From: Clostridium ljungdahlii
Lineage (GTDB): Bacteria > Bacillota > Clostridia > Clostridiales > Clostridiaceae
Length of the DNA: 64,000 bases
Assembly: GCF_001636845.1 (NCBI RefSeq)
Contig: NZ_LITT01000058.1
Span: 186,001-250,000, forward strand
Reading direction: 5' to 3'
The position numbers and the translations under genes are program-made. The notes beneath the pieces are model-generated. The model did no database searches. It was given only the letters and a program-made list of their open reading frames with translations, and was not told the origin of the DNA. Within the stretch, counting starts at the first letter, position 1, and each line of letters starts with the position of its first letter. Shown piece after piece: positions 1-64,000 of the stretch.

Positions 1-412
1 TGGTGAAAATGATTGTGGTATAGGAAGAATTGCAAGCCTTACCGAACCTATGACTTTAGCTAGGTTTTGTAATGAGGTAAAGAAATGTTTGAATATATCT
101 TCAGTTAGATATTCAGGAAATGAACTTAAAATTATAAATAAAGTGGCTCTTATAAACGGAAGTGGCCAGGATTATTTTGATGCAGCTAAAGTATTAGGTG
201 CAGATTGTGTTATTACAGGTGATACTACTTATCATTATGTAAGTGATTTTCAAGAACAAGGTATAGCTGTAATTGATGCAGGACATTTCGGAACAGAATG
301 GCCTGCTATGGAAATTATAGCTAATTTTCTAAGACATGAAATAAAAGTAAGAGGATTTGAGAATACTGTAATTTTGTCAAAAGTAAATAAAAGTCCGTAT
401 AAATATAAGTAG
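1..412 (+). CDS. Nif3-like dinuclear metal centre protein (C-terminal part, cut by window start)
   Basis: The reading frame is open from base 2, so the true start lies before the window and only about the last 136 residues are seen. The visible N-terminal side reads GIGRIASL, which resembles the Nif3 family signature. The C-terminal part has DAAKVLGADCVITGD, then an H-x7-I-A-V-I-D-A-G-H-F-G-T-E block that supplies metal-binding His and Glu residues in this family. Nif3/YqfO proteins are soluble, bind two metal ions, and are often annotated as GTP cyclohydrolase I type 2, but their cellular role is poorly defined. The gene is followed at once by a strong hairpin terminator and a zinc-ribbon gene, a common clostridial order. 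Family assignment is confident; function is not. Confidence 0.85.
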   Translation, partial: GENDCGIGRIASLTEPMTLARFCNEVKKCLNISSVRYSGNELKIINKVALINGSGQDYFDAAKVLGADCVITGDTTYHYVSDFQEQGIAVIDAGHFGTEWPAMEIIANFLRHEIKVRGFENTVILSKVNKSPYKYK

Positions 413-444
413 AAATGAAGGTTGAATTCATTTCTACTTTTTTT
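409..444 (+). terminator. Rho-independent terminator after the Nif3-like gene
   Basis: An 11-bp perfect stem (GTAGAAATGAA at 409-419 pairing with 427-437) has a 7-nt loop and is followed by a run of T. The left arm overlaps the stop codon region of the Nif3-like gene. Confidence 0.85.
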
Positions 445-533
445 AAAATAAATATGGAAAGTATTTCACAGTGTGGTGCTATTTACTCTAGAATTATATT
501 TAAAAAATTTATTTAAATTAATGGGAGGAAGAT

Positions 534-1247
534 ATGATAAATTTACTTATTGAAATTCAGAAAAATATGGGGATTATAAAGAAAAATAAGAAAGATATAA
601 AAGAAGGTTTAAATGTTAGCTTATTGAAAGAGATGAAAAAAGAATTTGAGGCAGAAAAGCTAGATTACAAAAATATAGATAATAAATTTAAAAAGATAGA
701 AGAAGATATGAAAGGTCTTGAAGAAAAAATAAGCAAACTAAAAGTGGATATAAAAGTAGACGAGAATAAGTTATATGGAGACATGAAGTATGACTTGAAG
801 TTTATGGAAACGCTGGAGAAGTCCATTAAATTGAAAGAAAATGATATAAAGAAACTGGAAGAGGATAGTTTAAATCTTATGTATGAAGAAGAGAGTATAT
901 CAAAAGAAAGATCTAAAAGTAGAAAAAAGTTAATGGATTTAAAAGAAAAGTTTTATAATTGTAAGGAAAGTAGCAGTGAAAACAGAGTTAGAGCTAAAGA
1001 AAATATAGTTAAGGCAGAAGGTAATATTAAGAAATTTGAACAACGTATTCCTAAAAAACTTTTGGATGAGTTTAATGAACTATGTTCTGTTAAGGGAACA
1101 GGAGCTGCCTTAATTTCAAAAGGAGTCTGTTCTGGGTGTAAAATGAAGGTATCTGCTGTTACTGTAGATGATATTAAAAAGAATAAGCATATAGTTTATT
1201 GTGATAATTGCGGTAGAATAGTACATTATAACCATTCAATTGAATAA
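534..1247 (+). CDS. Coiled-coil zinc-ribbon protein (DUF164/C4-type family)
   Basis: 237 residues. Residues about 20-175 are charged and heptad-like, rich in K and E, and read as a long coiled coil. The last 40 residues form a four-cysteine zinc ribbon: GVCSGCKMKV, then about 18 residues on, YCDNCGRIV. This coiled-coil plus ribbon layout is the DUF164 family (CT398/HP0958-like), whose Helicobacter member binds flagellar sigma factor and mRNA; no such role is shown here. The ATG start has GGGAGGAAG 4 bases upstream. It sits directly upstream of the RNase P RNA gene, an order often seen in clostridia. Assignment to the family is firm, the function is unknown. Confidence 0.8.
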   Translation: MINLLIEIQKNMGIIKKNKKDIKEGLNVSLLKEMKKEFEAEKLDYKNIDNKFKKIEEDMKGLEEKISKLKVDIKVDENKLYGDMKYDLKFMETLEKSIKLKENDIKKLEEDSLNLMYEEESISKERSKSRKKLMDLKEKFYNCKESSSENRVRAKENIVKAEGNIKKFEQRIPKKLLDEFNELCSVKGTGAALISKGVCSGCKMKVSAVTVDDIKKNKHIVYCDNCGRIVHYNHSIE

Positions 1248-1309
1248 CTTACATTAAAAAATTAAAATTTTTGTTGTAATATTTTATTAGTTATGATATT
1301 ATGTAACTC

Positions 1310-1652
1310 GTAAGTAAGTCAGACAATCGCTGCTGTAGAAATACAGGAGAGGAAAGTCCGGGCTTCATAGGGCAGGGTGCTGGGTAACACCCAGTCAGGG
1401 TGACCTGAAGGAAAGTGCAACAGAAATATACCGCCGAAATTTATTTCGGTAAGGTTGGAAAGGCGAGGTAAGAGCTCACCAGCGCATTGGTGACTTTGCG
1501 GCTATGTAAACCCCATCTGAAGCAAGATCGAATAGGAAAGCATATAAAAGCGGCCCGCTTTGCTTTCGGGTAGTATCGCTTGAGCCCACTGGTAACAATG
1601 GGCCTAGATAGATGATTGTCTAATACAGAACTCGGCTTATAGATTTGCTTAC
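1310..1652 (+). ncRNA. rnpB: RNase P RNA
   Basis: Catalytic RNA of RNase P, which matures tRNA 5' ends. The universally conserved blocks are present: GAGGAAAGTCCGGGC near 1350 and ACAGAACTCGGCTTATAG near 1625. The ends close a P1 helix (1310-1320 with 1642-1652, two G-U pairs) and P2 (1321-1328 with 1614-1621). A promoter fits just upstream: TTGTTG at 1271, 17-bp spacer, TGATAT at 1294, with initiation expected close to 1308. An open frame on the opposite strand inside this gene is not a protein gene. Confidence 0.97.
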
Positions 1653-1663
1653 CCACTAGAAAA

Positions 1664-1690
1664 CACTAGGTTTGTACCTGGTGCTTTTTT
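1664..1690 (+). terminator. Terminator of rnpB
   Basis: A 7-bp stem (CACTAGG at 1664-1670 with CCTGGTG at 1677-1683, one G-T pair) is followed by C and six T. Confidence 0.8.
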
Positions 1691-1704
1691 ATTTTGCCAT
1701 ACTA

Positions 1705-1827
1705 TTAGCCGTCAACCAATTTTGAAATGCTATCTGTAGCCTGCTTTTGCATTTTTTTATTTACATGGGAATATATATTTGCGGTAGTAGAAATGTCTTT
1801 ATGTCCAAGATGTTTGTTAGTGGTAAG
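1705..1827 (-). pseudogene. Relic of a phage-type tyrosine recombinase (C-terminal 40 residues)
   Basis: On the minus strand, 1827 to 1705 translates without a stop to a sequence containing NKHLGHKDISTTANIYSHV and ends in a natural TAA. This is the last catalytic block of integrases: LGH is the box II histidine region, and the Y of IYSHV is the nucleophile. Nothing upstream (plus-strand side above 1828) continues the frame, so more than 80 percent of the gene is gone. It lies 50 bases past the rnpB terminator. It marks an old integration, and no intact prophage genes are near. Confidence 0.8.
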
Positions 1828-1831
1828 ATAA

Positions 1832-1936
1832 AATTACTATCCAAATGTAAGGATTGATATTAATGTAAGAGATCAAATTGTTCAAGAACTATTAAAAATA
1901 TCTGAAGAAGTGTTAGTAAAATTAGGGTATGTTTAG
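1832..1936 (+). pseudogene. Short C-terminal coding fragment of unknown origin
   Basis: An open frame without a start reads NYYPNVRIDINVRDQIV and then a helix-like end finishing in KLGYV before a TAG. It is followed at once by a strong terminator that overlaps the stop, which is how a real gene end looks. The frame begins exactly where the integrase relic stops matching (about 1828-1832), so this looks like a deletion junction joining two broken genes. I do not recognise the family. Confidence 0.45.
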
Positions 1937-1962
1937 AGAATAAACATACCCTAATTTTTATT
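1918..1962 (+). terminator. Strong terminator ending the unknown relic
   Basis: A stem of about 17 bp (1918-1935 with 1941-1957) closes a 5-nt loop, with a T-rich tail. It separates the rnpB region from the catabolic island. Confidence 0.85.
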
Positions 1963-2002
1963 TGCATAAAATTATAAGAAGTCTGAAAAAAATTTTTTTC
2001 AG

Positions 2003-2067
2003 TAGACAGAAATGAAAAAAAAGAGTATATTTATCTTATAAAGAAATGATATGTAACATAAAGAAAC
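2003..2067 (+). promoter_or_regulatory. Promoter with tandem ATAAAGAAAC operator (site A)
   Basis: TAGACA at 2003-2008, a 17-bp spacer, then TATATT at 2026-2031. Just downstream lie ATAAAGAAAT (2038-2047) and ATAAAGAAAC (2058-2067), exactly 20 bp apart. The same arrangement recurs at three other promoters in this window (3216, 10602 and 12443). Repeats covering the expected transcription start suggest repression. Confidence 0.75.
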
Positions 2068-2090
2068 AAAATCAGAAGGAGGAACAAATA

Positions 2091-3023
2091 ATGAAGATTG
2101 TAGTGATAGGTGCAGGTGCTATGGGGAGTTTATTTGGAGGATTGCTTAGCGAAAGTGGAAACGATGTCACATTCGTTGATGTTTCTAAAGCCCATATTGA
2201 TGCTATTAATAGAGATGGACTTCTTCTTACAACAACATCTGGTGCTAGATACATAAAAGTTGCAGCAAAATATGCACAAGATGTAAATGAAACTCCAGAT
2301 CTTGCAATTATATTTACAAAAACTGTTTATTCAGCAGATGCTATGGAGTCTGCTAAACCTTTCATAGGAGATAATACCTATGTAATGACATTGCAGAATG
2401 GACTTGGAAATGTAGAGTTAATTGAAAAATACGTTCCAAAAGAACGAATTATTGTAGGTATGACTAATTTCCCAAGTGATCTTGTAGGACCAGGAAAAGT
2501 AAGCTCTATGGGAAGCGGAATAGTAGTAGCTATGAGTGCAAATGGGCAAGATCATCCATTATTAAGAACCGTTGAAAAAGAATTCAACAAGGCTGGTCTT
2601 AATTGTGAAATTTCCAAAGATGTGTTTGTTCATATTTGGGAGAAGGTGGCTTTTAATGCTGCGATGAATACACTAACAGCAGTTACAAGGCTGCGCATAG
2701 GAGATATGTCTTCAACTGAGGAGGGACGCTCTCTTGCGTTTGAAATTGCTGCAGAAGTTATTTCAGTGGCTAATAAATGTGGAGTTGATGCCAAATTGCA
2801 AACTGTAATTAAAAATCTTGAAATGGCTTTTTCAGAACATGGAAGTCATATGCCTTCAATGATGCAGGACATGCTTGCCAAAAGACAAACAGAGGTGGAT
2901 TTTATAAATGGTGCTGTAGTTAAACAAGCAGAGTCAGTGGGAATTGATGTACCAGTAACACGAGTTATGTATTCTTTGATCAAAATTATTCAACAAAGGT
3001 ACATTAATCAAGTATTAGAATAG
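2091..3023 (+). CDS. Ketopantoate reductase (ApbA/PanE) family dehydrogenase
   Basis: NAD(P)-dependent reductase, 310 residues from the ATG at 2091. That start is chosen because AGAAGGAGGA sits 4-10 bases upstream; the longer frame from 2046 would run through this ribosome site. The Rossmann motif GAGAMG is at residues 7-12. The catalytic lysine of the family is K185 in EKVAFNAAMNTLTAV, and the conserved glutamate is E268 in KRQTEVDFINGA. Classical PanE makes pantoate, but family members also reduce other branched 2-oxoacids to D-2-hydroxyacids. Here it stands in a catabolic island and shares its operator with transporters and a 2-oxoacid oxidoreductase, which favours a 2-hydroxyacid dehydrogenase role. 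That role is inference. Confidence 0.85.
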   Translation: MKIVVIGAGAMGSLFGGLLSESGNDVTFVDVSKAHIDAINRDGLLLTTTSGARYIKVAAKYAQDVNETPDLAIIFTKTVYSADAMESAKPFIGDNTYVMTLQNGLGNVELIEKYVPKERIIVGMTNFPSDLVGPGKVSSMGSGIVVAMSANGQDHPLLRTVEKEFNKAGLNCEISKDVFVHIWEKVAFNAAMNTLTAVTRLRIGDMSSTEEGRSLAFEIAAEVISVANKCGVDAKLQTVIKNLEMAFSEHGSHMPSMMQDMLAKRQTEVDFINGAVVKQAESVGIDVPVTRVMYSLIKIIQQRYINQVLE

Positions 3024-3162
3024 TTTTCTGTTTTATTATGATTTAAAAAGTTTTGTGATGCATATCTCTTAAACTTATAGAAGTTTAGTTTTTTATGGAT
3101 TCCAGTAAAATTTTTTGTTTTACTGGAATTTGTTGTATTTAATATAGAGTAATATAGAAAGT

Positions 3163-3277
3163 GTTTCTTTATATTAAATAATAATTAACATGAAGAAATA
3201 TTTTTTGAAAAACTATTTACAAAATAGTCTGATAAGTTTATAATTATTATAAGAAACGGCGTTTAATATAAAGAAAC
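3163..3277 (+). promoter_or_regulatory. Promoter with upstream inverted and downstream tandem operator copies (site B)
   Basis: TTTACA at 3216-3221, 17-bp spacer, TATAAT at 3239-3244. Downstream are TATAAGAAAC (3248-3257) and ATAAAGAAAC (3268-3277), 20 bp apart. Upstream is the inverted form GTTTCTTTATATTA from 3163 and a forward AAGAAAT near 3193. It drives the MFS gene at 3442. Sites at 10550 and 12391 have the same layout. Confidence 0.8.
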
Positions 3278-3291
3278 AAAGGAAATTTTAG

Positions 3292-3399
3292 ATGAAAGCA
3301 ATGCTTATATTTTTGTATAAATTAAGATATGAAACAAGTATTATAATGTTGGTTCATGCTATTTCTAAGGTAGGTTGTTTAAAATCTAGGGGAAAATAA
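3292..3399 (+). CDS. Possible 35-residue leader peptide
   Basis: An ATG 15 bases past the second operator repeat, with AAAGGAAATTTTAG before it, opens a 35-codon frame (MKAMLIFLYKLRYETSIIML to GCLKSRGK) that ends 42 bases before the MFS gene. It has a basic, hydrophobic character. No homologue is recognised and chance is possible at this length. It is listed because it has a ribosome site and fills the leader between promoter and MFS gene. Confidence 0.25.
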   Translation: MKAMLIFLYKLRYETSIIMLVHAISKVGCLKSRGK

Positions 3400-3441
3400 A
3401 AAGATATCCTTCTAGATTAAATAAAAAAGGAGGTAGTAAAT

Positions 3442-4749
3442 GTGAATGAAAATTTAAGTAATGGGATTCCAAAAGGTAGGTGGGTACATATAATTCCACC
3501 GGCAATGCTAGTGTACATAGTTGCATTTATGGACCGTACGAACATAGGATTTGCTATAGCAGGAGGAATGGACAAAGCTTTAGGCATGACAGCTACTGCA
3601 TCTGGTCTTGTTGCAGGTATATTCTTTATTGGATATTTGACGCTTCAAGTACCAGGGGCTCGAATGGCAGAACGAGGGAGTGCTAAGAAATTTATAGCAG
3701 TAACAATTATTGCATGGGGAGTACTTGCAGTTCTTTCAGGGTTGGTACAAAATATGACGCAACTACTTATTACCCGTTTTATGCTGGGTGTTGCAGAAGG
3801 AGGCGTTTGGCCAGCAATACTAACAATTCTAAGTCACTGGTTTCCAAATGAAGAGCGTGGTAGGGCAAATGCATTTTTTATTATGAATGTTCCAATTGCT
3901 TCAATCATTACTGGACCATTGTCAGGTTTCATTGTATCAACATATGGTTGGAGAAATGTATTTATAATAGAAGGAGCAATAGCAATAATATTATTATTTA
4001 TTTGGTTCCCACTTATTAGTGATCGTCCTGGCGATGCTAAATGGATTAGCAAAGAAGAAAAGGATTACATCGAATCTAAACTACGTGAAGAACAAGAATT
4101 GCTAAAAGGAAAAGAAGTAGAAAAAGTATCAATTAGCAAAATTTTATCGAATGTAAATATGTGGAAACTAGTTATAATTTATATGTGCTTTTGTATTGGA
4201 ACTTATGGATTTTCACTTTGGTTACCAACGCTTTTAAAAACACTAACTCACTCAGGAATGACTGGTGTAGGGTTACTGTCAGCTATTCCATATATAGGTA
4301 CAATTATTGGGTTATATGTTTTTGCGGAACTTTCAGATAGAACCATGAATAGAAGGCTTTACACAGCTATACCTTTGTTAGCATTTGGAATATGTTTAGC
4401 GCTATCAGTAGTATTTAGGAATAATGTTTGGGTATCATTTGCATTTCTTATAGGTTGTGGTGTATTCTTTCAAGCTCCATCAAGTACATTTTGGACAATG
4501 CCACCATTATTATTTGAAAGTGATATGGCGGCAAGTTCTCGTGGGGTCATAAATGGATTAGGAAATTTAGGCGGATTTTTAGGACCATATTTAGTAGGAT
4601 TCTTAACTACCTTATTTAACTCAGGAGTGGGTATTTATAGTTTAGCAGGATTTATGGCAATAGGATTTCTGGTAACAATGACACTGCCAGAAAAAACTGC
4701 AGGAGCTAATACAAAATCAAGTTTATCAAAGGGTCAAGCTATTGAGTAG
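3442..4749 (+). CDS. MFS transporter, anion:cation symporter-like
   Basis: 435 residues with about 12 hydrophobic segments. The first helix reads VYIVAFMDRTNIGFA, a hallmark of the ACS family (D-R-T/x-N-x-x-x-A), whose members import organic anions such as galactonate, tartrate and phthalate. RGRANAFF marks the loop before helix 5. A cytoplasmic loop of roughly 50 mostly charged residues (about 195-240) separates the two halves. The start is GTG with AAAGGAGGT 8 bases upstream. It is the first full gene downstream of the tandem-operator promoter at 3216-3277 and precedes the butyrate kinase relative. The substrate is likely an organic acid handled by the island, but it cannot be named from sequence. 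Confidence 0.8.
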   Translation: MNENLSNGIPKGRWVHIIPPAMLVYIVAFMDRTNIGFAIAGGMDKALGMTATASGLVAGIFFIGYLTLQVPGARMAERGSAKKFIAVTIIAWGVLAVLSGLVQNMTQLLITRFMLGVAEGGVWPAILTILSHWFPNEERGRANAFFIMNVPIASIITGPLSGFIVSTYGWRNVFIIEGAIAIILLFIWFPLISDRPGDAKWISKEEKDYIESKLREEQELLKGKEVEKVSISKILSNVNMWKLVIIYMCFCIGTYGFSLWLPTLLKTLTHSGMTGVGLLSAIPYIGTIIGLYVFAELSDRTMNRRLYTAIPLLAFGICLALSVVFRNNVWVSFAFLIGCGVFFQAPSSTFWTMPPLLFESDMAASSRGVINGLGNLGGFLGPYLVGFLTTLFNSGVGIYSLAGFMAIGFLVTMTLPEKTAGANTKSSLSKGQAIE

Positions 4750-4885
4750 AAATTGTTAGTCATTTTATATCATATGAGGAAATACAGTCATCAGAAGTAA
4801 AAGAGGGTGGACATAAATGATCAAAAAATCATCAATACAAATAAATGTATTCGTATAAATCAAATAATAAATAGTAAGTCAAATC

Positions 4886-4929
4886 AAAGCAATAGCTGTT
4901 CTGTATATAGATACAGTTATTGCTTTATA
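4886..4929 (+). terminator. Hairpin between the MFS gene and the butyrate kinase relative
   Basis: A 14-bp stem with one G-T pair (4886-4899 with 4913-4926) closes a 13-nt loop, followed by only a short T stretch. It may terminate or attenuate. The 245-base gap around it holds no other gene; a 13-codon frame at 4818 is not supported. Confidence 0.55.
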
Positions 4930-4994
4930 GATAAATGTGAATTGCAATATACAGTGAGATTTGTTGTAAAAAATATAAATTAAGAGGTGGTAAA

Positions 4995-6071
4995 ATGTTT
5001 AAAATATTAGCAATAAATTTAGGTTCAACATCAACAAAAATGGCATATTATGAGGATGACATCTGTATAAATCGTGTAACAGAAGAGCATCCTACAGAGG
5101 ATATTGTAAAATTTCCTGATATAATGGATCAGCACCAATATCGTAAAGAAATAGTTGAAGAATTTCTTGAAAAAAATAAAATTGATAAATCTTCACTTGA
5201 TTCTATTGTTAGCCGTGGAGGACACACAAAACCATTAGAAGGTGGAGTATATCGTGTTAATAATGAAATGCTCCTTCAACAGGCTAGTGGAATGTATGGT
5301 CGTCATGCTTGCGATTTGGGTAGTAAAATAGCTTATGAAATGTGCAAGGATACAAAAGCCATTCCTTTAGTGGTAGACACTCCAGTTACTGATGAATTTG
5401 AACCTGTAGCAAGATTGTCAGGACATCCATTGATGACTCGACATAGTAGATTTCATGCCTTGAGTCATAAAGCTACTGCTAAAAGATATGCTCGTGAAAA
5501 TGGGATAAGCTATAATGAAATTAATCTAATTGTAGCTCATCTTGGTGGTGGAATTTCAGTAGCAGCTCATAAAAATGGACGTATGATTGATGGTGACAAT
5601 GCGTTAGATGGAGATGGAACTTTTTCTACAAATCGTACAGGGGCACTACCAGTAGGTGAATTAGTAAAAATATGCTATTCAGGTGAATACACTTATGACG
5701 AGGTAAAAAGAATGCTTAATGGAGAGGGAGGACTTGTAGCCTACCTTGGCACCAGCGATGTTAGAACCGTAGAAAAGATGGCAGAAACAGATGAAAAAGC
5801 TGCTTTGTGTCTTGAGGCAATGATCTATCAAGTATGTAAGGAAATAGGTGCCATGAGTACAGTACTTTGTGGTGACGTTAAAGCTATTCTGCTTACTGGT
5901 GGTATTGCAAATTCCAAATATGTTGTGCAGAGAATAAAGGATAGATGTGCCTTTATTGCTCCAATTGTAGTATTCCCAGGTGAAAATGAAATGGAATCTC
6001 TTGCCAGAGGTGCCCTTGAGGCTCTTCGTGGAGAGGAAACTATAAGAGAATTAACAGCGGATTGTATTTAA
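4995..6071 (+). CDS. buk: Butyrate kinase / branched-chain acid kinase
   Basis: Acetokinase-family enzyme that moves phosphate between acyl phosphate and ADP, giving a free acid plus ATP. 358 residues, the usual length for Buk. The N-terminal phosphate loop reads NLGSTSTK (residues 8-15). VAHLGGGISVAAHKNGRMID is the second nucleotide-binding block, and LTGGIANS is the adenosine motif near the C-terminus. The ATG has AAGAGGTGG 5 bases before it. The partner phosphotransacylase lies 9 kb downstream at 15555 with the 2-oxoacid oxidoreductase, rather than next door as in the usual ptb-buk pair. The acyl chain is not determined by the sequence; butyrate, isobutyrate and isovalerate are all possible. 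Confidence 0.88.
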   Translation: MFKILAINLGSTSTKMAYYEDDICINRVTEEHPTEDIVKFPDIMDQHQYRKEIVEEFLEKNKIDKSSLDSIVSRGGHTKPLEGGVYRVNNEMLLQQASGMYGRHACDLGSKIAYEMCKDTKAIPLVVDTPVTDEFEPVARLSGHPLMTRHSRFHALSHKATAKRYARENGISYNEINLIVAHLGGGISVAAHKNGRMIDGDNALDGDGTFSTNRTGALPVGELVKICYSGEYTYDEVKRMLNGEGGLVAYLGTSDVRTVEKMAETDEKAALCLEAMIYQVCKEIGAMSTVLCGDVKAILLTGGIANSKYVVQRIKDRCAFIAPIVVFPGENEMESLARGALEALRGEETIRELTADCI

Positions 6072-6171
6072 GGATTTTTATGATATAGAAAATAGTAATT
6101 TAAAAGATGAAAAGATAATATAAACATTCACAAGCTGTTTTTCAAATATTGAAATATAAATCATTGACCAC

Positions 6172-6201
6172 AATAGTGAACTGTGTTCAACAATAATGAA
6201 C
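6172..6201 (+). promoter_or_regulatory. Tandem AATARTGAAC repeat before the UbiD gene
   Basis: AATAGTGAAC (6172-6181) and AATAATGAAC (6192-6201) lie exactly 20 bp apart. The first also forms an inverted repeat TGAAC-TGT-GTTCA at 6178-6190. The spacing equals that of the ATAAAGAAAC operators in the island, but the decamer differs. A clear -35/-10 pair was not found. Confidence 0.45.
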
Positions 6202-6227
6202 AACGTAAAGTGAAAGGAGAGATAGAA

Positions 6228-7649
6228 GTGTCTTATAAAGATTTGAGAGAATTTTTGGCGGTATTAGAAAAAGAAAATCAATTAATAAGAGTTAAAGATG
6301 AAGTTATGCCTGAACCAGATTTAAGTGCAATAGGAAGATCTGTTCCAGATATGGAAAGTGCTCCAGCAGTTATTGTAGAAAAGGTAAAAGGGTATAAAAA
6401 TAGTGTAGCATTAAACGTACATGGCTCATGGCAGAACCATGCATTGATGTTGGGGTTACCAAAAGATACTCCAGTTAAGGAACAATTTTTTGAATTAAAT
6501 AAAAGGTGGTCAGATTATCCAATTAAACCTGTATGGGTGGAGAATGCACCAGTTAAAGAAATTAAGATTACCACTGATATTAATTTATTTGATGTACTTC
6601 CTCTTTTCAGAGTTAATAAGAATGATGGAGGTTTTTACATATCTAAAGCTTTAATAGTTAGTAAAGATCCAGAAGATCCAGATAATTTTGAAAAACAAAA
6701 TGTTGGTACTTATAGAATACAAGTAAAGGGAAAAGATTTAGTTGGAATTCAACCACTGCCTTTCCATGATATAGCAGTTCACTTGAAAAAAGCAGAAGAA
6801 AGAAATGAACCATTGCCAATAGCAATATGCATTGGTAATGATCCAGTACTTAATTTTATGTCAAGTACACCAATTGAATATGTCCAATCAGAATATGATT
6901 TTGCAGGAGCATTAAAAGGTGAACCTATAGAACTTACAAAAAGCGAACAGGGAGACTTAGATATTCCAGCTAGGAGTGAAGTTATTCTTGAAGGTTATAT
7001 AATACCAAGAAAAAGAAAAATAGAAGGTCCTTTTGGAGAATTTCCAGGAAGTTATTCGGGAGCTAGACTTCAACCAGAAGTAAAAATACACACGATCACT
7101 CATAGAACAAACCCTATTTTTGAGAATTTATATTTGGGTATGCCTTGGACAGAAATAGACTATTTAATGGCTTTAAACACAAGTCTTCCTTTATATAGAC
7201 AACTTAAAAGAGATTTTCCAGAAGTAGTTGCTGTAAATGCTATGTATACTCATGGAATAGGTGTTATTGTTTCAACTAAATCAAGATTTGGAGGATATGG
7301 TAAGTCAGTAGCAATGAGACTATTATCTACTCCTCATGGAATGCCTTATTCTAAAATAGTTATTGTAGTTGATGAATTTGTAGATCCATTTAATTTAGAA
7401 CAAGTTATGTGGGCTTTAACTACAAGAGTAAGACCAGATAAAGATGTGGTTCTTATCCCTAACGCTCCAGGTATGCCATTAGATCCTTCGTCAGAACCAG
7501 CTGGAATGCATACAAAACTTATTATAGATGCTACAACTCCAGTTGCTCCAGATAAAGCTAGGAATACAGAACTACTAGATCTTCCAGAAAAAGTAGATTA
7601 TTGGATGAATTATCTAAAAAATATAGTAAGAAATGAGGGAACTAAGTAA
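6228..7649 (+). CDS. UbiD-family prenylated-FMN decarboxylase (BsdC/VdcC type)
   Basis: Non-oxidative (de)carboxylase that uses prenylated FMN. 473 residues from the GTG at 6228, chosen because AAAGGAGAG ends 6 bases upstream; the longer frame from 6183 has no ribosome site. Family blocks seen are NVGTYRIQVKG, the EGPFGEFPGSYSG block from E266 that contributes catalytic acid residues, and EIDYLMALN. It is followed with a 1-base overlap by VdcD, then LpdD, then UbiX. This set matches hydroxyarylic acid decarboxylases (vanillate, 4-hydroxybenzoate, gallate). The exact aromatic substrate is unknown. Unlike its neighbours it lacks the exact ATAAAGAAAC operator. Confidence 0.88.
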   Translation: MSYKDLREFLAVLEKENQLIRVKDEVMPEPDLSAIGRSVPDMESAPAVIVEKVKGYKNSVALNVHGSWQNHALMLGLPKDTPVKEQFFELNKRWSDYPIKPVWVENAPVKEIKITTDINLFDVLPLFRVNKNDGGFYISKALIVSKDPEDPDNFEKQNVGTYRIQVKGKDLVGIQPLPFHDIAVHLKKAEERNEPLPIAICIGNDPVLNFMSSTPIEYVQSEYDFAGALKGEPIELTKSEQGDLDIPARSEVILEGYIIPRKRKIEGPFGEFPGSYSGARLQPEVKIHTITHRTNPIFENLYLGMPWTEIDYLMALNTSLPLYRQLKRDFPEVVAVNAMYTHGIGVIVSTKSRFGGYGKSVAMRLLSTPHGMPYSKIVIVVDEFVDPFNLEQVMWALTTRVRPDKDVVLIPNAPGMPLDPSSEPAGMHTKLIIDATTPVAPDKARNTELLDLPEKVDYWMNYLKNIVRNEGTK

Positions 7650-7882
7650 TGATCTGTCCAAGATGCGATTCTAAAAATGTAAATTTATTAACAAAAGCAC
7701 CTGTTGATGATGCATGGGAAGTGTATATATGTGAAACATGCTGCTTTTCATGGAGATCAACTGAAAGCGATGATATAAAAGATCCAGAAAAATATGATAA
7801 GAGATTTAAAATAGATAGTAGTAAAATTTCTTCACTTGATCAAATACCACCAATTCCTGAATTAATTAAGAAAAAAGACTAG
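7649..7882 (+). CDS. VdcD-like small subunit of hydroxyarylic acid decarboxylase
   Basis: 77 residues. Cysteines C3, C6, C28, C31 and C32 suggest a small zinc-binding fold; AWEVYICETCCFSWRSTE is typical of the VdcD/BsdD/YclD family. The ATG overlaps the UbiD stop as TAATG, so the two are translationally coupled. In Bacillus and Streptomyces the D gene accompanies the B (UbiX) and C (UbiD) genes and is needed for full activity, though its role is not settled. The C-terminal third ends in IPPIPELIKKKD, as in known members. Confidence 0.85.
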   Translation: MICPRCDSKNVNLLTKAPVDDAWEVYICETCCFSWRSTESDDIKDPEKYDKRFKIDSSKISSLDQIPPIPELIKKKD

Positions 7883-7893
7883 AGCTATAATTA

Positions 7894-8238
7894 ATGATAC
7901 AAATAAATAGAAAGTTAAATAGAATAGAAATACAACTTGTAGCATTTGATATGGGTAAGGATATATGTATAATATTAACTGGAGGGGAAGCACACCTTGG
8001 TTCTGTAACAATAGGTATACAAGATTATTCACCTGAAACATTTCCAATTGGAACACATAAGGAATATGTAATTACAGAGATGCTAGGAGAAATATTAAAA
8101 AAAAGATATTCAGGAAATTTTGCAATATGCTGTGGTATACATTTAGATAACATTACAAAAGAAGAAATATCAGATATTACTAGTTTATCTTGTCAAATGG
8201 TAGAAGAAATGTGTTTGCAGCTAAAAATGAAAGAATAA
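7894..8238 (+). CDS. LpdD-like prenyl-FMN chaperone family protein
   Basis: 114 residues. Contains GGEAHLGSVTIG near residue 30 and then CCGIHLDNIT, both characteristic of the small LpdD family found with gallate and related decarboxylases. It follows VdcD by 11 bases with only a weak ribosome site, so it is probably translated by readthrough coupling. Members are described as helpers of prenyl-FMN decarboxylases; the biochemical action here is inferred from family and position. A strong terminator follows and splits it from ubiX. Confidence 0.72.
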   Translation: MIQINRKLNRIEIQLVAFDMGKDICIILTGGEAHLGSVTIGIQDYSPETFPIGTHKEYVITEMLGEILKKRYSGNFAICCGIHLDNITKEEISDITSLSCQMVEEMCLQLKMKE

Positions 8239-8247
8239 ATAACATAG

Positions 8248-8306
8248 AAAAAGATCTATTGCATATTTCAAAAATAAAAAAGATCTATGCAATAGGTCTT
8301 TTTCAA
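8248..8306 (+). terminator. Terminator between lpdD-like gene and ubiX
   Basis: An 18-bp stem with one G-T pair (8248-8265 with 8286-8303) ends in TTTTT. It would lower ubiX expression relative to the decarboxylase subunits. Confidence 0.85.
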
Positions 8307-8330
8307 TAATTGGTTTTAGGAGATGAAATA

Positions 8331-8888
8331 ATGGAAATTGTAGTTGGAGTGACAGGTGCAACAGGAACTATTTATGCAGTAAGACTGCTGGAGGTTTTAA
8401 AAGAAAATAAAAATATAAACACTCATTTAATTATGAGTGAATGGGCAAAAAAGAATTTAGAAATAGAAACAGATTACTCATTAGATTATTTAGAGAGTTT
8501 AGCAACTTACATATATGATCATAAGAATTTAGGTGCAAAAACTTCTAGTGGGTCATTTATCACAGATGGAATGGTAATTCTGCCTTGTAGTATGAAAACA
8601 CTTAGTTCAATTGCTAATGGCTATGATGATAATTTGATTTCAAGAACTGCTGGTGTAATGATAAAAGAAGGAAGAAGATTAATATTGAGTCCAAGGGAAA
8701 CACCATTAAGTCCTATACATATAGAAAACATGCTTAAATTATCAAGAATTGGAGTAAGAATAGTTCCACCAATGCCAGCCTTTTATAATATCCCTCAAAG
8801 CCTAGATGATATAATAAACCATCACGTAATGAAAATATTTGATCAATTTGGAATTATTTACAATGAAGCAAAAAGGTGGGATGGTTAA
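8331..8888 (+). CDS. ubiX: UbiX-family flavin prenyltransferase
   Basis: Makes prenylated FMN, the cofactor of UbiD enzymes, from FMN and dimethylallyl phosphate. 185 residues from ATG 8331, with TTAGGAGATG upstream; a longer frame from the TTG at 8310 lacks this spacing. The FMN-binding loop is GATGTIYA (residues 9-16), GSFITDGMVILPCSMKTL is the central block, and SPRETPLSPIHIENMLKLS is the family signature. Usual length for BsdB/UbiX. It completes the decarboxylase set just upstream. Confidence 0.92.
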   Translation: MEIVVGVTGATGTIYAVRLLEVLKENKNINTHLIMSEWAKKNLEIETDYSLDYLESLATYIYDHKNLGAKTSSGSFITDGMVILPCSMKTLSSIANGYDDNLISRTAGVMIKEGRRLILSPRETPLSPIHIENMLKLSRIGVRIVPPMPAFYNIPQSLDDIINHHVMKIFDQFGIIYNEAKRWDG

Positions 8889-9047
8889 CCATAGGATTAT
8901 AATATGACTACTTTAATAGTTGTTACAGTTAACTGTTGCAGATGTTAAGGCGTTTTTTATTTCAATAATTTCTAAAATAGACTTCTAAGCTAACGGCTTT
9001 GTCGTGTCTTGTATTAATTCTTAGTATAGAGAAGGAGTGTGATAGAA

Positions 9048-9884
9048 ATGCTAGAAAATATGGAACCTGATTCGATATTAGAATCATTTAATAAATTGAT
9101 ACCATATTTAAAATATTTTTTTGAACCAGATTCGAATTTTGCAGTGACCAACACAGAAAAATTTTTAAATTATGTTCAAGGTGAAAATATGAGAGCTGAA
9201 GTAGAGCCTGGAGATCCAATTAAAACTAATGGTATTATTTATAAAGCTATACAAACAGGAGAAATTCAATCAGATGTAATTCCAAAGGAAAGAAATGGAT
9301 TTGCTTTTAAAGCTGTGGCAGTTCCTGTTAAAGATAATCAAGGAAAAGTATCAGGCGTAATAACAGTAGGGAAAAGTTTGGAAAAACAAGAGCAAATGTA
9401 TAATTTGTCTCTAAATTTATCAACAGCACTTCAACAAATAACCACAGCAGTTACTAACATTGCCAATATTGCTCAAAATATAGCAGAAATCAATGGAAAA
9501 TTGCTTATAGATACACAAGAATATACTGAAGAAATAGGAAAGACGAAAGAAATTCTTCAAGTATTAAATAGCATAAGCAGTAAAACAAATATTCTTGGCT
9601 TAAATGCAGCAATTGAAGCAACAAGGGCTGGAGATGCGGGAAGAGGGTTTAAAATAGTAGCTGAGGAAATAAGAAAGTTATCCAACTTAAGCACTGAGTC
9701 TATTGGAAAAACTAAAGGAATTCTCGAACTAATAAAGGAAGTATTTGATAATTTTTCTATTGACATTAGTAAATCTAATAAAATGACCCAGGAACAAGCA
9801 TCGACTCTTCAGGAAATAGCTGCATCTTTAGAAAAGATTAATTCAACGTCTTATGTGCTTGAGAAAATGGCAGCAAAAGTATAG
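9048..9884 (+). CDS. Soluble methyl-accepting-chemotaxis-like sensor
   Basis: 278 residues from ATG 9048 (AAGGAG at 9032-9037; the GTG at 9039 abuts it). No membrane segments. Residues about 1-115 form an alpha/beta sensor-like region with [20 protein letters not shown], as in PAS/GAF-like folds. The C-terminal part is a short MCP signalling hairpin with the tip motif [20 protein letters not shown]. The hairpin is much shorter than in membrane MCPs. Such small cytoplasmic proteins are frequent in clostridia next to metabolic genes; whether this one steers motility or acts as a local regulator is unknown. It sits directly after the decarboxylase genes. Confidence 0.8.
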
Positions 9885-10124
9885 AATATGGTGAAATGCT
9901 AAAAAATCAACCACAAATAGATACAGTAAAAGTTAGTCGAACAGTTTATCTATCCTTGGGCAAAAGAATGAGCAGAGTTCTATTCATGGAACAAATATAA
10001 GTACGGTATCAACTTTTAGATGATACCATAAACTTTATGTTGATTTACGATGGAAAATATTTAATATATAATAAAAAAGAAAGTTATTTTTTTAACAATA
10101 TGTTTACTGAAAGGAGTATTTTCT

Positions 10125-10302
10125 ATGAAAATAAAAGCAGCGGTAGTACATGAAAATAATTTTGGTGGTGTAATGAGTGATGGTACAAAGCGTCTTTCTC
10201 AAAATGGACAAGAGATATCATCTTTCTTTGGTCAATATAAATAAAGCTTTTGAAGACTCGCATAATGGAAAGGTCATTAAAGCTGTGTTAAAAATGAATT
10301 AG
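10125..10302 (+). pseudogene. Relic of an aryl-alcohol dehydrogenase (zinc-type ADH)
   Basis: Starts with AAAGGAG and an ATG reading MKIKAAVVHENN, the usual N-terminus of zinc alcohol dehydrogenases. It jumps in frame to MSDGTKRLSQNGQEISSFFG, which is the region about 100 residues later in aryl-alcohol dehydrogenases, then stops. In the next frame INKAFEDSHNGKVIKAVL gives the normal C-terminus. Roughly 300 residues are missing in two internal deletions and the frame is shifted. It is non-functional. Its presence supports an aromatic-compound theme for the island. Confidence 0.8.
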
Positions 10303-10319
10303 GGTATAAGGATAAAAAG

Positions 10320-10430
10320 ATGAGAAAAGAAAATTTGGAGGCTATTTCTAAAAATGCATGCATAATACCATGAGATTCTCATATAGAATTCGATATTCAA
10401 TATGAAAATAATAAGGGATTTAGTACTGAA
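10320..10430 (+). other. Possible decayed coding fragment, unknown family
   Basis: From the ATG at 10320 the frame reads MRKENLEAISKNACIIP, then TGA, then continues as DSHIEFDIQYENNKGFSTEN into a terminator stem. The composition looks coding and the terminator suggests a former gene end. No family is recognised, and chance cannot be excluded. Confidence 0.3.
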
Positions 10431-10476
10431 AATAAAATTAATTTTATTTTCAGCACTAAATCCTATTTTTGTTTTT
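10414..10476 (+). terminator. Very strong terminator within the relic region
   Basis: A stem of about 24 bp with one or two mismatches (arms from 10414 and to 10464) is followed by two T-runs. It isolates the downstream promoter (10602) from upstream relics. Confidence 0.85.
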
Positions 10477-10549
10477 AATACTAAAAATAAAGCTTTAGGT
10501 ATTGAATGGAAAATTTGAAATAGTTATCTGTTTAATAAATTTTATAATT

Positions 10550-10665
10550 GTTTCCCTATAATATATAACGAGTACCATAGAGAAAAAATTTTCAAAATCT
10601 ATTTACAAAAAAATCAGAAAAGTCTATAATTATATATAAAGAAACAAAGTTTTACATAAAGAAAC
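10550..10665 (+). promoter_or_regulatory. Promoter with upstream inverted and downstream tandem operator copies (site C)
   Basis: TTTACA 10602-10607, 17-bp spacer, perfect TATAAT 10625-10630. ATAAAGAAAC occurs at 10636-10645 and 10656-10665, period 20. Upstream, GTTTCCCTATA starts at 10550 and TAGAGAAAA lies near 10578. It is closely similar over its whole length to the 12391 promoter. It now feeds the MFS gene at 10991 across a decayed oxidoreductase fragment. Confidence 0.82.
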
Positions 10666-10715
10666 AATATATGCTTAAAATCAATATTTTAATTACGAAT
10701 GAGAGGAAGAATAAA

Positions 10716-10883
10716 GTTGAGTTTAATGAAAACGGTATCAATCATTGCAAGAGCTGTGGAATTTGTGTAAATGAATGTCATAAGAAGCGCATTAGTGTGG
10801 TACCAGAAAGGAGTAAAGTTCAATGAGTCCATAAAATGCTAGATGGAATAGCAACTGCTAGCATCACGAGGATTAGCTCATAA
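10716..10883 (+). pseudogene. Relic of a duplicate 2-oxoacid:ferredoxin oxidoreductase (delta end and alpha start)
   Basis: 10716-10826 translates to VEFNENGINHCKSCGICVNE then CHKKRISVVPERSKVQ. This matches the second ferredoxin site and C-terminus of the intact delta subunit at 13113 (FNYCKGCGICANECPKKCIS, MVPERSDV), with CP changed to CH. The next start has one extra base, then KMLDG as in the alpha subunit, then a jump to DNA matching codons about 75-82 of alpha. It is non-functional. The leader between promoter and relic also resembles the intact operon leader, so the whole unit is a collapsed paralogue. Confidence 0.85.
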
Positions 10884-10990
10884 GATTAAGAAAAATTTGG
10901 TGTATAACTTTGAATAGTATTATCATAGAAAGATTGGCAAATTGATATACGGAAAAATCCATAGAAAATAATTTTAAAAGGAGAATGAGT

Positions 10991-12319
10991 ATGAGAAAAA
11001 TTGATGTAAATGAGATCATTGAGAGTGGAAAATTTAATAATTATTTTTTAGTAATTTTAGGTTTACTCATGTTTATAGTAATATTTGATGGATATGATAT
11101 GGGAGTTTATGGGGTTACGCTGCCTTTGATCATGAAAGAGTTGAGATTGACAGCAACTCAAGTAGGCTTATTAGCAAGTACGGCTATGGTTGGAATGATG
11201 CTTGGGGCTTCACTTTTTGGATCTTTAGCAGATATCATTGGACGAAAAAAAGTTATAATCATCGGAATATTTATTTATTCCATTTTTAATGGCATAGTTG
11301 GTTTTGTACATAGTGCTTCAGTTTTTGCAGTAATCCGTTTTATAGCAGGGTTGGGCATGGGAGCTATTACACCAGTTATTGTCAGCCTTTTATCCGAATT
11401 TTCACCTAAAGCTAATAGAACATTTCTACTTACTTTAGTGGTTATTGGAGTTCCAATTGGTCAGTTAGGTGCTTCACTGGCAGGAGTTGTATTCTTGAGT
11501 GCTCATGGTTGGAGAGTATTTTACTACGCTACATTTGTATCATTAATTGCTGTATTTTTTATAGTTGTTCACGTGCCTGAATCGATGAAATTTTATGTAG
11601 CAAAGGGAAAAACGGACATCATTAGAAAGATTTTATCTAAAACTAATCCTGAATTTGTTTTTTCAGATGAAGATGTGTATGAAGTTAGTGATTTAAACAG
11701 TAAGAAGGTTTCTATATCCAGTTTATTTGGAAAGGATTATGCTAGGAATACAATTCTTATTTGGATAGCCTTTTTCTGCAACCTATATCTCTATTTTGGT
11801 GTGTCAACATGGCTTCCTAAGTTAATGACAATTATGGGATATACGTTGACATCAAGCATTGTTTTTTTAGCTATTTTCCTTATGGGAGGAATTGTTCTAG
11901 GCCCATTTATTGGGGTGCTTGGAGACAAATTTGGATACAAAAAGGTTATGCCGCTTCTATATATAGGGTCTGCCATTCTGATTAGTCTTTTGAGCTTTAA
12001 AAGTAGTACGGTAGTATTTTATATACTGTTGTTCTTAGCTGGAGCCGCAATAAGTTCGGTTCAGAATTTGACTCTCGCAGTAGCACCAGAGTTTTATCCT
12101 ATATCCATTCGTGGAACGGCAGTGGGTTGGGGATCAGCTATTTCTCGTTTGGGGAGTGCAACAGCACCAATAATTATTGGTGTATTAATTCAGGCGAATT
12201 TTTCTATGACAACAGTTTTCGAATCATTCATAATTCCAGCTATTATTGGATGTATATCAATTTTGCTCACTAAAAAGGGGCCTAATATGTCTTCTAATAT
12301 AGCTAAAGAAAGTCAATAA
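10991..12319 (+). CDS. MFS transporter, aromatic acid:H+ symporter-like
   Basis: 442 residues from ATG 10991, which lies 7 bases after AAAAGGAG (the ATG at 10985 is too close). About 12 membrane segments. Helix 1 reads LLMFIVIFDGYDMGVYGVTLP; the D-G-Y-D motif is typical of the AAHS family (PcaK, BenK), whose members import benzoate and hydroxybenzoates. SLADIIGRKKVI is the loop 2-3 signature and GDKFGYKKVMP its second-half copy. It stands downstream of the tandem-operator promoter at 10602 with a decayed gene between. The aromatic preference agrees with the nearby UbiD-type decarboxylase genes but is not proven. Confidence 0.82.
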   Translation: MRKIDVNEIIESGKFNNYFLVILGLLMFIVIFDGYDMGVYGVTLPLIMKELRLTATQVGLLASTAMVGMMLGASLFGSLADIIGRKKVIIIGIFIYSIFNGIVGFVHSASVFAVIRFIAGLGMGAITPVIVSLLSEFSPKANRTFLLTLVVIGVPIGQLGASLAGVVFLSAHGWRVFYYATFVSLIAVFFIVVHVPESMKFYVAKGKTDIIRKILSKTNPEFVFSDEDVYEVSDLNSKKVSISSLFGKDYARNTILIWIAFFCNLYLYFGVSTWLPKLMTIMGYTLTSSIVFLAIFLMGGIVLGPFIGVLGDKFGYKKVMPLLYIGSAILISLLSFKSSTVVFYILLFLAGAAISSVQNLTLAVAPEFYPISIRGTAVGWGSAISRLGSATAPIIIGVLIQANFSMTTVFESFIIPAIIGCISILLTKKGPNMSSNIAKESQ

Positions 12320-12390
12320 CAGGCATAATCAAATTTATATATATATAAAAGGTAAAGTTATAAAACGTGGAGTAGAATAAATTAATATAC

Positions 12391-12506
12391 GTTTCTCTAT
12401 ATTACACAGGAAGTATTATAAAGAAAAAGTTTTTGAAAGCTATTTACAAAAGAATTAAAAAAGTCTATAATTATATATAAAGAAACGATGTATACTATAA
12501 AGAAAC
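12391..12506 (+). promoter_or_regulatory. Promoter of the oxidoreductase operon with operator repeats (site D)
   Basis: TTTACA 12443-12448, 17-bp spacer, perfect TATAAT 12466-12471. ATAAAGAAAC occurs at 12477-12486 and 12497-12506, period 20. The inverted copy GTTTCTCTATATT starts at 12391 and ATAAAGAAA lies at 12418-12426. The -35 to upstream-copy distance matches site C exactly and site B within one base. Confidence 0.85.
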
Positions 12507-12583
12507 GAGCATACAATCAAAATCAATACTTTAACTAAGTATATCTTTTACTTTAATTACATATGAAAGGAAGGAAGAATGAA

Positions 12584-13135
12584 ATGATTAAATTAAAATT
12601 TTACGGACTAGGAGGACAAGGTATAGTAACAGCAGCAAAAATGTTGTCAGAAGCAGTATCCTTGAATGAAGGAAAATACGCTATTACAGTACCAGCATAT
12701 GGACATGAAAGAAGAGGTGCACCTGTTAATACCAGTATCATTATAGATGATGAGCCAGTGTTATTAAACTCATTTGTTTATGATCCTGATATTGTATTAG
12801 TGGCAGATAGTTCAATTATAGATAAAGGTATAGACATTTCAGAAGGTATCCATGAAAATAGTATTTTGGTATTAAATACTGAAGACGAAAATATTTTAGA
12901 ACGTTACAAGAAGTATAATTTTAAAGAATTATATTATGTGGATGGAACTAGAGTAGCAGTAGAAAACATAGGCTTGGCAATTCCAAATGCTTCAATGCTT
13001 GGTGCATTGGCAGCAACAGGTTTAGTTAAAATTGAATCAATTGAAGATGCTATTAAAATAACATTTGGTAAAAAGGCGGGTGATAAAAATGCAAAAGCAG
13101 CAAGAGAATCTTATGAAAAAATCAAAAAAATGTAG
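12584..13135 (+). CDS. 2-oxoacid:ferredoxin oxidoreductase, gamma subunit
   Basis: 183 residues from ATG 12584; the upstream ATG at 12563 would place the GGAAGGAAG ribosome site inside the gene. The N-terminus KFYGLGGQGIVTAAKML is the gamma-domain signature of pyruvate/2-oxoisovalerate/phenylglyoxylate-type oxidoreductases. VPAYGHERRGAPVN follows, as in related gamma chains. First gene of a four-gene operon in the order gamma-delta-alpha-beta, with overlapping ends. The complex converts a 2-oxoacid plus CoA to acyl-CoA, CO2 and reduced ferredoxin in the cytoplasm. The substrate is not fixed by sequence. Confidence 0.9.
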   Translation: MIKLKFYGLGGQGIVTAAKMLSEAVSLNEGKYAITVPAYGHERRGAPVNTSIIIDDEPVLLNSFVYDPDIVLVADSSIIDKGIDISEGIHENSILVLNTEDENILERYKKYNFKELYYVDGTRVAVENIGLAIPNASMLGALAATGLVKIESIEDAIKITFGKKAGDKNAKAARESYEKIKKM

Positions 13136-13394
13136 TGTATATGGACCGGTGGCTAATGTGTATGCTGCTGCAAACACAGGAAGCTGGAGATTAGAAAGAC
13201 CAAAAGTTGACTTTGAAGCATGTGTGAAATGTGGAACTTGTGAAAAATATTGTCCAGCAAATGTAATTGATGTTATAAAGGATAAAGTCGAGTGTATTGA
13301 AATCGATTTTAACTATTGTAAAGGCTGTGGAATTTGTGCAAATGAATGTCCTAAGAAATGCATTAGTATGGTACCGGAAAGGAGTGACGTTTAA
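13113..13394 (+). CDS. 2-oxoacid:ferredoxin oxidoreductase, delta (ferredoxin) subunit
   Basis: 93 residues from ATG 13113, overlapping the gamma gene by 23 bases. Two 4Fe-4S sites are visible: CVKCGTCEKYCP and CKGCGICANECP. The leading segment YGPVANVYAAANTGSWRLERP is normal for delta chains. It carries electrons from the TPP-binding beta subunit to ferredoxin. An earlier ATG at 13089 is possible, but neither start has a strong ribosome site, which fits coupled translation. The stop overlaps the alpha start (TAATG). Confidence 0.9.
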   Translation: MKKSKKCSVYGPVANVYAAANTGSWRLERPKVDFEACVKCGTCEKYCPANVIDVIKDKVECIEIDFNYCKGCGICANECPKKCISMVPERSDV

Positions 13395-14605
13395 TGTCTT
13401 ATAAAATGCTAGATGGAAATGGAGCAGCAGTTGAAGCTATAAAAATGGCAAAAGTGAAAGTAGTATCAGCATATCCAATAACCCCTCAAAGTACAATAGC
13501 AGAAAAGCTATCAGAATTAGTAGCATCAGGAGAATTGAAAGCAGAATATGTTCGTGTTGAATCAGAGCATACAGCTTTATCAGTGGCGACAACAGCTCAG
13601 TTAACAGGAGTGAGAACAGCAACTGCTACAGCATCACAAGGATTAGCTTTAATGCATGAAGTATTAGGAATGACATCAGGAGTAAGAGTTCCAATCGTAA
13701 TGCCAGTTGTAAATAGAGGACTTGCAGCACCATGGACATTATGGTGTGAACATGGAGATGCAATGGCAGAAAGAGACTCGGGATGGCTGCAATTCTATTG
13801 TCAAAATGTACAAGAAGTATTTGACATGACGATTATGGCATATAAGGTTGCGGAGGATGAAAAGGTATTGACACCAGCAATGGTATGTTTAGATGGTTTC
13901 TTTCTTTCTCACTCAATGCAAAAAATAGATGTACCAAGTCAAGAATTAGTAGATGAATTTTTAGGACCATATGTTCCTAAAAATACATATTTAGATACAT
14001 CAGATCCTATGTTTGTATGCAACTTAACAGGGTCTGATGATTATACAGAAATGAGATATCAACAAAAGGTAGGGATGGATAACTCATTTGAGGTTATAGA
14101 AAAGGCACAAAAAGAATTTGAAGAAAAGTTTGGAAGAAAGCTAAGTATTGTAGAGGGATATAGAACAGAAGATGCAGATGTAGTATTAGTAGCATTAGGT
14201 TCAATGTGTGGTACTGCAAAATATGTAGTTAACAAATTAAGAGAACAAGGTAAAAAAGTAGGATTAGTAAAGATTGTAGTATTTAGACCATTCCCAGTAA
14301 ATTATCTAAAAGAAGTTTTAAAAGGAAAAGAAGTAATTGGAGTATTTGATAGAAGTGCTGGATTAGGTGGTCAAGGTGGTCCAGTTTGGAGTGAAACTTG
14401 TGCAGCTATGAAAGCAGCAGATTGTGATATAAGACACTATGTAGGCGGACTTGGAGGAAGAGACGTTACAGTAGATACTATAGAAAAGATATTTAATGAA
14501 CTTTTAGAAATAAAAGAAGGAAAAAGAAAAGATCATACAGAGTGGATAGATGTAAAAGAAAATGCTATGGATATAAGGCAGGTGGAAAAAAATGCACGAG
14601 ATTAA
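13394..14605 (+). CDS. 2-oxoacid:ferredoxin oxidoreductase, alpha subunit
   Basis: 403 residues. Starts MSYKMLDGNGAAVEAIKMAK, then AYPITPQSTIAEKL, the PYR-domain block of PorA-type chains. YVRVESEHTALSVATTAQLTGVRTATATASQGL holds the conserved glutamate that activates TPP. The C-terminal half has VFDRSAGLGGQGGPV, also typical. The length and full four-subunit set match pyruvate- and phenylglyoxylate-type enzymes better than the short 2-oxoglutarate types. A decayed second copy of its start lies at 10827. It overlaps beta by 14 bases. Confidence 0.9.
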   Translation: MSYKMLDGNGAAVEAIKMAKVKVVSAYPITPQSTIAEKLSELVASGELKAEYVRVESEHTALSVATTAQLTGVRTATATASQGLALMHEVLGMTSGVRVPIVMPVVNRGLAAPWTLWCEHGDAMAERDSGWLQFYCQNVQEVFDMTIMAYKVAEDEKVLTPAMVCLDGFFLSHSMQKIDVPSQELVDEFLGPYVPKNTYLDTSDPMFVCNLTGSDDYTEMRYQQKVGMDNSFEVIEKAQKEFEEKFGRKLSIVEGYRTEDADVVLVALGSMCGTAKYVVNKLREQGKKVGLVKIVVFRPFPVNYLKEVLKGKEVIGVFDRSAGLGGQGGPVWSETCAAMKAADCDIRHYVGGLGGRDVTVDTIEKIFNELLEIKEGKRKDHTEWIDVKENAMDIRQVEKNARD

Positions 14606-15470
14606 ACATAATTCAAAGGGATTAATACCACATGGAGTAAGTGCATGTGCGGGTTGTGGAATGGAATTAGTTATAAGAAATGTTTTGGATGTATTAGGTG
14701 AAGATACAATAATTATTATACCACCAGGATGCTCAGCATTATTTTCAGGTTACGGAAATGAAACAGCAATAAAAATTCCAGGATATCAAGGAAACTTAGA
14801 AAATACTGCAGCAGGTGCAGCAGGAGTAAGAGCAGCATTAAATGCAATGGGAAATACTCATACAACAGTTGTTGGTTTTGCTGGTGATGGAGGAACTGTT
14901 GATATAGGACTTCAATCATTATCTGGCGTACTAGAAAGAAGAGATAAAGTGCTTTATATATGCTATGATAATGAAGCTTACATGAATACAGGAATACAGG
15001 GTAGCAGCTCAACACCATTCCTAGCAAGTACAACAACTACACCAGCAGGAAAACCAACTGGAAGAAAAGATTTAATGCAAATAGCAATTGCGCATGATAT
15101 ACCTTATGCAGCAACAGCTTCAATTTGCAATTTAACAGATTTAAAGAAAAAAGTGCAGAAAGCAAAGGATACAGATGGACCATCTCTATTGCATATAAAC
15201 ACACCATGTCCTACAGGATGGAGATATAATCCTGCTAAGACAATAGAAGTAGCGAGAGCAGCTGTACAAACAGGATGCTGGGTTCTATTTGAATATGAAG
15301 ATGGAAAAATCACAATAAATAGTAAGCCAAAGGAATTAAAGCCTGTGGAAGAGTATATTAAACTTCAAGGAAGATTTAAAGGTTTAAGTTCAGAGCAAAG
15401 AGAAGAATTACAAAAATATACTACAGAACATTATGAAAAATACATTAAGAGATTAGAGAGTATGGTTTAA
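14592..15470 (+). CDS. 2-oxoacid:ferredoxin oxidoreductase, beta (TPP-binding) subunit
   Basis: 292 residues. SACAGCGMELVIRNV gives the first cluster-ligand cysteines of PorB-type beta chains. GFAGDGGTVDIGLQSLSGVLERRDKVLYICYDNEAYMNTG is the thiamine diphosphate fold with the GDG...N motif that binds Mg and TPP. HINTPCPTGWRY carries a further conserved cysteine. It completes the complex and is followed 85 bases later by the phosphotransbutyrylase relative, with a hairpin between, so acyl-CoA made here can be passed straight to acyl phosphate. Confidence 0.92.
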   Translation: MHEIKHNSKGLIPHGVSACAGCGMELVIRNVLDVLGEDTIIIIPPGCSALFSGYGNETAIKIPGYQGNLENTAAGAAGVRAALNAMGNTHTTVVGFAGDGGTVDIGLQSLSGVLERRDKVLYICYDNEAYMNTGIQGSSSTPFLASTTTTPAGKPTGRKDLMQIAIAHDIPYAATASICNLTDLKKKVQKAKDTDGPSLLHINTPCPTGWRYNPAKTIEVARAAVQTGCWVLFEYEDGKITINSKPKELKPVEEYIKLQGRFKGLSSEQREELQKYTTEHYEKYIKRLESMV

Positions 15471-15487
15471 TACAAACATTAATAAGA

Positions 15488-15520
15488 TAAGGAGTATTGT
15501 AAAAAGGCAATAACTCCTTA
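15488..15520 (+). terminator. Weak hairpin between beta subunit and ptb-like gene
   Basis: TAAGGAGT (15488-15495) pairs with ACTCCTTA (15513-15520), with extra inner pairs. There is no T-run, so it may only tune or process the transcript. Confidence 0.4.
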
Positions 15521-15554
15521 CTTTCATAATTATAACATTATTAGAGGTGAGAAA

Positions 15555-16448
15555 ATGATAAATAGTTTAAATGACTTAATAAAGCAAGTAAGAAGTAGAA
15601 AAAAGAGAAAGATTGCTGTAGCGGCAGCAGAGGATTTAGATGTACTAGATGTAGTTGAAGTAGTTAAAAAACTTGAATTAGCGGAGTTTATCCTTGTGGG
15701 TGATAAAGAAAAAATAGAAAAAATAGCAGCAGATAATAATAAGAGGCTTTTGTGTGAAGTGGTACATGAACCTGATCATAAGAAAGCGGCAGAAAAGGCA
15801 GTTGAGCTTGTGGTAAAGGGTGAAGCAGGAGCAATAATGAAGGGATTGCTCCATACAGGTACTTTTTTAAAGGCAGTTTTAAACAAAGAAAAGGGATTAA
15901 ATAGAGGAAAATTAGTAAGTCAAATATCTGTCTTTGACAAAGAATCTGGAGAAGGACTTCAGTTACTTACAGATTGTGCAATGGCTATACAACCGTCTTT
16001 AGATGAAAAAAAGCAGATTATAGAAAATGCTGTAGCTTTAGCATTAAAATTAGGGTATGACAAGCCCAAAGTTGCATTACTTTCAGCACTTGAGGTAGTA
16101 AATCCGGCAATAAATGATACTTTAGAAGCGGCTATATTAAGTAAAATGGGAGATAGAGGTCAGATAAAAAATGCTATAATAGATGGACCTTTAGCGTTAG
16201 ACAATGCAATATCTCTAGAGTCAGCAAAGCATAAAGGTATAGAAGGTGTAGTAGCAGGACAAGCCGATATTTTAGTAGCACCTAATCTACAAGTAGGAAA
16301 TGTGTTAACAAAAGCACTTACTTATTATGCACATAAAGATGTAGCCGCAGCCGTAATAGGAGCAGGAGCGCCTGTAATTATGACTTCAAGAGCTGATTTT
16401 GTAAAAAATAAAGTTCTTTCAGTAGCACTTGCAAGTTATATATCATAA
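15555..16448 (+). CDS. ptb: Phosphate butyryltransferase (phosphotransbutyrylase) family
   Basis: Exchanges CoA for phosphate on a short acyl group, giving acyl phosphate for the kinase. 297 residues, normal for Ptb. Family blocks: KRKIAVAAAEDLDVL near the N-terminus, GEAGAIMKGLLHTGTFLKAVL in the middle, VALLSALEVVNPAINDT, then GPLALDNAIS and GQADILVAPNLQVGN near the C-terminus. RBS AGAGGTGAG upstream of ATG 15555. It is placed after the ferredoxin-linked oxidoreductase, and the matching kinase is at 4995, so the pair is split across the island. Whether butyryl, a branched acyl or another group is preferred is open. Confidence 0.88.
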   Translation: MINSLNDLIKQVRSRKKRKIAVAAAEDLDVLDVVEVVKKLELAEFILVGDKEKIEKIAADNNKRLLCEVVHEPDHKKAAEKAVELVVKGEAGAIMKGLLHTGTFLKAVLNKEKGLNRGKLVSQISVFDKESGEGLQLLTDCAMAIQPSLDEKKQIIENAVALALKLGYDKPKVALLSALEVVNPAINDTLEAAILSKMGDRGQIKNAIIDGPLALDNAISLESAKHKGIEGVVAGQADILVAPNLQVGNVLTKALTYYAHKDVAAAVIGAGAPVIMTSRADFVKNKVLSVALASYIS

Positions 16449-16469
16449 TAGAATATTATAATAGAAAGT

Positions 16470-16510
16470 TAAAATGGAAGAGCTAGGAAAAGTTCTTCCA
16501 TTTTAATTTA
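16470..16510 (+). terminator. Terminator after ptb-like gene
   Basis: A 13-bp stem (16470-16482 with 16495-16507) has a 12-nt loop; the right arm itself ends in TTTT, followed by AATTT. Confidence 0.7.
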
Positions 16511-16726
16511 CAACTTATCATATAAAATATATTTTTTACAATAATTTTATATCAAAATGCTTATGGTATGAGGTTGTAGTTAGTATATAAATACAAGCAG
16601 CTATGTTGCATAGTAGCCATCATTATGATAATATCGTATTTGAATACTGTAAAATAATGCTTAATAAAAAGTTTTAAAATTAAAATTGTATATGATATTA
16701 CATATGTATAAAAAGGTGGTTTAATA

Positions 16727-17491
16727 ATGGATAACGACAAATATTTGCTTAGCTCAGTTTATAATACATTAGAAGTATTAGATTTACTAAGTAAATATGA
16801 AGAAATTGGACTTGCAGAAATTAGTAAAGAATTGGGTATGGGAAAAGCAAGTGTTTTTAGAATGCTTTATACTTTGGAAAAAAAAGAATTTGTCTATAAA
16901 ACATCTGATGCTAAGTATAAGCTTGGAATAAAATTTGCTCATTATGGCTCAATTGTATTAGAAAGACAAAATAAATTTTCTATTGCTAAGCCGTTCTTGC
17001 AAAAGCTTAGAGATAAATATAATGAGACTACTCATTTAGCTATTCTTGATGAAAACTACAATATTATTTTTATGAATAAGGAATCTAGTAATTCTACTAT
17101 ACAAATGACATCGAAAATAGGTGCTAAATTGCCAGCATATTGTACTGGAACAGGTAAGGTACTATTAGCAAATATTTTAGATGAGAAATTAGAAAAAAAA
17201 GTACAGGAGTTTAAATTTGAAAAAAGGACAGAGTGTACTATTACAGATCCAAATGAATTTATTGAAGAATTAAGAAAGATAAGAATACAGGGATATGGTG
17301 AAGATATAGAAGAGTGTGAGATTGGATTAGTATGTTATGCAGCTCCGATAAAAGATATTAATGGAAAAACAGTTGCAGCAATAAGTATTTCAGGACCAAC
17401 AGCACGAATGAAACAGAGTAAAGAAATTTTAATATGTTCAATTAAAGAAGTTGCTGAGGAGTTATCAAAAGCAATAGGATATAATGTTTGA
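16727..17491 (+). CDS. IclR-family transcriptional regulator
   Basis: 254 residues. The N-terminal winged helix-turn-helix reads SVYNTLEVLDLLSKYEEIGLAEISKELGMGKASVFRML (residues about 6-46). The C-terminal effector domain has LPAYCTGTGKVLLA, then GYGEDIEECEIGLVCYAAPI and VAAISISGP, all standard IclR ligand-domain blocks. RBS AAAGGTGG. It stands alone between the ptb-like terminator and its own. It is the only DNA-binding regulator within the catabolic island, so it is the best candidate for binding the ATAAAGAAAC operators. Its own promoter region lacks that repeat. Confidence 0.92.
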   Translation: MDNDKYLLSSVYNTLEVLDLLSKYEEIGLAEISKELGMGKASVFRMLYTLEKKEFVYKTSDAKYKLGIKFAHYGSIVLERQNKFSIAKPFLQKLRDKYNETTHLAILDENYNIIFMNKESSNSTIQMTSKIGAKLPAYCTGTGKVLLANILDEKLEKKVQEFKFEKRTECTITDPNEFIEELRKIRIQGYGEDIEECEIGLVCYAAPIKDINGKTVAAISISGPTARMKQSKEILICSIKEVAEELSKAIGYNV

Positions 17492-17539
17492 ATAATTAAA
17501 TTGAAAAGAGCATATGTACAATGTAAATAGTATTTTAAG

Positions 17540-17574
17540 AATCAGCTTATAATTGTCAACTATAAGCTGATTAC
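17540..17574 (+). terminator. Terminator after the IclR gene
   Basis: A 12-bp perfect stem (AATCAGCTTATA at 17540-17551 with 17561-17572) has a 9-nt loop. The T-run is poor on this strand, but the left side is T-rich, so it may serve both strands. Confidence 0.55.
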
Positions 17575-17626
17575 AAAAACATTAAAGTATATGACGAGTT
17601 TATTTTAAATTAGATTTGGATAGAAA

Positions 17627-19039
17627 TTAAATTTCAACTGCAATATTAAATGCTGAGAAAGTAGCATTCATTATATTCTTTGGACTATCACAGTCACCAA
17701 CAGCGAATGTATCTAAAGGCATTTTAGATGCAAGTTCTTTGTATAGTTTGTTATCTGCTTTAAGTCCAAGAGCAATGACTGTAGTATCAGCTTCAAGAGT
17801 ATTAATATTTCCATCTTTATCTTCTATAACAACACCATTGTTATTAAATTCGTTAATTTTGCTGTTTCCAACAAATTTAGCGCCAGCTTTTTTAACTTCA
17901 TCAAGTAAAGAGAAACGAATAATATAGAACATACTCTTACAGAAATCTCCATCAGGAATCATATCAACTACAGTAACATCTTTTCCTTGTCTAGCTAAAG
18001 CTAATGCTGATTCAACACCAGTTAGGCCACCGCCACAAACAATAACTTTTTGTCCAACTTTGGCTGTACCATTATCAACATCGCAAACATCTTTAACGTT
18101 GTCATTATTAATACCAGGTATATTTGGTCTAAAGAATTTAGCTCCTGTTGCTACGATGACAGCATCTGGTTTTTCTTTAAGAATCATGTCTGCAGTTGCT
18201 ACTGTATTTAATCTAATGTTAGCACCACATTCTTCAGTTTGACGGATTATCCAGTTTTTATAATTACGTAATTCTTGTTTAAATGGTAAAACACTGGCAT
18301 CATGAAGTAATCCGCCAAGCTTGCTTGATTTTTCAATTATTGTAACATTATGGCCACGTTCGGTTAAGGTTAGAGCTGATTGCATACCAGCAGGACCGCT
18401 ACCTATAACGTATACATTCTTTTTAACATCAGCCTTAGGAACATTACGATAACGGTGCTCACGTCCAATCTTTGGATTAACTGCACATCTTAAAGGTAAA
18501 CCATGGTATATAGCACCACATCCATCCATACATCTTATGCATGGACGAGTTTTATCTTCATGTCCTCTTATTGCATTTTCAATCATATTAGGACCAGCCA
18601 TTAAAGAACGGCACATACCAACAATATCAGCTTTACCTTCAGCAAGAATTTGTTCTGCTTCTTCTATAGAATATATGTTACCTACAACTGATACAGGTAT
18701 AGAAACTGCTTCTTTTATTCTTTTTGAATATTCTACATTAATCATGTGTGGTTGTAAATATGAAGGGCATAGCCACATAACACCTGTTTCGTTAAATACA
18801 TTTCCTCTGGAGACGTCAATACAGTCAACATATTTTTGAACTTCTTGTGCATAGATTAGAGTTTCATCAAACTCAAGACCACCAGGAGTCATTTCATTTG
18901 CACTCATACGAATTTCAAGAGGATAATTTGGACCTACAGCATCACGAATTGCCTTTATTACTTCCAATGGGAATTTCATACGATTTTCAAATGATCCACC
19001 ATATTCATCAGTACGAATATTACTTACTGGTGATAACAA
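17627..19039 (-). pseudogene. 5'-truncated 2-enoate reductase (OYE/FAD-disulfide family)
   Basis: 470 codons remain of a protein usually about 665 residues. The first recognisable residues are LLSPVSNIRTDEYGGSFENRM, which in intact enzymes (2-enoate reductase, FldZ, BaiCD types) lie near residue 190 of the FMN barrel. The residues before it (LLVI) do not match the family, so the N-terminal two-thirds of the barrel is absent. What follows is complete: the iron-sulfur motif CIRCMDGCGAIYHGLPLRCAVNP, the FAD motif VYVIGSGPAGMQSALTL, and the NAD motif VIVCGGGLTGVESALALARQG. Without the substrate-binding barrel it should be inactive. No ribosome site precedes the apparent start. Confidence 0.82.
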
Positions 19040-19309
19040 TATAACTAAAAGATTTATAGATTATATTTCAAGTTTAGATTTATAGAACAGGCTTAAAGTA
19101 AATAAGAAGGCATATAGAGTCAGAAATGAGATTAATTTTGTATGCCTTAATCAATCCACTAGCTAAGTTTAACATCATAAACTTTAGAAAGCAAGAAAAG
19201 GGAGTGCTGCAATAGCAATTTTTTAGATTGCTTTGAACAGTCCCTTTTATAGATAAATCTGCTTAAAAGTTGAAAATTAAAAATGGACAACTTTTATTAT
19301 TACTAAGCA
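19040..19309. other. Intergenic gap with two hairpins, break point of the enoate reductase
   Basis: No gene is seen. The gap holds an 8-bp inverted repeat AAGGCATA (19107-19114) with TATGCCTT (19141-19148), and the terminator of the PLP-enzyme gene. The enoate reductase homology stops at about 19040. Confidence 0.5.
19195..19249 (-). terminator. Terminator of the PLP-enzyme gene
   Basis: Outer stem AAAAGGGA/TCCCTTTT and inner stem CAATAGCAAT/ATTGC form an interrupted hairpin just past the stop codon at 19310 on the minus strand. Confidence 0.6.
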
Positions 19310-20797
19310 TTATAGATTCTTTGTCAAACCAGTTTTCTCATTAAAGGCCTCGATGTATTTATCAAGTTCTGGTCCCATTTGGTGAAGCTTACCCCAGTAA
19401 TTATCATAATCATACCATTGTGCATTTAATTCTTCTAAATCATATTGTTGTTGTTCAATCCATGTATAGTATTTAAGATTATGAATACGTTTTTTACTTT
19501 GATATGTTAATTCTTCCATACTATCAGTTCTAACGCCTAAAACATTTCTATTATGATCTATAGCACCATCAACAACTTCATAAGCCCTTCCTCTTTCAGC
19601 AGTCATTTCTTGTAATCTTGATTGATACATTTCTGCTGAATCAGTAAGTACTGTTATTACCATATCATTTTCATTTAATTCATAATATTTTGCGAATTTG
19701 ATACATGAAAGTATATTTGCTGAACCTGATATACCAACCCATGAAAGCTTTTTAATTACATCCTCTTTAACTCCTGCAGACCTTAGATATTCTTGCCCAG
19801 CAGGTTCATTAAATAGACGGAACATAGCTAAACTATCATTATCATCTATTGCAATAACCATATCTGTATTTTTTACATTATGAATCCACGGCACATGTTT
19901 GTCTCCAATGCCTTCAATTCTATGTTCACCAAAACCATTGCTAAGCAGTGTCGGACATTGTAATGCTTCGCCAACTGCAAATTTAGCATTTGGATACTGA
20001 TCCTTTAAATAGTCTGCACTGCCTAAAGTTCCAGCTGATCCTGAAGTTAAACATACGCCAGCAAGTTTTCCCTTCTCACCAGCTTCAGCTTTAATAACTG
20101 ATTCCATAGCACTGCCGGTAACTTCATAATGCCATAAGTGATTACCGAGTTCACCAAATTGATTAAATATAACAACATTATCTCTTGTTCTTCTTAGTTC
20201 CCATGTTTTATCGTAGATTTCTTTTACGTTACTTTCAGAACCAGGGGTAGCAATAACTTCTCCAGCTACTTTTTTGAGCCAATCAAAACGTTCTTTACTC
20301 ATATTTTCCGGTAGGATAGCAATTGAACTGCAGCCTAATAATGCTGAGTTATAAGCTCCCCCACGGCAGAAGTTACCTGTTGAAGGCCATACTGCCTGAT
20401 GGTAAGTAGGATCAAATTGACCAGTTACTAAACGTGGAACTAGACAAGCAAAGCTTGCCCCAACTTTGTGAGCTCCTGTTGGAAAGAACTTTCCTGCCAT
20501 AGCAAAAATTCTAGCTTTAACACCTGAAATTTCAGAAGGAATTTCAATATAGTTTGGTAATTTGTTGTACAAACCACCTTTTGCTACAGGCTCATTATAC
20601 CAGGAAATTCTAAATAAATTAATGGGATCTATGTCCCATAATCCTGTTTCTTTTAATCTAGCTTTAATTTTTGCAGGTACCTTGCTGGAATCTTTCATTT
20701 GTGCTAGTGTTGGAATAATGATGTTTTTTTCTTTGGCACTGGCTGCTGTTTTTTTCAATTGTTCTTCATTGATTGTTAAATCGATCAATTTATGCAT
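19310..20797 (-). CDS. Fold-type II PLP-dependent enzyme, function unassigned
   Basis: 495 residues, larger than ordinary cysteine synthase or threonine dehydratase. FPTGAHKVGAS carries the expected PLP lysine. WPSTGNFCRGGAYNSALLG is a phosphate- and substrate-loop region like the STGN loop of the cysteine synthase/threonine dehydratase superfamily. TSGSAGTLGSADYL is a glycine-rich cofactor loop. The C-terminal extension (about residues 400-495) is rich in Tyr and Trp. RBS AGGAGGTAA precedes ATG 20797. The promoter overlaps a perfect palindrome, and a TauE/SafE exporter is divergently placed. Beta-elimination or replacement on an amino acid is likely by family; the substrate is unknown. Confidence 0.7.
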   Translation of the reverse strand: MHKLIDLTINEEQLKKTAASAKEKNIIIPTLAQMKDSSKVPAKIKARLKETGLWDIDPINLFRISWYNEPVAKGGLYNKLPNYIEIPSEISGVKARIFAMAGKFFPTGAHKVGASFACLVPRLVTGQFDPTYHQAVWPSTGNFCRGGAYNSALLGCSSIAILPENMSKERFDWLKKVAGEVIATPGSESNVKEIYDKTWELRRTRDNVVIFNQFGELGNHLWHYEVTGSAMESVIKAEAGEKGKLAGVCLTSGSAGTLGSADYLKDQYPNAKFAVGEALQCPTLLSNGFGEHRIEGIGDKHVPWIHNVKNTDMVIAIDDNDSLAMFRLFNEPAGQEYLRSAGVKEDVIKKLSWVGISGSANILSCIKFAKYYELNENDMVITVLTDSAEMYQSRLQEMTAERGRAYEVVDGAIDHNRNVLGVRTDSMEELTYQSKKRIHNLKYYTWIEQQQYDLEELNAQWYDYDNYWGKLHQMGPELDKYIEAFNEKTGLTKNL

Positions 20798-20822
20798 CCT
20801 TTTTACCTCCTAATTTATACAA

Positions 20823-20850
20823 ATTAAAATTAGACTAACTAGTTAGTCAA
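20823..20850 (-). promoter_or_regulatory. Promoter with 16-bp palindromic operator for the PLP-enzyme gene
   Basis: Read on the minus strand: TTGACT (20850-20845), 16-bp spacer, TTTAAT (20828-20823). The perfect palindrome GACTAACTAGTTAGTC (20833-20848) fills the spacer and overlaps the -35. This geometry suits a TetR-type repressor. No TetR gene is in the window. Confidence 0.65.
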
Positions 20851-21013
20851 CATATTCTATTCTTTAGTATATAATATTTCTTATTATATGTCAAAAATAA
20901 CCATAGATAATCCAGTATAAATTGAGTTTATATGATAAATAAAATATATAAATTTGATTATATATTAAAAAGTTGGTAATATCAATTTGTATGAATTTAT
21001 GGGGAGGTTAGAA

Positions 21014-21775
21014 ATGATTACATATATTATAGTATGTCCGCTGGTTTTTATTGCAGGTTTCGTAGATGCAATTGCAGGTGGAGGAGGACTTATATCACTT
21101 CCAGCATATATGATTTCAGGTATTCCGGTTCATTTTGCTATTGGCACAAATAAAATGAGTTCCTGTATGGGGACAATTATAGCTACATGTCGATATGCTA
21201 AAAATGGATATATAAAGTTGAAACTAGGAATTTGCAGCGCAGTTTGTGCTTTGATTGGGTCACCGCTTGGAGCTCTTCTTTCCTTAAAAATAGAAGACTT
21301 CTATTTTAAAATTTTAATGCTGTTCATTTTGCCTATAACAGCATTTTATGTTTTACGCAAGAATAACCTTGAGGATAATAAAAAGGAAACATTAATTAAT
21401 TATAAAACTTACATAACATGTATGATAATTGCATTTTTTTTAGGAGTTTATGATGGCTTTTATGGTCCAGGAACAGGAACGTTTTTATTGCTATTATTGA
21501 CAAGCATCGCAAATTTGAGCATGAATACTTCTGCAGGAATAACAAAAGCTATAAATCTATCATCAAATATAGCTAGTCTAGTAACGTTTATTATAAATGC
21601 AAAAGTATTTTTAGTTTTGGGTTTGGTCGCAGGTTTATTTAGTATTGCTGGAAATTATATTGGCTCTGGTTATTTTACAAAAAGCGGATCAAAAGTAGTA
21701 CGTCCTGTAATTATAATTGTACTTACGATTTTTTTCATTAAAATATTAGTCGAGATATTATCCAAGCAATTATAA
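21014..21775 (+). CDS. TauE/SafE (TSUP) family anion exporter
   Basis: 253 residues from ATG 21014, preceded by GGGGAGG; the longer frame from the TTG at 20987 lacks a ribosome site. About eight hydrophobic segments. The first reads FIAGFVDAIAGGGGLISLPAYM, the TSUP signature, repeated in degenerate form as GVYDGFYGPGTGTFLLLLL in the second half. Family members export sulfite, sulfoacetate or other organosulfur anions, but many are uncharacterised. It is divergent from the PLP enzyme, and the two may serve one pathway, which is speculation. Confidence 0.85.
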   Translation: MITYIIVCPLVFIAGFVDAIAGGGGLISLPAYMISGIPVHFAIGTNKMSSCMGTIIATCRYAKNGYIKLKLGICSAVCALIGSPLGALLSLKIEDFYFKILMLFILPITAFYVLRKNNLEDNKKETLINYKTYITCMIIAFFLGVYDGFYGPGTGTFLLLLLTSIANLSMNTSAGITKAINLSSNIASLVTFIINAKVFLVLGLVAGLFSIAGNYIGSGYFTKSGSKVVRPVIIIVLTIFFIKILVEILSKQL

Positions 21776-21891
21776 TTGCAATTATGAAACTGATAAGTAA
21801 CCTGGTATACCGCATTACTGCCATGATGCTGCAGTGGGTAAAAGATGTTATTAAAGAAGATTATTAATATGTATTTAGGAGTGTGAAATAT

Positions 21892-22146
21892 ATGGACGAA
21901 TTAGAAAAAAGAAAAATAGAATTACGAAATCATAAAGGAAAGATGGTTAGACACTTTAAAAATAAAAATTACTTAATATTAGACTTTGCAACACATACTG
22001 AGACAGAAGAAGAATTAGTTATATATAAAGCTCTTTACGGTAATTGCGGTGTATTCGCAAGACCAATAGACATGTTTGTTAGTGAAATAGATCATGAAAA
22101 GTATCCTGAGATAAGCCAAAAATGGAGATTTGAATTAATTAAATAA
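21892..22146 (+). CDS. DUF1653 family protein
   Basis: 84 residues from ATG 21892; TTAGGAG lies 9 bases upstream, whereas the GTG at 21883 touches it. KMVRHFKNKNYLILDFATHTETEEELVIYKALYG and FARPIDMFVSEIDHEKYPEI are the defining blocks of DUF1653, a small beta-rich family of unknown role. Single gene; no partner is evident. Confidence 0.85.
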   Translation: MDELEKRKIELRNHKGKMVRHFKNKNYLILDFATHTETEEELVIYKALYGNCGVFARPIDMFVSEIDHEKYPEISQKWRFELIK

Positions 22147-22327
22147 AAGAAATCATTTTTATTTCTCTAATTTTATTTATTTCTGACTTAATATGGTCAC
22201 TTTAGTATAAACCCTTTTAGGAATTATGATGAAATATAAATTCTATTTTAGCTAAAAGTGAAGAAATTGTTGCAATTTTATCAGATATGTATTAGTATAT
22301 AGTAAAATTAATAATTCAGATGAAGAT

Positions 22328-22492
22328 AGTGGGAGAGTTATGGCTTTTGCCATTCACCGAAGAAGTAAATCTTTCAGGTACCTATTTAATTATAGAGATG
22401 ACCGCTATTGGATGAATCCTTGGAGAGACTCTTTATTGAGCACCGAAGGAGAAAGTCGCATGGCGAAACTCTCAGGTAAAAGGACAGGGAAA
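22328..22492 (+). promoter_or_regulatory. Tandem glycine riboswitch
   Basis: Two aptamers in series. The first (about 22328-22402) has GTGGGAGAG, CACCGAAGAAG and TTTCAGGTA. The second (about 22415-22492) has TTGGAGAGAC, CACCGAAGGAG and ACTCTCAGGTAAAAGGACAG. These are the conserved cores of glycine aptamers joined by a short linker. It leads directly to a CycA-like permease gene 145 bases downstream. No clear terminator stem was found between, so the output may be at translation or the effect may be activating. Confidence 0.93.
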
Positions 22493-22636
22493 AGGTAACA
22501 CATCTTACAAAAGTAATACATAATCAATTACTTCATTTAGATCTTATCTATTCCCATTTGTATCTCCAATCACAAAATATTTATATAGGAAAAAGCATTT
22601 TCAGTATATGCTTTTTGACTAAGATGGAGGGATAAA

Positions 22637-24031
22637 ATGGATCAATTAACATCAGAAAATCAAAATTTATCAAGAGGACTAAAAAATCGTCATGTCCAAT
22701 TACTTGCAATTGGAGGTGCAATTGGTACTGGATTATTTCTTGGTTCAGGCAGGTCCATTCACTTGGCTGGTCCATCTATTCTATTTGCATATGCTATAAC
22801 AGGAATTATTTTATTTTTTGTAATGCGTGCCCTTGGCGAATTATTGCTTTCTAATTTAAATTACCATTCTTTTGTAGAGTTTGTGTACGATTATCTAGGA
22901 GAAGGAGCAGCATTCATTACTGGATGGACATACTGGTTCTGCTGGATTTCACTTGCTATGGCCGATGTAGCTGCCACTGGACTTTATGTACAATACTGGA
23001 TTCCCAATATACCTCGATGGGTACCAAGCCTTATAGTTCTTGTAATTTTACTAATTATGAACCTTACTGCGGTAAAATTATTTGGTGAAATGGAATTCTG
23101 GTTTGCATTAATTAAAGTCGTTGCAATTTTGGCGCTTATTATAGTTGGTACATTTATGATTATTAAAGGATTTTCTACAAATGCCGGTGTATCTAGCTTT
23201 TCAAACCTTTGGAGACATGGCGGTTGGTTACCAAATGGGGTAAATGGTTTTATACTTTCATTTCAAATGGTTGTATTTGCGTTCACTGGAATCGAATTGG
23301 TTGGTTTGACAGCTGGTGAAACTGAAAATCCAGAGCATGTTATTCCAAGGGCTATCAACAACATTCCAATTAGAATTATTATTTTCTATGTCGGAGCACT
23401 TGCTGTTATTATGGGAATATATCCATGGAACTCAATCAATCCAGCTAAAAGTCCATTTGTACAGGTATTTGCCTCAGTTGGAGTTGCAGCAGCAGCAAGC
23501 ATTGTAAATTTTGTTGTACTAACATCAGCTGCATCTGCTTGTAACAGCGGTATTTTCAGTACAAGCCGTATGGTCTATTCTCTTGCTAAAGAAAATAATG
23601 CACCTGAGTCAATGAAAAAATTAACTTCTAACCATATACCTTGCAATGCTGCAATATTTTCTGCAGCCGTTATCTTGATTGCAGTTATTTTAAATTATAT
23701 CATGCCAGGTGAAGTATTTGTACTAATTACAAGTATATCAACATTTTGCTATATATATATTTGGGCAATTATAGTTATCTGCCACATGAAATATCGTAAA
23801 ACTAAATCTGAACTTGCTGCCAAGAACAAATTTAAAATGCCACTTTATCCAATCATGAACTATATAATTCTAGCATTCTTTGCTTTTGTTATAGTTACAT
23901 TGGCACTTAATAATGAAACTCGTGTAGCCCTATTTGTAACGCCTGTATGGTTTGTAATGCTTGGGGTGATTTACAAGGTATTTAAATCAAAAAAGAAAAT
24001 TGAAGAAGATAGCAAAAGAAATTTAGCATAG
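22637..24031 (+). CDS. cycA: D-serine/D-alanine/glycine permease (APC family)
   Basis: 464 residues with 12 hydrophobic segments. The N-terminus SRGLKNRHVQLLAIGGAIGTGLFLGSGRSI is the amino-acid permease motif, ahead of RALGELL. FAFTGIELVGLTAGETENPE is the helix 6-7 region, and FSTSRMVYSLAKENNAPESM is the loop characteristic of CycA/AnsP-type carriers. It moves small neutral amino acids by proton symport. The glycine riboswitch in the leader gives independent support for glycine as a substrate. RBS GGAGGG before ATG 22637. Confidence 0.9.
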   Translation: MDQLTSENQNLSRGLKNRHVQLLAIGGAIGTGLFLGSGRSIHLAGPSILFAYAITGIILFFVMRALGELLLSNLNYHSFVEFVYDYLGEGAAFITGWTYWFCWISLAMADVAATGLYVQYWIPNIPRWVPSLIVLVILLIMNLTAVKLFGEMEFWFALIKVVAILALIIVGTFMIIKGFSTNAGVSSFSNLWRHGGWLPNGVNGFILSFQMVVFAFTGIELVGLTAGETENPEHVIPRAINNIPIRIIIFYVGALAVIMGIYPWNSINPAKSPFVQVFASVGVAAAASIVNFVVLTSAASACNSGIFSTSRMVYSLAKENNAPESMKKLTSNHIPCNAAIFSAAVILIAVILNYIMPGEVFVLITSISTFCYIYIWAIIVICHMKYRKTKSELAAKNKFKMPLYPIMNYIILAFFAFVIVTLALNNETRVALFVTPVWFVMLGVIYKVFKSKKKIEEDSKRNLA

Positions 24032-24149
24032 GCTAACACTTAGGAAATTCTCTGAACGTTTTAAATAAGTGTGTTTAATTGTAGGTGACAGTTCTAAGAG
24101 TAGAAAGTAGGAATTTGCTATGCTATAATGACATAGAGGTGAATGTAAT

Positions 24150-24869
24150 ATGGATGATGAGGTGAAAGTCCCAAACCATATATATCAAATGTCTACAATA
24201 AATGCACTTGTTTCGGGACTATATGATGGCTGTGTTTCATTATCTAAACTTCTTAAAAAAGGAAACTTTGGAATAGGTACTTTTAAAGGTCTAGATGGTG
24301 AACTAACTCTCTTAAATGGAACTTTTTATAGGACTAAACCTGATGGCAGTGTATACGTATGTTCCAAAAATGTATCCGTTCCTTTTGCTGTAGTAACTGA
24401 AATGGAGAGTTATAACACTTATAATATTCAAAATTGTACTTCTTATGAAGATATAAGAAAAGAATTGGACAGCTTTATAGAAAGCAAAAATATATTTTAT
24501 GCTTTCTATATGGAAGGTAGATTTAATTATGTAAAAACACGTACTGTTGTAAAACAGAATATGCCTTATAAGCCTATGGCTGAAGTTGTTAAAGATCAGC
24601 CTATGTTCGAATATAATGATGTTGATGGATATGTGATTGGATTTAGATGCCCTGATTATGTTGAAGGTCTTAATGTTCCTGGATATCATTTCCACTTTAT
24701 AAATAAAGATAAGAAATTTGGTGGACATATAAGCGAATTTTCTATTGAAAGTGTAAAGGCTTATGTACAGAACTGTTCCTGCTTTAGAATGGAACTTCCT
24801 AAAAATGAAAATTTTTATAATATGGAAGTACAAGATAGAAACGATGAGATAACAAGTGTTGAAAAATAA
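24150..24869 (+). CDS. budA: Alpha-acetolactate decarboxylase
   Basis: Converts acetolactate to acetoin, the step toward 2,3-butanediol. 239 residues, normal length. NALVSGLYDGCVSLSKLLKKGNFGIGTFKGLDGELTLLNGTFY is the N-terminal family block with the conserved Glu. The metal site is visible as GYHFHFINKDKKFGGHI, which supplies three histidines binding zinc. RBS AGAGGTGA, ATG 24150. It is monocistronic, with a possible TATAAT at 24123 and a bidirectional terminator after it. No acetolactate synthase or butanediol dehydrogenase is in the window. Confidence 0.93.
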   Translation: MDDEVKVPNHIYQMSTINALVSGLYDGCVSLSKLLKKGNFGIGTFKGLDGELTLLNGTFYRTKPDGSVYVCSKNVSVPFAVVTEMESYNTYNIQNCTSYEDIRKELDSFIESKNIFYAFYMEGRFNYVKTRTVVKQNMPYKPMAEVVKDQPMFEYNDVDGYVIGFRCPDYVEGLNVPGYHFHFINKDKKFGGHISEFSIESVKAYVQNCSCFRMELPKNENFYNMEVQDRNDEITSVEK

Positions 24870-24880
24870 AGTATTGATAG

Positions 24881-24923
24881 AAAAAACACTAGACAGTGCT
24901 AATAACAATGTCTAGTGTTTTTT
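24881..24923. terminator. Bidirectional terminator between budA and ABC-F gene
   Basis: A 15-bp perfect stem (24881-24895 with 24909-24923) has an A-run on the left and a T-run on the right. It serves both convergent genes and covers the stop codon of the minus-strand gene. Confidence 0.9.
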
Positions 24924-26819
24924 CTCTTGTTCAATTTTTTCATTGAGTTCATTTAGGTAAGTCCACCTGTCCATCTTTTTTTCTAGCTCTTTTTCCAGTG
25001 AATTCTTTTCGGATAAGAGATCTTCAAGAAGTGCATAATCAGATGAAGCAGCTTCCATTTCTATTTTCTTTTCAGATATAGATTTTTCTAGATTTTCAAT
25101 TACCTCATCTATTTTGTCAAATTCCATTTGTTCTGCATAGGTAAATTTTAAAGGCTTTTCTTTTTGCAACTTATAATTGTTTTTAGCTGTATTTTTCTTA
25201 GGGGTTATTTTTTCCTCTGATATTTTTGTAGCTTTGTGAAAATAGGAATAGTTTCCTGTATATTGAGTGATTTTACCATTTCCTTCAAAAGAAAATATTT
25301 TATCAACTGTTTTGTCAAGGAAGTATCTGTCATGGGATACAGCTATAACAGTTCCTTCAAAATCATTAATATAATCTTCTAGGATTGTAAGTGTTTCTAT
25401 ATCCAGATCATTTGTTGGTTCGTCCAGCAAAAGTACATTAGGATAATTCATCAGTATTTTTAGAAGATATAATCTTCTTCGTTCTCCTCCTGAAAGTTTT
25501 CCAAGGGGAGTCCATTGAACTGAAGGTTCAAATAGAAAATTTTCAAGTACAGAAGAAGCACTTATTTTTTCGCCCGATGGAGTTGAGGCATATTCTGATG
25601 TCCCACGTATGTATTCAATTACCCTTTCATTCATATCCATATCAGAAATTCCCTGAGAATAGTATCCTATCTTTACTGTTTCACCTATATCTATAGTACC
25701 GCTGTCCGGCAGAATTTTTTGAGTTAAAATATTCATAAGAGTGGATTTACCGCTTCCATTAGGTCCAATAATACCTATCCTATCATTATTTAATACGTTA
25801 TAAGTGAAATTTTTAATTAATGTCTTTTCACCAAAACTCTTGCTTATGTTATCCAGGTTTATGACTTTTTTACCGATTCTTGTACTCTGAAGACTAATAT
25901 TAAGTTTTGATTTATTCAAAGATGTACCTTCTGTAGTTAATTGTTCAAATCTTTCTATTCGGGCTTTTTGTTTTGTACTTCTTGCTTTTGCACCTCTTCT
26001 TATCCAGGAAAGTTCTTTTCTTATAAGATTTTGCCTTTTTCTTTCATTGGCATTTTCAGTTTCAAGTCTTTCAGCTTTTTCTTCGAGAAAGTTACTATAG
26101 TTTCCTGTATAACTATAGAGTTTTCCCCTGTCAAGTTCAAACATTCTATTAGTTATTTTGTCCAAAAAAAATCTATCATGGGTTACCATAATGAGGGCAC
26201 CACTTCGTTTTGTTAAGAACTCTTCTAACCACTCTATGGTTTCATCGTCAAGGTGGTTTGTAGGCTCATCAAGTATTAAAATATTTGAAGTGGTTATAAG
26301 AGCAGATGCAAGAGCTACTCTTTTTTTCTGACCTCCAGAGAGCACAGATATTTTTTCATTAAAATCATTTATTCCAAGTTTGGTTAAAATAGTTTTAGCC
26401 TGACTTTCAATTTCCCACACATTTTGTGCATCCATTTTGGAATTTAAGGTTCCAATTTTAGCTTGAAGACTCTTGTCTTCTGGATTCTTTTCAATAAGTT
26501 TAAGAGTTTTTTCATATTCTCGTAAAAGGCTCATAACAGGAGAAGTGCCTCTAAAAATCTGCTCAAGTACTGTTAGATTACTGTTTGTAAAATCAGAATT
26601 TTGTGGAAGGTATCCTATAGAGGCTTCTTTTGACTTAGTAATTTTACCTCCATCTGATGTTTCACATCCTGCAATTACCTTTAAAAGTGTGGATTTTCCT
26701 GTACCATTTACACCTATAACACCTATTTTGTCTCCTTCATTTATACCTAGACATATATTTTTAAATAATATTTTTTCACTGTAACTTTTACTTATATTTT
26801 CTGCAGTTAACAAGTTCAT
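24912..26819 (-). CDS. ABC-F family ATPase (ribosome-associated type)
   Basis: 635 residues from ATG 26819 (AAAGGA 11 bases upstream; the ATG at 26831 overlaps it). Two ABC cassettes lie in one chain without membrane segments. The first has GVNGTGKSTLLKVIAG, then LSGGQKKRVALA and ILILDEPTNHLDDETIEWLE. The second has GPNGSGKSTLMNIL, LSGGERRRLYLLKIL and LLDEPTNDLDIETL. The linker (about residues 240-320) is basic (SWIRRGAKARSTKQKARIERF), the P-site tRNA interaction region of ABC-F proteins. A C-terminal coiled coil ends the protein. This layout resembles Uup/YdiF. Role in translation or antibiotic protection cannot be separated here. Confidence 0.88.
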   Translation of the reverse strand: MNLLTAENISKSYSEKILFKNICLGINEGDKIGVIGVNGTGKSTLLKVIAGCETSDGGKITKSKEASIGYLPQNSDFTNSNLTVLEQIFRGTSPVMSLLREYEKTLKLIEKNPEDKSLQAKIGTLNSKMDAQNVWEIESQAKTILTKLGINDFNEKISVLSGGQKKRVALASALITTSNILILDEPTNHLDDETIEWLEEFLTKRSGALIMVTHDRFFLDKITNRMFELDRGKLYSYTGNYSNFLEEKAERLETENANERKRQNLIRKELSWIRRGAKARSTKQKARIERFEQLTTEGTSLNKSKLNISLQSTRIGKKVINLDNISKSFGEKTLIKNFTYNVLNNDRIGIIGPNGSGKSTLMNILTQKILPDSGTIDIGETVKIGYYSQGISDMDMNERVIEYIRGTSEYASTPSGEKISASSVLENFLFEPSVQWTPLGKLSGGERRRLYLLKILMNYPNVLLLDEPTNDLDIETLTILEDYINDFEGTVIAVSHDRYFLDKTVDKIFSFEGNGKITQYTGNYSYFHKATKISEEKITPKKNTAKNNYKLQKEKPLKFTYAEQMEFDKIDEVIENLEKSISEKKIEMEAASSDYALLEDLLSEKNSLEKELEKKMDRWTYLNELNEKIEQEKKH

Positions 26820-26874
26820 TTTTTCACACATCCTTTATTTTATCATATCATGTATTGGGGCTAGACCCAAATAT

Positions 26875-26916
26875 AAAAAATTCCAATAGATTTAATTTAT
26901 ATAAATTTATTGGAAC
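26875..26916 (-). terminator. Terminator of the SGNH hydrolase gene
   Basis: Stem of TTCCAATA (26881-26888) with TATTGGAA (26908-26915), extended by A/T pairs. The minus-strand tail is TTTTTT. Confidence 0.8.
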
Positions 26917-26922
26917 TTTTTA

Positions 26923-27702
26923 TTACAAATAAGATTTTATAGCGTCTCTCCATACTTTATAGCCTTTCCCGTTTACATGTAATCCGCCTATAGTGTATTC
27001 TTTATAAAGTTTATTTTGGTTTGGCAGAGTAAAGAGGGGATACAGATTTATATATTGTACATTTGAGTTTTTACAAAGGTCATTTAAGGATACATTTAAA
27101 TTTGTTATCTGGTTATCTTTTGTTTTGGTTTTATATATATCTTTATTTATAGGAAGAACACTTTCTACATATATTAAAGTGTTAGGAGAATCAGTTTTTA
27201 TATTTTGTAGTATCCTAGAATAATTTTTTATAATCTTTCCTATAGGTAATCCTTTGTCAATGTCATTTATTCCAAGCATAATAAAAATTTTTCGAGGTTT
27301 TAATTTTGTAATTTCACTTAATCTGTTTAAAGCTCCAGAAGTAGTATCAGAACTAATGCCGCGGTTTAATATATCAGGATTATCTAGCAGTTCATTCCAC
27401 TGTCCAATGTCTGTAAGACTGTCTCCTAGAAATACTATTTTACCTTGTTCTCTGTATGAGTTTACATAAGTCGTAACCTTTTCAATGTAATACTCAGAAT
27501 AAATTTTAGGATCCAAATTTATATTTTTCAGTATATCTGTATCTTCAGAGATGACAGTATTGCTTGAAAAACTTGTGGCTTGAGGTGGTGGAGAATTTAA
27601 GGATGATTTTAAACAATTATTTGAATACAATATAATTGAAAATATTGTTATGGTACTTATTATTAGTAGCAGCTTTTGTAAATTTTTAGTTTGCATGGAC
27701 AT
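26923..27702 (-). CDS. Membrane-anchored or secreted SGNH/GDSL hydrolase
   Basis: 259 residues. A hydrophobic segment at about 8-27 after a basic start acts as signal or anchor, so the enzyme works outside the cytoplasm. The catalytic blocks of SGNH esterases are present: IVFLGDSLTD (nucleophile Ser), ILNRGISSDTT (Gly block), IFIMLGINDI (Asn block) and GGLHVNGKGY (catalytic His). Similar to acetylhydrolases that remove acyl groups from lipids or polysaccharides. A second, cytoplasmic member of the family is at 41585. RBS AAGGAGGA. Confidence 0.87.
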   Translation of the reverse strand: MSMQTKNLQKLLLIISTITIFSIILYSNNCLKSSLNSPPPQATSFSSNTVISEDTDILKNINLDPKIYSEYYIEKVTTYVNSYREQGKIVFLGDSLTDIGQWNELLDNPDILNRGISSDTTSGALNRLSEITKLKPRKIFIMLGINDIDKGLPIGKIIKNYSRILQNIKTDSPNTLIYVESVLPINKDIYKTKTKDNQITNLNVSLNDLCKNSNVQYINLYPLFTLPNQNKLYKEYTIGGLHVNGKGYKVWRDAIKSYL

Positions 27703-27834
27703 CCTCCTTAAATTTTAAAAAATATATATATCTATCTTTACTTATTATGATAAAAAGTATGTAGGATAAATCCTGAGTAAAGGTAAAATTAAGTTAAAAG
27801 TTAATACAATATTAAGAGACTAAACAATTATTTA

Positions 27835-27864
27835 ATATATGTGACATATTGTTGTCACATATAT
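27835..27864. promoter_or_regulatory. Perfect 12-bp inverted repeat, likely operator
   Basis: ATATATGTGACA (27835-27846), 6-base centre, TGTCACATATAT (27853-27864). It lies in the 356-base gap between the SGNH hydrolase (minus) and lgt (plus), about 200 bases before lgt. The half-site TGTGACA recalls CRP/FNR-type boxes, but the spacing differs. Confidence 0.55.
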
Positions 27865-27934
27865 CGTATAAAATAATAAATGTACTTAGGTAAAGTTTAA
27901 TAATAGTAAAATAATAGTCCCCTCTATTATTCAA

Positions 27935-27967
27935 ATAGGCACTGATAATTGGCAGTGCTTATTTTTT
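27935..27967 (+). terminator. Orphan terminator upstream of lgt
   Basis: ATAGGCACTG (27935-27944) pairs with CAGTGCTTAT (27953-27962), ending in a T-run. No plus-strand gene precedes it within 230 bases, so it would end a short leader or small RNA. Confidence 0.7.
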
Positions 27968-28058
27968 ATGAGTAAATTGTATTTAATTAAAAACATTGGT
28001 ACAATTGGATATAAGCTTATAATAACAAAATTATATTTTAGAAAGGTCGTAATGTTTT

Positions 28059-28829
28059 ATGAATCCAGTAGCATTTTCTATTAATGGCTTTCAAATAAGA
28101 TGGTATGGTATAATGATAGCTTTAGGAGTTATGGCAGCACTTTTTTTAGCTAAATTCAACTGTAAAAACAAAAACTACAATTTTGATAATATAGTAGATA
28201 CTTTTTTAATATCTTTTCCCTTTGCTATAATAGGAGCTAGAGCCTACTATGTTATTTTTCAATTTCAGGATTATAAAGATAATATTATAGATGTATTCAA
28301 TATAAGGCAAGGGGGTCTTGCTATTCATGGAGGACTTATATTTGGGCTTACAGCTGCGTATATATACACCAGACATAAGAAAATAGATTTTATAAAATTA
28401 GCTGATTGTGTAGCACCTTCTATAATACTTGCTCAGGCAATAGGAAGGTGGGGGAACTTTTTTAACGGAGAGGCTCATGGTGGACCTGTAAGTTATCAAT
28501 TTATAAGTAAATTTCCATTGTTTATACAAAAGGGAATGTTTATAGATGGAACTTATTATCACCCTACATTTTTGTATGAATCTCTGTGGAATTTAACTGT
28601 GTGTATAATTCTAGTATATATTTTGAGAAGAAGGCATAATAGGGGTTCTGTAATAGCAGCATACATAGGTTTGTACTCACTAGGAAGGTTTTTTATAGAA
28701 GGACTTAGAACTGACAGTTTAATGCTTGGAAGTATAAGAGTAGCACAGTTAGTTAGTCTTACAGGAGTTATATTTAGCATAGGCTTTTTCATATATTTAA
28801 AGCACAAGAAAAGTATAAACTCATTATAG
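28059..28829 (+). CDS. lgt: Prolipoprotein diacylglyceryl transferase
   Basis: Membrane enzyme that attaches diacylglycerol to the lipobox cysteine of prolipoproteins. 256 residues, about seven membrane segments. [12 protein letters not shown] near the N-terminus, [21 protein letters not shown] and the hallmark [18 protein letters not shown] are all present, as is [13 protein letters not shown]. The window contains lipoprotein substrates such as the GerC-like and ThiY-like proteins. It may be led by a terminator-containing leader. Confidence 0.95.
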
Positions 28830-28842
28830 ATATTCTAAACAA

Positions 28843-29070
28843 AAAATAAGATTACACTCCGAATATTTTTTACACCATTCAGCTCGTTAAATATTTTGAT
28901 AAGTCTAAGTGAAAAATTTAAAAAATATAAGAACTTTTGAAAACTCGTACCTCAGACAATTCAAAAGTTCTAATTTTTTATATAAATTTTTCACTAAGAC
29001 TTATGTACAAAATATTTAAATGTGCTTCATTATTGTAAAAAATATATCTGCGTATAATCTTATTTTTAAG
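28843..29070. repeat. Long imperfect inverted repeat, hairpin 1 of a pair
   Basis: About 228 bases fold on themselves. Inner arms: 28899-28938 with 28963-29004, including AAGAACTTTTGAA and its complement. Outer arms: TTAAATATTTTG (28887-28898) with 29008-29019, and AAAAATAAGATTA near 28843 with its complement near 29060. The loop is AACTCGTACCTCAGACA (28942-28958). No protein is encoded. Confidence 0.8.
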
Positions 29071-29111
29071 TTAGAAAGCATTTATAATATAGTTAATAAA
29101 TATTTTAAGTC

Positions 29112-29395
29112 TAAAATATGATTTATATAGAATTTCCAATTGAAATTTAAACTTATACGTAAAATGTAATGACAAAGTTGAAAGCACATTTAAAAACTTT
29201 TCAATAAGTCTTAGCGAGGTATTTTAGAAAATCTTAGGAGCTTAGATATGTCTGAGGTACGAGTTTATCTAAGGTTCTTAGATTTTCAAAATACCGAGCT
29301 TTAGACTTGTCAAAAGTTTTTATGGTGCTGAAATTTGTCATTACATGCTTTGTATAAGGTTACTTTCAAACTGCAAAATCTATATCTGTATTTGA
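29112..29395. repeat. Long imperfect inverted repeat, hairpin 2 of a pair
   Basis: About 284 bases of imperfect arms meet at a loop TGTCTGAGGTACGAGTT (about 29250-29266), the exact reverse complement of the loop at 28942-28958. Matching arm blocks include ATGTAATGACAAA, AAAACTTTT, GGTATTTT, GAAAATCT and CTTAGATA. It shares ATAAGTCT-AG-G near the same arm position with hairpin 1. It ends about 10 bases from the htrA stop. Confidence 0.8.
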
Positions 29396-29405
29396 TTTAA
29401 AGGTT

Positions 29406-30644
29406 TTATTCTGTCAATGTTAGATTCAGTGTTTTGTTACTTCCATTTCTGTTTACGACAATTTCCACTGTATCTCCAGATTTGTGAGTAGCTTTTATAT
29501 CATTTATATCACTTATAGACTTTACAGATTTACCGTCAAATTTTTGAATAACATCTCCAACCTTAAGTCCACATTTTTCTGCGGCACTAAATTCTTGTAC
29601 TTCTGCTACATATACACCTTCAGGTACATTATATGCTTGAGAAAGCTGTGAATTTATATCTCTACCTGCAATACCTAGCTTTAAAATAGGTTTTAAAAGA
29701 CCACTTAATTTAGGTTTTACAGTGTCTATTGGTATTGCAAATCCAATTCCTTCTACTCCACTTCCACCTATTTTAGCAGAATTTATACCTATTACTTGAC
29801 CTGCAGAATTTACGAGTGCACCGCCGCTGTTACCTGGGTTTATGGCAGCATCTGTTTGAAGATAGTCCTGAGTATTATTGCCAACTTTAATATCCCTATT
29901 TGTTGCACTTATAACACCAGTAGTTACAGTACCTAATAATTCTTTACCAAGAGGATTTCCTATAGCTACTACAGAATCACCTACCTGAAGATTCTTTGAA
30001 TCACCTAATTCTGCTACAGCTGGCATTTTTTCATTGGTAGTTACTTTAATTATGGCTAGATCCAGGCCTGCATCATAATTTACTACTTTCGCAGTTGCTT
30101 CTTTTTTATTGTTAAATATTACACTTACTTTTTCAGCAGACTCTATAACATGATAATTTGTAAGTATATATCCATCCTCATTTATTATTATACCTGAGCC
30201 CATGCCGTCATCCTGGCTGTCACTACTGCTGCCGTTTGATTGACTTTCATCAGATTGGCTGTTACCAGAAAATCCAAATATATCGGATGACTGAGAAGCA
30301 GTTTTTATAGATACTCCAACTACAGCAGGACCTACTTTTTTTGCTATTTCAGATACGGTAAGGCCGCCTTTCACAGTTGATACAGGGGAAGCACTTATAG
30401 TAGAAGATTTTTCACTTCCTGTATTTTGGAAAGCTAGATTTTGATATAATGGGGTGCTCTTAAACATACCTAATTTTGGTACAAAATATAAGGCACCTGC
30501 AATTGAAATACTTCCACCTAGTATACTGCATACTAATCCTACAGCTATATAAGACATAAATTTTTTACTTCTTTTAAGTTTGTCTTTGAACTTAGTTTTT
30601 AAACTTATCTCTGAAGTATCATATTTGTTGTTGAAATTGCCCAT
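29406..30644 (-). CDS. HtrA/DegP-type membrane serine protease with PDZ domain
   Basis: 412 residues. A short cytoplasmic basic N-terminus is followed by one membrane segment (about 31-55), so the protease faces the outside. A Ser-rich, glycine-rich linker (about 120-148) precedes the trypsin-like fold. The catalytic triad is visible: His in LTNYHVIESA, Asp in YDAGLDLAII, Ser in NPGNSGGALV. One PDZ domain (about residues 315-410, GVYVAEVQEFSAAEKCGLKVGDVI) closes the protein. It handles misfolded envelope proteins under stress. RBS GGAGGT before ATG 30644. Divergent from the MarR gene. Confidence 0.93.
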   Translation of the reverse strand: MGNFNNKYDTSEISLKTKFKDKLKRSKKFMSYIAVGLVCSILGGSISIAGALYFVPKLGMFKSTPLYQNLAFQNTGSEKSSTISASPVSTVKGGLTVSEIAKKVGPAVVGVSIKTASQSSDIFGFSGNSQSDESQSNGSSSDSQDDGMGSGIIINEDGYILTNYHVIESAEKVSVIFNNKKEATAKVVNYDAGLDLAIIKVTTNEKMPAVAELGDSKNLQVGDSVVAIGNPLGKELLGTVTTGVISATNRDIKVGNNTQDYLQTDAAINPGNSGGALVNSAGQVIGINSAKIGGSGVEGIGFAIPIDTVKPKLSGLLKPILKLGIAGRDINSQLSQAYNVPEGVYVAEVQEFSAAEKCGLKVGDVIQKFDGKSVKSISDINDIKATHKSGDTVEIVVNRNGSNKTLNLTLTE

Positions 30645-30770
30645 GTAAGTACCTCCTAAAAAATTTTATTATTTATTTCATGTATATATAATAGATTTGC
30701 TTTGTTACAGTTGTATGACAGAAGTGTTAATGAGTTGTGACAATTTTGCTTGAAATTTTACTAAAGAGTA

Positions 30771-30799
30771 TTGACAATACTTATTTATTATTATAACAT
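30771..30799 (+). promoter_or_regulatory. Promoter of the marR-MATE operon
   Basis: A perfect TTGACA (30771-30776) has TAACAT at 30794-30799 with a 17-bp spacer (an alternative TATAAC at 30792 gives 15). The marR start follows 32 bases later. Confidence 0.6.
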
Positions 30800-30830
30800 A
30801 GGTTGTGCAATTAATTAGGAGGCTAACTAA

Positions 30831-31271
30831 ATGGAAAGCAAAGTAAAATGTGAACCCTGTGATAAATTTATAACATATTGGCTTAGAGTAATTTATAGAA
30901 ATATGACAAATTTACATAATAGTAAGCTTGCTAAATATGGTTTGACTACATCACAAGTAGGAGTACTTGTACACTTATGGATAGAAGATGGGTTAACTCA
31001 GAAGGAAATAGCCGAAGAACTTCAATTAAGACCAGCTTCCATTACAGGACTTGTAAATACTTTAGTATCAAAGGGATGGATAGATAGAAAAGAGGATACT
31101 AAAGATGCTAGAATAAATAGAATTTATCTTACAGAAGAAGGAAAAAACATAAGGATTAAATGTATGTCAGCAAACGATGAAATAGAGGAAATCTTAAGTA
31201 GTGGGTTTTCAAAAGAAGAAAAACAGCTTATGCTTTGTTGGCTGAAAAAATTGAATAAGAATTTATTATAG
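30831..31271 (+). CDS. MarR-family transcriptional regulator
   Basis: 146 residues. The winged-helix core reads YGLTTSQVGVLVHLWIEDGLTQKEIAEELQLRPASITGLVNTLVSKGWIDRKEDTKDARI, with the wing in KEDTKDARINRIYLT, standard for MarR. RBS TTAGGAGGC before ATG 30831. The MATE efflux gene begins 50 bases after its stop, so the two form an operon in which the regulator probably controls the pump in response to a toxic ligand. Confidence 0.92.
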   Translation: MESKVKCEPCDKFITYWLRVIYRNMTNLHNSKLAKYGLTTSQVGVLVHLWIEDGLTQKEIAEELQLRPASITGLVNTLVSKGWIDRKEDTKDARINRIYLTEEGKNIRIKCMSANDEIEEILSSGFSKEEKQLMLCWLKKLNKNLL

Positions 31272-31321
31272 AACAGCCTAAAATATTTAGGCTATTAACT
31301 ATTTCTATAGGAGGAATTAAT

Positions 31322-32710
31322 TTGGAACGATCAGTAAAATTAAGAGATGAAAAGGTTGGTAAATTACTATTGGAATTTTCTATACCAGCTATAATTGGCA
31401 TGCTAGTTAACTCGCTTTATATTGTAATAGATAGGATATTTATAGGAAGAGTTGTTGGAGCTATGGCTATATCAGGTGTAAGTTTGACTTTCCCTATATC
31501 CATAATTATAATGGCTTTTGGTATGCTTGTAGGAATAGGTGCTGCAGCAAGGATATCCATAAGACTGGGAGAAAACAATAAAGATGGAGCAGAGCACATA
31601 TTAGGAAATGCATTTGTACTTTTAATTATAGTTTCTATAGTAATTACAATTTTGGGACTTATTTTTGTGGACCCTATGCTGAGGGGGTTTGGAGCTAGTG
31701 ATAACACTATAGGTTATGCTAAGCAGTTTATAACTATTCTAATTTCTGTTTCTATATTTCAAACTGTAGGTTTTGGATTAAACAATGTAATACGTTCAGA
31801 AGGCGATCCTAAGACGGCAATGAATACAATGCTCATAGGTGGTATATGTAATATAATATTGGATTTCCTATTTATATATATACTTCATTTTGGAATAAGA
31901 GGAGCGGCTATAGCTACTTCAATTTCTCAGGGGATAAATATGATATGGGTACTTCATTATTTCTTAAATGGAAATAGCATGCTTAAAATAAAAAAGAAGT
32001 ATCTTCGTTTAAACAAAGATATAGTTACAAGCATTTTTTCAATAGGAATGTCTCCTTTTGCAATGCAGATTGCTGCAAGTTTGGTGAATGTGATATTAAA
32101 CAAAAGCTTAGGAATATATGGGGGAGATTTAGCTATAGGTGCTATGGGTATAATAAATGGTATAGCTACTATGATACTTATGCCTATATTTGGAATAAAT
32201 CAAGGAGCACAGCCAGTAATTGGATTTAATTATGGAGCCAAATTGCATAGACGTGTAAAAAAAGCATTGTTACTTGCAATTGCAGCAGCAACTTTTGTAT
32301 CTGCAGCAGGAGGGATTGCAGTTCAAATTTTTCCTACAGCTTTAGTAAATATGTTTAACAAATCTGATATGAATTTGACTAATATAACTGTAAATGGAAT
32401 AAAAATATTTATGATTATGTTCCCTATAGTAGGATTTCAAATAGTAAGTTCTAACTTTTTTCAAGCTATAGGAAAAGCTAAAATATCTATGTTTTTGGCA
32501 CTTTTAAGACAAGTGATAGTTCTTATTCCTATGCTTCTTATACTTCCAAGAATATTTAAGCTAAATGGAGTGTGGATGGCAGCTCCTGTATCCGATGCTG
32601 CAGCTTCCATATTGACGGCTTTGTTTTTATATTTTGAAATTAGGAAGTTAAATTCAAATGGAAAAGAAAATGTACATTCACCAGAAGTATCTGCAGAATG
32701 CACAAAGTAA
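31322..32710 (+). CDS. MATE-family multidrug efflux protein
   Basis: 462 residues, about 12 membrane segments. GKLLLEFSIPAIIGMLVNSLYIVIDRIFIGR is the MATE N-terminal helix, and the half-repeat begins near IFSIGMSPFAMQIAASLVNVILN. FGINQGAQPVIGFNYGA is the C-half signature. The start codon is TTG at 31322, with AGGAGG 5-11 bases upstream; no ATG suits. It exports cationic compounds by Na+ or H+ antiport. It follows a MarR regulator. Substrate unknown. Confidence 0.92.
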   Translation: MERSVKLRDEKVGKLLLEFSIPAIIGMLVNSLYIVIDRIFIGRVVGAMAISGVSLTFPISIIIMAFGMLVGIGAAARISIRLGENNKDGAEHILGNAFVLLIIVSIVITILGLIFVDPMLRGFGASDNTIGYAKQFITILISVSIFQTVGFGLNNVIRSEGDPKTAMNTMLIGGICNIILDFLFIYILHFGIRGAAIATSISQGINMIWVLHYFLNGNSMLKIKKKYLRLNKDIVTSIFSIGMSPFAMQIAASLVNVILNKSLGIYGGDLAIGAMGIINGIATMILMPIFGINQGAQPVIGFNYGAKLHRRVKKALLLAIAAATFVSAAGGIAVQIFPTALVNMFNKSDMNLTNITVNGIKIFMIMFPIVGFQIVSSNFFQAIGKAKISMFLALLRQVIVLIPMLLILPRIFKLNGVWMAAPVSDAAASILTALFLYFEIRKLNSNGKENVHSPEVSAECTK

Positions 32711-32712
32711 TC

Positions 32713-32805
32713 AATTCACAATGTACGATGCACAGTTCACAATTAAGGATGATTTTCTGTTGTTATAGAAAATCTACCGAAATTGTGCATTGTGAACTGT
32801 GAATT
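32713..32805. repeat. Palindromic intergenic element of degenerate CACAATT units
   Basis: The left arm 32713-32758 and right arm 32767-32805 form an imperfect hairpin around GTTGTTAT. Both arms are built of near-repeats such as TTCACAAT, TGCACAGTT and TTCACAATT. It fills the whole gap between the MATE gene and the methylase gene. It resembles mobile palindromic units rather than a terminator, having no T-run. Confidence 0.75.
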
Positions 32806-32821
32806 AAAAAAGAGGTATGGT

Positions 32822-34498
32822 ATGCATAAGTGGTGTGATTCATCTATACTTGGAGAGATGTATGAAAGATCAATGGAAAAGGAAGAAAGAAAACGGAAGG
32901 GGAGTTTTTATACTCCTCATTACATAGTTGACTATATAGTGAAGAACATTATGTCAAATTTGGATCTTAAAAAAAATCCTTGTATAAAAGTATTAGATCC
33001 TTCTTGTGGAAGTGGACATTTTCTAGTAAGAGTATATGAGATTTTAATGGAAAAGTTTAGTGAAAATTTAGATCACATTAGAAATGCTTTTAAGGATAAA
33101 ATTTATACCGTTGAAACTGAAGATGGATTAAAGAGAATAGATGGGATTCACTATTGGCAGCAGGAAAATTTAAGTCTTCATATATTAAAGAAATGTATAT
33201 ATGGCGCAGATATAGACAGTACAGCTGTAGGGCTTACAAGAATTAATTTAAGTAAAGTTAGCGGCATAAACATTAACATAGAGGACAATATCATATGCTG
33301 CAACAGTCTTATAAAGTGGAATGAAATTGATGATATAGAAGAATACAAGGAATCTAATATTCAATCTGCTGCTAAATTTTGGAATAGGAAATATGATTAT
33401 GTACTTGGAAATCCTCCCTGGGTATCTTTAAGTCGAAAGAATAAGATGAATATAGAAGATGGATTATTACAGTATTATAGTGAAAATTATAATGGAAATA
33501 CATATTTACCTAATCTGTATGAGTATTTTATAAAAAGGTCTATGGAAATATTAAAATCTGGAGGAAGATTTGGATTTGTAGTTCCTGATAGGCTGTCACG
33601 AAATCTTCAATACAGTGAACTTAGAAAGAGTTTACTTGAAAATTATAATATATTAAATCTTGTGTTTGAGATAGATTTTCCGGAAATAAACACGGATTCT
33701 ATGATTATAATAGCAGAAAATAAACATAAAAAGGTAAATAAGATAAAAATAGATATTTATAAAAAGAGAACATATGAAATGTATCAGCATGAATATCTGA
33801 GAAATTCAAAATTTAAGTTTACATATTGCTGTTATAATCAAAACTTGAAGATAAAGGATTGCATAGAGAAAGATAGCAGCAAATTAGAAATCATTTGCAA
33901 GACTTTTACAGGATTTATAGGTTATAGTAAAAAAATAACTCCTATTAAAAAAAATGAACATCAGGTTGAAGTATTAAAAGGGGAAAACATAAAAAAATTT
34001 CAAGTTTTAAACAATTACTATTATGATTTTGTACCTGAAAACATAATAGGTGGAACTAAAAATATAGAAAAGCTTACTTTTAAAAATAAATTAGTAATAA
34101 GAAAAACTGGAAAAAATTTAATAGCAGCTTTGGATGATAAGGGACGTATAATAGAACAATCTCTATATGGAATAATAAGTACAAATGAGGAATTTTCCCC
34201 TCAGTATATTTTGGCAATATTGAATTCAGAGTTAATTCAATGGTATTATTTAAACTTTTTAATTACCAATTCTAATTCTATTCCACAAATTAAAAAATGC
34301 AATTTGGATGAAATACCAATAAGACGCTGCAGCAGACAAACTAAAGAAGATATAGAAAAATTAGTTTACAAAATTATGAATGATAATGATGAAGAAAGAA
34401 ATATGTTGAAGAAAATATTAGATGACGAGATATTTGAATTGTACAATATTGATTATAATTATAGAAGAATTATATTGAATGATATTGAAAATAATTAA
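32822..34498 (+). CDS. Orphan N6-adenine DNA methyltransferase (Eco57I/TaqI-like)
   Basis: 558 residues from ATG 32822, with AGAGG 6 bases upstream; the longer frame from 32783 runs into the palindromic element. Motif X-like region FYTPHYIVDYIV, motif I DPSCGSGHFL (D59 on) for S-adenosylmethionine, and motif IV NPPW (N197 on) for adenine transfer. FYGV-like motif VVPDRLSRNLQYSELR follows. The C-terminal half (about 340-558) looks like a target-recognition domain, with IIGGTKNIEKLTFKNKLVIRKTG. There is no endonuclease domain and no restriction gene beside it. It may methylate a specific site for regulation or protection. Confidence 0.85.
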   Translation: MHKWCDSSILGEMYERSMEKEERKRKGSFYTPHYIVDYIVKNIMSNLDLKKNPCIKVLDPSCGSGHFLVRVYEILMEKFSENLDHIRNAFKDKIYTVETEDGLKRIDGIHYWQQENLSLHILKKCIYGADIDSTAVGLTRINLSKVSGININIEDNIICCNSLIKWNEIDDIEEYKESNIQSAAKFWNRKYDYVLGNPPWVSLSRKNKMNIEDGLLQYYSENYNGNTYLPNLYEYFIKRSMEILKSGGRFGFVVPDRLSRNLQYSELRKSLLENYNILNLVFEIDFPEINTDSMIIIAENKHKKVNKIKIDIYKKRTYEMYQHEYLRNSKFKFTYCCYNQNLKIKDCIEKDSSKLEIICKTFTGFIGYSKKITPIKKNEHQVEVLKGENIKKFQVLNNYYYDFVPENIIGGTKNIEKLTFKNKLVIRKTGKNLIAALDDKGRIIEQSLYGIISTNEEFSPQYILAILNSELIQWYYLNFLITNSNSIPQIKKCNLDEIPIRRCSRQTKEDIEKLVYKIMNDNDEERNMLKKILDDEIFELYNIDYNYRRIILNDIENN

Positions 34499-34511
34499 CT
34501 CAACTTTCGCA

Positions 34512-34803
34512 GTTTAAAAATATTGCGTCGCAATATTTTTGAGAGGACAGAGGACAATTGACAGAGGACAGTGAAGGAGGATTTTTCTCCCCTGCACTAC
34601 GAAAAATCTTTAATTAGATTTTTAATGACTCATTTCGCTAAAGCGAAATATTGCTGACTTATATAAATTTTAAGCTTTTTTGCATTAGCAAAACAAGCTT
34701 AAAAAAATAAATTAGTTTTCTGAATAAGGAAGAAAACTTACCTTCACTGTCCTATGTCCTTTGTCAATTGTCCTCTAAAAAGTGCTTTGCAATATTTTTA
34801 TAT
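34512..34803. repeat. Composite inverted-repeat element with nested hairpins
   Basis: Ends of about 60 bases are inverted copies: AGAGGACA...GACAGTGAAGG near 34541-34577 and its complement near 34740-34776, extended by an ATATTGC block at each end. Inside are small perfect hairpins: AAAAATATTGCG/CGCAATATTTTT (34516-34540), TTTCGCTAAAGCGAAA (34633-34648) and TTTTAAGCTT...AAGCTTAAAA. No frame of useful length. Together with the next 180 bases this gap holds no gene. Confidence 0.75.
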
Positions 34804-34986
34804 TAAGTAAAAATTTTATGTGTGCTGTTTCACATTCTGTATACAAAAAAGTACTTGATTTTTAGTTATGTTCTCCCTAATATATTTATTAAGGATGGTG
34901 AAGAATATGAAAAATTTTAAGCTTTAATTCATTTCAGATTTTATAAGTATCCAAATATAAATAGTAGATAGGGGGGTAAATAATTT

Positions 34987-35196
34987 ATGATTACTTTATT
35001 TGGAATTTTATTTGCAATTTTTGCTCTATATATTGTATTTTCTTTATTGGGAATTATAGTACTTCCACTTGTAGGCATAGTTATATTTCTAGCTTTTATA
35101 ATGGCTATCATAGGATTTGCTTTTAAAATAGTATTTTCACTACCTTTTTTAATATTCGTTATTATACTTGGATTTTTATATTTTAGTAAGAAATAG
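34987..35196 (+). CDS. Small hydrophobic membrane protein
   Basis: 69 residues, almost wholly hydrophobic (two or three membrane segments, few charges before KIVFSLPFLIF and the final YFSKK). Preceded by AGATAGGGGGG, 12-18 bases upstream of the ATG. Similar tiny hydrophobic proteins are common in clostridia; no function can be given. It stands alone ahead of the riboswitch-controlled permease. Confidence 0.6.
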   Translation: MITLFGILFAIFALYIVFSLLGIIVLPLVGIVIFLAFIMAIIGFAFKIVFSLPFLIFVIILGFLYFSKK

Positions 35197-35208
35197 TTTA
35201 TAAAAATG

Positions 35209-35237
35209 TTGACTTATTATGAACAAGATGATAATAT
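35209..35237 (+). promoter_or_regulatory. Promoter of the purine permease gene
   Basis: TTGACT (35209-35214), 17-bp spacer, TAATAT (35232-35237). The riboswitch begins about 34 bases later. Confidence 0.65.
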
Positions 35238-35270
35238 AAAAACGTACATTATATAATTTTTTTGACAGAA

Positions 35271-35340
35271 CATTCGTATAATCTTGATAATATGGTTCAA
35301 GAGTATCTACCAAGGTACCAAAAATCCTTGACTATGAGTG
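35271..35340 (+). promoter_or_regulatory. Guanine-type purine riboswitch
   Basis: P1 arms CATTCGTA and TATGAGTG, core TATAATC, P2 loop with TATGG, GTATCTACC, P3 loop containing ACC, then GACTATG. The base before TATG is C, the specificity position that pairs with guanine (T would mean adenine). The loops keep GG and CC for the kissing contact. A terminator follows at 35373. Confidence 0.93.
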
Positions 35341-35372
35341 GATTCCGTGAAAATGGTATTTCTTTTAACTAT

Positions 35373-35420
35373 TTTCTAACTTGGATTATCCTATAATTCA
35401 TGTTAGAAATTTTTTATTTT
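35373..35420 (+). terminator. Riboswitch-controlled terminator
   Basis: TTTCTAAC (35373-35380) pairs with GTTAGAAA (35402-35409), then T-rich sequence. It lies between the aptamer and the permease start. Confidence 0.85.
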
Positions 35421-35432
35421 GGAGGTAATTAC

Positions 35433-36869
35433 ATGAATGTTGAAAAAGCGAACAAAAATGACGGTGGCAATTTATCTTTTTTAGAATCATTTTTTAAATT
35501 GCCGGAAAACAATACTACTGTAAGGACGGAGATTTTAGCAGGGGTTACTACTTTTATTACTATGGCCTATATAATCTTTGTAAATCCGACTATACTTATG
35601 CAGGCAGGAATGAATGTACACGGACTTATGGGAGATGCAGCGGTTAAAGCTGGGTTATCTGCAATAAACGACCCTATTGTAGGCTCTATATTTACGGCAA
35701 CCTGTATAGCAGCGGCTGTTGGAACTTTCATAATGGCACTTTACGCAAATCTACCTTTTGCACAGGCACCAGGAATGGGACTTAATGCATTTTTTACTTA
35801 CAGTGTTTGCTTAGGTATGCACTATACATGGCACCAAGCACTGGCAGCAGTTTTAGTTTCAGGAATAATTTTTATTATAATAACGGTAACTTCCATAAGA
35901 GAAAAAATTGTAGATGCTCTTCCATTTAATTTAAAACTTGCTATATCAGGAGGTATCGGACTTTTTATAGCTCTTATAGGTCTAAAAAATGCAGGGATTG
36001 TAGTATCGGATCCTTCTACGCTGGTTGCTTTTGGAAAACTTACTAGTGCACCTGTTCTGTTATCAATTATAGGTATTTTAATTACAGTTATACTTATGGC
36101 AAGAGATGTTAAAGGATCAATTTTAATAGGAATAATATTAACTACTATAGTTGGTATACCTTTTGGAGTGACACATCTTACAGGAATAAAAATTGTAAGT
36201 GCACCACCATCACTTGCACCTACATTCTTTGCTTTTGATTTTAAAGGTCTTTTAGGAATTGGAAAAGCAGGGGTAGTTGGAGGTTTAACTAGTATAATTA
36301 TGGTAGTCATAACATTTACTTTAGTAGATTTGTTTGATACTATAGGAACACTTGTTGGAACAGCTGAAAAAGCTGGCATGGTTGATGAAAATGGAAGAGT
36401 TAAAAATATGCACAAAGCTCTTTTTGCAGATTCCCTTGCAACTACTATTGGTTCAATGCTAGGAACAAGTACTGTTAATACATATGTAGAATCTACTTCA
36501 GGTGTATCTGCAGGAGGTAGGACAGGACTTACATCATGTGTTGTTGGAATACTATTTATACTTTCATTATTCTTTAGTGGACTAGTTGGAATAGTTCCTA
36601 CCCAAGCTACAGCTCCAGCACTTATAATTGTAGGGGCACTTATGATTGGAGTAGTTACTAAAATAGACTTTAGTGATTTTACAGAAGGACTTCCAGCTTT
36701 CTTTGCTATAGCATTTATGCCTTTTAGTTACAGTATAGCAAATGGTATAGCAGCAGCAATAATATTTTATCCAATAGTTAAAATAGTTACAGGAAAATAT
36801 AAGGAAGTTCATCCAATAGTATATGTACTTGCAGCTTTATTTATATTTAGATTTGCTATGCTTTCATAA
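35433..36869 (+). CDS. NCS2-family guanine/hypoxanthine permease (AzgA/PbuG type)
   Basis: 478 residues from ATG 35433, 7 bases after GGAGG; the frame opening at 35400 begins inside the terminator. About 12-14 membrane segments. TEILAGVTTFITMAYIIFVNPTIL is the AzgA N-terminal signature. FAQAPGMGLNAFFTY is the helix 3 motif and DLFDTIGTLVGTAEKAG the helix 8 region that binds base and proton. VESTSGVSAGGRTGLT is helix 10. The upstream guanine riboswitch shuts the gene off when guanine is plentiful, which supports purine-base import. Confidence 0.93.
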   Translation: MNVEKANKNDGGNLSFLESFFKLPENNTTVRTEILAGVTTFITMAYIIFVNPTILMQAGMNVHGLMGDAAVKAGLSAINDPIVGSIFTATCIAAAVGTFIMALYANLPFAQAPGMGLNAFFTYSVCLGMHYTWHQALAAVLVSGIIFIIITVTSIREKIVDALPFNLKLAISGGIGLFIALIGLKNAGIVVSDPSTLVAFGKLTSAPVLLSIIGILITVILMARDVKGSILIGIILTTIVGIPFGVTHLTGIKIVSAPPSLAPTFFAFDFKGLLGIGKAGVVGGLTSIIMVVITFTLVDLFDTIGTLVGTAEKAGMVDENGRVKNMHKALFADSLATTIGSMLGTSTVNTYVESTSGVSAGGRTGLTSCVVGILFILSLFFSGLVGIVPTQATAPALIIVGALMIGVVTKIDFSDFTEGLPAFFAIAFMPFSYSIANGIAAAIIFYPIVKIVTGKYKEVHPIVYVLAALFIFRFAMLS

Positions 36870-36876
36870 TTGGGGA

Positions 36877-36946
36877 TAAAAACAAAAATAAGAGCTATTT
36901 ATAGCAATTTGAAAAATTGCTATAAATAGCTCTTATTTTTGTTTTT
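36877..36946 (+). terminator. Very long perfect terminator after the purine permease
   Basis: A perfect hairpin with arms of about 33 bases (36877-36909 and 36914-36946). Both ends are A- or T-rich, so it can act in either direction. Confidence 0.9.
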
Positions 36947-37111
36947 GAAGTAAATTAGAAATATCTAAATGTTTTGTGTGGTTTTCTAATGCAATTTTGC
37001 TATTTTTTCTTTCGATTTATTTATAAAAAATCAATATGTAAATATGTATATTGTGTACAAGTTTGATAAATAATATTATAAAGTTATATATTAAGGTGGT
37101 CTATTATAAAT

Positions 37112-38644
37112 ATGCGTAATAAAAATGCAAGAGCCAATAATAAAACTTCACACCAAAATTCTATAAAAAATCACATAATTAGTAATTCTATTCAGCTAAA
37201 TATAAGTCTAATTAAAGAGATTTTTAATGATAATGATACACTTATTGTAAGATATTTTGAAAATCAGAAAAACAACAATGTTAAATGTTGTATAATCTTT
37301 TTTCAGGAAATGATAGATAGTGAAACAATAAACGCTAATATTATAAAGCCAATAATTGAAAATACATACTTAAATGAAGAAAATAGTAACATTGAAGATA
37401 TTTTAAATCACATAATTTTTTCAAATAATGTGAATAAAACTAATGATGTAAATGAAATTATTGAATCAATCTTAAATGGCAATACCGTTCTTTTTTTAGA
37501 AGGCACATCAGAAGCTTTAATTATAAGTACCGTTGGATGGAAACCTAGAGCTATTAAAGAACCGGAAGGAGAAAAAATCCTGCGGGGACCGAGAGAAGGA
37601 TTTACAGAATCCCTTATGGTAAATCTTTCTATGATAAGAAGAAAACTGTTAATTCCCGAATTAAAGTTTAAGTTTAGAGTATTAGGTACACAAACGCAAA
37701 CAAAAATTTGCTTATGTTATATAAACGGTATAGTTAATAACAAAATACTTAATGAGTTAAATAAAAGATTAGACAGCATTGACATTGATGGTGTTATAGC
37801 TTCTGGCTACATACAAGAGCTTATCAATGATGAACCTTTTTCACCATTTAAGACAATAGGCAGCACTGAAAGACCCGATATTGTTGCAGCAAAATTATTG
37901 GAGGGTCGTATTGCAATTATAGTAGATGGTACTCCGGTTGCATTAACTGTTCCGCATATTTTTATTGAACTTTTTCAGTCTAATGATGATTACTATATTA
38001 ATTTTTATTTTTCTTCAATAAGCCGATTACTAAGAATACTGAGTTTTATAATAACTATAAGTCTGCCTTCGCTTTTTATAGCATTAACCACCTTTCACAT
38101 TGAAGCAATACCAACATCATTAGTTATAAGTATAACTGCAGCAAGGCAAGGTATCCCCTTTCCCATTACGTTAGAAGCTTTGTTGCTGTTGATTGCATTT
38201 GAAATTCTCAGAGAAACTGGTGTGCGAATGCCAAATCAAATTGGGCAAGCTTTTAGCATAGTTGGTGCATTAGTATTAGGTCAGGCGTCAGTTGATGCGA
38301 GATTTGTAAGTGCACCAATGATAATTATCATAGCACTTACAGGAATAACAGGACTTGCAATTCCCAAAATTAAAGGTGGCTCTATTTTATTAAGAATAAT
38401 ATTATTAATGCTTTCTTCTATATTAGGACTATATGGTTTTGTATTTGGAATAATAGGTATACTGATTTATTTATTTAAAATGCGTTCCTTTGGAGTACCT
38501 TATATGCTCAGTCTCATGACATTAAATCCTGAAGATTTAAAAGATACAGCCATAAGAGCACCTTGGTTTTATATGAAATACCGTCCAAAATTCATTGCTG
38601 CTAACAACTTAGTAAGAAGGTCATCTGGAGGTAAGAAAAGTTGA
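37112..38644 (+). CDS. Spore germination protein, GerAA/GerKA type (A subunit)
   Basis: 510 residues. A hydrophilic N-terminal half of about 300 residues is followed by five or six membrane segments. Family blocks include GNTVLFLEGTSEALIISTVGWKPRAIKEPEGEKILRGPREGFTESL, then RPDIVAAKLLEGRIAIIVDGTP and REGTGVRMP-like RETGVRMPNQIGQAFSIVGALVLGQASV. The N-terminal stretch before residue 40 is Asn/Lys-rich and unlike usual members. Germinant receptors sit in the spore inner membrane. The first 165 bases upstream hold no other gene; a forespore sigma-G promoter is expected but not clearly visible. Confidence 0.93.
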   Translation: MRNKNARANNKTSHQNSIKNHIISNSIQLNISLIKEIFNDNDTLIVRYFENQKNNNVKCCIIFFQEMIDSETINANIIKPIIENTYLNEENSNIEDILNHIIFSNNVNKTNDVNEIIESILNGNTVLFLEGTSEALIISTVGWKPRAIKEPEGEKILRGPREGFTESLMVNLSMIRRKLLIPELKFKFRVLGTQTQTKICLCYINGIVNNKILNELNKRLDSIDIDGVIASGYIQELINDEPFSPFKTIGSTERPDIVAAKLLEGRIAIIVDGTPVALTVPHIFIELFQSNDDYYINFYFSSISRLLRILSFIITISLPSLFIALTTFHIEAIPTSLVISITAARQGIPFPITLEALLLLIAFEILRETGVRMPNQIGQAFSIVGALVLGQASVDARFVSAPMIIIIALTGITGLAIPKIKGGSILLRIILLMLSSILGLYGFVFGIIGILIYLFKMRSFGVPYMLSLMTLNPEDLKDTAIRAPWFYMKYRPKFIAANNLVRRSSGGKKS

Positions 38645-39801
38645 AAATCAAAAGCAGGATACTTTCTATTTTATTAGTGTTATTATCTTCAGTAATATTA
38701 TGTGGATGTTGGAATTATGTAGATATTGAAAAATATTCACTTGTAATAGGATTTTCACTGGATAAAGATAAAAAAAGCAATAAATATGTAGTAAATGCAG
38801 AAGTACTGAATTTTCAAATGTCTGGAAAAGAAGCTAAAGCAGTATCAAACATAATTGAATCGAAAGGGGATACTATATTTGATGCAATGAGAAATATGAT
38901 AAATACTACTGGCAATAAATTACATTGGGGGCATGCAAAAATTTTTATTATAAGCAAAGATATAGCAGAAGAAGGCATTATTCCAGCACTTGATTTACCT
39001 TACAGAGATGCTGAAATGAGAGAAGAAATATATGTATTAATTTCAAATAAAAACACTGCAAAGGAAATACTGCAGAATAAAACTATAGCCTCAAATTTAA
39101 AATCTTTTGATATTGCTAAAATGATAGAACATCAAAGAGCACTTGCAAATGTACCTATAGTTAGGGTTTATGAGATTATCAATAATATTGAAGAAGATGA
39201 TATATCATCAGTTTTGCCTCTTTGTGATATAAAAGCAAGTGATGGTAAACAGGCTGCAGAATTAACTGGTACAGCTGTGTTTAAAGGCGATAAGCTTGTT
39301 GGATCTTTAAATACAGAGGAATCAAAATATTTTCTTTTTGCAACTAATCAAATTGATAAAACATTGTTGGTAGAAAAAATTTTGGATGATGATCAGATGA
39401 CTAACATAACTCTGGAAGTATTTGAAAGCAAAACAAAAGTAAAACCAATCTATCAAAATGGAAAGCTCAGTGTCGATATGAATATTAGATTAGATGCATC
39501 AATAGCAGAGATTGACGGGAGTAGAGATTTTATCCAAGGAAGCAGACGTGAAAAGCTTAAACAAGCAGCTGAAGAATCACTAAAAGTATCGATAGGAAGT
39601 ACAATTAACAAGGTTCAAAATAACTATGAAACAGATATTTTTGGATTTGGCAAACATATAAAATCCGACATACCTTCAGTTTGGAATGATGTTAAAGATA
39701 AATGGGACGATACTTTTAAAAACATGAATGTAAACATAAATATTGAAATTCAGCTTAGAAACAGTGCACTTAATTCAAAAACTATTGAAAGAGGAATGTA
39801 A
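38641..39801 (+). CDS. Spore germination lipoprotein, Ger(x)C family (C subunit)
   Basis: 386 residues. Start TTG at 38641 overlaps the A-subunit stop (TTGA) and has GGAGGT 9 bases upstream. Signal peptide residues 1-22 with lipobox LCGC, lipid on C23, then WNYVDIEKYSLVIGFSLDKD, the usual GerC opening. GNKLHWGHAKIFIISKDIAEEG and PYRDAEMREEIYVLIS are family blocks. It needs Lgt (encoded at 28059) for anchoring. Second gene of an A-C-small-B operon. Confidence 0.93.
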   Translation: MKIKSRILSILLVLLSSVILCGCWNYVDIEKYSLVIGFSLDKDKKSNKYVVNAEVLNFQMSGKEAKAVSNIIESKGDTIFDAMRNMINTTGNKLHWGHAKIFIISKDIAEEGIIPALDLPYRDAEMREEIYVLISNKNTAKEILQNKTIASNLKSFDIAKMIEHQRALANVPIVRVYEIINNIEEDDISSVLPLCDIKASDGKQAAELTGTAVFKGDKLVGSLNTEESKYFLFATNQIDKTLLVEKILDDDQMTNITLEVFESKTKVKPIYQNGKLSVDMNIRLDASIAEIDGSRDFIQGSRREKLKQAAEESLKVSIGSTINKVQNNYETDIFGFGKHIKSDIPSVWNDVKDKWDDTFKNMNVNINIEIQLRNSALNSKTIERGM

Positions 39802-39807
39802 TTTATA

Positions 39808-40020
39808 ATGTTATTTATTTTATATTTGTTTATAATAACACTTTTTATTATATATGATCTTATTCCAGTAGCTAACAGCAAAAACTGGAAAGTCTTTATT
39901 GTTTATGCAACTTTTATACTATTTTCTTTTGTACTTGATGTATTATCTGCTCTTCATATTAGGGTGCCCAGTCCGGCAGTACCTATAAAAAAAATCATTG
40001 AATTTATATTTAAGTTATAA
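39808..40020 (+). CDS. Small two-helix protein of the germination operon (D-subunit-like)
   Basis: 70 residues, two membrane segments (about 2-20 and 28-48), ending in PAVPIKKIIEFIFKL. It begins 6 bases after the C gene and ends 24 bases before the B gene, so it belongs to the operon. Some Bacillus ger operons carry a small two-helix D gene of similar size that modulates receptor function; that is the best comparison. No ribosome site is strong. Confidence 0.7.
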   Translation: MLFILYLFIITLFIIYDLIPVANSKNWKVFIVYATFILFSFVLDVLSALHIRVPSPAVPIKKIIEFIFKL

Positions 40021-40044
40021 GATTACTTGAAAGGAGAGAAATAT

Positions 40045-41145
40045 GTGGATAGACAAATAATATCTAATTCTCAAGGCATATGTATAATGTCTATGTTCTT
40101 AATTGGTACTTCTATTGTGCTAGAAGTTGCTAAAAATGCGAAACAAGATGCTTGGATATCCATAGCACTTGGAATAATTATGTCACTGCCAATGATTGTT
40201 GTTTATTCAAAGCTGCTTAATAATTTTCCTGGAAAAGATCTGTATGATATTTTTCAGTATGTATTTGGTAAAAAAATTGGTAAAGTAATTTCAGTATTAT
40301 TTATCTGGTATGTATTCCACTTGGGTGCTTTAGTAATAAGAGTTTTTTCTGAATTTGTAAATGTAGTTTCATTGCCTGAAACGCCTCAATCTATTTTCGC
40401 TATTTTTCTCGGCCTATTGTGTATTTGGGCTGTAAAATCTGGCATTGAAGTTTTAGGTCGCTTATCGATGTTTTTTTTACCATTGATTATAGTAATTACA
40501 ATAATTATTATGGTTCTCCTTTATACTAATGCCCACTTTATAAATTTAAAACCTATATTATATAATAATACAAAGCAGGTTTTGCTAGGCGCATTTTCTT
40601 CTTTTTCTTTTCCATTTACTCAATCAATTATCTTTACCACAGTTTTTCATTCACTTAGAAATAAAAAGAAAATATTTGAAGTATTTCTTAAAGCACTGTT
40701 AATAAGCGGTATATTTCTTTTATTGTCTTCTATTAATAATGTTATTGTTTTAGGTGTTCAAACAACTACAGATTTATATTTTCCCCAATTTACATCCACA
40801 AGAACGATTAAAATAGGTGATTTTATTGAAAGATTTGAAATTATTATTGCATTAATATTTGTACTCATGGGATTTATTAAGGTAAGTGTGTGCTTGTATG
40901 CCGCATCAACTGGAACTGCCAAAATATTCAATATAAATAATTATGAGATAATGGTTGGACCAATTGGACTTCTTATGATAAATTTATCACAAATATTATA
41001 TAATAATACTATGGAAATGCTTTATTGGGCTAATAATATATACATTTACTATGCTGTTCCGTTTCAAGTAATCCTACCGATAGTAACATTGATTATCTCA
41101 CAAATAAAATTAAAATCAAATAAATCGAAACCAAAGGTGTTTTAG
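40045..41145 (+). CDS. Spore germination protein, GerAB/GerKB type (B subunit)
   Basis: 366 residues from GTG 40045, with AAAGGAGAG just upstream; the frame opening at the TTG at 40027 would include it. About ten membrane segments, related to APC-type amino-acid carriers. Opens DRQIISNSQGICIMSMFLIGTSIV, then NAKQDAWISIALGIIMSLPMIVVYSKLL, FPGKDLYDIFQYVFGKKIGKV, all typical B-subunit blocks. B subunits bind the germinant (amino acid or nucleoside). The ligand is not evident. Confidence 0.92.
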   Translation: MDRQIISNSQGICIMSMFLIGTSIVLEVAKNAKQDAWISIALGIIMSLPMIVVYSKLLNNFPGKDLYDIFQYVFGKKIGKVISVLFIWYVFHLGALVIRVFSEFVNVVSLPETPQSIFAIFLGLLCIWAVKSGIEVLGRLSMFFLPLIIVITIIIMVLLYTNAHFINLKPILYNNTKQVLLGAFSSFSFPFTQSIIFTTVFHSLRNKKKIFEVFLKALLISGIFLLLSSINNVIVLGVQTTTDLYFPQFTSTRTIKIGDFIERFEIIIALIFVLMGFIKVSVCLYAASTGTAKIFNINNYEIMVGPIGLLMINLSQILYNNTMEMLYWANNIYIYYAVPFQVILPIVTLIISQIKLKSNKSKPKVF

Positions 41146-41211
41146 AAAATGCATTAACTAATACCATACTTTCAGGCTTTTTAAACTTAAGAATTGTATT
41201 TTTTGTAAGAA

Positions 41212-41245
41212 AGCTGTTACACATTTAGTATAACAGCTATACATT
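41212..41245. terminator. Hairpin between germination operon and small minus-strand gene
   Basis: AGCTGTTA (41212-41219) pairs with TAACAGCT (41231-41238), loop of 11. T-rich on the right. Likely shared by the convergent genes. Confidence 0.6.
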
Positions 41246-41246
41246 T

Positions 41247-41438
41247 TTAGTCTACAAAACTATTCCAGTAATTTGAATAATCAATTGCTACAGGTGATAC
41301 ATTGGAATATTTTACATCATAGTGTTCAGCTAATGCATTTATGAATTGTTTTGCAGGCATTCCGGATTTTTCTATTAAATCTTCAATTTGCTTTTGTAAG
41401 TCCTCTGGTATTTTAGAAAAACAGTAGGTAGTATTCAT
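41247..41438 (-). CDS. Small conserved-looking protein, unknown function
   Basis: 63 residues with AGGGGGA 9-15 bases before its ATG. The middle, PEDLQKQIEDLIEKSGMPAKQFINALAEHYDVK, predicts two amphipathic helices like a ribbon-helix-helix or addiction-module antitoxin fold, and the end is aromatic (DYSNYWNSFVD). No toxin gene is adjacent. A real gene is likely from its ribosome site and codon use; the role is unknown. Confidence 0.6.
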   Translation of the reverse strand: MNTTYCFSKIPEDLQKQIEDLIEKSGMPAKQFINALAEHYDVKYSNVSPVAIDYSNYWNSFVD

Positions 41439-41584
41439 TTTAACAAATCCCCCTTATAATATAGTACTAACATTTAATATATTATATGATATATAACTTT
41501 TTAAGTGTGATATATACGCTGAATTCCTATCTTTAGTATAACACTATATGCAAAAAAATTCAATAAAGAGTAGCCTATAACATA

Positions 41585-42178
41585 CTATTTTTTATGTGCT
41601 TCTATTAAAGTAAGTGTTTTTTGTATACATTCTGCCATTAATTTATGACCTAGTGCTGTAGGATGAATCCCATCTATAAACAAATCGTCATTGGTGTTTG
41701 TTTCTAATTTTTCCTGGAAGCAGCTATAAAAGTCTGCATAAAAAAGACTATTTTTAGTGCAAAAATCTATTATCCAATTTCTGTATTCAATTTCTAGCTT
41801 ACTCACTTTCTCATAATCTAAAGTACTATCCCATTTTTCCTTAGCTAATTTTTTGTATACGAGAGGTTCTATGCCTATTATTGTAATTATTTTTGCAGAT
41901 AAGGCTTCTTTTATGATCTCTTTTAAATTATCTGTTACTAGTTTTAGAGATCTTCCAGCCATAAAGTCATTACATCCAACCGTAATAAGTACGTGACTAG
42001 GGCTATTTTGAATTACATCTTTATAAGAACGTGACAACATTCCTGAAGCCGTATCTCCACATACCCCTTTGTTTAAAATATCTATTTGAAGTTTTTCTCT
42101 TAGGATGGATACAAAACATTCACTGTTAGAAACACCATATCCAGCAGTTAAGCTGTCTCCTATACATACCATTTTCAT
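41585..42178 (-). CDS. Cytoplasmic SGNH/GDSL hydrolase
   Basis: 197 residues from ATG 42178, 9 bases after GGAAGGAGA; the earlier TTG at 42199 overlaps that site. No signal peptide. MKMVCIGDSLTAGYG gives the nucleophile Ser, LNKGVCGDTASGM the Gly block, VLITVGCNDFMAGR the Asn block, and DGIHPTALGHKLMAE the catalytic Asp/His. The order and short length resemble TesA-like lysophospholipase/esterases. It stands alone, divergent from the purine operon. Confidence 0.9.
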   Translation of the reverse strand: MKMVCIGDSLTAGYGVSNSECFVSILREKLQIDILNKGVCGDTASGMLSRSYKDVIQNSPSHVLITVGCNDFMAGRSLKLVTDNLKEIIKEALSAKIITIIGIEPLVYKKLAKEKWDSTLDYEKVSKLEIEYRNWIIDFCTKNSLFYADFYSCFQEKLETNTNDDLFIDGIHPTALGHKLMAECIQKTLTLIEAHKK

Positions 42179-42306
42179 ATTTAAATAATCTCCTTCCAAT
42201 TTTTAAAACGTAAAATAATGTTCGATATGGTATGAACATTACTGCTATATAATTTTTTACAATCTCAAAATATACGAATATTATATGCCAAATTAGTTTA
42301 AATGTA

Positions 42307-42335
42307 TTGAATTATATAATTTGATATGATAATAT
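42307..42335 (+). promoter_or_regulatory. Promoter of the purine operon
   Basis: TTGAAT (42307-42312), 17-bp spacer, TAATAT (42330-42335), ending 27 bases before the riboswitch P1 helix. Confidence 0.7.
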
Positions 42336-42362
42336 AAGTATATCATAAATAAATGAATAGAA

Positions 42363-42434
42363 TATCCATATAATCCTAATAATGAGGTTTAGGAGTATCT
42401 ACAGGGAACCGTAAAATTCTCATATCTATGGATA
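42363..42434 (+). promoter_or_regulatory. Purine riboswitch of atypical core, upstream of purE
   Basis: Perfect P1 TATCCATA/TATGGATA, then TAATCC, a P2 stem CCTAA/TTTAGG, GTATCTACA, a P3 region with CCGTAAA loop, and C before TATGG. The GG and CC loop contacts and the guanine-specific C are kept. It differs from the copy at 35271 in the J2/3 end (A not C), a weak P3 with G-T and extra bases, and T in place of the usual A before the specificity C. Confidence 0.8.
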
Positions 42435-42489
42435 ACTTTATTTAAAGCTGGATATTTTTATACCAAGTTTTAGTTAAGGTTACTAACTT

Positions 42490-42538
42490 AAGGTTTCAAA
42501 TAGATTCTCCATAGTAGATTTATTGAAACCTTTTTATT
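42490..42538 (+). terminator. Terminator in the purE leader
   Basis: AAGGTTTCAAATA pairs with TTATTGAAACCTT around a loop of about 22 bases, then a T-rich tail. It ends about 50 bases before purE, where the riboswitch can control it. Confidence 0.85.
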
Positions 42539-42586
42539 ATACTTTTGGTGATATAATCTAACATTTGTTGTTTAAGGAGGACGAAT

Positions 42587-43066
42587 ATGAAAGTAGCAAT
42601 TATATTTGGAAGTAGTTCCGACATTGACAAGATGAAAGGAGCTGCCAAAGCCTTAAAAGAATTTGATATTCAATATGAGGCATATATTTTATCAGCTCAC
42701 AGGGTTCCAGAAAAGCTTTTGGAAACTGTAAAAAAATTAGAAGAAGAAGGCTGTGAATGTATTATTTCAGGTGCTGGTCTTGCAGCACATCTTCCAGGAG
42801 TTATTGCAGCTAATACAACTATTCCAGTTATAGGAGTTCCACTTAATGCAGCTATTTCTGGATTGGATTCTCTCTTTTCAATAGTACAGATGCCAAAATC
42901 CATACCTGTAGCTACAGTTGGAATAAATAACAGTTACAATGCAGGCATGCTGGCAGTAGAGATTTTAGCACTTAAATATTCTGAAATTAAAAAGAAATTA
43001 ATTGAATATAGAAAAAATATGAAAGAAAAGTTTATAGCTGAAAATGGAAAAGGAGTGGAATTATAA
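42587..43066 (+). CDS. purE: N5-carboxyaminoimidazole ribonucleotide mutase
   Basis: Class I PurE, 159 residues. Begins [24 protein letters not shown], with SAHRVPEKL and [16 protein letters not shown], the signature residues for the carboxyl shift, then [17 protein letters not shown]. First gene of a seven-gene purine operon. RBS AAGGAGGA. No purK is seen next to it, so the organism may use bicarbonate-independent AIR carboxylation or encode purK elsewhere. Confidence 0.96.
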
Positions 43067-43067
43067 T

Positions 43068-43775
43068 ATGGAAAAAGGAAAAATGATATATGAAGGAAAA
43101 GCAAAAAAGGTATATGAAACAGAAGATGAAGACAAGGTAATAATCTATTATAAAGATGATGCTACAGCTTTTAATGGAGAGAAAAAGGGACAAATATCAG
43201 ATAAAGGAGTATTAAATAACACAATTACTTCAATGCTCTTTGAATTACTTGAAAAACACGGTATAGAAACTCACTTTGAGGAGAAATTGAATGATAGAGA
43301 ACAACTTTGTAAAAAGGTAGAAATAGTTCCTCTAGAAGTAATTGTTAGAAATGTAGCAGCAGGAAGTATGGCAAAGAGATTGGGACTAGAAGAAGGTACA
43401 CCATTAAAGACTACTGTATATGAAATAAGCTACAAAAATGATGAACTTGGAGATCCTCTTATAAATGATTATCATGCAGTTGCAATTGGAGCTGCTACTT
43501 TTGATGAGCTTAAAACTATATATAAGATGACAGAATCCATAAACAATATCTTAAAAGAATTTTTCTTAAAACAGGGAATAAAACTAATAGATTTCAAATT
43601 GGAATTTGGAAAATTCAATGGAAAAATAGTTTTAGCTGATGAGATATCACCAGATACATGTAGATTATGGGATGCAAAGACTAATGAAAAATTAGATAAA
43701 GATAGATTTAGAAGAGATATGGGAAATGTAAAAGAAGCCTATGTAGAAATATTGAAGAGAATAAGTAAAAATTAG
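43068..43775 (+). CDS. purC: Phosphoribosylaminoimidazole-succinocarboxamide synthase
   Basis: SAICAR synthase, 235 residues from ATG 43068, one base after the purE stop, with AAAAGGAGT upstream. [49 protein letters not shown] and [14 protein letters not shown] are the ATP- and aspartate-binding blocks. It joins CAIR to aspartate using ATP. The gap to purF is 40 bases. Confidence 0.96.
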
Positions 43776-43815
43776 CAGCTGCCTTAATTTTATGGTTAAA
43801 AGGAGAGAATTTTTG

Positions 43816-45261
43816 ATGTGCACTTTAAATGATAAATTTAATACTTGCTCCTGTATTGATTTGGAGGAAGATAAATTCAAGGATGAATGCGGCGTATTTG
43901 GAATATTTTCTAAGAACAATATAGATGTAGCATCTTTAACTTATTATGGACTATATGCTCTCCAGCATAGGGGGCAGGAAAGTGCAGGTATTGTGGTCTC
44001 TGATGGAAGTGAATTTAAGTATCATAAAGGGATGGGACTTGTAGCAGATGTATTTAATAAGGATATATTAGAAGGACTTAAAGGAAAAAGTGCTATAGGT
44101 CATGTAAGGTATTCTACAGCAGGGTCTAGTACTTTAAACAATGCTCAGCCGCTTATGGTGAAATATAAACTTGGATCTATTGCTATAGCACACAATGGTA
44201 CTTTGGTCAATGCAGATGTCATAAGAGGACTTTTAGAAGATGCAGGATATATCTTTCAGACATCTGTAGATTCAGAAGTTATTTTAAGTCTTATTGCAAG
44301 AGAGGCTAGGAGAGATATAGGTAAGGCTGTAGTAGATACAGTTCAGGCAGTGAAAGGTTCTTATGCCATTACTATTTTAACGGAAAATGAACTCATAGGT
44401 GTAAGAGATCCAAATGGGATAAGACCGCTTTGTATAGGTGAATTAAACGGAGATTATATACTCTGCTCTGAAAGCTGTGCCCTGGATTCTATAGGAGCAA
44501 ATTTTATAAGAGATGTAAAGCCTGGAGAAATTGTAATTATAAACGACGATGGAATTAAATCTATAAATTTTGCAGAAAAGACAAAATGTGAAACTTGCTC
44601 TTTTGAATATATATATTTTGCAAGGCCGGATAGTACTATAGATGATATAAACGTATATACATCAAGAGTTAAAGCAGGAAGGATACTTTATAGGGAAAAT
44701 CCAGTGGAGGCAGATGTGGTTATAGGTGTTCCTGATTCGGGGATACCAGCAGCTCTTGGATATTCAGAAGAATCTGGAATACCTTATGCTATAGGATTTA
44801 TAAAAAATAAATATGTAGGAAGAACATTTATTGCTCCATCCCAAGAACTTAGGTCTAGAGCAGTAGCTGTAAAGTTAAACCCTTTAAAGGTAAATGTAGA
44901 AGGAAAAAGAGTGGTAATTGTTGATGATTCCATAGTTAGAGGAACTACCAGTGGAAAACTTGTAGAAATACTTAGGAAAGCTGGAGCTACTGAAGTGCAC
45001 TTTAGAGTTTCATCTCCTGTAGTTAAGTATCCTTGTTATTTTGGAATTGATACCCCTTATAGGTCTCAACTCATAGGTTCTAATGCAAAAATAGAGGAAA
45101 TAAGGGATAAAATAGGGGCAGATAGTTTAGGCTATATAAGTATAGATGGAATTTTGAAATCCCTTCAATGTACTGATTCAAAAGGATATTGTTTAGGGTG
45201 CTTTAATGGAATATATCCCATATCTGTACCTATAGAAAAAGATAAAAATTATTTAGAGTAA
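43816..45261 (+). CDS. purF: Amidophosphoribosyltransferase
   Basis: First committed enzyme of purine synthesis: PRPP plus glutamine gives phosphoribosylamine. 481 residues from ATG 43816 (AAAGGAGAG upstream). A short propeptide ends at DECGVFGIF, whose Cys becomes the N-terminal nucleophile after cleavage. LQHRGQESAGI and HNGTLVNADVIR are glutaminase blocks. VVIVDDSIVRGTTSGK is the PRPP-binding loop. Cysteines CETC and, near the C-terminus, CxxxxxxC (GYCLGCFNG region) suggest the iron-sulfur type found in Bacillus. Confidence 0.96.
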   Translation: MCTLNDKFNTCSCIDLEEDKFKDECGVFGIFSKNNIDVASLTYYGLYALQHRGQESAGIVVSDGSEFKYHKGMGLVADVFNKDILEGLKGKSAIGHVRYSTAGSSTLNNAQPLMVKYKLGSIAIAHNGTLVNADVIRGLLEDAGYIFQTSVDSEVILSLIAREARRDIGKAVVDTVQAVKGSYAITILTENELIGVRDPNGIRPLCIGELNGDYILCSESCALDSIGANFIRDVKPGEIVIINDDGIKSINFAEKTKCETCSFEYIYFARPDSTIDDINVYTSRVKAGRILYRENPVEADVVIGVPDSGIPAALGYSEESGIPYAIGFIKNKYVGRTFIAPSQELRSRAVAVKLNPLKVNVEGKRVVIVDDSIVRGTTSGKLVEILRKAGATEVHFRVSSPVVKYPCYFGIDTPYRSQLIGSNAKIEEIRDKIGADSLGYISIDGILKSLQCTDSKGYCLGCFNGIYPISVPIEKDKNYLE

Positions 45262-45274
45262 GAGGTGGTTTGCT

Positions 45275-46270
45275 GTGGTAACATATAAAGATTCCGGTGT
45301 AAATATTGAAGAAGGATATAAGTCAGTAAAACTTATGAAAGAATATTCATCTAAGACTTTTATACCAGGAGTTCTAAATGGACTTGGAAGTTTTGCAGGT
45401 ATGTTTGAACTTGGTAAATATAAAAATCCAGTACTTGTATCTGGAACAGATGGAGTAGGAACAAAGTTAAAAATAGCATTTCAAATGAAAATGTATGATA
45501 CAGTGGGAATAGATTGCGTGGCTATGTGTGTAAATGATGTTTTGTGCCATGGTGCAAAACCCCTGTTTTTTTTAGACTACCTAGCTTGCTCTAATTTAGA
45601 AGCAGAAGTTGCAGCAGATTTGGTTAAAGGCGTATCAGATGGATGTATTCAGGCAGGTTGTGCCCTAATTGGTGGAGAAACTGCTGAAATGCCCGGCTTT
45701 TATTCCAAGGGAGACTACGACATGGCAGGATTCACTGTAGGAGTTGTGGAAAGAGATAATATAATAAATGGAAGTACAGTAGAAGAAGGAGATGCCCTTA
45801 TAGGAATAGCATCCAGTGGGGTTCACAGTAACGGATATTCCTTAGTAAGGAAAATTGTAAAAGATTTTGATGAGGACTTTTTAGGTACGCCTATAGGAAA
45901 AGTACTTTTGACACCTACAAAGATATATGTAAAGCCTGTACTTAAACTTTTGGATAAATTTAAAATTAAGGCTATGGCGCATATAACTGGAGGGGGATTC
46001 TTTGAAAACATACCTAGAATGTTTAAAGATGATTTTACTGCAGTTATAGATAAGAAGAGCATTGAAGTGCCACCTATATTTAAGCATTTAATGGAACTAG
46101 GGGTAGAAGAAAAGCAGATGTACAATACTTATAATATGGGAATAGGATTTGTACTATGTGTAGATAATAAAGATGCTAAAAACGTAGTGGAAGAATTAAA
46201 TAAAATGGGTGAAAAGGCATATACAATAGGAAGTGTAAAAAGAGGGGAAAAAGCAGTATGTTTAAAATAG
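45275..46270 (+). CDS. purM: Phosphoribosylformylglycinamidine cyclo-ligase
   Basis: AIR synthetase, 331 residues. GTG start at 45275 with AGAGGTGG upstream. YKDSGVNIEEGYKSV is the conserved opening; LVSGTDGVGTKLKIAF, CVAMCVNDVLCHGAKPLFFLDYLA and LIGGETAEMPGFY are ATP and substrate blocks; MAHITGGGFFENIPRM is near the C-terminus. It overlaps purN by 13 bases. Confidence 0.96.
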   Translation: MVTYKDSGVNIEEGYKSVKLMKEYSSKTFIPGVLNGLGSFAGMFELGKYKNPVLVSGTDGVGTKLKIAFQMKMYDTVGIDCVAMCVNDVLCHGAKPLFFLDYLACSNLEAEVAADLVKGVSDGCIQAGCALIGGETAEMPGFYSKGDYDMAGFTVGVVERDNIINGSTVEEGDALIGIASSGVHSNGYSLVRKIVKDFDEDFLGTPIGKVLLTPTKIYVKPVLKLLDKFKIKAMAHITGGGFFENIPRMFKDDFTAVIDKKSIEVPPIFKHLMELGVEEKQMYNTYNMGIGFVLCVDNKDAKNVVEELNKMGEKAYTIGSVKRGEKAVCLK

Positions 46271-46872
46271 CAGTTTTGGTTTCTGGAGGAGGTACTGACC
46301 TTCAGTCTATAATAGATGCAGTTGAGAGCGGATATATAAAAAGCTGCAGTATAGAAGCTGTAATAGGTGACAGACCTGGAATTTATGCTTTAGAAAGAGC
46401 TGAAAAGCATAATATAAAATCCTATGTATTAGATAAGAAAATATATAAGTCTAATATTTCTCAGGAAATATTAAAGATGCTTAAAGACAAAGTTGACTTA
46501 ATAGTATGTGCAGGTTGGCTTTCCATACTTAAAGGAGAGCTGATTTCAGAATTTAGAAATAAAATAGTAAATATACACCCTTCTTTAATACCATCCTTTT
46601 GCGGAGATGGTATGTATGGCATAAAGGTTCATGAAAAGGCAATTGAGTATGGAGTTAAAGTATCAGGCTGCACTGTACACTTTGTAGATGAGGGTACAGA
46701 CAGCGGTCCTATAATAATTCAAAAGACAGTTCCTGTATATTTTGAAGATACTCCAGAAATGCTTCAAAAGAAAATATTAGAAGAAGAGCATAAAGCCCTT
46801 CCTGAAGTTATCAAACTTATTTCTGAAAACAAGATAGTGGTGAAAAACAGAATAGTAAAAGTTTGTAATTAA
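46258..46872 (+). CDS. purN: Phosphoribosylglycinamide formyltransferase
   Basis: GAR transformylase using 10-formyltetrahydrofolate. 204 residues. IAVLVSGGGTDLQSIIDAV at the start, KIVNIHPSLIPSFCG with the catalytic His (N-x-H-P-S-L), and GCTVHFVDEGTDSGPII with the catalytic Asp. It begins inside the purM end, so translation is coupled. D replaces the more usual N in the GGGTNLQ motif, a common variant in clostridia. Confidence 0.95.
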   Translation: MFKIAVLVSGGGTDLQSIIDAVESGYIKSCSIEAVIGDRPGIYALERAEKHNIKSYVLDKKIYKSNISQEILKMLKDKVDLIVCAGWLSILKGELISEFRNKIVNIHPSLIPSFCGDGMYGIKVHEKAIEYGVKVSGCTVHFVDEGTDSGPIIIQKTVPVYFEDTPEMLQKKILEEEHKALPEVIKLISENKIVVKNRIVKVCN

Positions 46873-46892
46873 AATAATTGGAGGCGCAAATT

Positions 46893-48392
46893 ATGATAAA
46901 TCGTGCATTAATAAGTGTTTATAACAAAAGTGGCTTATTGGATTTAGCAAAGTTTTTGATAAATAGGGGAGTTGAAATAATATCTACAGGTGGAACTTAT
47001 AGATATCTAGTAGAAAATAATATAAAGGTTACAGAAGTGTCTAAAGTTACTGGATTTGATGAGATACTAGATGGCAGAGTAAAGACACTTCATCCAGTTA
47101 TACATGGCGGTATACTTGCCAAAAGAGACAATAAAGAACATATGGATACTATAAAGAGTAAGAACATAAAACCAATAGATATGGTAGTCGTAAATTTATA
47201 TCCTTTTTTCGATAAGGTATGTGATAATATAACTTTTGATGAAAAAATAGAATTTATAGATATTGGCGGTCCAACTATGATAAGAGCTGCAGCCAAAAAT
47301 TTTCAAGATGTAATAGTTGTTACAGATGTAAATGACTATTCACAAATAATTAAGGAGATAGAAACTTCTGGAGACGTAAAATATGAATTTAGAAGAAAAC
47401 TTGCAGGTAAGGTATTTAATTTGATGTCTGCCTATGATGGAGCTATAAGTAACTTCCTACTTGAAGATGAATATCCAGAATACCTAAGCTTGTCTTATAA
47501 AAAATTTGAAAGTTTAAGATATGGAGAAAATCCACATCAAAGTGCAGCTTATTACACAGAAACTGTAGGAAAAGCTCCTATGAAAGACTTTGAGCAGTTA
47601 AGTGGTAAGACACTTTCATATAATAATATGAGAGATATGGATATGGCCTGGAAGGCAGTAAATGAATTTGAGGAAGTATGCTGTGTTGCAGTTAAGCACA
47701 ATACTCCTTGTGGCGTAGCCCTTGGAAAAGATCTACATGAGGCTTATGTAAAAGCTTATGAATGTGATTCTACTTCTATTTTTGGAGGTATTATAGCTGT
47801 AAATAGAAAATTAGATGCAAAGACTGCGGAAGAAATAGCTAAAATTTTTGTTGAAATAGTCATAGCACCAGATTTTGATAAGGATGCAGTTGAAATATTA
47901 AAGGCAAAGAAAAATCTAAGGATAATTAAATGTGATGTAAAACCTACTAATGATTTTGAAATATCAAAATTGGATGGTGGGATACTTGTACAATCTTCTG
48001 ATGATAAATTGATAGATGAGACTAAAGTAGTTACGGAAAAGAAACCTTCAAAGGAAGAAATGGATAATTTGATATTTGGAATGAAGGTTTGTAAATACGT
48101 AAAATCAAATGCCATTGTAGTAGTTAAAGATTTTATGGCTAAAGGAATTGGTGGAGGACAGGTAAATAGAATATGGCCTGCATGCCAGGCACTTGATAGA
48201 GCAGGAGATGGGGTAGTGCTTGCCTCAGATGCATTTTTCCCATTTAGTGATGTAGTATGTGAAGCAGCAAAACATGGAATAAAATCTATAATACAACCAG
48301 GAGGTTCCATAAAAGATAATGATTCTATAGATGAATGTAATAAAAATGGAATTTCTATGGTGTTTACAGGGGTAAGACATTTTAAACATTAA
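46893..48392 (+). CDS. purH: Bifunctional AICAR transformylase / IMP cyclohydrolase
   Basis: 499 residues from ATG 46893 with TTGGAGGCG upstream. The N-terminal cyclohydrolase part (about 1-195) has [25 protein letters not shown] and [16 protein letters not shown]. The C-terminal transformylase has [29 protein letters not shown] with the catalytic Lys-His, and [20 protein letters not shown]. It catalyses the last two steps to IMP. Confidence 0.97.
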
Positions 48393-48398
48393 TTCTTG

Positions 48399-48453
48399 AG
48401 GCATTTGAAAAAATAGGTTAGCATCTTGATTGGTTATTTCTTTGAAAATGCCT
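48399..48453 (+). terminator. Hairpin between purH and purD
   Basis: AGGCATTT (48399-48406) pairs with AAATGCCT (48446-48453), with further inner pairs. No T-run, so it may set relative expression or RNA stability rather than stop transcription. Confidence 0.45.
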
Positions 48454-48478
48454 ACTATGAAAAGGGGGATTTTATATA

Positions 48479-49720
48479 ATGAAGGTACTTGTAATAGGTT
48501 CCGGTGGAAGAGAACATGCTATTTGCTGGAAAATATCTCAAAGTCCCAAGGTGGATAAAATATTTTGTGCTCCAGGAAATGGAGGAACGGATATAGTAGA
48601 TAAATGTAGTAATCTGAACATAACAGATATAGATGGACTTATAGATTTTGCATCTAAAGAAAATATAGACTTAACTGTGGTAGGCCCTGAAGGACCACTT
48701 ACAGAAGGCATAGTGGATAAATTTAAAAGCAAGGGACTTAAAATATTTGGACCAAGTTTAAAAGCTGCTCAGCTTGAGGGAAGTAAAATCTATTCTAAGG
48801 ATTTCATGAAAAAGTATGGAATTAAAACTGCTGAGTATTGCACTTTTGATGATAAAAACAGTGCTTTAAAGTACATAGAAAATTGTAGATATCCTGTAGT
48901 TATAAAGGCTGACGGGTTAGCAGCAGGAAAAGGTGTTTCCATATGCCAGAATTATGATGAAGCAAGTACTGCATTAAATGATTTTATGGTAAAGGACGTA
49001 TTTAAAGGGGCAGGAAAAAATGTAGTTATTGAAGAGTTCCTAGAGGGAGTAGAGGCTTCAATACTTACAATAACAGATGGGAATACTATTCTTCCTTTTA
49101 TATCTTCAAAGGATCATAAGCAAATATATGATGAGGGTTTAGGACCAAATACAGGTGGAATGGGAGCTATAGCTCCAAATCCATACTGCACGGAGGAAGT
49201 TTTAAAAAACTTTGAGAAAAATATAATGGAACCTACTTTAAGAGGAATACAGCAGGAAAACTTAGATTATGTGGGAATAATCTTCTTCGGTATTATGATA
49301 ACAAAAAAAGGAGTTTATTTGTTAGAGTATAATGTTAGAATGGGTGATCCTGAAACTCAAGCTGTACTTCCACTTATGAAAAGTGATTTCGTAGATCTTA
49401 TGGAAAATGCTATAGATAGAAAACTTGATAAATTTAATTTGGAATGGGAAAAGGGAGCTTCCTGCTGCGTTGTAGCTGCTTCTAAAGGGTATCCTTTAAA
49501 GTATGATACTGGTTTTAAAATAGAAGGCATTGAAAAATCCAGTAATGTTTTTGCGGCAGGGGTTAAAAAAGAAGATGGACAGTTTAAGACATCTGGTGGA
49601 AGGGTTTTAGTAACTTATGGAGTTGGAAATGATTTAAATTCTGCTGTGGAAGCTGCTTACTGCAATTTGAAAAAAATAAGTTTCTCGGGCATGTATTTTA
49701 GAACAGATATAGGAAAGTAA
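48479..49720 (+). CDS. purD: Phosphoribosylamine-glycine ligase
   Basis: GAR synthetase, 413 residues. VLVIGSGGREHAICWKI at the start, GPEGPLTEGIVD, then ATP-grasp blocks VVIKADGLAAGKGV and VVIEEFLEGVEASI, and GGMGAIAPNPYC. LEYNVRMGDPETQAVLP carries metal-binding Glu/Asn. Last gene of the operon, followed by a terminator. The operon lacks purL, purQ and purS, which must lie elsewhere. Confidence 0.96.
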   Translation: MKVLVIGSGGREHAICWKISQSPKVDKIFCAPGNGGTDIVDKCSNLNITDIDGLIDFASKENIDLTVVGPEGPLTEGIVDKFKSKGLKIFGPSLKAAQLEGSKIYSKDFMKKYGIKTAEYCTFDDKNSALKYIENCRYPVVIKADGLAAGKGVSICQNYDEASTALNDFMVKDVFKGAGKNVVIEEFLEGVEASILTITDGNTILPFISSKDHKQIYDEGLGPNTGGMGAIAPNPYCTEEVLKNFEKNIMEPTLRGIQQENLDYVGIIFFGIMITKKGVYLLEYNVRMGDPETQAVLPLMKSDFVDLMENAIDRKLDKFNLEWEKGASCCVVAASKGYPLKYDTGFKIEGIEKSSNVFAAGVKKEDGQFKTSGGRVLVTYGVGNDLNSAVEAAYCNLKKISFSGMYFRTDIGK

Positions 49721-49746
49721 ATTATAATTTTAGTGTAAAATTTAGA

Positions 49747-49791
49747 AAAACTGATTTGCCTTAATTTTCATAAGGCAGGTCAGTTTTTTAA
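49747..49791 (+). terminator. Terminator of the purine operon
   Basis: A stem of about 16 bp with two G-T pairs (49748-49763 with 49771-49786) is followed by TTTTTT. Confidence 0.88.
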
Positions 49792-49876
49792 ATTAACAAA
49801 ATGTAAAAGATTTTTCAGTGGAAATAATTTAAAAATAATAGTAAAATAGTTCTATACTGTATGGAGGTTAATTTAA

Positions 49877-50890
49877 ATGAATGATTCGAGAAATAGACGA
49901 AGGAAAAATATAAAAAGAAAAAAAAAGTTTTCTCTTAGACTGTTCTTTTTGTTTATAATTTATGAGCTTATAGTAGTTGTAGTTACTAGCCCTTTGCTAG
50001 TATTTTATGGGCCATTTAAAAATGTAAAAAACCAGATAGTAAGCACGGCTATGGCTACTTTTACTCATCAATACATAGCAACTCTTTTTTTGTCAAAGGA
50101 TGAAATAAATAAAATACTTCAAGAAGGTAAGAGTGGTCAAACTACTAGCCAGGAAGCTGAAGATTTAAATGATGTAAATATAAATCATGTAGGTGATAAG
50201 GACATAAAAAGGTATGATATACCTAGCACAAGATTTGATGGTTATATTTTAGAGATAAAAGATCCTAAGAGAATACGTATAGGATATACTAGTAAATTAA
50301 GAGAAGTTGGAGAAAGAACAAGTGAAATAGCACAGAGAAATGGAGCTGTTGCAGCTATAAATGGAGGTGGATTTACAGATAAATCTGGTGGAAAATATTG
50401 GGTAGGAACAGGAGGCTATCCAGAGGGAATTATAATATCTGGTGGTAAGGTAATATACAGTGATGTAAAATCTAATGAGAAAATAAATGTTACAGCTTTT
50501 ACTCCAACTGGAAGACTTATAGTTGGAGACCACACACTTAAGGAACTCCTTGCCGATGGTGTAACGGAGGCAATTTCTTTTAGGAACTCACTTATAATAA
50601 ATGGCAAGACTGTATCAGTAGAAAATGAAGGTTTAAATCCTAGAACAGCTATAGGACAGAAGGCAGATGGAACAATAGTCATGCTGGCTATAGATGGTAG
50701 AAAAGGATTGAAAATGGGAGCTTCATTAAAAGAAGTACAAAATATACTTTTGCAGCAAGGTGTAATTAATGCAAGCAATTTAGATGGAGGTTCATCCACT
50801 ACAATGTACTTTAATGGAGAAGTAATAAATAATCCTTGTGATTGGAACGGTGAGAGAACTGTAGCTACAGCTATATATGTAAAACCTTAG
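49877..50890 (+). CDS. Membrane-anchored phosphodiester glycosidase family protein (NAGPA/DUF2233)
   Basis: 337 residues. Very basic N-terminus (RRRKNIKRKKKFSLR) followed by one membrane segment (about 22-45), so the catalytic part faces out. GAVAAINGGGFTDKSGGKYW, TPTGRLIVGDHTL, NPRTAIGQKADGTIVMLAIDGR and ASNLDGGSSTTMYFNGEVIN are the blocks of the NAGPA domain, which acts on sugar-phosphodiester or related exopolysaccharide bonds. ATG 49877 has GGAGG upstream. It forms an operon with the next gene, 15 bases downstream. Confidence 0.88.
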   Translation: MNDSRNRRRKNIKRKKKFSLRLFFLFIIYELIVVVVTSPLLVFYGPFKNVKNQIVSTAMATFTHQYIATLFLSKDEINKILQEGKSGQTTSQEAEDLNDVNINHVGDKDIKRYDIPSTRFDGYILEIKDPKRIRIGYTSKLREVGERTSEIAQRNGAVAAINGGGFTDKSGGKYWVGTGGYPEGIIISGGKVIYSDVKSNEKINVTAFTPTGRLIVGDHTLKELLADGVTEAISFRNSLIINGKTVSVENEGLNPRTAIGQKADGTIVMLAIDGRKGLKMGASLKEVQNILLQQGVINASNLDGGSSTTMYFNGEVINNPCDWNGERTVATAIYVKP

Positions 50891-50905
50891 AGGAGAGTGT
50901 GGTAG

Positions 50906-51958
50906 ATGAAAAAACTTAAGAGAATAATTGTGTGGACAATGATTCCTATAGTTATGGAATTAGCAGGCCTTTTATTAGTAGATAAATTTTATTTTGGTGG
51001 CGACTCTAATTTCAATATAAAAAAAGTAGATACTACTTCAAAACAGACAGCCAACAAAATTAGTGTAAAAATACCTGAAGATGCAAAGATGGTAAAAGTA
51101 TCCTACAGCGGAAATTACATATCATATTATGATGGCCAATCTTTACAAGTAATTGATACATTAAAAAATAGTAAAAAAGAAGTGGACTTACAAAATGATT
51201 TATCCTATTATACCTGGAACTTGGATACAGATAACATACTTGTAGCAGAAAAGACAAGTGGAGGATCAGAATCGAGAAATTTAAAATTTGAGACTTATGA
51301 TGCAAAACGTGATTCAACTTATCCATTGAAGAATGAGGAGAAGAAACAGGAACTTTCAATATTACTTCCAGATAATTCTTATGATGTAAAACATATAGCT
51401 TTTTCTGGAGCTAGCAATGTAATCTATGTTAGCAGTGCTACTAATGGAGAAGGCAGTAGTAGAATATATAGAATTGATGTAATGATCAGGATGAATTTAG
51501 TAAATTTCGTAAGATGCCAGCTTGGAAATATGGCTGCTATAAATGGAACAAATGGTGATGAACTTATATATGAAGACAGGACTTCTAATAGAATAAGAAC
51601 TAGCAGGGGTGGAATAATAGCCACTGGTGAAAATGCTATGCATTATTTATTAAACACAGATAACGATGACAATATTTATATAGGAAATGGGGAAGACAAT
51701 AAAGTTAATAAAATAATTGTAGCAAATCTTAAAACAAATAAAAGCAGCTGGAAGGAATACACGCTTCCAGGACCTGTAAATAAAAATGATATATATATTA
51801 CAAGAAGCGGCAATATATATATAAATGACTCAAAAAATAGTCAGGTAAAAGACATTACTACAGGCAAGGTTACCAAGTATTCAGGAAATTTTGTATCTAT
51901 ATATAAGTATGGAGTAATAAGTCAGGATGGCAAAAAACTAACAAACAGTTTATTTTAG
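50906..51958 (+). CDS. Membrane-anchored protein with propeller-like repeats, unknown function
   Basis: 350 residues. One membrane segment at about 7-25, then a short low-complexity linker. The rest alternates strands and turns in a WD/propeller manner: VKVSYSGNYISYYDGQSLQVID, YYTWNLDTDNILVAEK, IAFSGASNVIYVSSATN, LLNTDNDDNIYIGNGEDNKV, ITRSGNIYINDSKNSQVKDI. No catalytic motif is recognised. Co-transcribed with the NAGPA-type gene (gap 15 bases, GGAGAGTG ribosome site), so a joint envelope role is likely. Confidence 0.7.
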   Translation: MKKLKRIIVWTMIPIVMELAGLLLVDKFYFGGDSNFNIKKVDTTSKQTANKISVKIPEDAKMVKVSYSGNYISYYDGQSLQVIDTLKNSKKEVDLQNDLSYYTWNLDTDNILVAEKTSGGSESRNLKFETYDAKRDSTYPLKNEEKKQELSILLPDNSYDVKHIAFSGASNVIYVSSATNGEGSSRIYRIDVMIRMNLVNFVRCQLGNMAAINGTNGDELIYEDRTSNRIRTSRGGIIATGENAMHYLLNTDNDDNIYIGNGEDNKVNKIIVANLKTNKSSWKEYTLPGPVNKNDIYITRSGNIYINDSKNSQVKDITTGKVTKYSGNFVSIYKYGVISQDGKKLTNSLF

Positions 51959-51968
51959 GCATTTGAAA

Positions 51969-52003
51969 AAAATAACTAGCTACTACGCTAGTTATTTTCT
52001 TTA
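51969..52003 (+). terminator. Terminator after the two-gene envelope operon
   Basis: A 12-bp perfect stem (AAAATAACTAGC 51969-51980 with 51987-51998) has a 6-nt loop and T-rich flank; A-rich on the left, so useful to both convergent genes. Confidence 0.85.
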
Positions 52004-52010
52004 ATATACC

Positions 52011-52904
52011 TTAGTTGGATTTGAAATAGTATAAGTTACCATCTTCTATAGAATAGTCTATGAGCTTTTCATTGTATAAATAGGATATAAATGCAGATAT
52101 TCCTCCAAAATTCAAATGATATTCATGAAAGTTTAAGGATAAATTGTTTAAAATAGTTATGTCTTCTAATATGTTTTCTCTAGTGAGCGGCTGATCTAAA
52201 AGATCTAGAATTTGATTTTTATATTTATCTACATTTTTAATGTTTTTGTCAACTAAAGAATTTATTTCACTTTTATCCAGTACCTTTTTGGAGTGGCTTA
52301 TTACAAAGTAATCTGCATCTATGTCCTTAATTTTATTCAATGACAGAAGACTATCTTCTATATTATATAAGTATGGGAAGGAGTATTTATCCAGTATCTC
52401 ACTGCTGAATATGGAATCTCCAAGGAAGCATACTTTTTCAGGAGTTACTATTCCTATTTGTTCTATTGAATGTCCAGGAAGTGCAATAATGTTAAATTTC
52501 TCGTCATTCAATTTATTTATGCCATATTCTAAAATGGAATCTACCTCTAGAGGTTTATTACTCCTGTTAAATGCCTTTGAAGGGTAGGACGAGGAAAGAA
52601 TAGATGAAAAGAGCTCTGTATTTTCCATAAATAATTTTTCCAATTTAGATGTATATACTAGACAGCCTGGATAGTTTTTCTTAAAGTATAGATTTCCACC
52701 ACAGTGATCTAAGTGACTGTGTGTATTTATTATGTACTTTGGATGCAGACTGTTTTCTATAAGCAAGTTTTCTATTTTTTTTGCTTCAGTGTTATTTATG
52801 CCTGTATCTACAATTAGGCAGTTTTTATTTTTAAATATGAATACTCCACAGTTAGTTGGAGCATCTATGTAATAGGTATTTCCTTTTATCTTATTTAAAG
52901 TCAT
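52011..52904 (-). CDS. MBL-fold metallo-hydrolase
   Basis: 297 residues from ATG 52904 (AAGGAAG upstream). The metal motif THSHLDHCGGN is intact (HxHxDH), followed by ALPGHSIEQIG, FLGDSIFSS with the bridging Asp, and FVISHSKKV with the last His. The N-terminus resembles the glyoxalase II-like subgroup, and a C-terminal helical extension of about 90 residues is present. Substrate unknown. Single gene. Confidence 0.87.
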   Translation of the reverse strand: MTLNKIKGNTYYIDAPTNCGVFIFKNKNCLIVDTGINNTEAKKIENLLIENSLHPKYIINTHSHLDHCGGNLYFKKNYPGCLVYTSKLEKLFMENTELFSSILSSSYPSKAFNRSNKPLEVDSILEYGINKLNDEKFNIIALPGHSIEQIGIVTPEKVCFLGDSIFSSEILDKYSFPYLYNIEDSLLSLNKIKDIDADYFVISHSKKVLDKSEINSLVDKNIKNVDKYKNQILDLLDQPLTRENILEDITILNNLSLNFHEYHLNFGGISAFISYLYNEKLIDYSIEDGNLYYFKSN

Positions 52905-53085
52905 TAAAAACACTTCCTTGAAATATTTGAATTATTATTTTGCATACATAGATGATAACATATTTTATCTTTAAAACAAATATAGTTCTCAATATGAAAT
53001 GAAATTTTGAAATTAGGGATTTATAATGATATAATTTTTAATAGGTATTTTTACGTTAAGATAATTTTAAATGGAGGTATTTTAA

Positions 53086-53406
53086 ATGGATTCGGCTATG
53101 ACAGGGTTACTTATGTTTATGGGATTCATGGGTGTTATGCAGGGACTTGGAATGAAATATAGCAAAGCTGTGAGGACAAAATTTAAATTAGATGCAGAAG
53201 GTGTAGATCAAAAATATGTTAATTTTAAGGCTAATTTTTTAATTATACTGGGAGGAATAATATTAATATTCCAATTAATTATTTTTATAAATCCTACATT
53301 TGGTAATAGACTAGAAATAATGTTACCAGCAGTTTTACTTGTAGGTATTACCTGGGATTTTATATATAAAAGAACGAGATTTAAACATAATGGCAAGAAA
53401 AAGTAA
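53086..53406 (+). CDS. Small membrane protein, unknown function
   Basis: 106 residues, two or three membrane segments (about 5-20, 47-66, 72-90). MDSAMTGLLMFMGFMGVMQGLGMKY is Met/Gly-rich. A charged loop (RTKFKLDAEGVDQKYVNFK) separates the helices, and the end is strongly basic (RTRFKHNGKKK), so the C-terminus is probably cytoplasmic. ATG with TGGAGGTA upstream. No family recognised. Confidence 0.65.
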   Translation: MDSAMTGLLMFMGFMGVMQGLGMKYSKAVRTKFKLDAEGVDQKYVNFKANFLIILGGIILIFQLIIFINPTFGNRLEIMLPAVLLVGITWDFIYKRTRFKHNGKKK

Positions 53407-53410
53407 TATT

Positions 53411-53457
53411 TGATTTTAAAATGTCTGTACAATTTATGTACAGACATTTTAAAATCA
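53411..53457. terminator. Bidirectional terminator, 21-bp perfect stem
   Basis: Arms 53411-53431 and 53437-53457 pair without mismatch around ATTTA-like loop bases. The stem covers the stop of the minus-strand gene at 53455. Confidence 0.9.
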
Positions 53458-54090
53458 GCTTTTTCTCATACTGCACAAATTCCTATTTGGGCATCTGGAA
53501 CAGTCATGATCTTTTTTATTTAATTTTATATTTTTATCAGCTCCATATATATACGCCATAGAACGCATGGAAGAAAGTATATAGTCTTCATTTACAGTCA
53601 AATTTAAAAAATTCTCCGCATCTAGTTTATCTAGTATATACTTTTGACATTTAAGAGGAATCTCTCCATCTCCAGGAGATATTCTACAACTCAATCCTAA
53701 ATGCAACTCTTTAACTTTAGCGTATATGTGGCTAAAGAGTTGGGAGCTGAGTTCAAACAAGTAAGATGAAGCCATAGCATCAAGCATCATGCCTTCCTTC
53801 ATATTTCCATAGGAAAAGAATTCATTTACTTTACTCGTACAATTATCACCCATAGTTATAATGCAATACACGATGTATTCATAATTTTTTACAGCTTCAA
53901 AGTTAAAGCTATCTTCTCTTTTTTCTATTTCAAATATTCCTGTTGGTTCTATATTTTCATATAAAATAGGAAGAAGTTTTTCATATAAATATTCTATTTC
54001 TTCATTTTTTATTATACTGCCATAGGACTTTAAAGTTTGTATTACTTGATCTTTGTTTAATTTAAAATCAAAGTCCAGTATTACATCCAT
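53455..54090 (-). CDS. Methionine synthase activation-domain-like protein
   Basis: 211 residues from ATG 54090 (GGGGGT upstream; the TTG at 54105 overlaps it). Blocks matching the reactivation domain of cobalamin methionine synthase: IVYCIITMGDN, MMLDAMASSYLFELSSQL, CRISPGDGEIPLKCQKYILDKL and LSSMRSMAYIYGADKNI. Full MetH carries this as its C-terminal domain; here it is stand-alone and adds a cysteine tail CSRCPNRNLCSMR that could hold zinc or an iron-sulfur cluster. It may reactivate a split B12 enzyme encoded elsewhere. Four bases or so separate it from the CWB2 gene stop. Confidence 0.75.
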   Translation of the reverse strand: MDVILDFDFKLNKDQVIQTLKSYGSIIKNEEIEYLYEKLLPILYENIEPTGIFEIEKREDSFNFEAVKNYEYIVYCIITMGDNCTSKVNEFFSYGNMKEGMMLDAMASSYLFELSSQLFSHIYAKVKELHLGLSCRISPGDGEIPLKCQKYILDKLDAENFLNLTVNEDYILSSMRSMAYIYGADKNIKLNKKDHDCSRCPNRNLCSMRKS

Positions 54091-54109
54091 TTTTATTACC
54101 CCCAAAGTA

Positions 54110-56326
54110 TCAATTATGTTTTATATAATCAACCCATTGATTTCTAATATCCATAAAGTAATTGTCACCTGTTATAGAGTAAATTGCTTCTAGTAAATCT
54201 ATATGAACCTTGTGATAATCTAAAGCAGGATTAGCATCCCTAGATGTCATTAGATGGCTTAAATCATAACTGGTGAAACCACCTATGTCATAGTAAGGTA
54301 ATACTATTTTCAAGGTTTTAATCCCTTCATTGAAATAATAACTTGTTTGATCACCGCTTATGTCAGATACTGTTTTTGAAAGTTGATCCCAATCATATAT
54401 ACCTAGTAATGTAAACATATATCCATTTAATGTATAAGTAGGTGTTGTGTTCACATACTCTTGAAAGAATATATCACTTTTAAATCTAGGGTCTAGGCTG
54501 CCAAGGGTGTCCATAACGCCCCCCTGACTTATTGGCGTTATCAAATAGTTGAAAGCCTTGTTACCGGCATCAATATATTTGTGGTCGTGAGTTATTTCGT
54601 AAGCACGAGAAAAAACATTTAATGATTCACCTTGAGCCATACTTGAAGTCCAATTAGTTCCAAGAGATTCATAGGAGTAATAGGGAAACTTGTATCTAAA
54701 ACTTCCATCACTATCCATGTGATCAAGAAGAAAATCGGTACACTTTATAAATTGACTTAATACAGATGTATCTCCATGCAAATATTTTGTATGCAGATAA
54801 AGTGCATATTGGCATATTGTCACATAATTATACTGAGATCCAAATTCTCTATAGGTTACTATTGGAATTCCATTGTCATCAAAACTTAATATATCAGATT
54901 TATTAAAATGATCACTTGTAAAGAAATCTAAATAATCCGACATAGCTTTATATGTAATTGGATTATCAAAATTAAAGTTAAGTTTGCTGTATTCTTCAAT
55001 AGCATTTTGAACTATAGCTTTAGAACTTTCTTTGTAGACATATTTGCTTATTATAGGATTTTTTGATGCTGCAACATTTTTGTATACAGTAGCATTAATT
55101 TTAATATTTTCAGGAACTGGCAACTGAAGTAAATAATTATAAATATTTAAAGCTGAATCATAATTTCCCTGATTATGAATGTTTACTGCAGTATCTAGCA
55201 AATGGTATGCATCACTGTCAAAGGCTGTCTTTAAATTATAATCGTTAGGATATAATGAAATACCTAAAGCTATGTTCTTAAAAGCAGCTAGTTCATCAGA
55301 AGAAGCTTGTTCATTGTAGGAGTTAATAAAGTCATCAGGTGTAATGTCTTCTGAATCTGTAAAAAATCTATTTATTAGATAGTCTGGAGTAACATCTTCT
55401 CCACCTACAACTACACACTCTTTTAGTGTAGCCTTGTTGCTCCTAACCATTCTAATCTGGTCAGAAGACATATTGTCATTTACGAGTACTACGGGCGAAT
55501 CATTTTTGGCAGCTAGGGGAGAAATAGATAGTCCATCTGGATAATTTATTCCTGCTGCTACATATATTTTTTGTGCTTTTGAAAGATCATAAAATTCTTT
55601 AATTACATTTGCATTTGTATCATACCTGGTTTGACCACTTAGCCTTTCATAATCACCAAAGTAAGAAGCGGTATCGTCAGGAATAACACCTTGTCCACCA
55701 ATCACATAGGTTTTTGAAGGCTTTAAGGTATTTACATAGTCCTTAAGTACATCAGGGACACCACTTTTAGGAGTTAAAACGATAGGTTCAGCTTTACTTG
55801 AAGCATAGGATGAAATGGATAATGCATCTGCAAAACTTTCTGATGAAACAACAAATAGCTGATTACCTCCAACTTCCTTTGCAATTTCAATGGAAGTTTC
55901 AATTCTCGTAGCTCCACCTAATCTTTTTACATTCAAGTTTTTTTGGGTCAGTTCGGTCTCTATTTCACTAGAAACGGCACTTGTTCCACCAATTAAAAAT
56001 ATATTTTTAACACCTAGGCTTGTCAATTTATTTTGTATTTCAGGACTTAAAGTGTTTCCATCTGTCATTAATAAAGGTGCATTGTACTTGGCACTTAAAG
56101 GTGCTGCACAAATTGCATCTGGAAAATTTTCACCTGAAACAATAATTGCATAATCAGAATGATCGCTCCAGCCATAGTCAGCTATTTTCATATTAGTTGA
56201 GTATCTGTTCGGGCCAGATAATCTTGTTATAGTTGGACTTTGAGACTGAGCATTGATTACAGTAGTTTTTGAAAATATTAATGCTGTAGAAATTATTAAA
56301 GTAGTTATAACTTTTTTTGATAACAT
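54110..56326 (-). CDS. Secreted cell-wall-binding protein (CWB2 x3) with glucuronyl C5-epimerase-like domain
   Basis: 738 residues. Signal peptide 1-26 (TTVINAQS end). Three CWB2 (PF04122-type) repeats at about 33-125, 130-222 and 228-320, each with R-x-S/G-G-x-x-R and a VVGG/VIGG/LIGG strand (RLSGPNRYSTN, RLGGATRIETS, RLSGQTRYDTN), which anchor proteins to clostridial wall polymers. A helical spacer of about 70 residues follows. Residues about 450-738 match the C-terminal catalytic domain of D-glucuronyl C5-epimerases: SSMAQGESLNVFSRAYEITHDHKYI, YTLNGYMFTLLGIYDW, and LPYYDIGGFTSYDLSHL. RBS GGAGGAAA. Substrate and activity are inferred. Confidence 0.82.
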   Translation of the reverse strand: MLSKKVITTLIISTALIFSKTTVINAQSQSPTITRLSGPNRYSTNMKIADYGWSDHSDYAIIVSGENFPDAICAAPLSAKYNAPLLMTDGNTLSPEIQNKLTSLGVKNIFLIGGTSAVSSEIETELTQKNLNVKRLGGATRIETSIEIAKEVGGNQLFVVSSESFADALSISSYASSKAEPIVLTPKSGVPDVLKDYVNTLKPSKTYVIGGQGVIPDDTASYFGDYERLSGQTRYDTNANVIKEFYDLSKAQKIYVAAGINYPDGLSISPLAAKNDSPVVLVNDNMSSDQIRMVRSNKATLKECVVVGGEDVTPDYLINRFFTDSEDITPDDFINSYNEQASSDELAAFKNIALGISLYPNDYNLKTAFDSDAYHLLDTAVNIHNQGNYDSALNIYNYLLQLPVPENIKINATVYKNVAASKNPIISKYVYKESSKAIVQNAIEEYSKLNFNFDNPITYKAMSDYLDFFTSDHFNKSDILSFDDNGIPIVTYREFGSQYNYVTICQYALYLHTKYLHGDTSVLSQFIKCTDFLLDHMDSDGSFRYKFPYYSYESLGTNWTSSMAQGESLNVFSRAYEITHDHKYIDAGNKAFNYLITPISQGGVMDTLGSLDPRFKSDIFFQEYVNTTPTYTLNGYMFTLLGIYDWDQLSKTVSDISGDQTSYYFNEGIKTLKIVLPYYDIGGFTSYDLSHLMTSRDANPALDYHKVHIDLLEAIYSITGDNYFMDIRNQWVDYIKHN

Positions 56327-56580
56327 AAATTTCCTCCGATTTAGTTAGATCTTTACTAGAAAACATAACTGAAGTCCATATAAATGATATCATTATATTA
56401 TTATATTATCAACAATAACAACATTAGTACCGTTAATTTTAATAAGTAACCAAAAATGCTAATAATGTAATACTAAGCCTTAACTGCCGATAGGTGGACA
56501 TTATTCGTCACGTCATTCAGTATCATTGTAGGATGCCTGAAGTTTATAATTGCTGTTAAGTAGTTTATTGGAGTAAAAAA
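56327..56580. other. Intergenic region upstream of the CWB2 gene
   Basis: It should contain the CWB2 gene promoter on the minus strand. The part at 56470-56545 is more G+C-rich than its surroundings and looks like a gene remnant, but no frame could be assigned. Confidence 0.3.
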
Positions 56581-56621
56581 AAAATCAATTGCCATCACTT
56601 TTAATGGTGGCAATTGATTTT
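56575..56621 (-). terminator. Terminator of the RlmD-like gene
   Basis: A 17-bp stem with one G-T pair (56581-56597 with 56605-56621); the minus-strand tail is a run of T (A-run at 56575-56584). Confidence 0.88.
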
Positions 56622-57972
56622 ATTTGTTTAGTTTAACCACGGTTTCGACGTGGGGAGTGTGAGGAAACATATCCATAAGTTTTACTTTATCTACATTGTA
56701 ACCTGCATTAATTAATACATTTAAATCTTGAACTAAAGTTTTAGGATTACAGGATACGTAAATTATTTCAGGCGCATTAAAATCAATTACATATTTTAAT
56801 GCTTTAGGATGAACTCCTGGCCTTGGTGGATCAAGTATTATTATGTCTGGTTTATCCTCTAAAGTATTTAAAACATCCTTTACATCTCCGGCTGTGAACC
56901 TACAGTTTTTTATATTATTTAACTTGGCATTTTCATTTGCAGAAGCAACAGCCTTTTCTATAAGTTCTACTCCTATTACTTTATTTACACTAGAAGCTAA
57001 AACTTGACCTATAGTTCCCGTACCGCAGTACAAGTCAAAAACTGTTTTTGAGGAAGCATCTCCAAGAAAATCTTTAATTATAGCATATAGTTTTTCCGTA
57101 CCTCTTGAATTGGTCTGAAAGAAAGACTCAGGAGATATTTTAAACTTCAATCCTAAAATTTCTTCCATAATATAATCTCTACCATATAGAATTTCTACGT
57201 TATCTGCTTTTACCATGTCTGATAGATTGTCGTTTACAGTATGAAGTATCCCAACTAAAGTGCCTTTATAGTTGAGACCTTGCAATAATTTATTAAACCC
57301 ATCTAAATCAAATTGTATTTGAGAAGTTGTCACAATGTTTATAAGTATTTCTCCAGTATTTCTACCTTTTCTCAATACTAAATTTCTTAGATATCCCTCG
57401 TGGTTTTTTATTTTGTAATATGGTAAATTTTTTTCTCTGAAATAAGTCACAACTTTATCTAAAATAAGTGTAAAATCTGCATCTACTAGGCTGCAATTAT
57501 CTACATTTACAACGCCGAAAGATCTTCCCTTTATATGCATTCCAAGGGTGAGTTGTCCTCCCCTTTGTTCATCACCAAAGGAAAATTCCATTTTATTCCT
57601 ATACCTTATTTTTTCAGGACTTTTTTCTATGCCTAGAAACTCAAAGTCACAGATGGATGCCTTTTCAAATAGATCTAAGACTTGTTTTTCTTTTAGTTCT
57701 AATTGCTTGCTATAAGGTATAAACTGAGAGGTACATCCACCACATAAATTAAAATGAGGACAAAAAGGATCTACTGCATAATTTACATTTTCAAGTATTT
57801 CTGTAACTTTCGCTTCTAAATAGTGTTTTGTTTTCTTTGTAATTCTGGCTTTTACCTTTTGACCTGGAACAGTATTTTTTATAAGTACGTCCATATCATC
57901 TTTTTTTGCTATTCCTATAGCTGGAAATTGTAGTTCTTCTATGAAAAATTCATATTCGCTGCCTTTTTTCAA
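56620..57972 (-). CDS. rlmD: 23S rRNA (uracil-C5) methyltransferase, RlmD/RumA type
   Basis: 450 residues. TTG start at 57972, with GAAAGGAAAG 8 bases upstream. N-terminal TRAM-like domain ([27 protein letters not shown]), the 4Fe-4S site [14 protein letters not shown], and a Rossmann methyltransferase core [15 protein letters not shown] with [15 protein letters not shown]. The catalytic Cys is in [14 protein letters not shown]. Paralogues (RlmCD, TrmA) are similar, so the exact target uracil is not certain. It lies 3 bases after the RDD-like gene in one operon. Confidence 0.88.
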
Positions 57973-57975
57973 CTT

Positions 57976-58530
57976 TTAATCTTTCCTTTCTATGGATGTC
58001 GTTTTGGCGAACTTTTCACCTAATGTTTTATTTAATCTGGAACTTTTCATTATAATAGGATATAGAATTAGTATTACTACAAATAGTATAATAAATACTC
58101 CCTTCATATCCGACACATAGTATCCAAATATGAGCCTTAATATCAAGTCAAATAAATATAAAGCTGCTATTGAAACTACAGCTGACACAGCTGTGTCTAT
58201 GAAAGAAATTTTGAAATTTCGCATCAGAGTTCCCTTTTTCTCACTTGACTTATCCTTACTAGGTTCAATTTTATTTGGAACTTCTTCATTAATATGTTCT
58301 ACTTGTTTATTTTGTTCCTCTAATTCCTTCTTTTTTTGTTCTTCTTCAAGTCTTGCTTTCTCTTCTTCAAGCTTTTTTTGTTCTTCTAATTTTTTATTTT
58401 TAAGCTCTTCAAGTTTTTTCTCTTCTTCTAAATTTTTATTTTTAAGTTCTTCCAAAAATTGTTTTTTGTCTTCTTCATTTACTGAGAGTTCTCCTATATT
58501 ATCTTCTATGTTATCTTCTTTTTCTCCCAT
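57976..58530 (-). CDS. RDD-like membrane protein with long charged coiled coil
   Basis: 184 residues. Residues about 18-80 are almost only E, K, L and Q in repeats such as LEELKNKNLEEEKKLEELK, a coiled coil or single alpha helix. Two or three membrane segments follow (about 108-130 and 142-162) with FIDTAVSAVVSIAALYLFD and LNKTLGEKFAKTT, which resemble the RDD domain, though the full R-D-D set is not clear. RBS AGGAGGT. It is co-transcribed with rlmD. Function unknown. Confidence 0.7.
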   Translation of the reverse strand: MGEKEDNIEDNIGELSVNEEDKKQFLEELKNKNLEEEKKLEELKNKKLEEQKKLEEEKARLEEEQKKKELEEQNKQVEHINEEVPNKIEPSKDKSSEKKGTLMRNFKISFIDTAVSAVVSIAALYLFDLILRLIFGYYVSDMKGVFIILFVVILILYPIIMKSSRLNKTLGEKFAKTTSIERKD

Positions 58531-58709
58531 TAAATATACAACCTCCTAATTCTTTTGACTTCTTCATAATAAATATATTATGCTACACTATGGCATTTAT
58601 GTAAATAGGTACGAAAAAATACTTTCATTTTGTTAACATATTGTTTTATAATTATACATATTAGCTTCATCAATTTTAGGATTACAAATGTCTATAGGGG
58701 GAAAGTAGT

Positions 58710-60560
58710 ATGGATAAAATTAAGTCTTTTTTTATAAATTTTATAGATGTAATTTTTTTTGTAACTGTAGTAATGTTTAAAATACTAGTATATGGAAACC
58801 ATATAAGTTCATTTAAAAGTTTATTTATTCCAGCTTTAGCTTCAGTGATGATATTGGTATCTATTGCCTGTATTTTTAAAACAAGGGGTCGTGCTAGATT
58901 TTTGTATATATGTAATTGTATTATAAGTATATTCATAGTCAGTGATCTGATTTATTATAAATATTTTAAAGATATTATATCTGTATCTGTTCTGATAAGT
59001 GGACTTCAATTAAATGCAGTAAAATCTAGTGTGGCTAATCTACTGGACTTTAAAGATTTTTTATATCTTTTTGATATTATATTTGTAATTCCCTTCATAA
59101 ATAGATATTTGGCAGGCCACAATAGAAAAATTTCTACAAAAGTTAGAGTATCTATGTTTTTAGCATTCATTTTAGTAGGTATTCTTATTGATTTCAAAAG
59201 CTTTTATGCTTTATCAAAGGAACAACCCAGACTTCTTACAACTATGTATAATAAAGTATATATAGCCAAAAAATTGGGTACAGTAAATTATCATTGCCTG
59301 GATATTTATAATTGTGCTTCTGCCAATATAAATAGACTAACTCCTGTGTCTAAGGATAAAGTTCAGGCTATAGAGTATTTTATAGATAAAAGCAAGTCCA
59401 GTCATGAAAATTTAAATGGAATCGGACAAGGTAAAAACTTGATAATGATACAGGTAGAGGCACTTCAAGGATTTGTTATAAATTCTTCTATAAATGGAAA
59501 AGAGATAACCCCCAATTTAAATAGATGGATAAGACGTTCGGAGTACTTTGATAATTTTTACTATCAGGTGGCAGCTGGAGGAACTTCTGATGCAGAATTT
59601 ATGACAAACAATTCACTTTATCCTGCTTCGGCAGGTGCAGCTTATTTGCTTTACTCTGGCAATGAATACAATGCAATGCCAAAAAATTTTAAGAGTAAAG
59701 GTTATTACACTGCAGCTCTACACGGATTTAGGGAAAGTTTTTGGAATAGAAATATAATGTATAAAAAGTTTGGTTTTGATACTTTTTATGGTGAAAAAAG
59801 TTATAAACAAAATGAGTCTATAGGACTTGGTTTAAGCGATAGGTCTTTTCTCAGCCAATCCATAGACAAGCTAAAAGATATGAAAAGTCCGTATTATGCT
59901 TTCTTAATAACTCTAACAAGTCATTTTCCTTATGATGAGGTAAATAAATATGGAGATTTTGATGTAGGAGATTATGAAGGAAGTCTTATTGGAAATTACA
60001 TAAAGGCAATACATTACACGGATGAACAGCTTGGAATGTTTTTAGATGAATTAGACAAAAATGGTACTTTGAAAAATTCAATAGTTGTACTATATGGAGA
60101 TCATTATGCAATACCTAAAGATAAACAAGATCAGCTTTTTAGCTTTTTAAAGACGAGTTCCAAATCTGATTTAGAGTGGGAAAAGCTTCAAAAGGTTCCT
60201 ATGTTTATTCATTTCCCTGATGAATCTGTTAAAGGGGTAAACCATGTTTATGGAGGTCAGATGGACATATATCCTACGGTATGCAATTTATTTAAACTTA
60301 AGGAAGAAGACATGCTTGGTAAAGACCTCTTTAATCCTGAGAGCGAAAGAGTTATATTTAGGAATGGTTCTTTTATAGATAAAGATTGCTATTATTCTTC
60401 ACAAGATGATATTTATTATGATGTAAATACGGGAAATAAAATTTCTAAAAGTGATAAACTTGAAAAAGAAGAAGATTACATATTGAATCAGCTTGGTTAT
60501 TCAGATTATATTTTGAGACATAATTTAATTAAAAAACTAAATTTGGACAAGAACAAATAA
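58710..60560 (+). CDS. LtaS-like sulfatase-fold membrane enzyme (polyglycerolphosphate synthase family)
   Basis: 616 residues. Five membrane segments in the first 170 residues, then an extracellular sulfatase-type domain. LIMIQVEALQGFVINSSINGKEITPNLNRW carries the first metal Glu, and AAGGTSDAEFMTNNSLYP holds the catalytic Thr (T292). GYYTAALHGFRESFWNR and VVLYGDHYAIPKD give the remaining metal Asp/His. Members transfer glycerol-phosphate to build lipoteichoic acid. ATG with GGGGGAAAG upstream. No glycosyltransferase partner lies near. Confidence 0.9.
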   Translation: MDKIKSFFINFIDVIFFVTVVMFKILVYGNHISSFKSLFIPALASVMILVSIACIFKTRGRARFLYICNCIISIFIVSDLIYYKYFKDIISVSVLISGLQLNAVKSSVANLLDFKDFLYLFDIIFVIPFINRYLAGHNRKISTKVRVSMFLAFILVGILIDFKSFYALSKEQPRLLTTMYNKVYIAKKLGTVNYHCLDIYNCASANINRLTPVSKDKVQAIEYFIDKSKSSHENLNGIGQGKNLIMIQVEALQGFVINSSINGKEITPNLNRWIRRSEYFDNFYYQVAAGGTSDAEFMTNNSLYPASAGAAYLLYSGNEYNAMPKNFKSKGYYTAALHGFRESFWNRNIMYKKFGFDTFYGEKSYKQNESIGLGLSDRSFLSQSIDKLKDMKSPYYAFLITLTSHFPYDEVNKYGDFDVGDYEGSLIGNYIKAIHYTDEQLGMFLDELDKNGTLKNSIVVLYGDHYAIPKDKQDQLFSFLKTSSKSDLEWEKLQKVPMFIHFPDESVKGVNHVYGGQMDIYPTVCNLFKLKEEDMLGKDLFNPESERVIFRNGSFIDKDCYYSSQDDIYYDVNTGNKISKSDKLEKEEDYILNQLGYSDYILRHNLIKKLNLDKNK

Positions 60561-60621
60561 TATATTTACATTTATTTGGATAAGTGTTAGTATAAAAATG
60601 TAATTAATCTAAAATTATTTA

Positions 60622-60712
60622 TAGTGCCAGGGGTGCCATTTGTGCTGAGAAAAGTGAAAACTTTAACCCTTCGAACCTGATTCGGGTAACGCCGACGTAG
60701 GAAAGCTGCTTT
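60622..60712 (+). promoter_or_regulatory. TPP (thiamine pyrophosphate) riboswitch
   Basis: Conserved core visible: CAGGGGTGCC, TGCTGAGA, AACCCTTCGAACCTGATTCGG, GTAACGCCGACGTAGGAAAGC. A terminator follows at 60724, so thiamine pyrophosphate should switch off the downstream transport genes. Confidence 0.95.
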
Positions 60713-60723
60713 AATATTGGATT

Positions 60724-60758
60724 CAAAGCACTGTTTTTATAATAGTGCTTTTTATTTT
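60724..60758 (+). terminator. TPP riboswitch terminator
   Basis: AAAGCACT (60725-60732) pairs with AGTGCTTT (60744-60751), then a T-run. It lies between the aptamer and the first gene. Confidence 0.88.
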
Positions 60759-60783
60759 TGTTAAAGTATAGGGAGAGAATAAA

Positions 60784-61518
60784 ATGTTTGTAGATGCGCA
60801 TAATCATATGGATTTTTATAAAGACAATTTAAGTAATGCAATTGATAGTATAAATCACAGCAATATCAAAACCTTGGGATGTTCTATGGATTTAGAGAGT
60901 TATATATTTACAAAAAAATTAAGTAAAGATAATAAAAATATAACTCCATGTCTTGGAATACATCCGTGGGAGGCACATAAAAACTACAAGGATTTAGATA
61001 AGTTCGATGATTATGTAAAGGAATGTAAAATTATTGGAGAAATAGGACTTGACTACTATTGGGTTTTGGAGAAAGAAAAATATCCTTATATGAATCTAGT
61101 ATTTGAATACTTTTTAGGTAAGGCTAGGGAATATGACAAAATAACAAACATTCATACTAAAGGAGCAGAAAAGGAGGTATTGGATTATATAAAGAAATAT
61201 GATTTAAGAACACCTATAATTCATTGGTATAGTGGAGATTTGAACATACTAAAAAAGCTTTTGGAGTATGGGTGCTATTTTACAATAAGTGTTGATATAG
61301 GATATTCTAAACTTACAGATGATATAGTAAAAATTATTCCTCTAGGTAGAATTTTAACAGAAACTGATGGCCCTACTTCACTTGAATGGGTAAATAAGAA
61401 ATATGGATATCCATCCGAAGTTATAAATATTGTAAGAAAAATTTCTTTAATAAAGAATCTCCAGTTTGAAGAAGTTAGAGAAAAAATTTATGACAATTTT
61501 AATAAATTAAAATTATAG
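60784..61518 (+). CDS. TatD-family metal-dependent hydrolase in a thiamine operon
   Basis: 244 residues, TIM-barrel amidohydrolase. MFVDAHNHMDF gives the HxH metal pair (H6, H8), PCLGIHPWE and IGEIGLDYYW the Glu, NIHTKGAEKEVLDYIKKY and PIIHWYSGDLN two further His, and LTETDGPTSLEW the Asp. TatD enzymes are usually DNases. Here it is the first gene behind a TPP riboswitch and is followed after 17 bases by thiamine-precursor transport genes, so a role in processing a thiamine precursor is worth considering. RBS AGGGAGAG. Confidence 0.87.
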   Translation: MFVDAHNHMDFYKDNLSNAIDSINHSNIKTLGCSMDLESYIFTKKLSKDNKNITPCLGIHPWEAHKNYKDLDKFDDYVKECKIIGEIGLDYYWVLEKEKYPYMNLVFEYFLGKAREYDKITNIHTKGAEKEVLDYIKKYDLRTPIIHWYSGDLNILKKLLEYGCYFTISVDIGYSKLTDDIVKIIPLGRILTETDGPTSLEWVNKKYGYPSEVINIVRKISLIKNLQFEEVREKIYDNFNKLKL

Positions 61519-61535
61519 ACTGAAGGTGCTTATAT

Positions 61536-62288
61536 ATGGAAAAAGCAAAAAACATTCAAAGTAAAATATATCCTATAGCTACAATAGTAATAGTTGTACT
61601 TATATGGCAGTTAACAATAAACTTTGCCCACGTTCCTCAGTATATTATTCCTTCTCCGCTGGATATTTTAAAAACTCTTGTATCAGATTTTCAAAATATA
61701 ATGGAAAATACGGAAACCACATTGTACGAGTCTTTTATAGGTTTTTTTATATCTATAATATTTTCCTTTATATTAGCTGTAATAATGGATAGTTTTGAAA
61801 TTGTGAGAAAGTCAATATATCCTATTTTACTAATATCTCAAACTATTCCAACTATAGCAATTGCACCTTTGTTTATAATATGGTTTGGATTTGGGGTACT
61901 TCCTAAAATAATAGTAGTGGTAATGGTATGCTTTTTCCCGATAGTTGTAAGCCTCGTAGATGGATTTGAGAAAGTAGACAGGGATTATATAAATTTATTT
62001 AGCACTATGAAAGCCTCAAGATTACAGACATTTTATCACTTAAAGCTTCCCTATGCTATGGTGAATTTTTTTTCAGGCTTAAAAATAGCAGCAACTTATA
62101 TGATAATGTCTGCGATTATAGGTGAATGGCTTGGAGGAGATAATGGCATTGGGGTATACATGGTAAGGGCAAAAAATGCCTATCAATTGGACAAGGTTTT
62201 TGCTTCAATTTTAGTCATTGTTATTGTAAGCATTATAATAATCTACATTATAGATTTTATAGGTAAAAAAATAATACATTGGAAATAG
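61536..62288 (+). CDS. thiX: ABC transporter permease, ThiX-like
   Basis: 250 residues, six membrane segments. [15 protein letters not shown] opens the protein, and the EAA loop reads [25 protein letters not shown], as in SsuC/ThiX-type permeases. [24 protein letters not shown] is the C-terminal block. It overlaps no neighbour: the substrate-binding gene begins 11 bases after its stop, and both are under the TPP riboswitch. It imports a hydroxymethylpyrimidine-type precursor by inference from context. Confidence 0.88.
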
Positions 62289-62299
62289 AGGAGACGAAT

Positions 62300-63304
62300 A
62301 TGAAAAAAAGTAAAATTATATTTTTGACGGTAACTATATTTGTTATAAGTTTGTTATTTGGGGGATGTGGAACATCTGAAAAGAAACAGGCAGCTGCTTC
62401 TTTAGATAAAACTACGGTAATACTTGATTGGACTCCAAATACAGATCATACAGGATTATATGTAGCACTAGATAAAGGATATTATAAAGAGGAAGGACTG
62501 GATGTGAAGATAGTTCAACCTTCACAAGGTAATGTGACAAATCTTGTAGCTGCAGGCAAAGGAGATTTTGGCGTAAGCTATCAGGAAGATGTAACCTATG
62601 CAGTTACAAACAAGGATCCACTTCCTATAAAATCCATCGCGGCAATAATACAGCATAACACTTCAGGTTTTGCGTCACCTAAAAGCAAAAATATAAAAAG
62701 TGTAAAGGATTTTGAAGGAAAAGTTTATGGAGGATGGGGTTCCCCTTCAGAAGAAGCTGTAATCAAAGCTGTTATGGAGAAAAATGGAGCAGATTTCAGT
62801 AAGCTTAAAATTGTGAATATGGGAACTGATGATTTCTTTGCATCTACGAAGAAAAATGTTGATTTTGCATGGATCTACCAAGGATGGACTGGAGTTGAAG
62901 CAAAATTAAAAGGTGTGGACTTAAATTTTATACCTGTCAAAGATTTAGATCCTGCACTTGATTACTACACTCCTATTTTAATAACTAGTAATAAAAATAT
63001 TAGTCAAAATCCAGATAAAGTTAGAAAATTTTTAAAAGCTACAGCAAAGGGATATGAATATGCTATAAAAAATCCTGATGAAAGTGCAAAAATACTTGTC
63101 AAATATGCACCAGAAATAGATAAGAAATTGGCTGTAGAAAGTCAGAAGTATATGGCAAAACAGTACATAGCAGATGCACCTAGGTGGGGTGTAATGAAAT
63201 CTGATGTATGGAGTAGATATGCTAAGTTTTTGCAAAGTAAAGGGTTAATTAAAAAGGAGCTAAAAACAAGCGATGCTTTCACAAATGAATTTTTACCAAA
63301 ATAA
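62300..63304 (+). CDS. thiY: ABC transporter substrate-binding lipoprotein, ThiY-like (NMT1/THI5 fold)
   Basis: 334 residues from ATG 62300 (GAGGAGACG upstream). Signal peptide and lipobox FGGC, lipid on C23. [38 protein letters not shown] is the NMT1/THI5-like opening that binds pyrimidine precursors of thiamine. [24 protein letters not shown] and [15 protein letters not shown] follow. The riboswitch supports thiamine-related import. The ATPase gene begins inside its last 32 bases. Confidence 0.9.
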
Positions 63305-64000
63305 ACAGGATGATTCCATTATAAAAGTTAAAAATGTGAGTAGAAGTTTTGAGGAAAATCTTATACTAAAAGATATATCCATTAACTTAAAAAAGGGAGA
63401 ATTCGTTTCTATTTTAGGGCCAAGTGGATGCGGAAAGAGTACTTTGTTTAATATAATAACTGGTATTATTAAAGAAGATAGTGGAGAGGTTTCAGTAAAA
63501 GGGGATCTAGGGTATATGCAGCAGAAGGATTTGCTTTTGCCCTGGAAAACTGTAATGGAAAATGTAGTGCTTCCACTTGATATAAGAGGTAGTAATAAAA
63601 GAGAATCGAGAGAAAGGGCAGTTAAGTATATTGAAATAGTTGGTCTTAAAGGCTATGAAAAGAAATATCCCTATGAACTTTCAGGAGGCATGAGACAGAG
63701 AGCAAGTTTTTTAAGAACTTTTCTATCTTCTGAGGAAATAATGTTACTTGATGAACCCTTTGGTGCACTGGATTCTATAACTAGAGGTAAAATGCAAAGA
63801 TGGATTCTTGATATGAAGCAAGAATTGAAAAGAAGCATACTCTTTGTAACTCATGATATAGAAGAAGCAATTTTGCTCTCCGATAGAATATATGTACTGT
63901 CCTCTAAACCTGGAATGATTAAAAAAGAAATTAACGTAGATTTTGAAAGTGAGAACAAGAAGAACAGAATATTTTCTGAAAAACTTTTAGAAATGAAAGC
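63273..64000 (+). CDS. thiZ: ABC transporter ATP-binding protein, ThiZ-like (cut by window end)
   Basis: About 242 residues seen, open at the window end. The ATG at 63273 overlaps the ThiY end and has AAAAGGAGC about 14 bases upstream; ATG 63285 in the same frame is the alternative. Walker [11 protein letters not shown]-loop [13 protein letters not shown], signature [13 protein letters not shown], Walker [13 protein letters not shown] and the switch His in [10 protein letters not shown] are all intact. It energises the ThiXY transporter. Confidence 0.92.

Follow-up and report, generated by a model that had tools for sequence, protein, structure and literature searches.

A facing pair of long hairpins in Clostridium ljungdahlii, probably one copy of a palindromic mobile unit with IS630-like ends

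Two long hairpins stand face to face between convergent genes in a 64,000-nucleotide stretch of the Clostridium ljungdahlii genome (contig NZ_LITT01000058.1, positions 186,001 to 250,000; hereafter the window, in whose numbering positions are given). We consider this pair to be probably one copy of a non-autonomous palindromic unit of the MITE kind that is mobilised by IS630-family elements. From sequence comparison, its identity as a MITE appears well supported, and we infer the mobilisation itself. The family of palindromic elements with IS630-like ends to which it belongs is apparently undescribed as far as we searched, and is unusual in that its apex is fixed and structured and its members sit at stop codons.

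The hairpin pair in the window

Hairpin A occupies positions 28825–29083 on the plus strand (profile match 28827–29079, 205 bits) and hairpin B positions 29126–29384 on the minus strand (profile match 29129–29383, 238 bits; covariance model, 124.5 bits), with a spacer at 29084–29125. Each is a near-palindrome bounded by the end motif TATAG...CTATA, found in direct reading in A, and B is in sense orientation for the gene on the right. Both fold far beyond shuffled sequence, with an RNA minimum free energy of −77.7 kcal/mol for A (28833–29076, plus strand; z −12.9) and −98.1 kcal/mol for B (29110–29400, plus strand; z −11.4), 0 of 200 shuffles being as good in either case; the minus-strand fold of B has z −10.8. 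The two adjacent long hairpins described in an earlier note, made from the letters of this DNA, are thus real. The repeats are paired as that note said, and their extents, which it gave as about 230 and 280 bases, are corrected by the end motif to ~259 bp each. Together, the two ~259-bp hairpins form a short unit of ~560 bp without a transposase gene, and no ORF of 60 aa lies within A or B.

The apex of A (28942–28958, plus strand) reads AACTC-[G TAC C]-TCAGACA, and that of B (29249–29265) reads AACTCGTACCTCAGACA on the minus strand. The two 17-base loops are exactly complementary, as had been noted, and the 17-mer and its reverse complement mark the only two such sites in the 64-kb window at up to 3 mismatches. 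Described earlier as a simple loop, this sequence is better read as an internal loop, AACTC/TCARACA, under a mini-stem. The conserved motif ATAAGTCTAAG in the left arm of A (28899–28909, plus strand) and CTAAGACTTAT in its right arm (28994–29004, plus strand), both in direct reading, are equally placed in A and B, again in agreement with the earlier observation, and are well conserved among the copies of the genus. The CTAAG of A at 28905–28909 faces a second CTAAG at 28994–28998, which gives an A.A mismatch once folded; CTAAG is present in both arms of many other copies, with the same consequence.

The gene upstream of A (28059–28829, plus strand, 256 aa), which we take to be Lgt, has a stop codon (28827–28829) that overlaps the end of A, its TAG being the TAG within the left end TATAG of the hairpin. 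On the other side, the convergent 412-aa gene (29406–30644, minus strand), presumably of the DegP/HtrA type, ends with a stop codon that is 21 nt away from B.

Distribution, types and position behind genes

The hairpins are members of a dispersed family. In this genome (G000), the 15-mer TGTCTGAGGTACGAG has 77 occurrences at up to 1 mismatch, and the same pattern read backwards has 0. Exact matches to TGTYTGAGGTACGAG were found in 4 of 59 genomes (G000 itself, G003 and G005 of the same genus, and G019 of another genus) and in 9 of 206 genomes of the bacterial family, representing 4 of 46 genera. A search for the loop in this genome and in other clostridia, as proposed in the earlier note, yielded many copies and not only the pair. 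A covariance model built from 27 chosen hairpins of four genera matched 35 of 200 family genomes in 12 of 46 genera (E up to 0.001), with at most 18 candidates scored per genome, so that per-genome counts are lower bounds; it also matches the opposite strand of many hairpins at 38–52 bits, as it must with palindromes. Across a sample of the phylum, the model matched 3 of 398 genomes, this genome included; of the other two matches, L430 looks like an ordinary hairpin and L431 like a true remote member. L431, from another family of the phylum (G275), is one remote hairpin with the apex AACTCGCTTCGCTCAGACA and the arm motif TCTAAGGCTCG.

Carriers of the motif among the matches listed include Clostridium ragsdalei, C. 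thailandense, C. magnum and C. rhizosphaerae, and among the same matches it also occurs once each in many other taxa. Strongly paired arms accompany 43 of the 44 Clostridium occurrences listed, compared with 17 of the 41 listed in other taxa. On viral contigs the 15-mer was present in 23 stretches, 10 of them with an arm duplex below −16 kcal/mol, a threshold that does not discriminate because the 17 paired occurrences in other taxa pass it too.

The fetched loci contained 85 full-length hairpins in G000 (52 of type A and 33 of type B) and 70 in G003 (40 A and 30 B). In this genus, ~35 bp at the outer ends, the loop and the ATAAGTCTAAG motif are common to both types, and the sequence in between differs. 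Facing full pairs less than 300 bp apart combine A with B in 28 of 28 cases (16 in G000 and 12 in G003, some of them orthologous sites), and one further A–B pair is in tandem. The unit is probably A, a spacer and an inverted B; some of the spacers are related to one another. Because A always faces B in these pairs, the complementary loops are the same loop seen from its two strands, as expected if they form an inverted pair of one element, and no kissing is needed to account for their complementarity. Kissing loops had been suggested as the point of the pair, and against this 65 of 145 full hairpins are solo, having no neighbouring hairpin (56 stand in facing pairs and 24 beside a fragment). 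Shortened tips occur, as do mini-elements of 59 and 81 bp (L095 and L088) with little beyond the ends.

A few loci depart from the simple unit. Five tandem family hairpins follow one gene at L225 in G205 (13697–15341), with apex spacings of 469, 299, 470 and 299 nt; an integron-like cassette array was considered for this locus and rejected, there being no ORF of at least 60 aa between the hairpins and one 64-aa ORF that overlaps the last. Inspection of L058, L053 and L077 for cargo or an autonomous element between hairpins did not show the unit to carry a gene. At L053/L105 in G003, A and B are separated by an Amj (PF10997) gene (L053, 1675–2490), and the orthologous gap in G000 (L006) is ~1 kb shorter. 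In the G003 orthologue of the window locus (L116), the segment 1631–2716 stands where this genome has hairpin B; it contains an apparent shortened B, an ORF of 152 aa for which Pfam gave nothing at E 0.01, a further hairpin and an arm resembling that of A. Replication strand as the determinant of type was likewise rejected, as A+B− (478 kb) and B+A− (608 kb) arrangements lie on the same side of G003.

Position relative to genes is strongly patterned. A stop codon in sense orientation lies between −40 and +80 nt from the 5′ edge of 116 of the 145 full hairpins (median 4 nt), and for 112 of the 116 it lies between −17 and +24 nt. The loops mostly read CTCGTACCTCARACA on the strand of the preceding gene. 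With genes called by a simple ORF rule that may miss small ones, 157 full hairpins divided into 67 between convergent genes, 88 between co-directional genes and 2 between divergent genes. Those with co-directional neighbours are sense in 66 cases and antisense in 22 (p 1.4e-6), and of the 65 solo hairpins, 48 are sense only, 4 antisense only, 6 both and 7 neither. Across loci L200–L224, a sense gene ends no more than 200 nt before the apex in 17 of 25. Shortened hairpins, 18 sense and 11 antisense, do not differ significantly from full ones (Fisher p 0.23). We found no T-tract after the hairpins, the frequency of T per position being 0.23–0.56 across 60 nt for 66 solos. The flanks of these 66 solos are more complementary than when reshuffled (−4.55 versus −3.53, sd 0.24; 0 of 200). 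Insertion into a terminator is at most a frequent case, and a general one is not supported because the T-tract is absent.

IS630-like ends and changes between sister genomes

The ends of the unit, ~33 bp long, read TATAG(A/G)GTT...AACTTATAC and resemble those of IS630-family elements, which supports the link to transposition that had been offered as one possibility. In G148, an IS630-type transposase is encoded by two overlapping ORFs (orfA and orfB) with HTH_33 (PF13592) and DDE_3 (PF13358) domains. This element (L185, L284 and L285) has the ends TATAGGGTTCAAGGGTCATAACTTAACTTATAC and its inverted partner and stands directly after a hairpin; it does so in the three fetched copies, the fourth being cut by a contig end. 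Five IS630-type ends (two of G148, one of G005, one of G150 and one of a remnant in G000) were identical to the A and B end consensus at 21–26 of 33 positions, with 0 of 20000 shuffles as good in each of 10 comparisons. A strict end pattern gave 3 matches in L185 versus 0 in 200 shuffles, and fails to match the hairpins of the window, whose ends are degenerate. The G148 copies also have at least ~550 bp in common beyond the insertion sequence, and may be copies of a larger segment.

DDE_3 (PF13358) genes adjoin hairpins in G148, G000 and G005, the adjoining transposase being truncated in G000 (L019) and G005 (L294). G000 holds a DDE_3 remnant only, and relatives of the element are present in G148 and G005. 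There were 0 DDE_3 matches in hairpin-rich G003, G019, G168, G147, G149, G162, G163, G192 and G193, so that the present distribution of the transposase does not follow that of the hairpins. Neither Y1_Tnp nor DDE_3, then, is the enzyme gene following the hairpins across genomes that the earlier note had suggested looking for. Some IS630-type elements, in G152 (L287), G150 (L289/L290) and G191 (L292), have other ends, and for L293, the G005 element, a right end was looked for and not found. In direct reading, the D-type hairpin next to the G148 element ends like the G152 element (TAGATAACCAC...), so IS630 ends of more than one kind may have been joined to the interior hairpin. No similarity was seen between the hairpin interior and the insertion sequences; an IS-derived identity of the family, raised at the outset, thus holds in part, for the ends.

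Comparison of sister genomes revealed several kinds of change. The whole unit with its spacer is inverted at L030/L122 (identity 94.8% inverted versus 71.7% direct) and at L063/L044 (95.1% versus 75.9%), and its orientation is unchanged at L002/L124, L017/L129 and L076/L142. At L014/L140, L064/L051 and L054/L136 the opposite orientation fits better, at only 85–88%, as if these units had been exchanged for another copy. One genome has one hairpin and the other two at L058/L133 and L073/L139. Types A and B are swapped at several sites, with orientation kept in 5 of 6 (the exception being L143/L247).

Clean empty sites were obtained in 2 of 12 comparisons, L026/L163 and L077/L170. Where L026 is filled and L163 empty, the element splits CCTTTAATATTTAAG at its central TA, which fits a TA duplication in the centre of a palindrome; at L077/L170, the insertion splits a terminator-like hairpin in its loop, which fits a TA target. 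For the other 10 of 12 sites, the partner had a shortened copy, another repeat or a canonical terminator, or was not simply readable. One species has a terminator-like hairpin with a T-tract where the other has hairpin A at L120/L244.

In the reading that we prefer, DDE transposases of the IS630/Tc1-mariner type, acting in trans, would recognise the ~33-bp ends and insert the unit at TA. Units would survive by landing in or beside terminator-like palindromes right behind stop codons, presumably because a further palindrome does little harm there, and would later be inverted, replaced by other copies or stripped of one hairpin. The hairpin nearest the gene, with the apex AACTC...TCARACA in the sense of the mRNA, would then be the one usually found. 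This apex may be read by some protein as a folded single strand, either ssDNA during transposition or RNA in the 3′ untranslated region. A plain MITE needs no conserved apex, and this counts against our preferred reading.

The folded apex, competing explanations and known systems

In most of the relatives listed, the apex has AACTC as its 5′ strand and TCARACA as its 3′ strand, joined by a short cap with pairing ends. The cap is G-TAC-C here and GC-TAC-GC, GG-TTC-CC, GCC-TTT-GGC or GT-ATA-AC elsewhere, and the 33 distinct caps offer 56 possible outer pairs, of which 49 form, versus 23.4 in shuffles (maximum 35 in 2000). A loop under constraint, as the earlier note had it, agrees with this common apex and with the many near-exact copies of the 15-mer in the genome. 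Foreign inserts end exactly before CTCGTACC of the apex at L057 and L068 (G000), L111 and L165 (G003) and L191 and L192 (G163). Most of them have small hairpins of their own, they differ between the two genera, and they are perhaps IS200/IS605-type elements that target the apex.

The arms vary greatly. Mean left-arm identity among 41 non-redundant hairpins is 0.50, and the duplex with a hairpin's own other arm averages −28.3 kcal/mol compared with −10.3 kcal/mol for arms of others; hairpins entered this set only if their own-arm duplex reached −16 kcal/mol and their apex fitted CTC...TCARRCA, so both properties are partly a product of the selection, and the set includes L020 minus, a chance match inside the degP gene. 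In alignment A2, of 27 chosen rows, two-sided changes occur in 20 of 24 pairs, across genera, and 88.2% of cells are paired versus 70.4% when shuffled and 33–51% when slid; the number of pair types was reached by 64 of 500 shuffles, and so is not beyond the control. Alignment A1, of 31 rows with degenerate ones kept, gave no consensus structure. Between sister species (8 aligned sites), 48 of 79 single changes at paired sites break the pair, and 2 of 3 two-sided changes keep it. The drift of the arms by paired changes, as originally proposed, is thus borne out between genera and not between sister species.

Rates of change between sister genomes (28 pairs) are 3.1% at paired, 8.9% at unpaired and 0.6% at loop positions. 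These rates suggest constraint, with the loop figure (3 of 476 positions changed, and 0 of 119 in 7 pairs found by flank) biased by the use of the loop itself to retrieve the copies. Flank searches recovered 20 full hairpins, mostly from sites picked because no exact-loop partner was there; the loop is intact in 9 of them, has one mismatch in 8, two in 2 and six in 1. We read the covarying arms, the paired caps and the shared CTAAG mismatches as long-term selection on a folded single strand, which seems to be recognised; covariation across relatives does not tell RNA from ssDNA. A bolder version of this reading, which we think less likely than not, is that of a transposable hairpin. Selection would act on the nucleic acid in its folded form, as a rod of ~125 bp whose sequence is free and which bears a fixed apex (AACUC/UCARACA around a variable mini-stem) and CTAAG/CTAAG A.A mismatches, to be bound by a clostridial protein; the hairpin would serve as a portable 3′-end module behind dozens of genes and be moved by any IS630-type element with matching ends.

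The hairpins could conceivably be a structured RNA, in which the mRNA 3′ end keeps the hairpin, a protein bound to the apex sets 3′-end processing or stability, and mobility is mere spread. This possibility, which we regard as doubtful, is favoured by the excess of sense over antisense among solos and beside co-directional genes, the near-absence of hairpins between divergent genes, the sense gene that precedes most apices at L200–L224, the orientation kept at all swapped sites except one, and the covariation and shared mismatches. However, folding in the sense strand predicts more G–T than A–C among the non-Watson–Crick cells, and the arms of 85 A and 70 B copies contain 467 and 550, respectively. 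Moreover, in a symmetric facing unit the hairpin closer to the gene is necessarily in sense orientation, and solos may be units whose far hairpin was lost; the orientation of shortened hairpins does not differ significantly from that of full ones, the low rates of loop change carry the bias of loop-based fetching, and changes between sister genomes are uncompensated. The last point, together with the near-equality of G–T and A–C cells, would fit copying from arm to arm (by template switching or hairpin correction) that keeps pairing without selection on folding. We think such copying unlikely to be the explanation, since it would erase AACTC/TCARACA and the CTAAG A.A mismatches, both of which persist in many copies and several genera, and the cap varies in length and sequence yet mostly stays paired.

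Host terminators or 3′-end protectors that do not move would explain the site right behind stop codons and between convergent genes, and the terminator-like hairpin with its T-tract in place of hairpin A at L120/L244. The absence of a T-tract after the solos and the patchy distribution, inversions, swaps and empty sites make this explanation quite improbable. Very improbable, in our view, is an origin like that of REP/BIME sequences, in which the hairpins are ssDNA substrates of a Y1 transposase (RAYT or IS200-type) and A and B are the inverted repeats of a BIME. In its favour are facing pairs of two types where genes end, frequently adjoining the stop codon or overlapping it, and the apparent recognition of a folded strand, but Y1_Tnp (PF01797) had 0 matches in hairpin-rich G003 and G019, and 15 and 18 in G009 and G010, where the covariance model found no hairpin. 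The size, ~259 bp rather than 20–40, and the ends, which are IS630-like inverted repeats, also speak against it.

Searches for a described family were negative within their scope. In Rfam, nothing in 28000–30000 scored above its gathering score, three miRNA matches falling far below theirs. The loop and its variants, searched as printed words in the literature, gave matches unrelated by title, and among the matches listed by topic no title or abstract opening describes such hairpins, in accord with the earlier statement that no described family with this loop was known. In the passages of the sources cited here, the nearest in kind are RUP and IS1272. RUP of Streptococcus pneumoniae is described there as a 107-bp repeat with ends like those of IS630-Spn1, a reported target duplication, 110 copies in one genome and a tight fold with paired ends (PMC3049150). 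To judge from that account, it is likewise a short repeat without genes whose ends are like those of an IS630-family element; it differs from the present family, which has two ~259-bp hairpin types in facing units tied to stop codons, covarying arms, an apex common to several genera and another host group. IS1272 of Staphylococcus aureus, in the part of the report used, targets inverted repeats (potential stem-loops), with two of three new insertions downstream of genes, encodes a transposase of its own and takes the place of the target repeat, leaving no target-site duplication (PMC5678879). L120/L244 resembles such a terminator replaced by an element, whereas our two clean sites keep both palindrome halves and fit TA duplication, and the ends here are IS630-like.

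Other comparisons, equally limited to the passages cited, are more distant. REP/BIME sequences are extragenic palindromes at gene ends in paired units, and REP ends can supply TAG stops (PMC3733652). The present hairpins are alike in all three respects, and unlike in having ~259 bp and TATAG...CTATA ends with no tracking Y1 gene, compared with 20–40 bp, a GTAG or CGTC foot and a Y1 partner for REP. The BOX and SPRITE repeats of S. pneumoniae are folded when transcribed, SPRITE being enriched at the 3′ ends of convergent genes (PMC3049150); the predicted folding and the site are similar here, and ends and architecture are different. A clustering of stem-loop families from C. perfringens and C. 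tetani, among others, has also been published (PMC2267715).

On our preferred reading, that of an IS630-mobilised unit, some clostridia, including gas-fermenting acetogens, would carry the same kind of unannotated ~259-base hairpin at the ends of dozens of genes in each genome, and insertion inside terminator palindromes would be a safe-harbour strategy. If the apex is bound as RNA, the hairpins would form a genome-wide 3′-UTR system; if ssDNA is the bound form, they would be transposition substrates that depart from what is usual for IS630. In both cases, the family would be a natural collection of hairpins in which the arms vary freely and the tip stays constant.

Other scattered repeats were encountered along the way. 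A different one in G003 (GTTAATGTGGATTTTTTTCCGTTACACTAC...) accounts for 16 of the 46 matches of one query (2930–3085). Another, in G000 and G005 (GATAAGCACTGCTACGCACCTGGATAAG...), adjoins a hairpin and recurs many times elsewhere, and makes up most of the 80 matches to the flank of L132 (query 991–1100).
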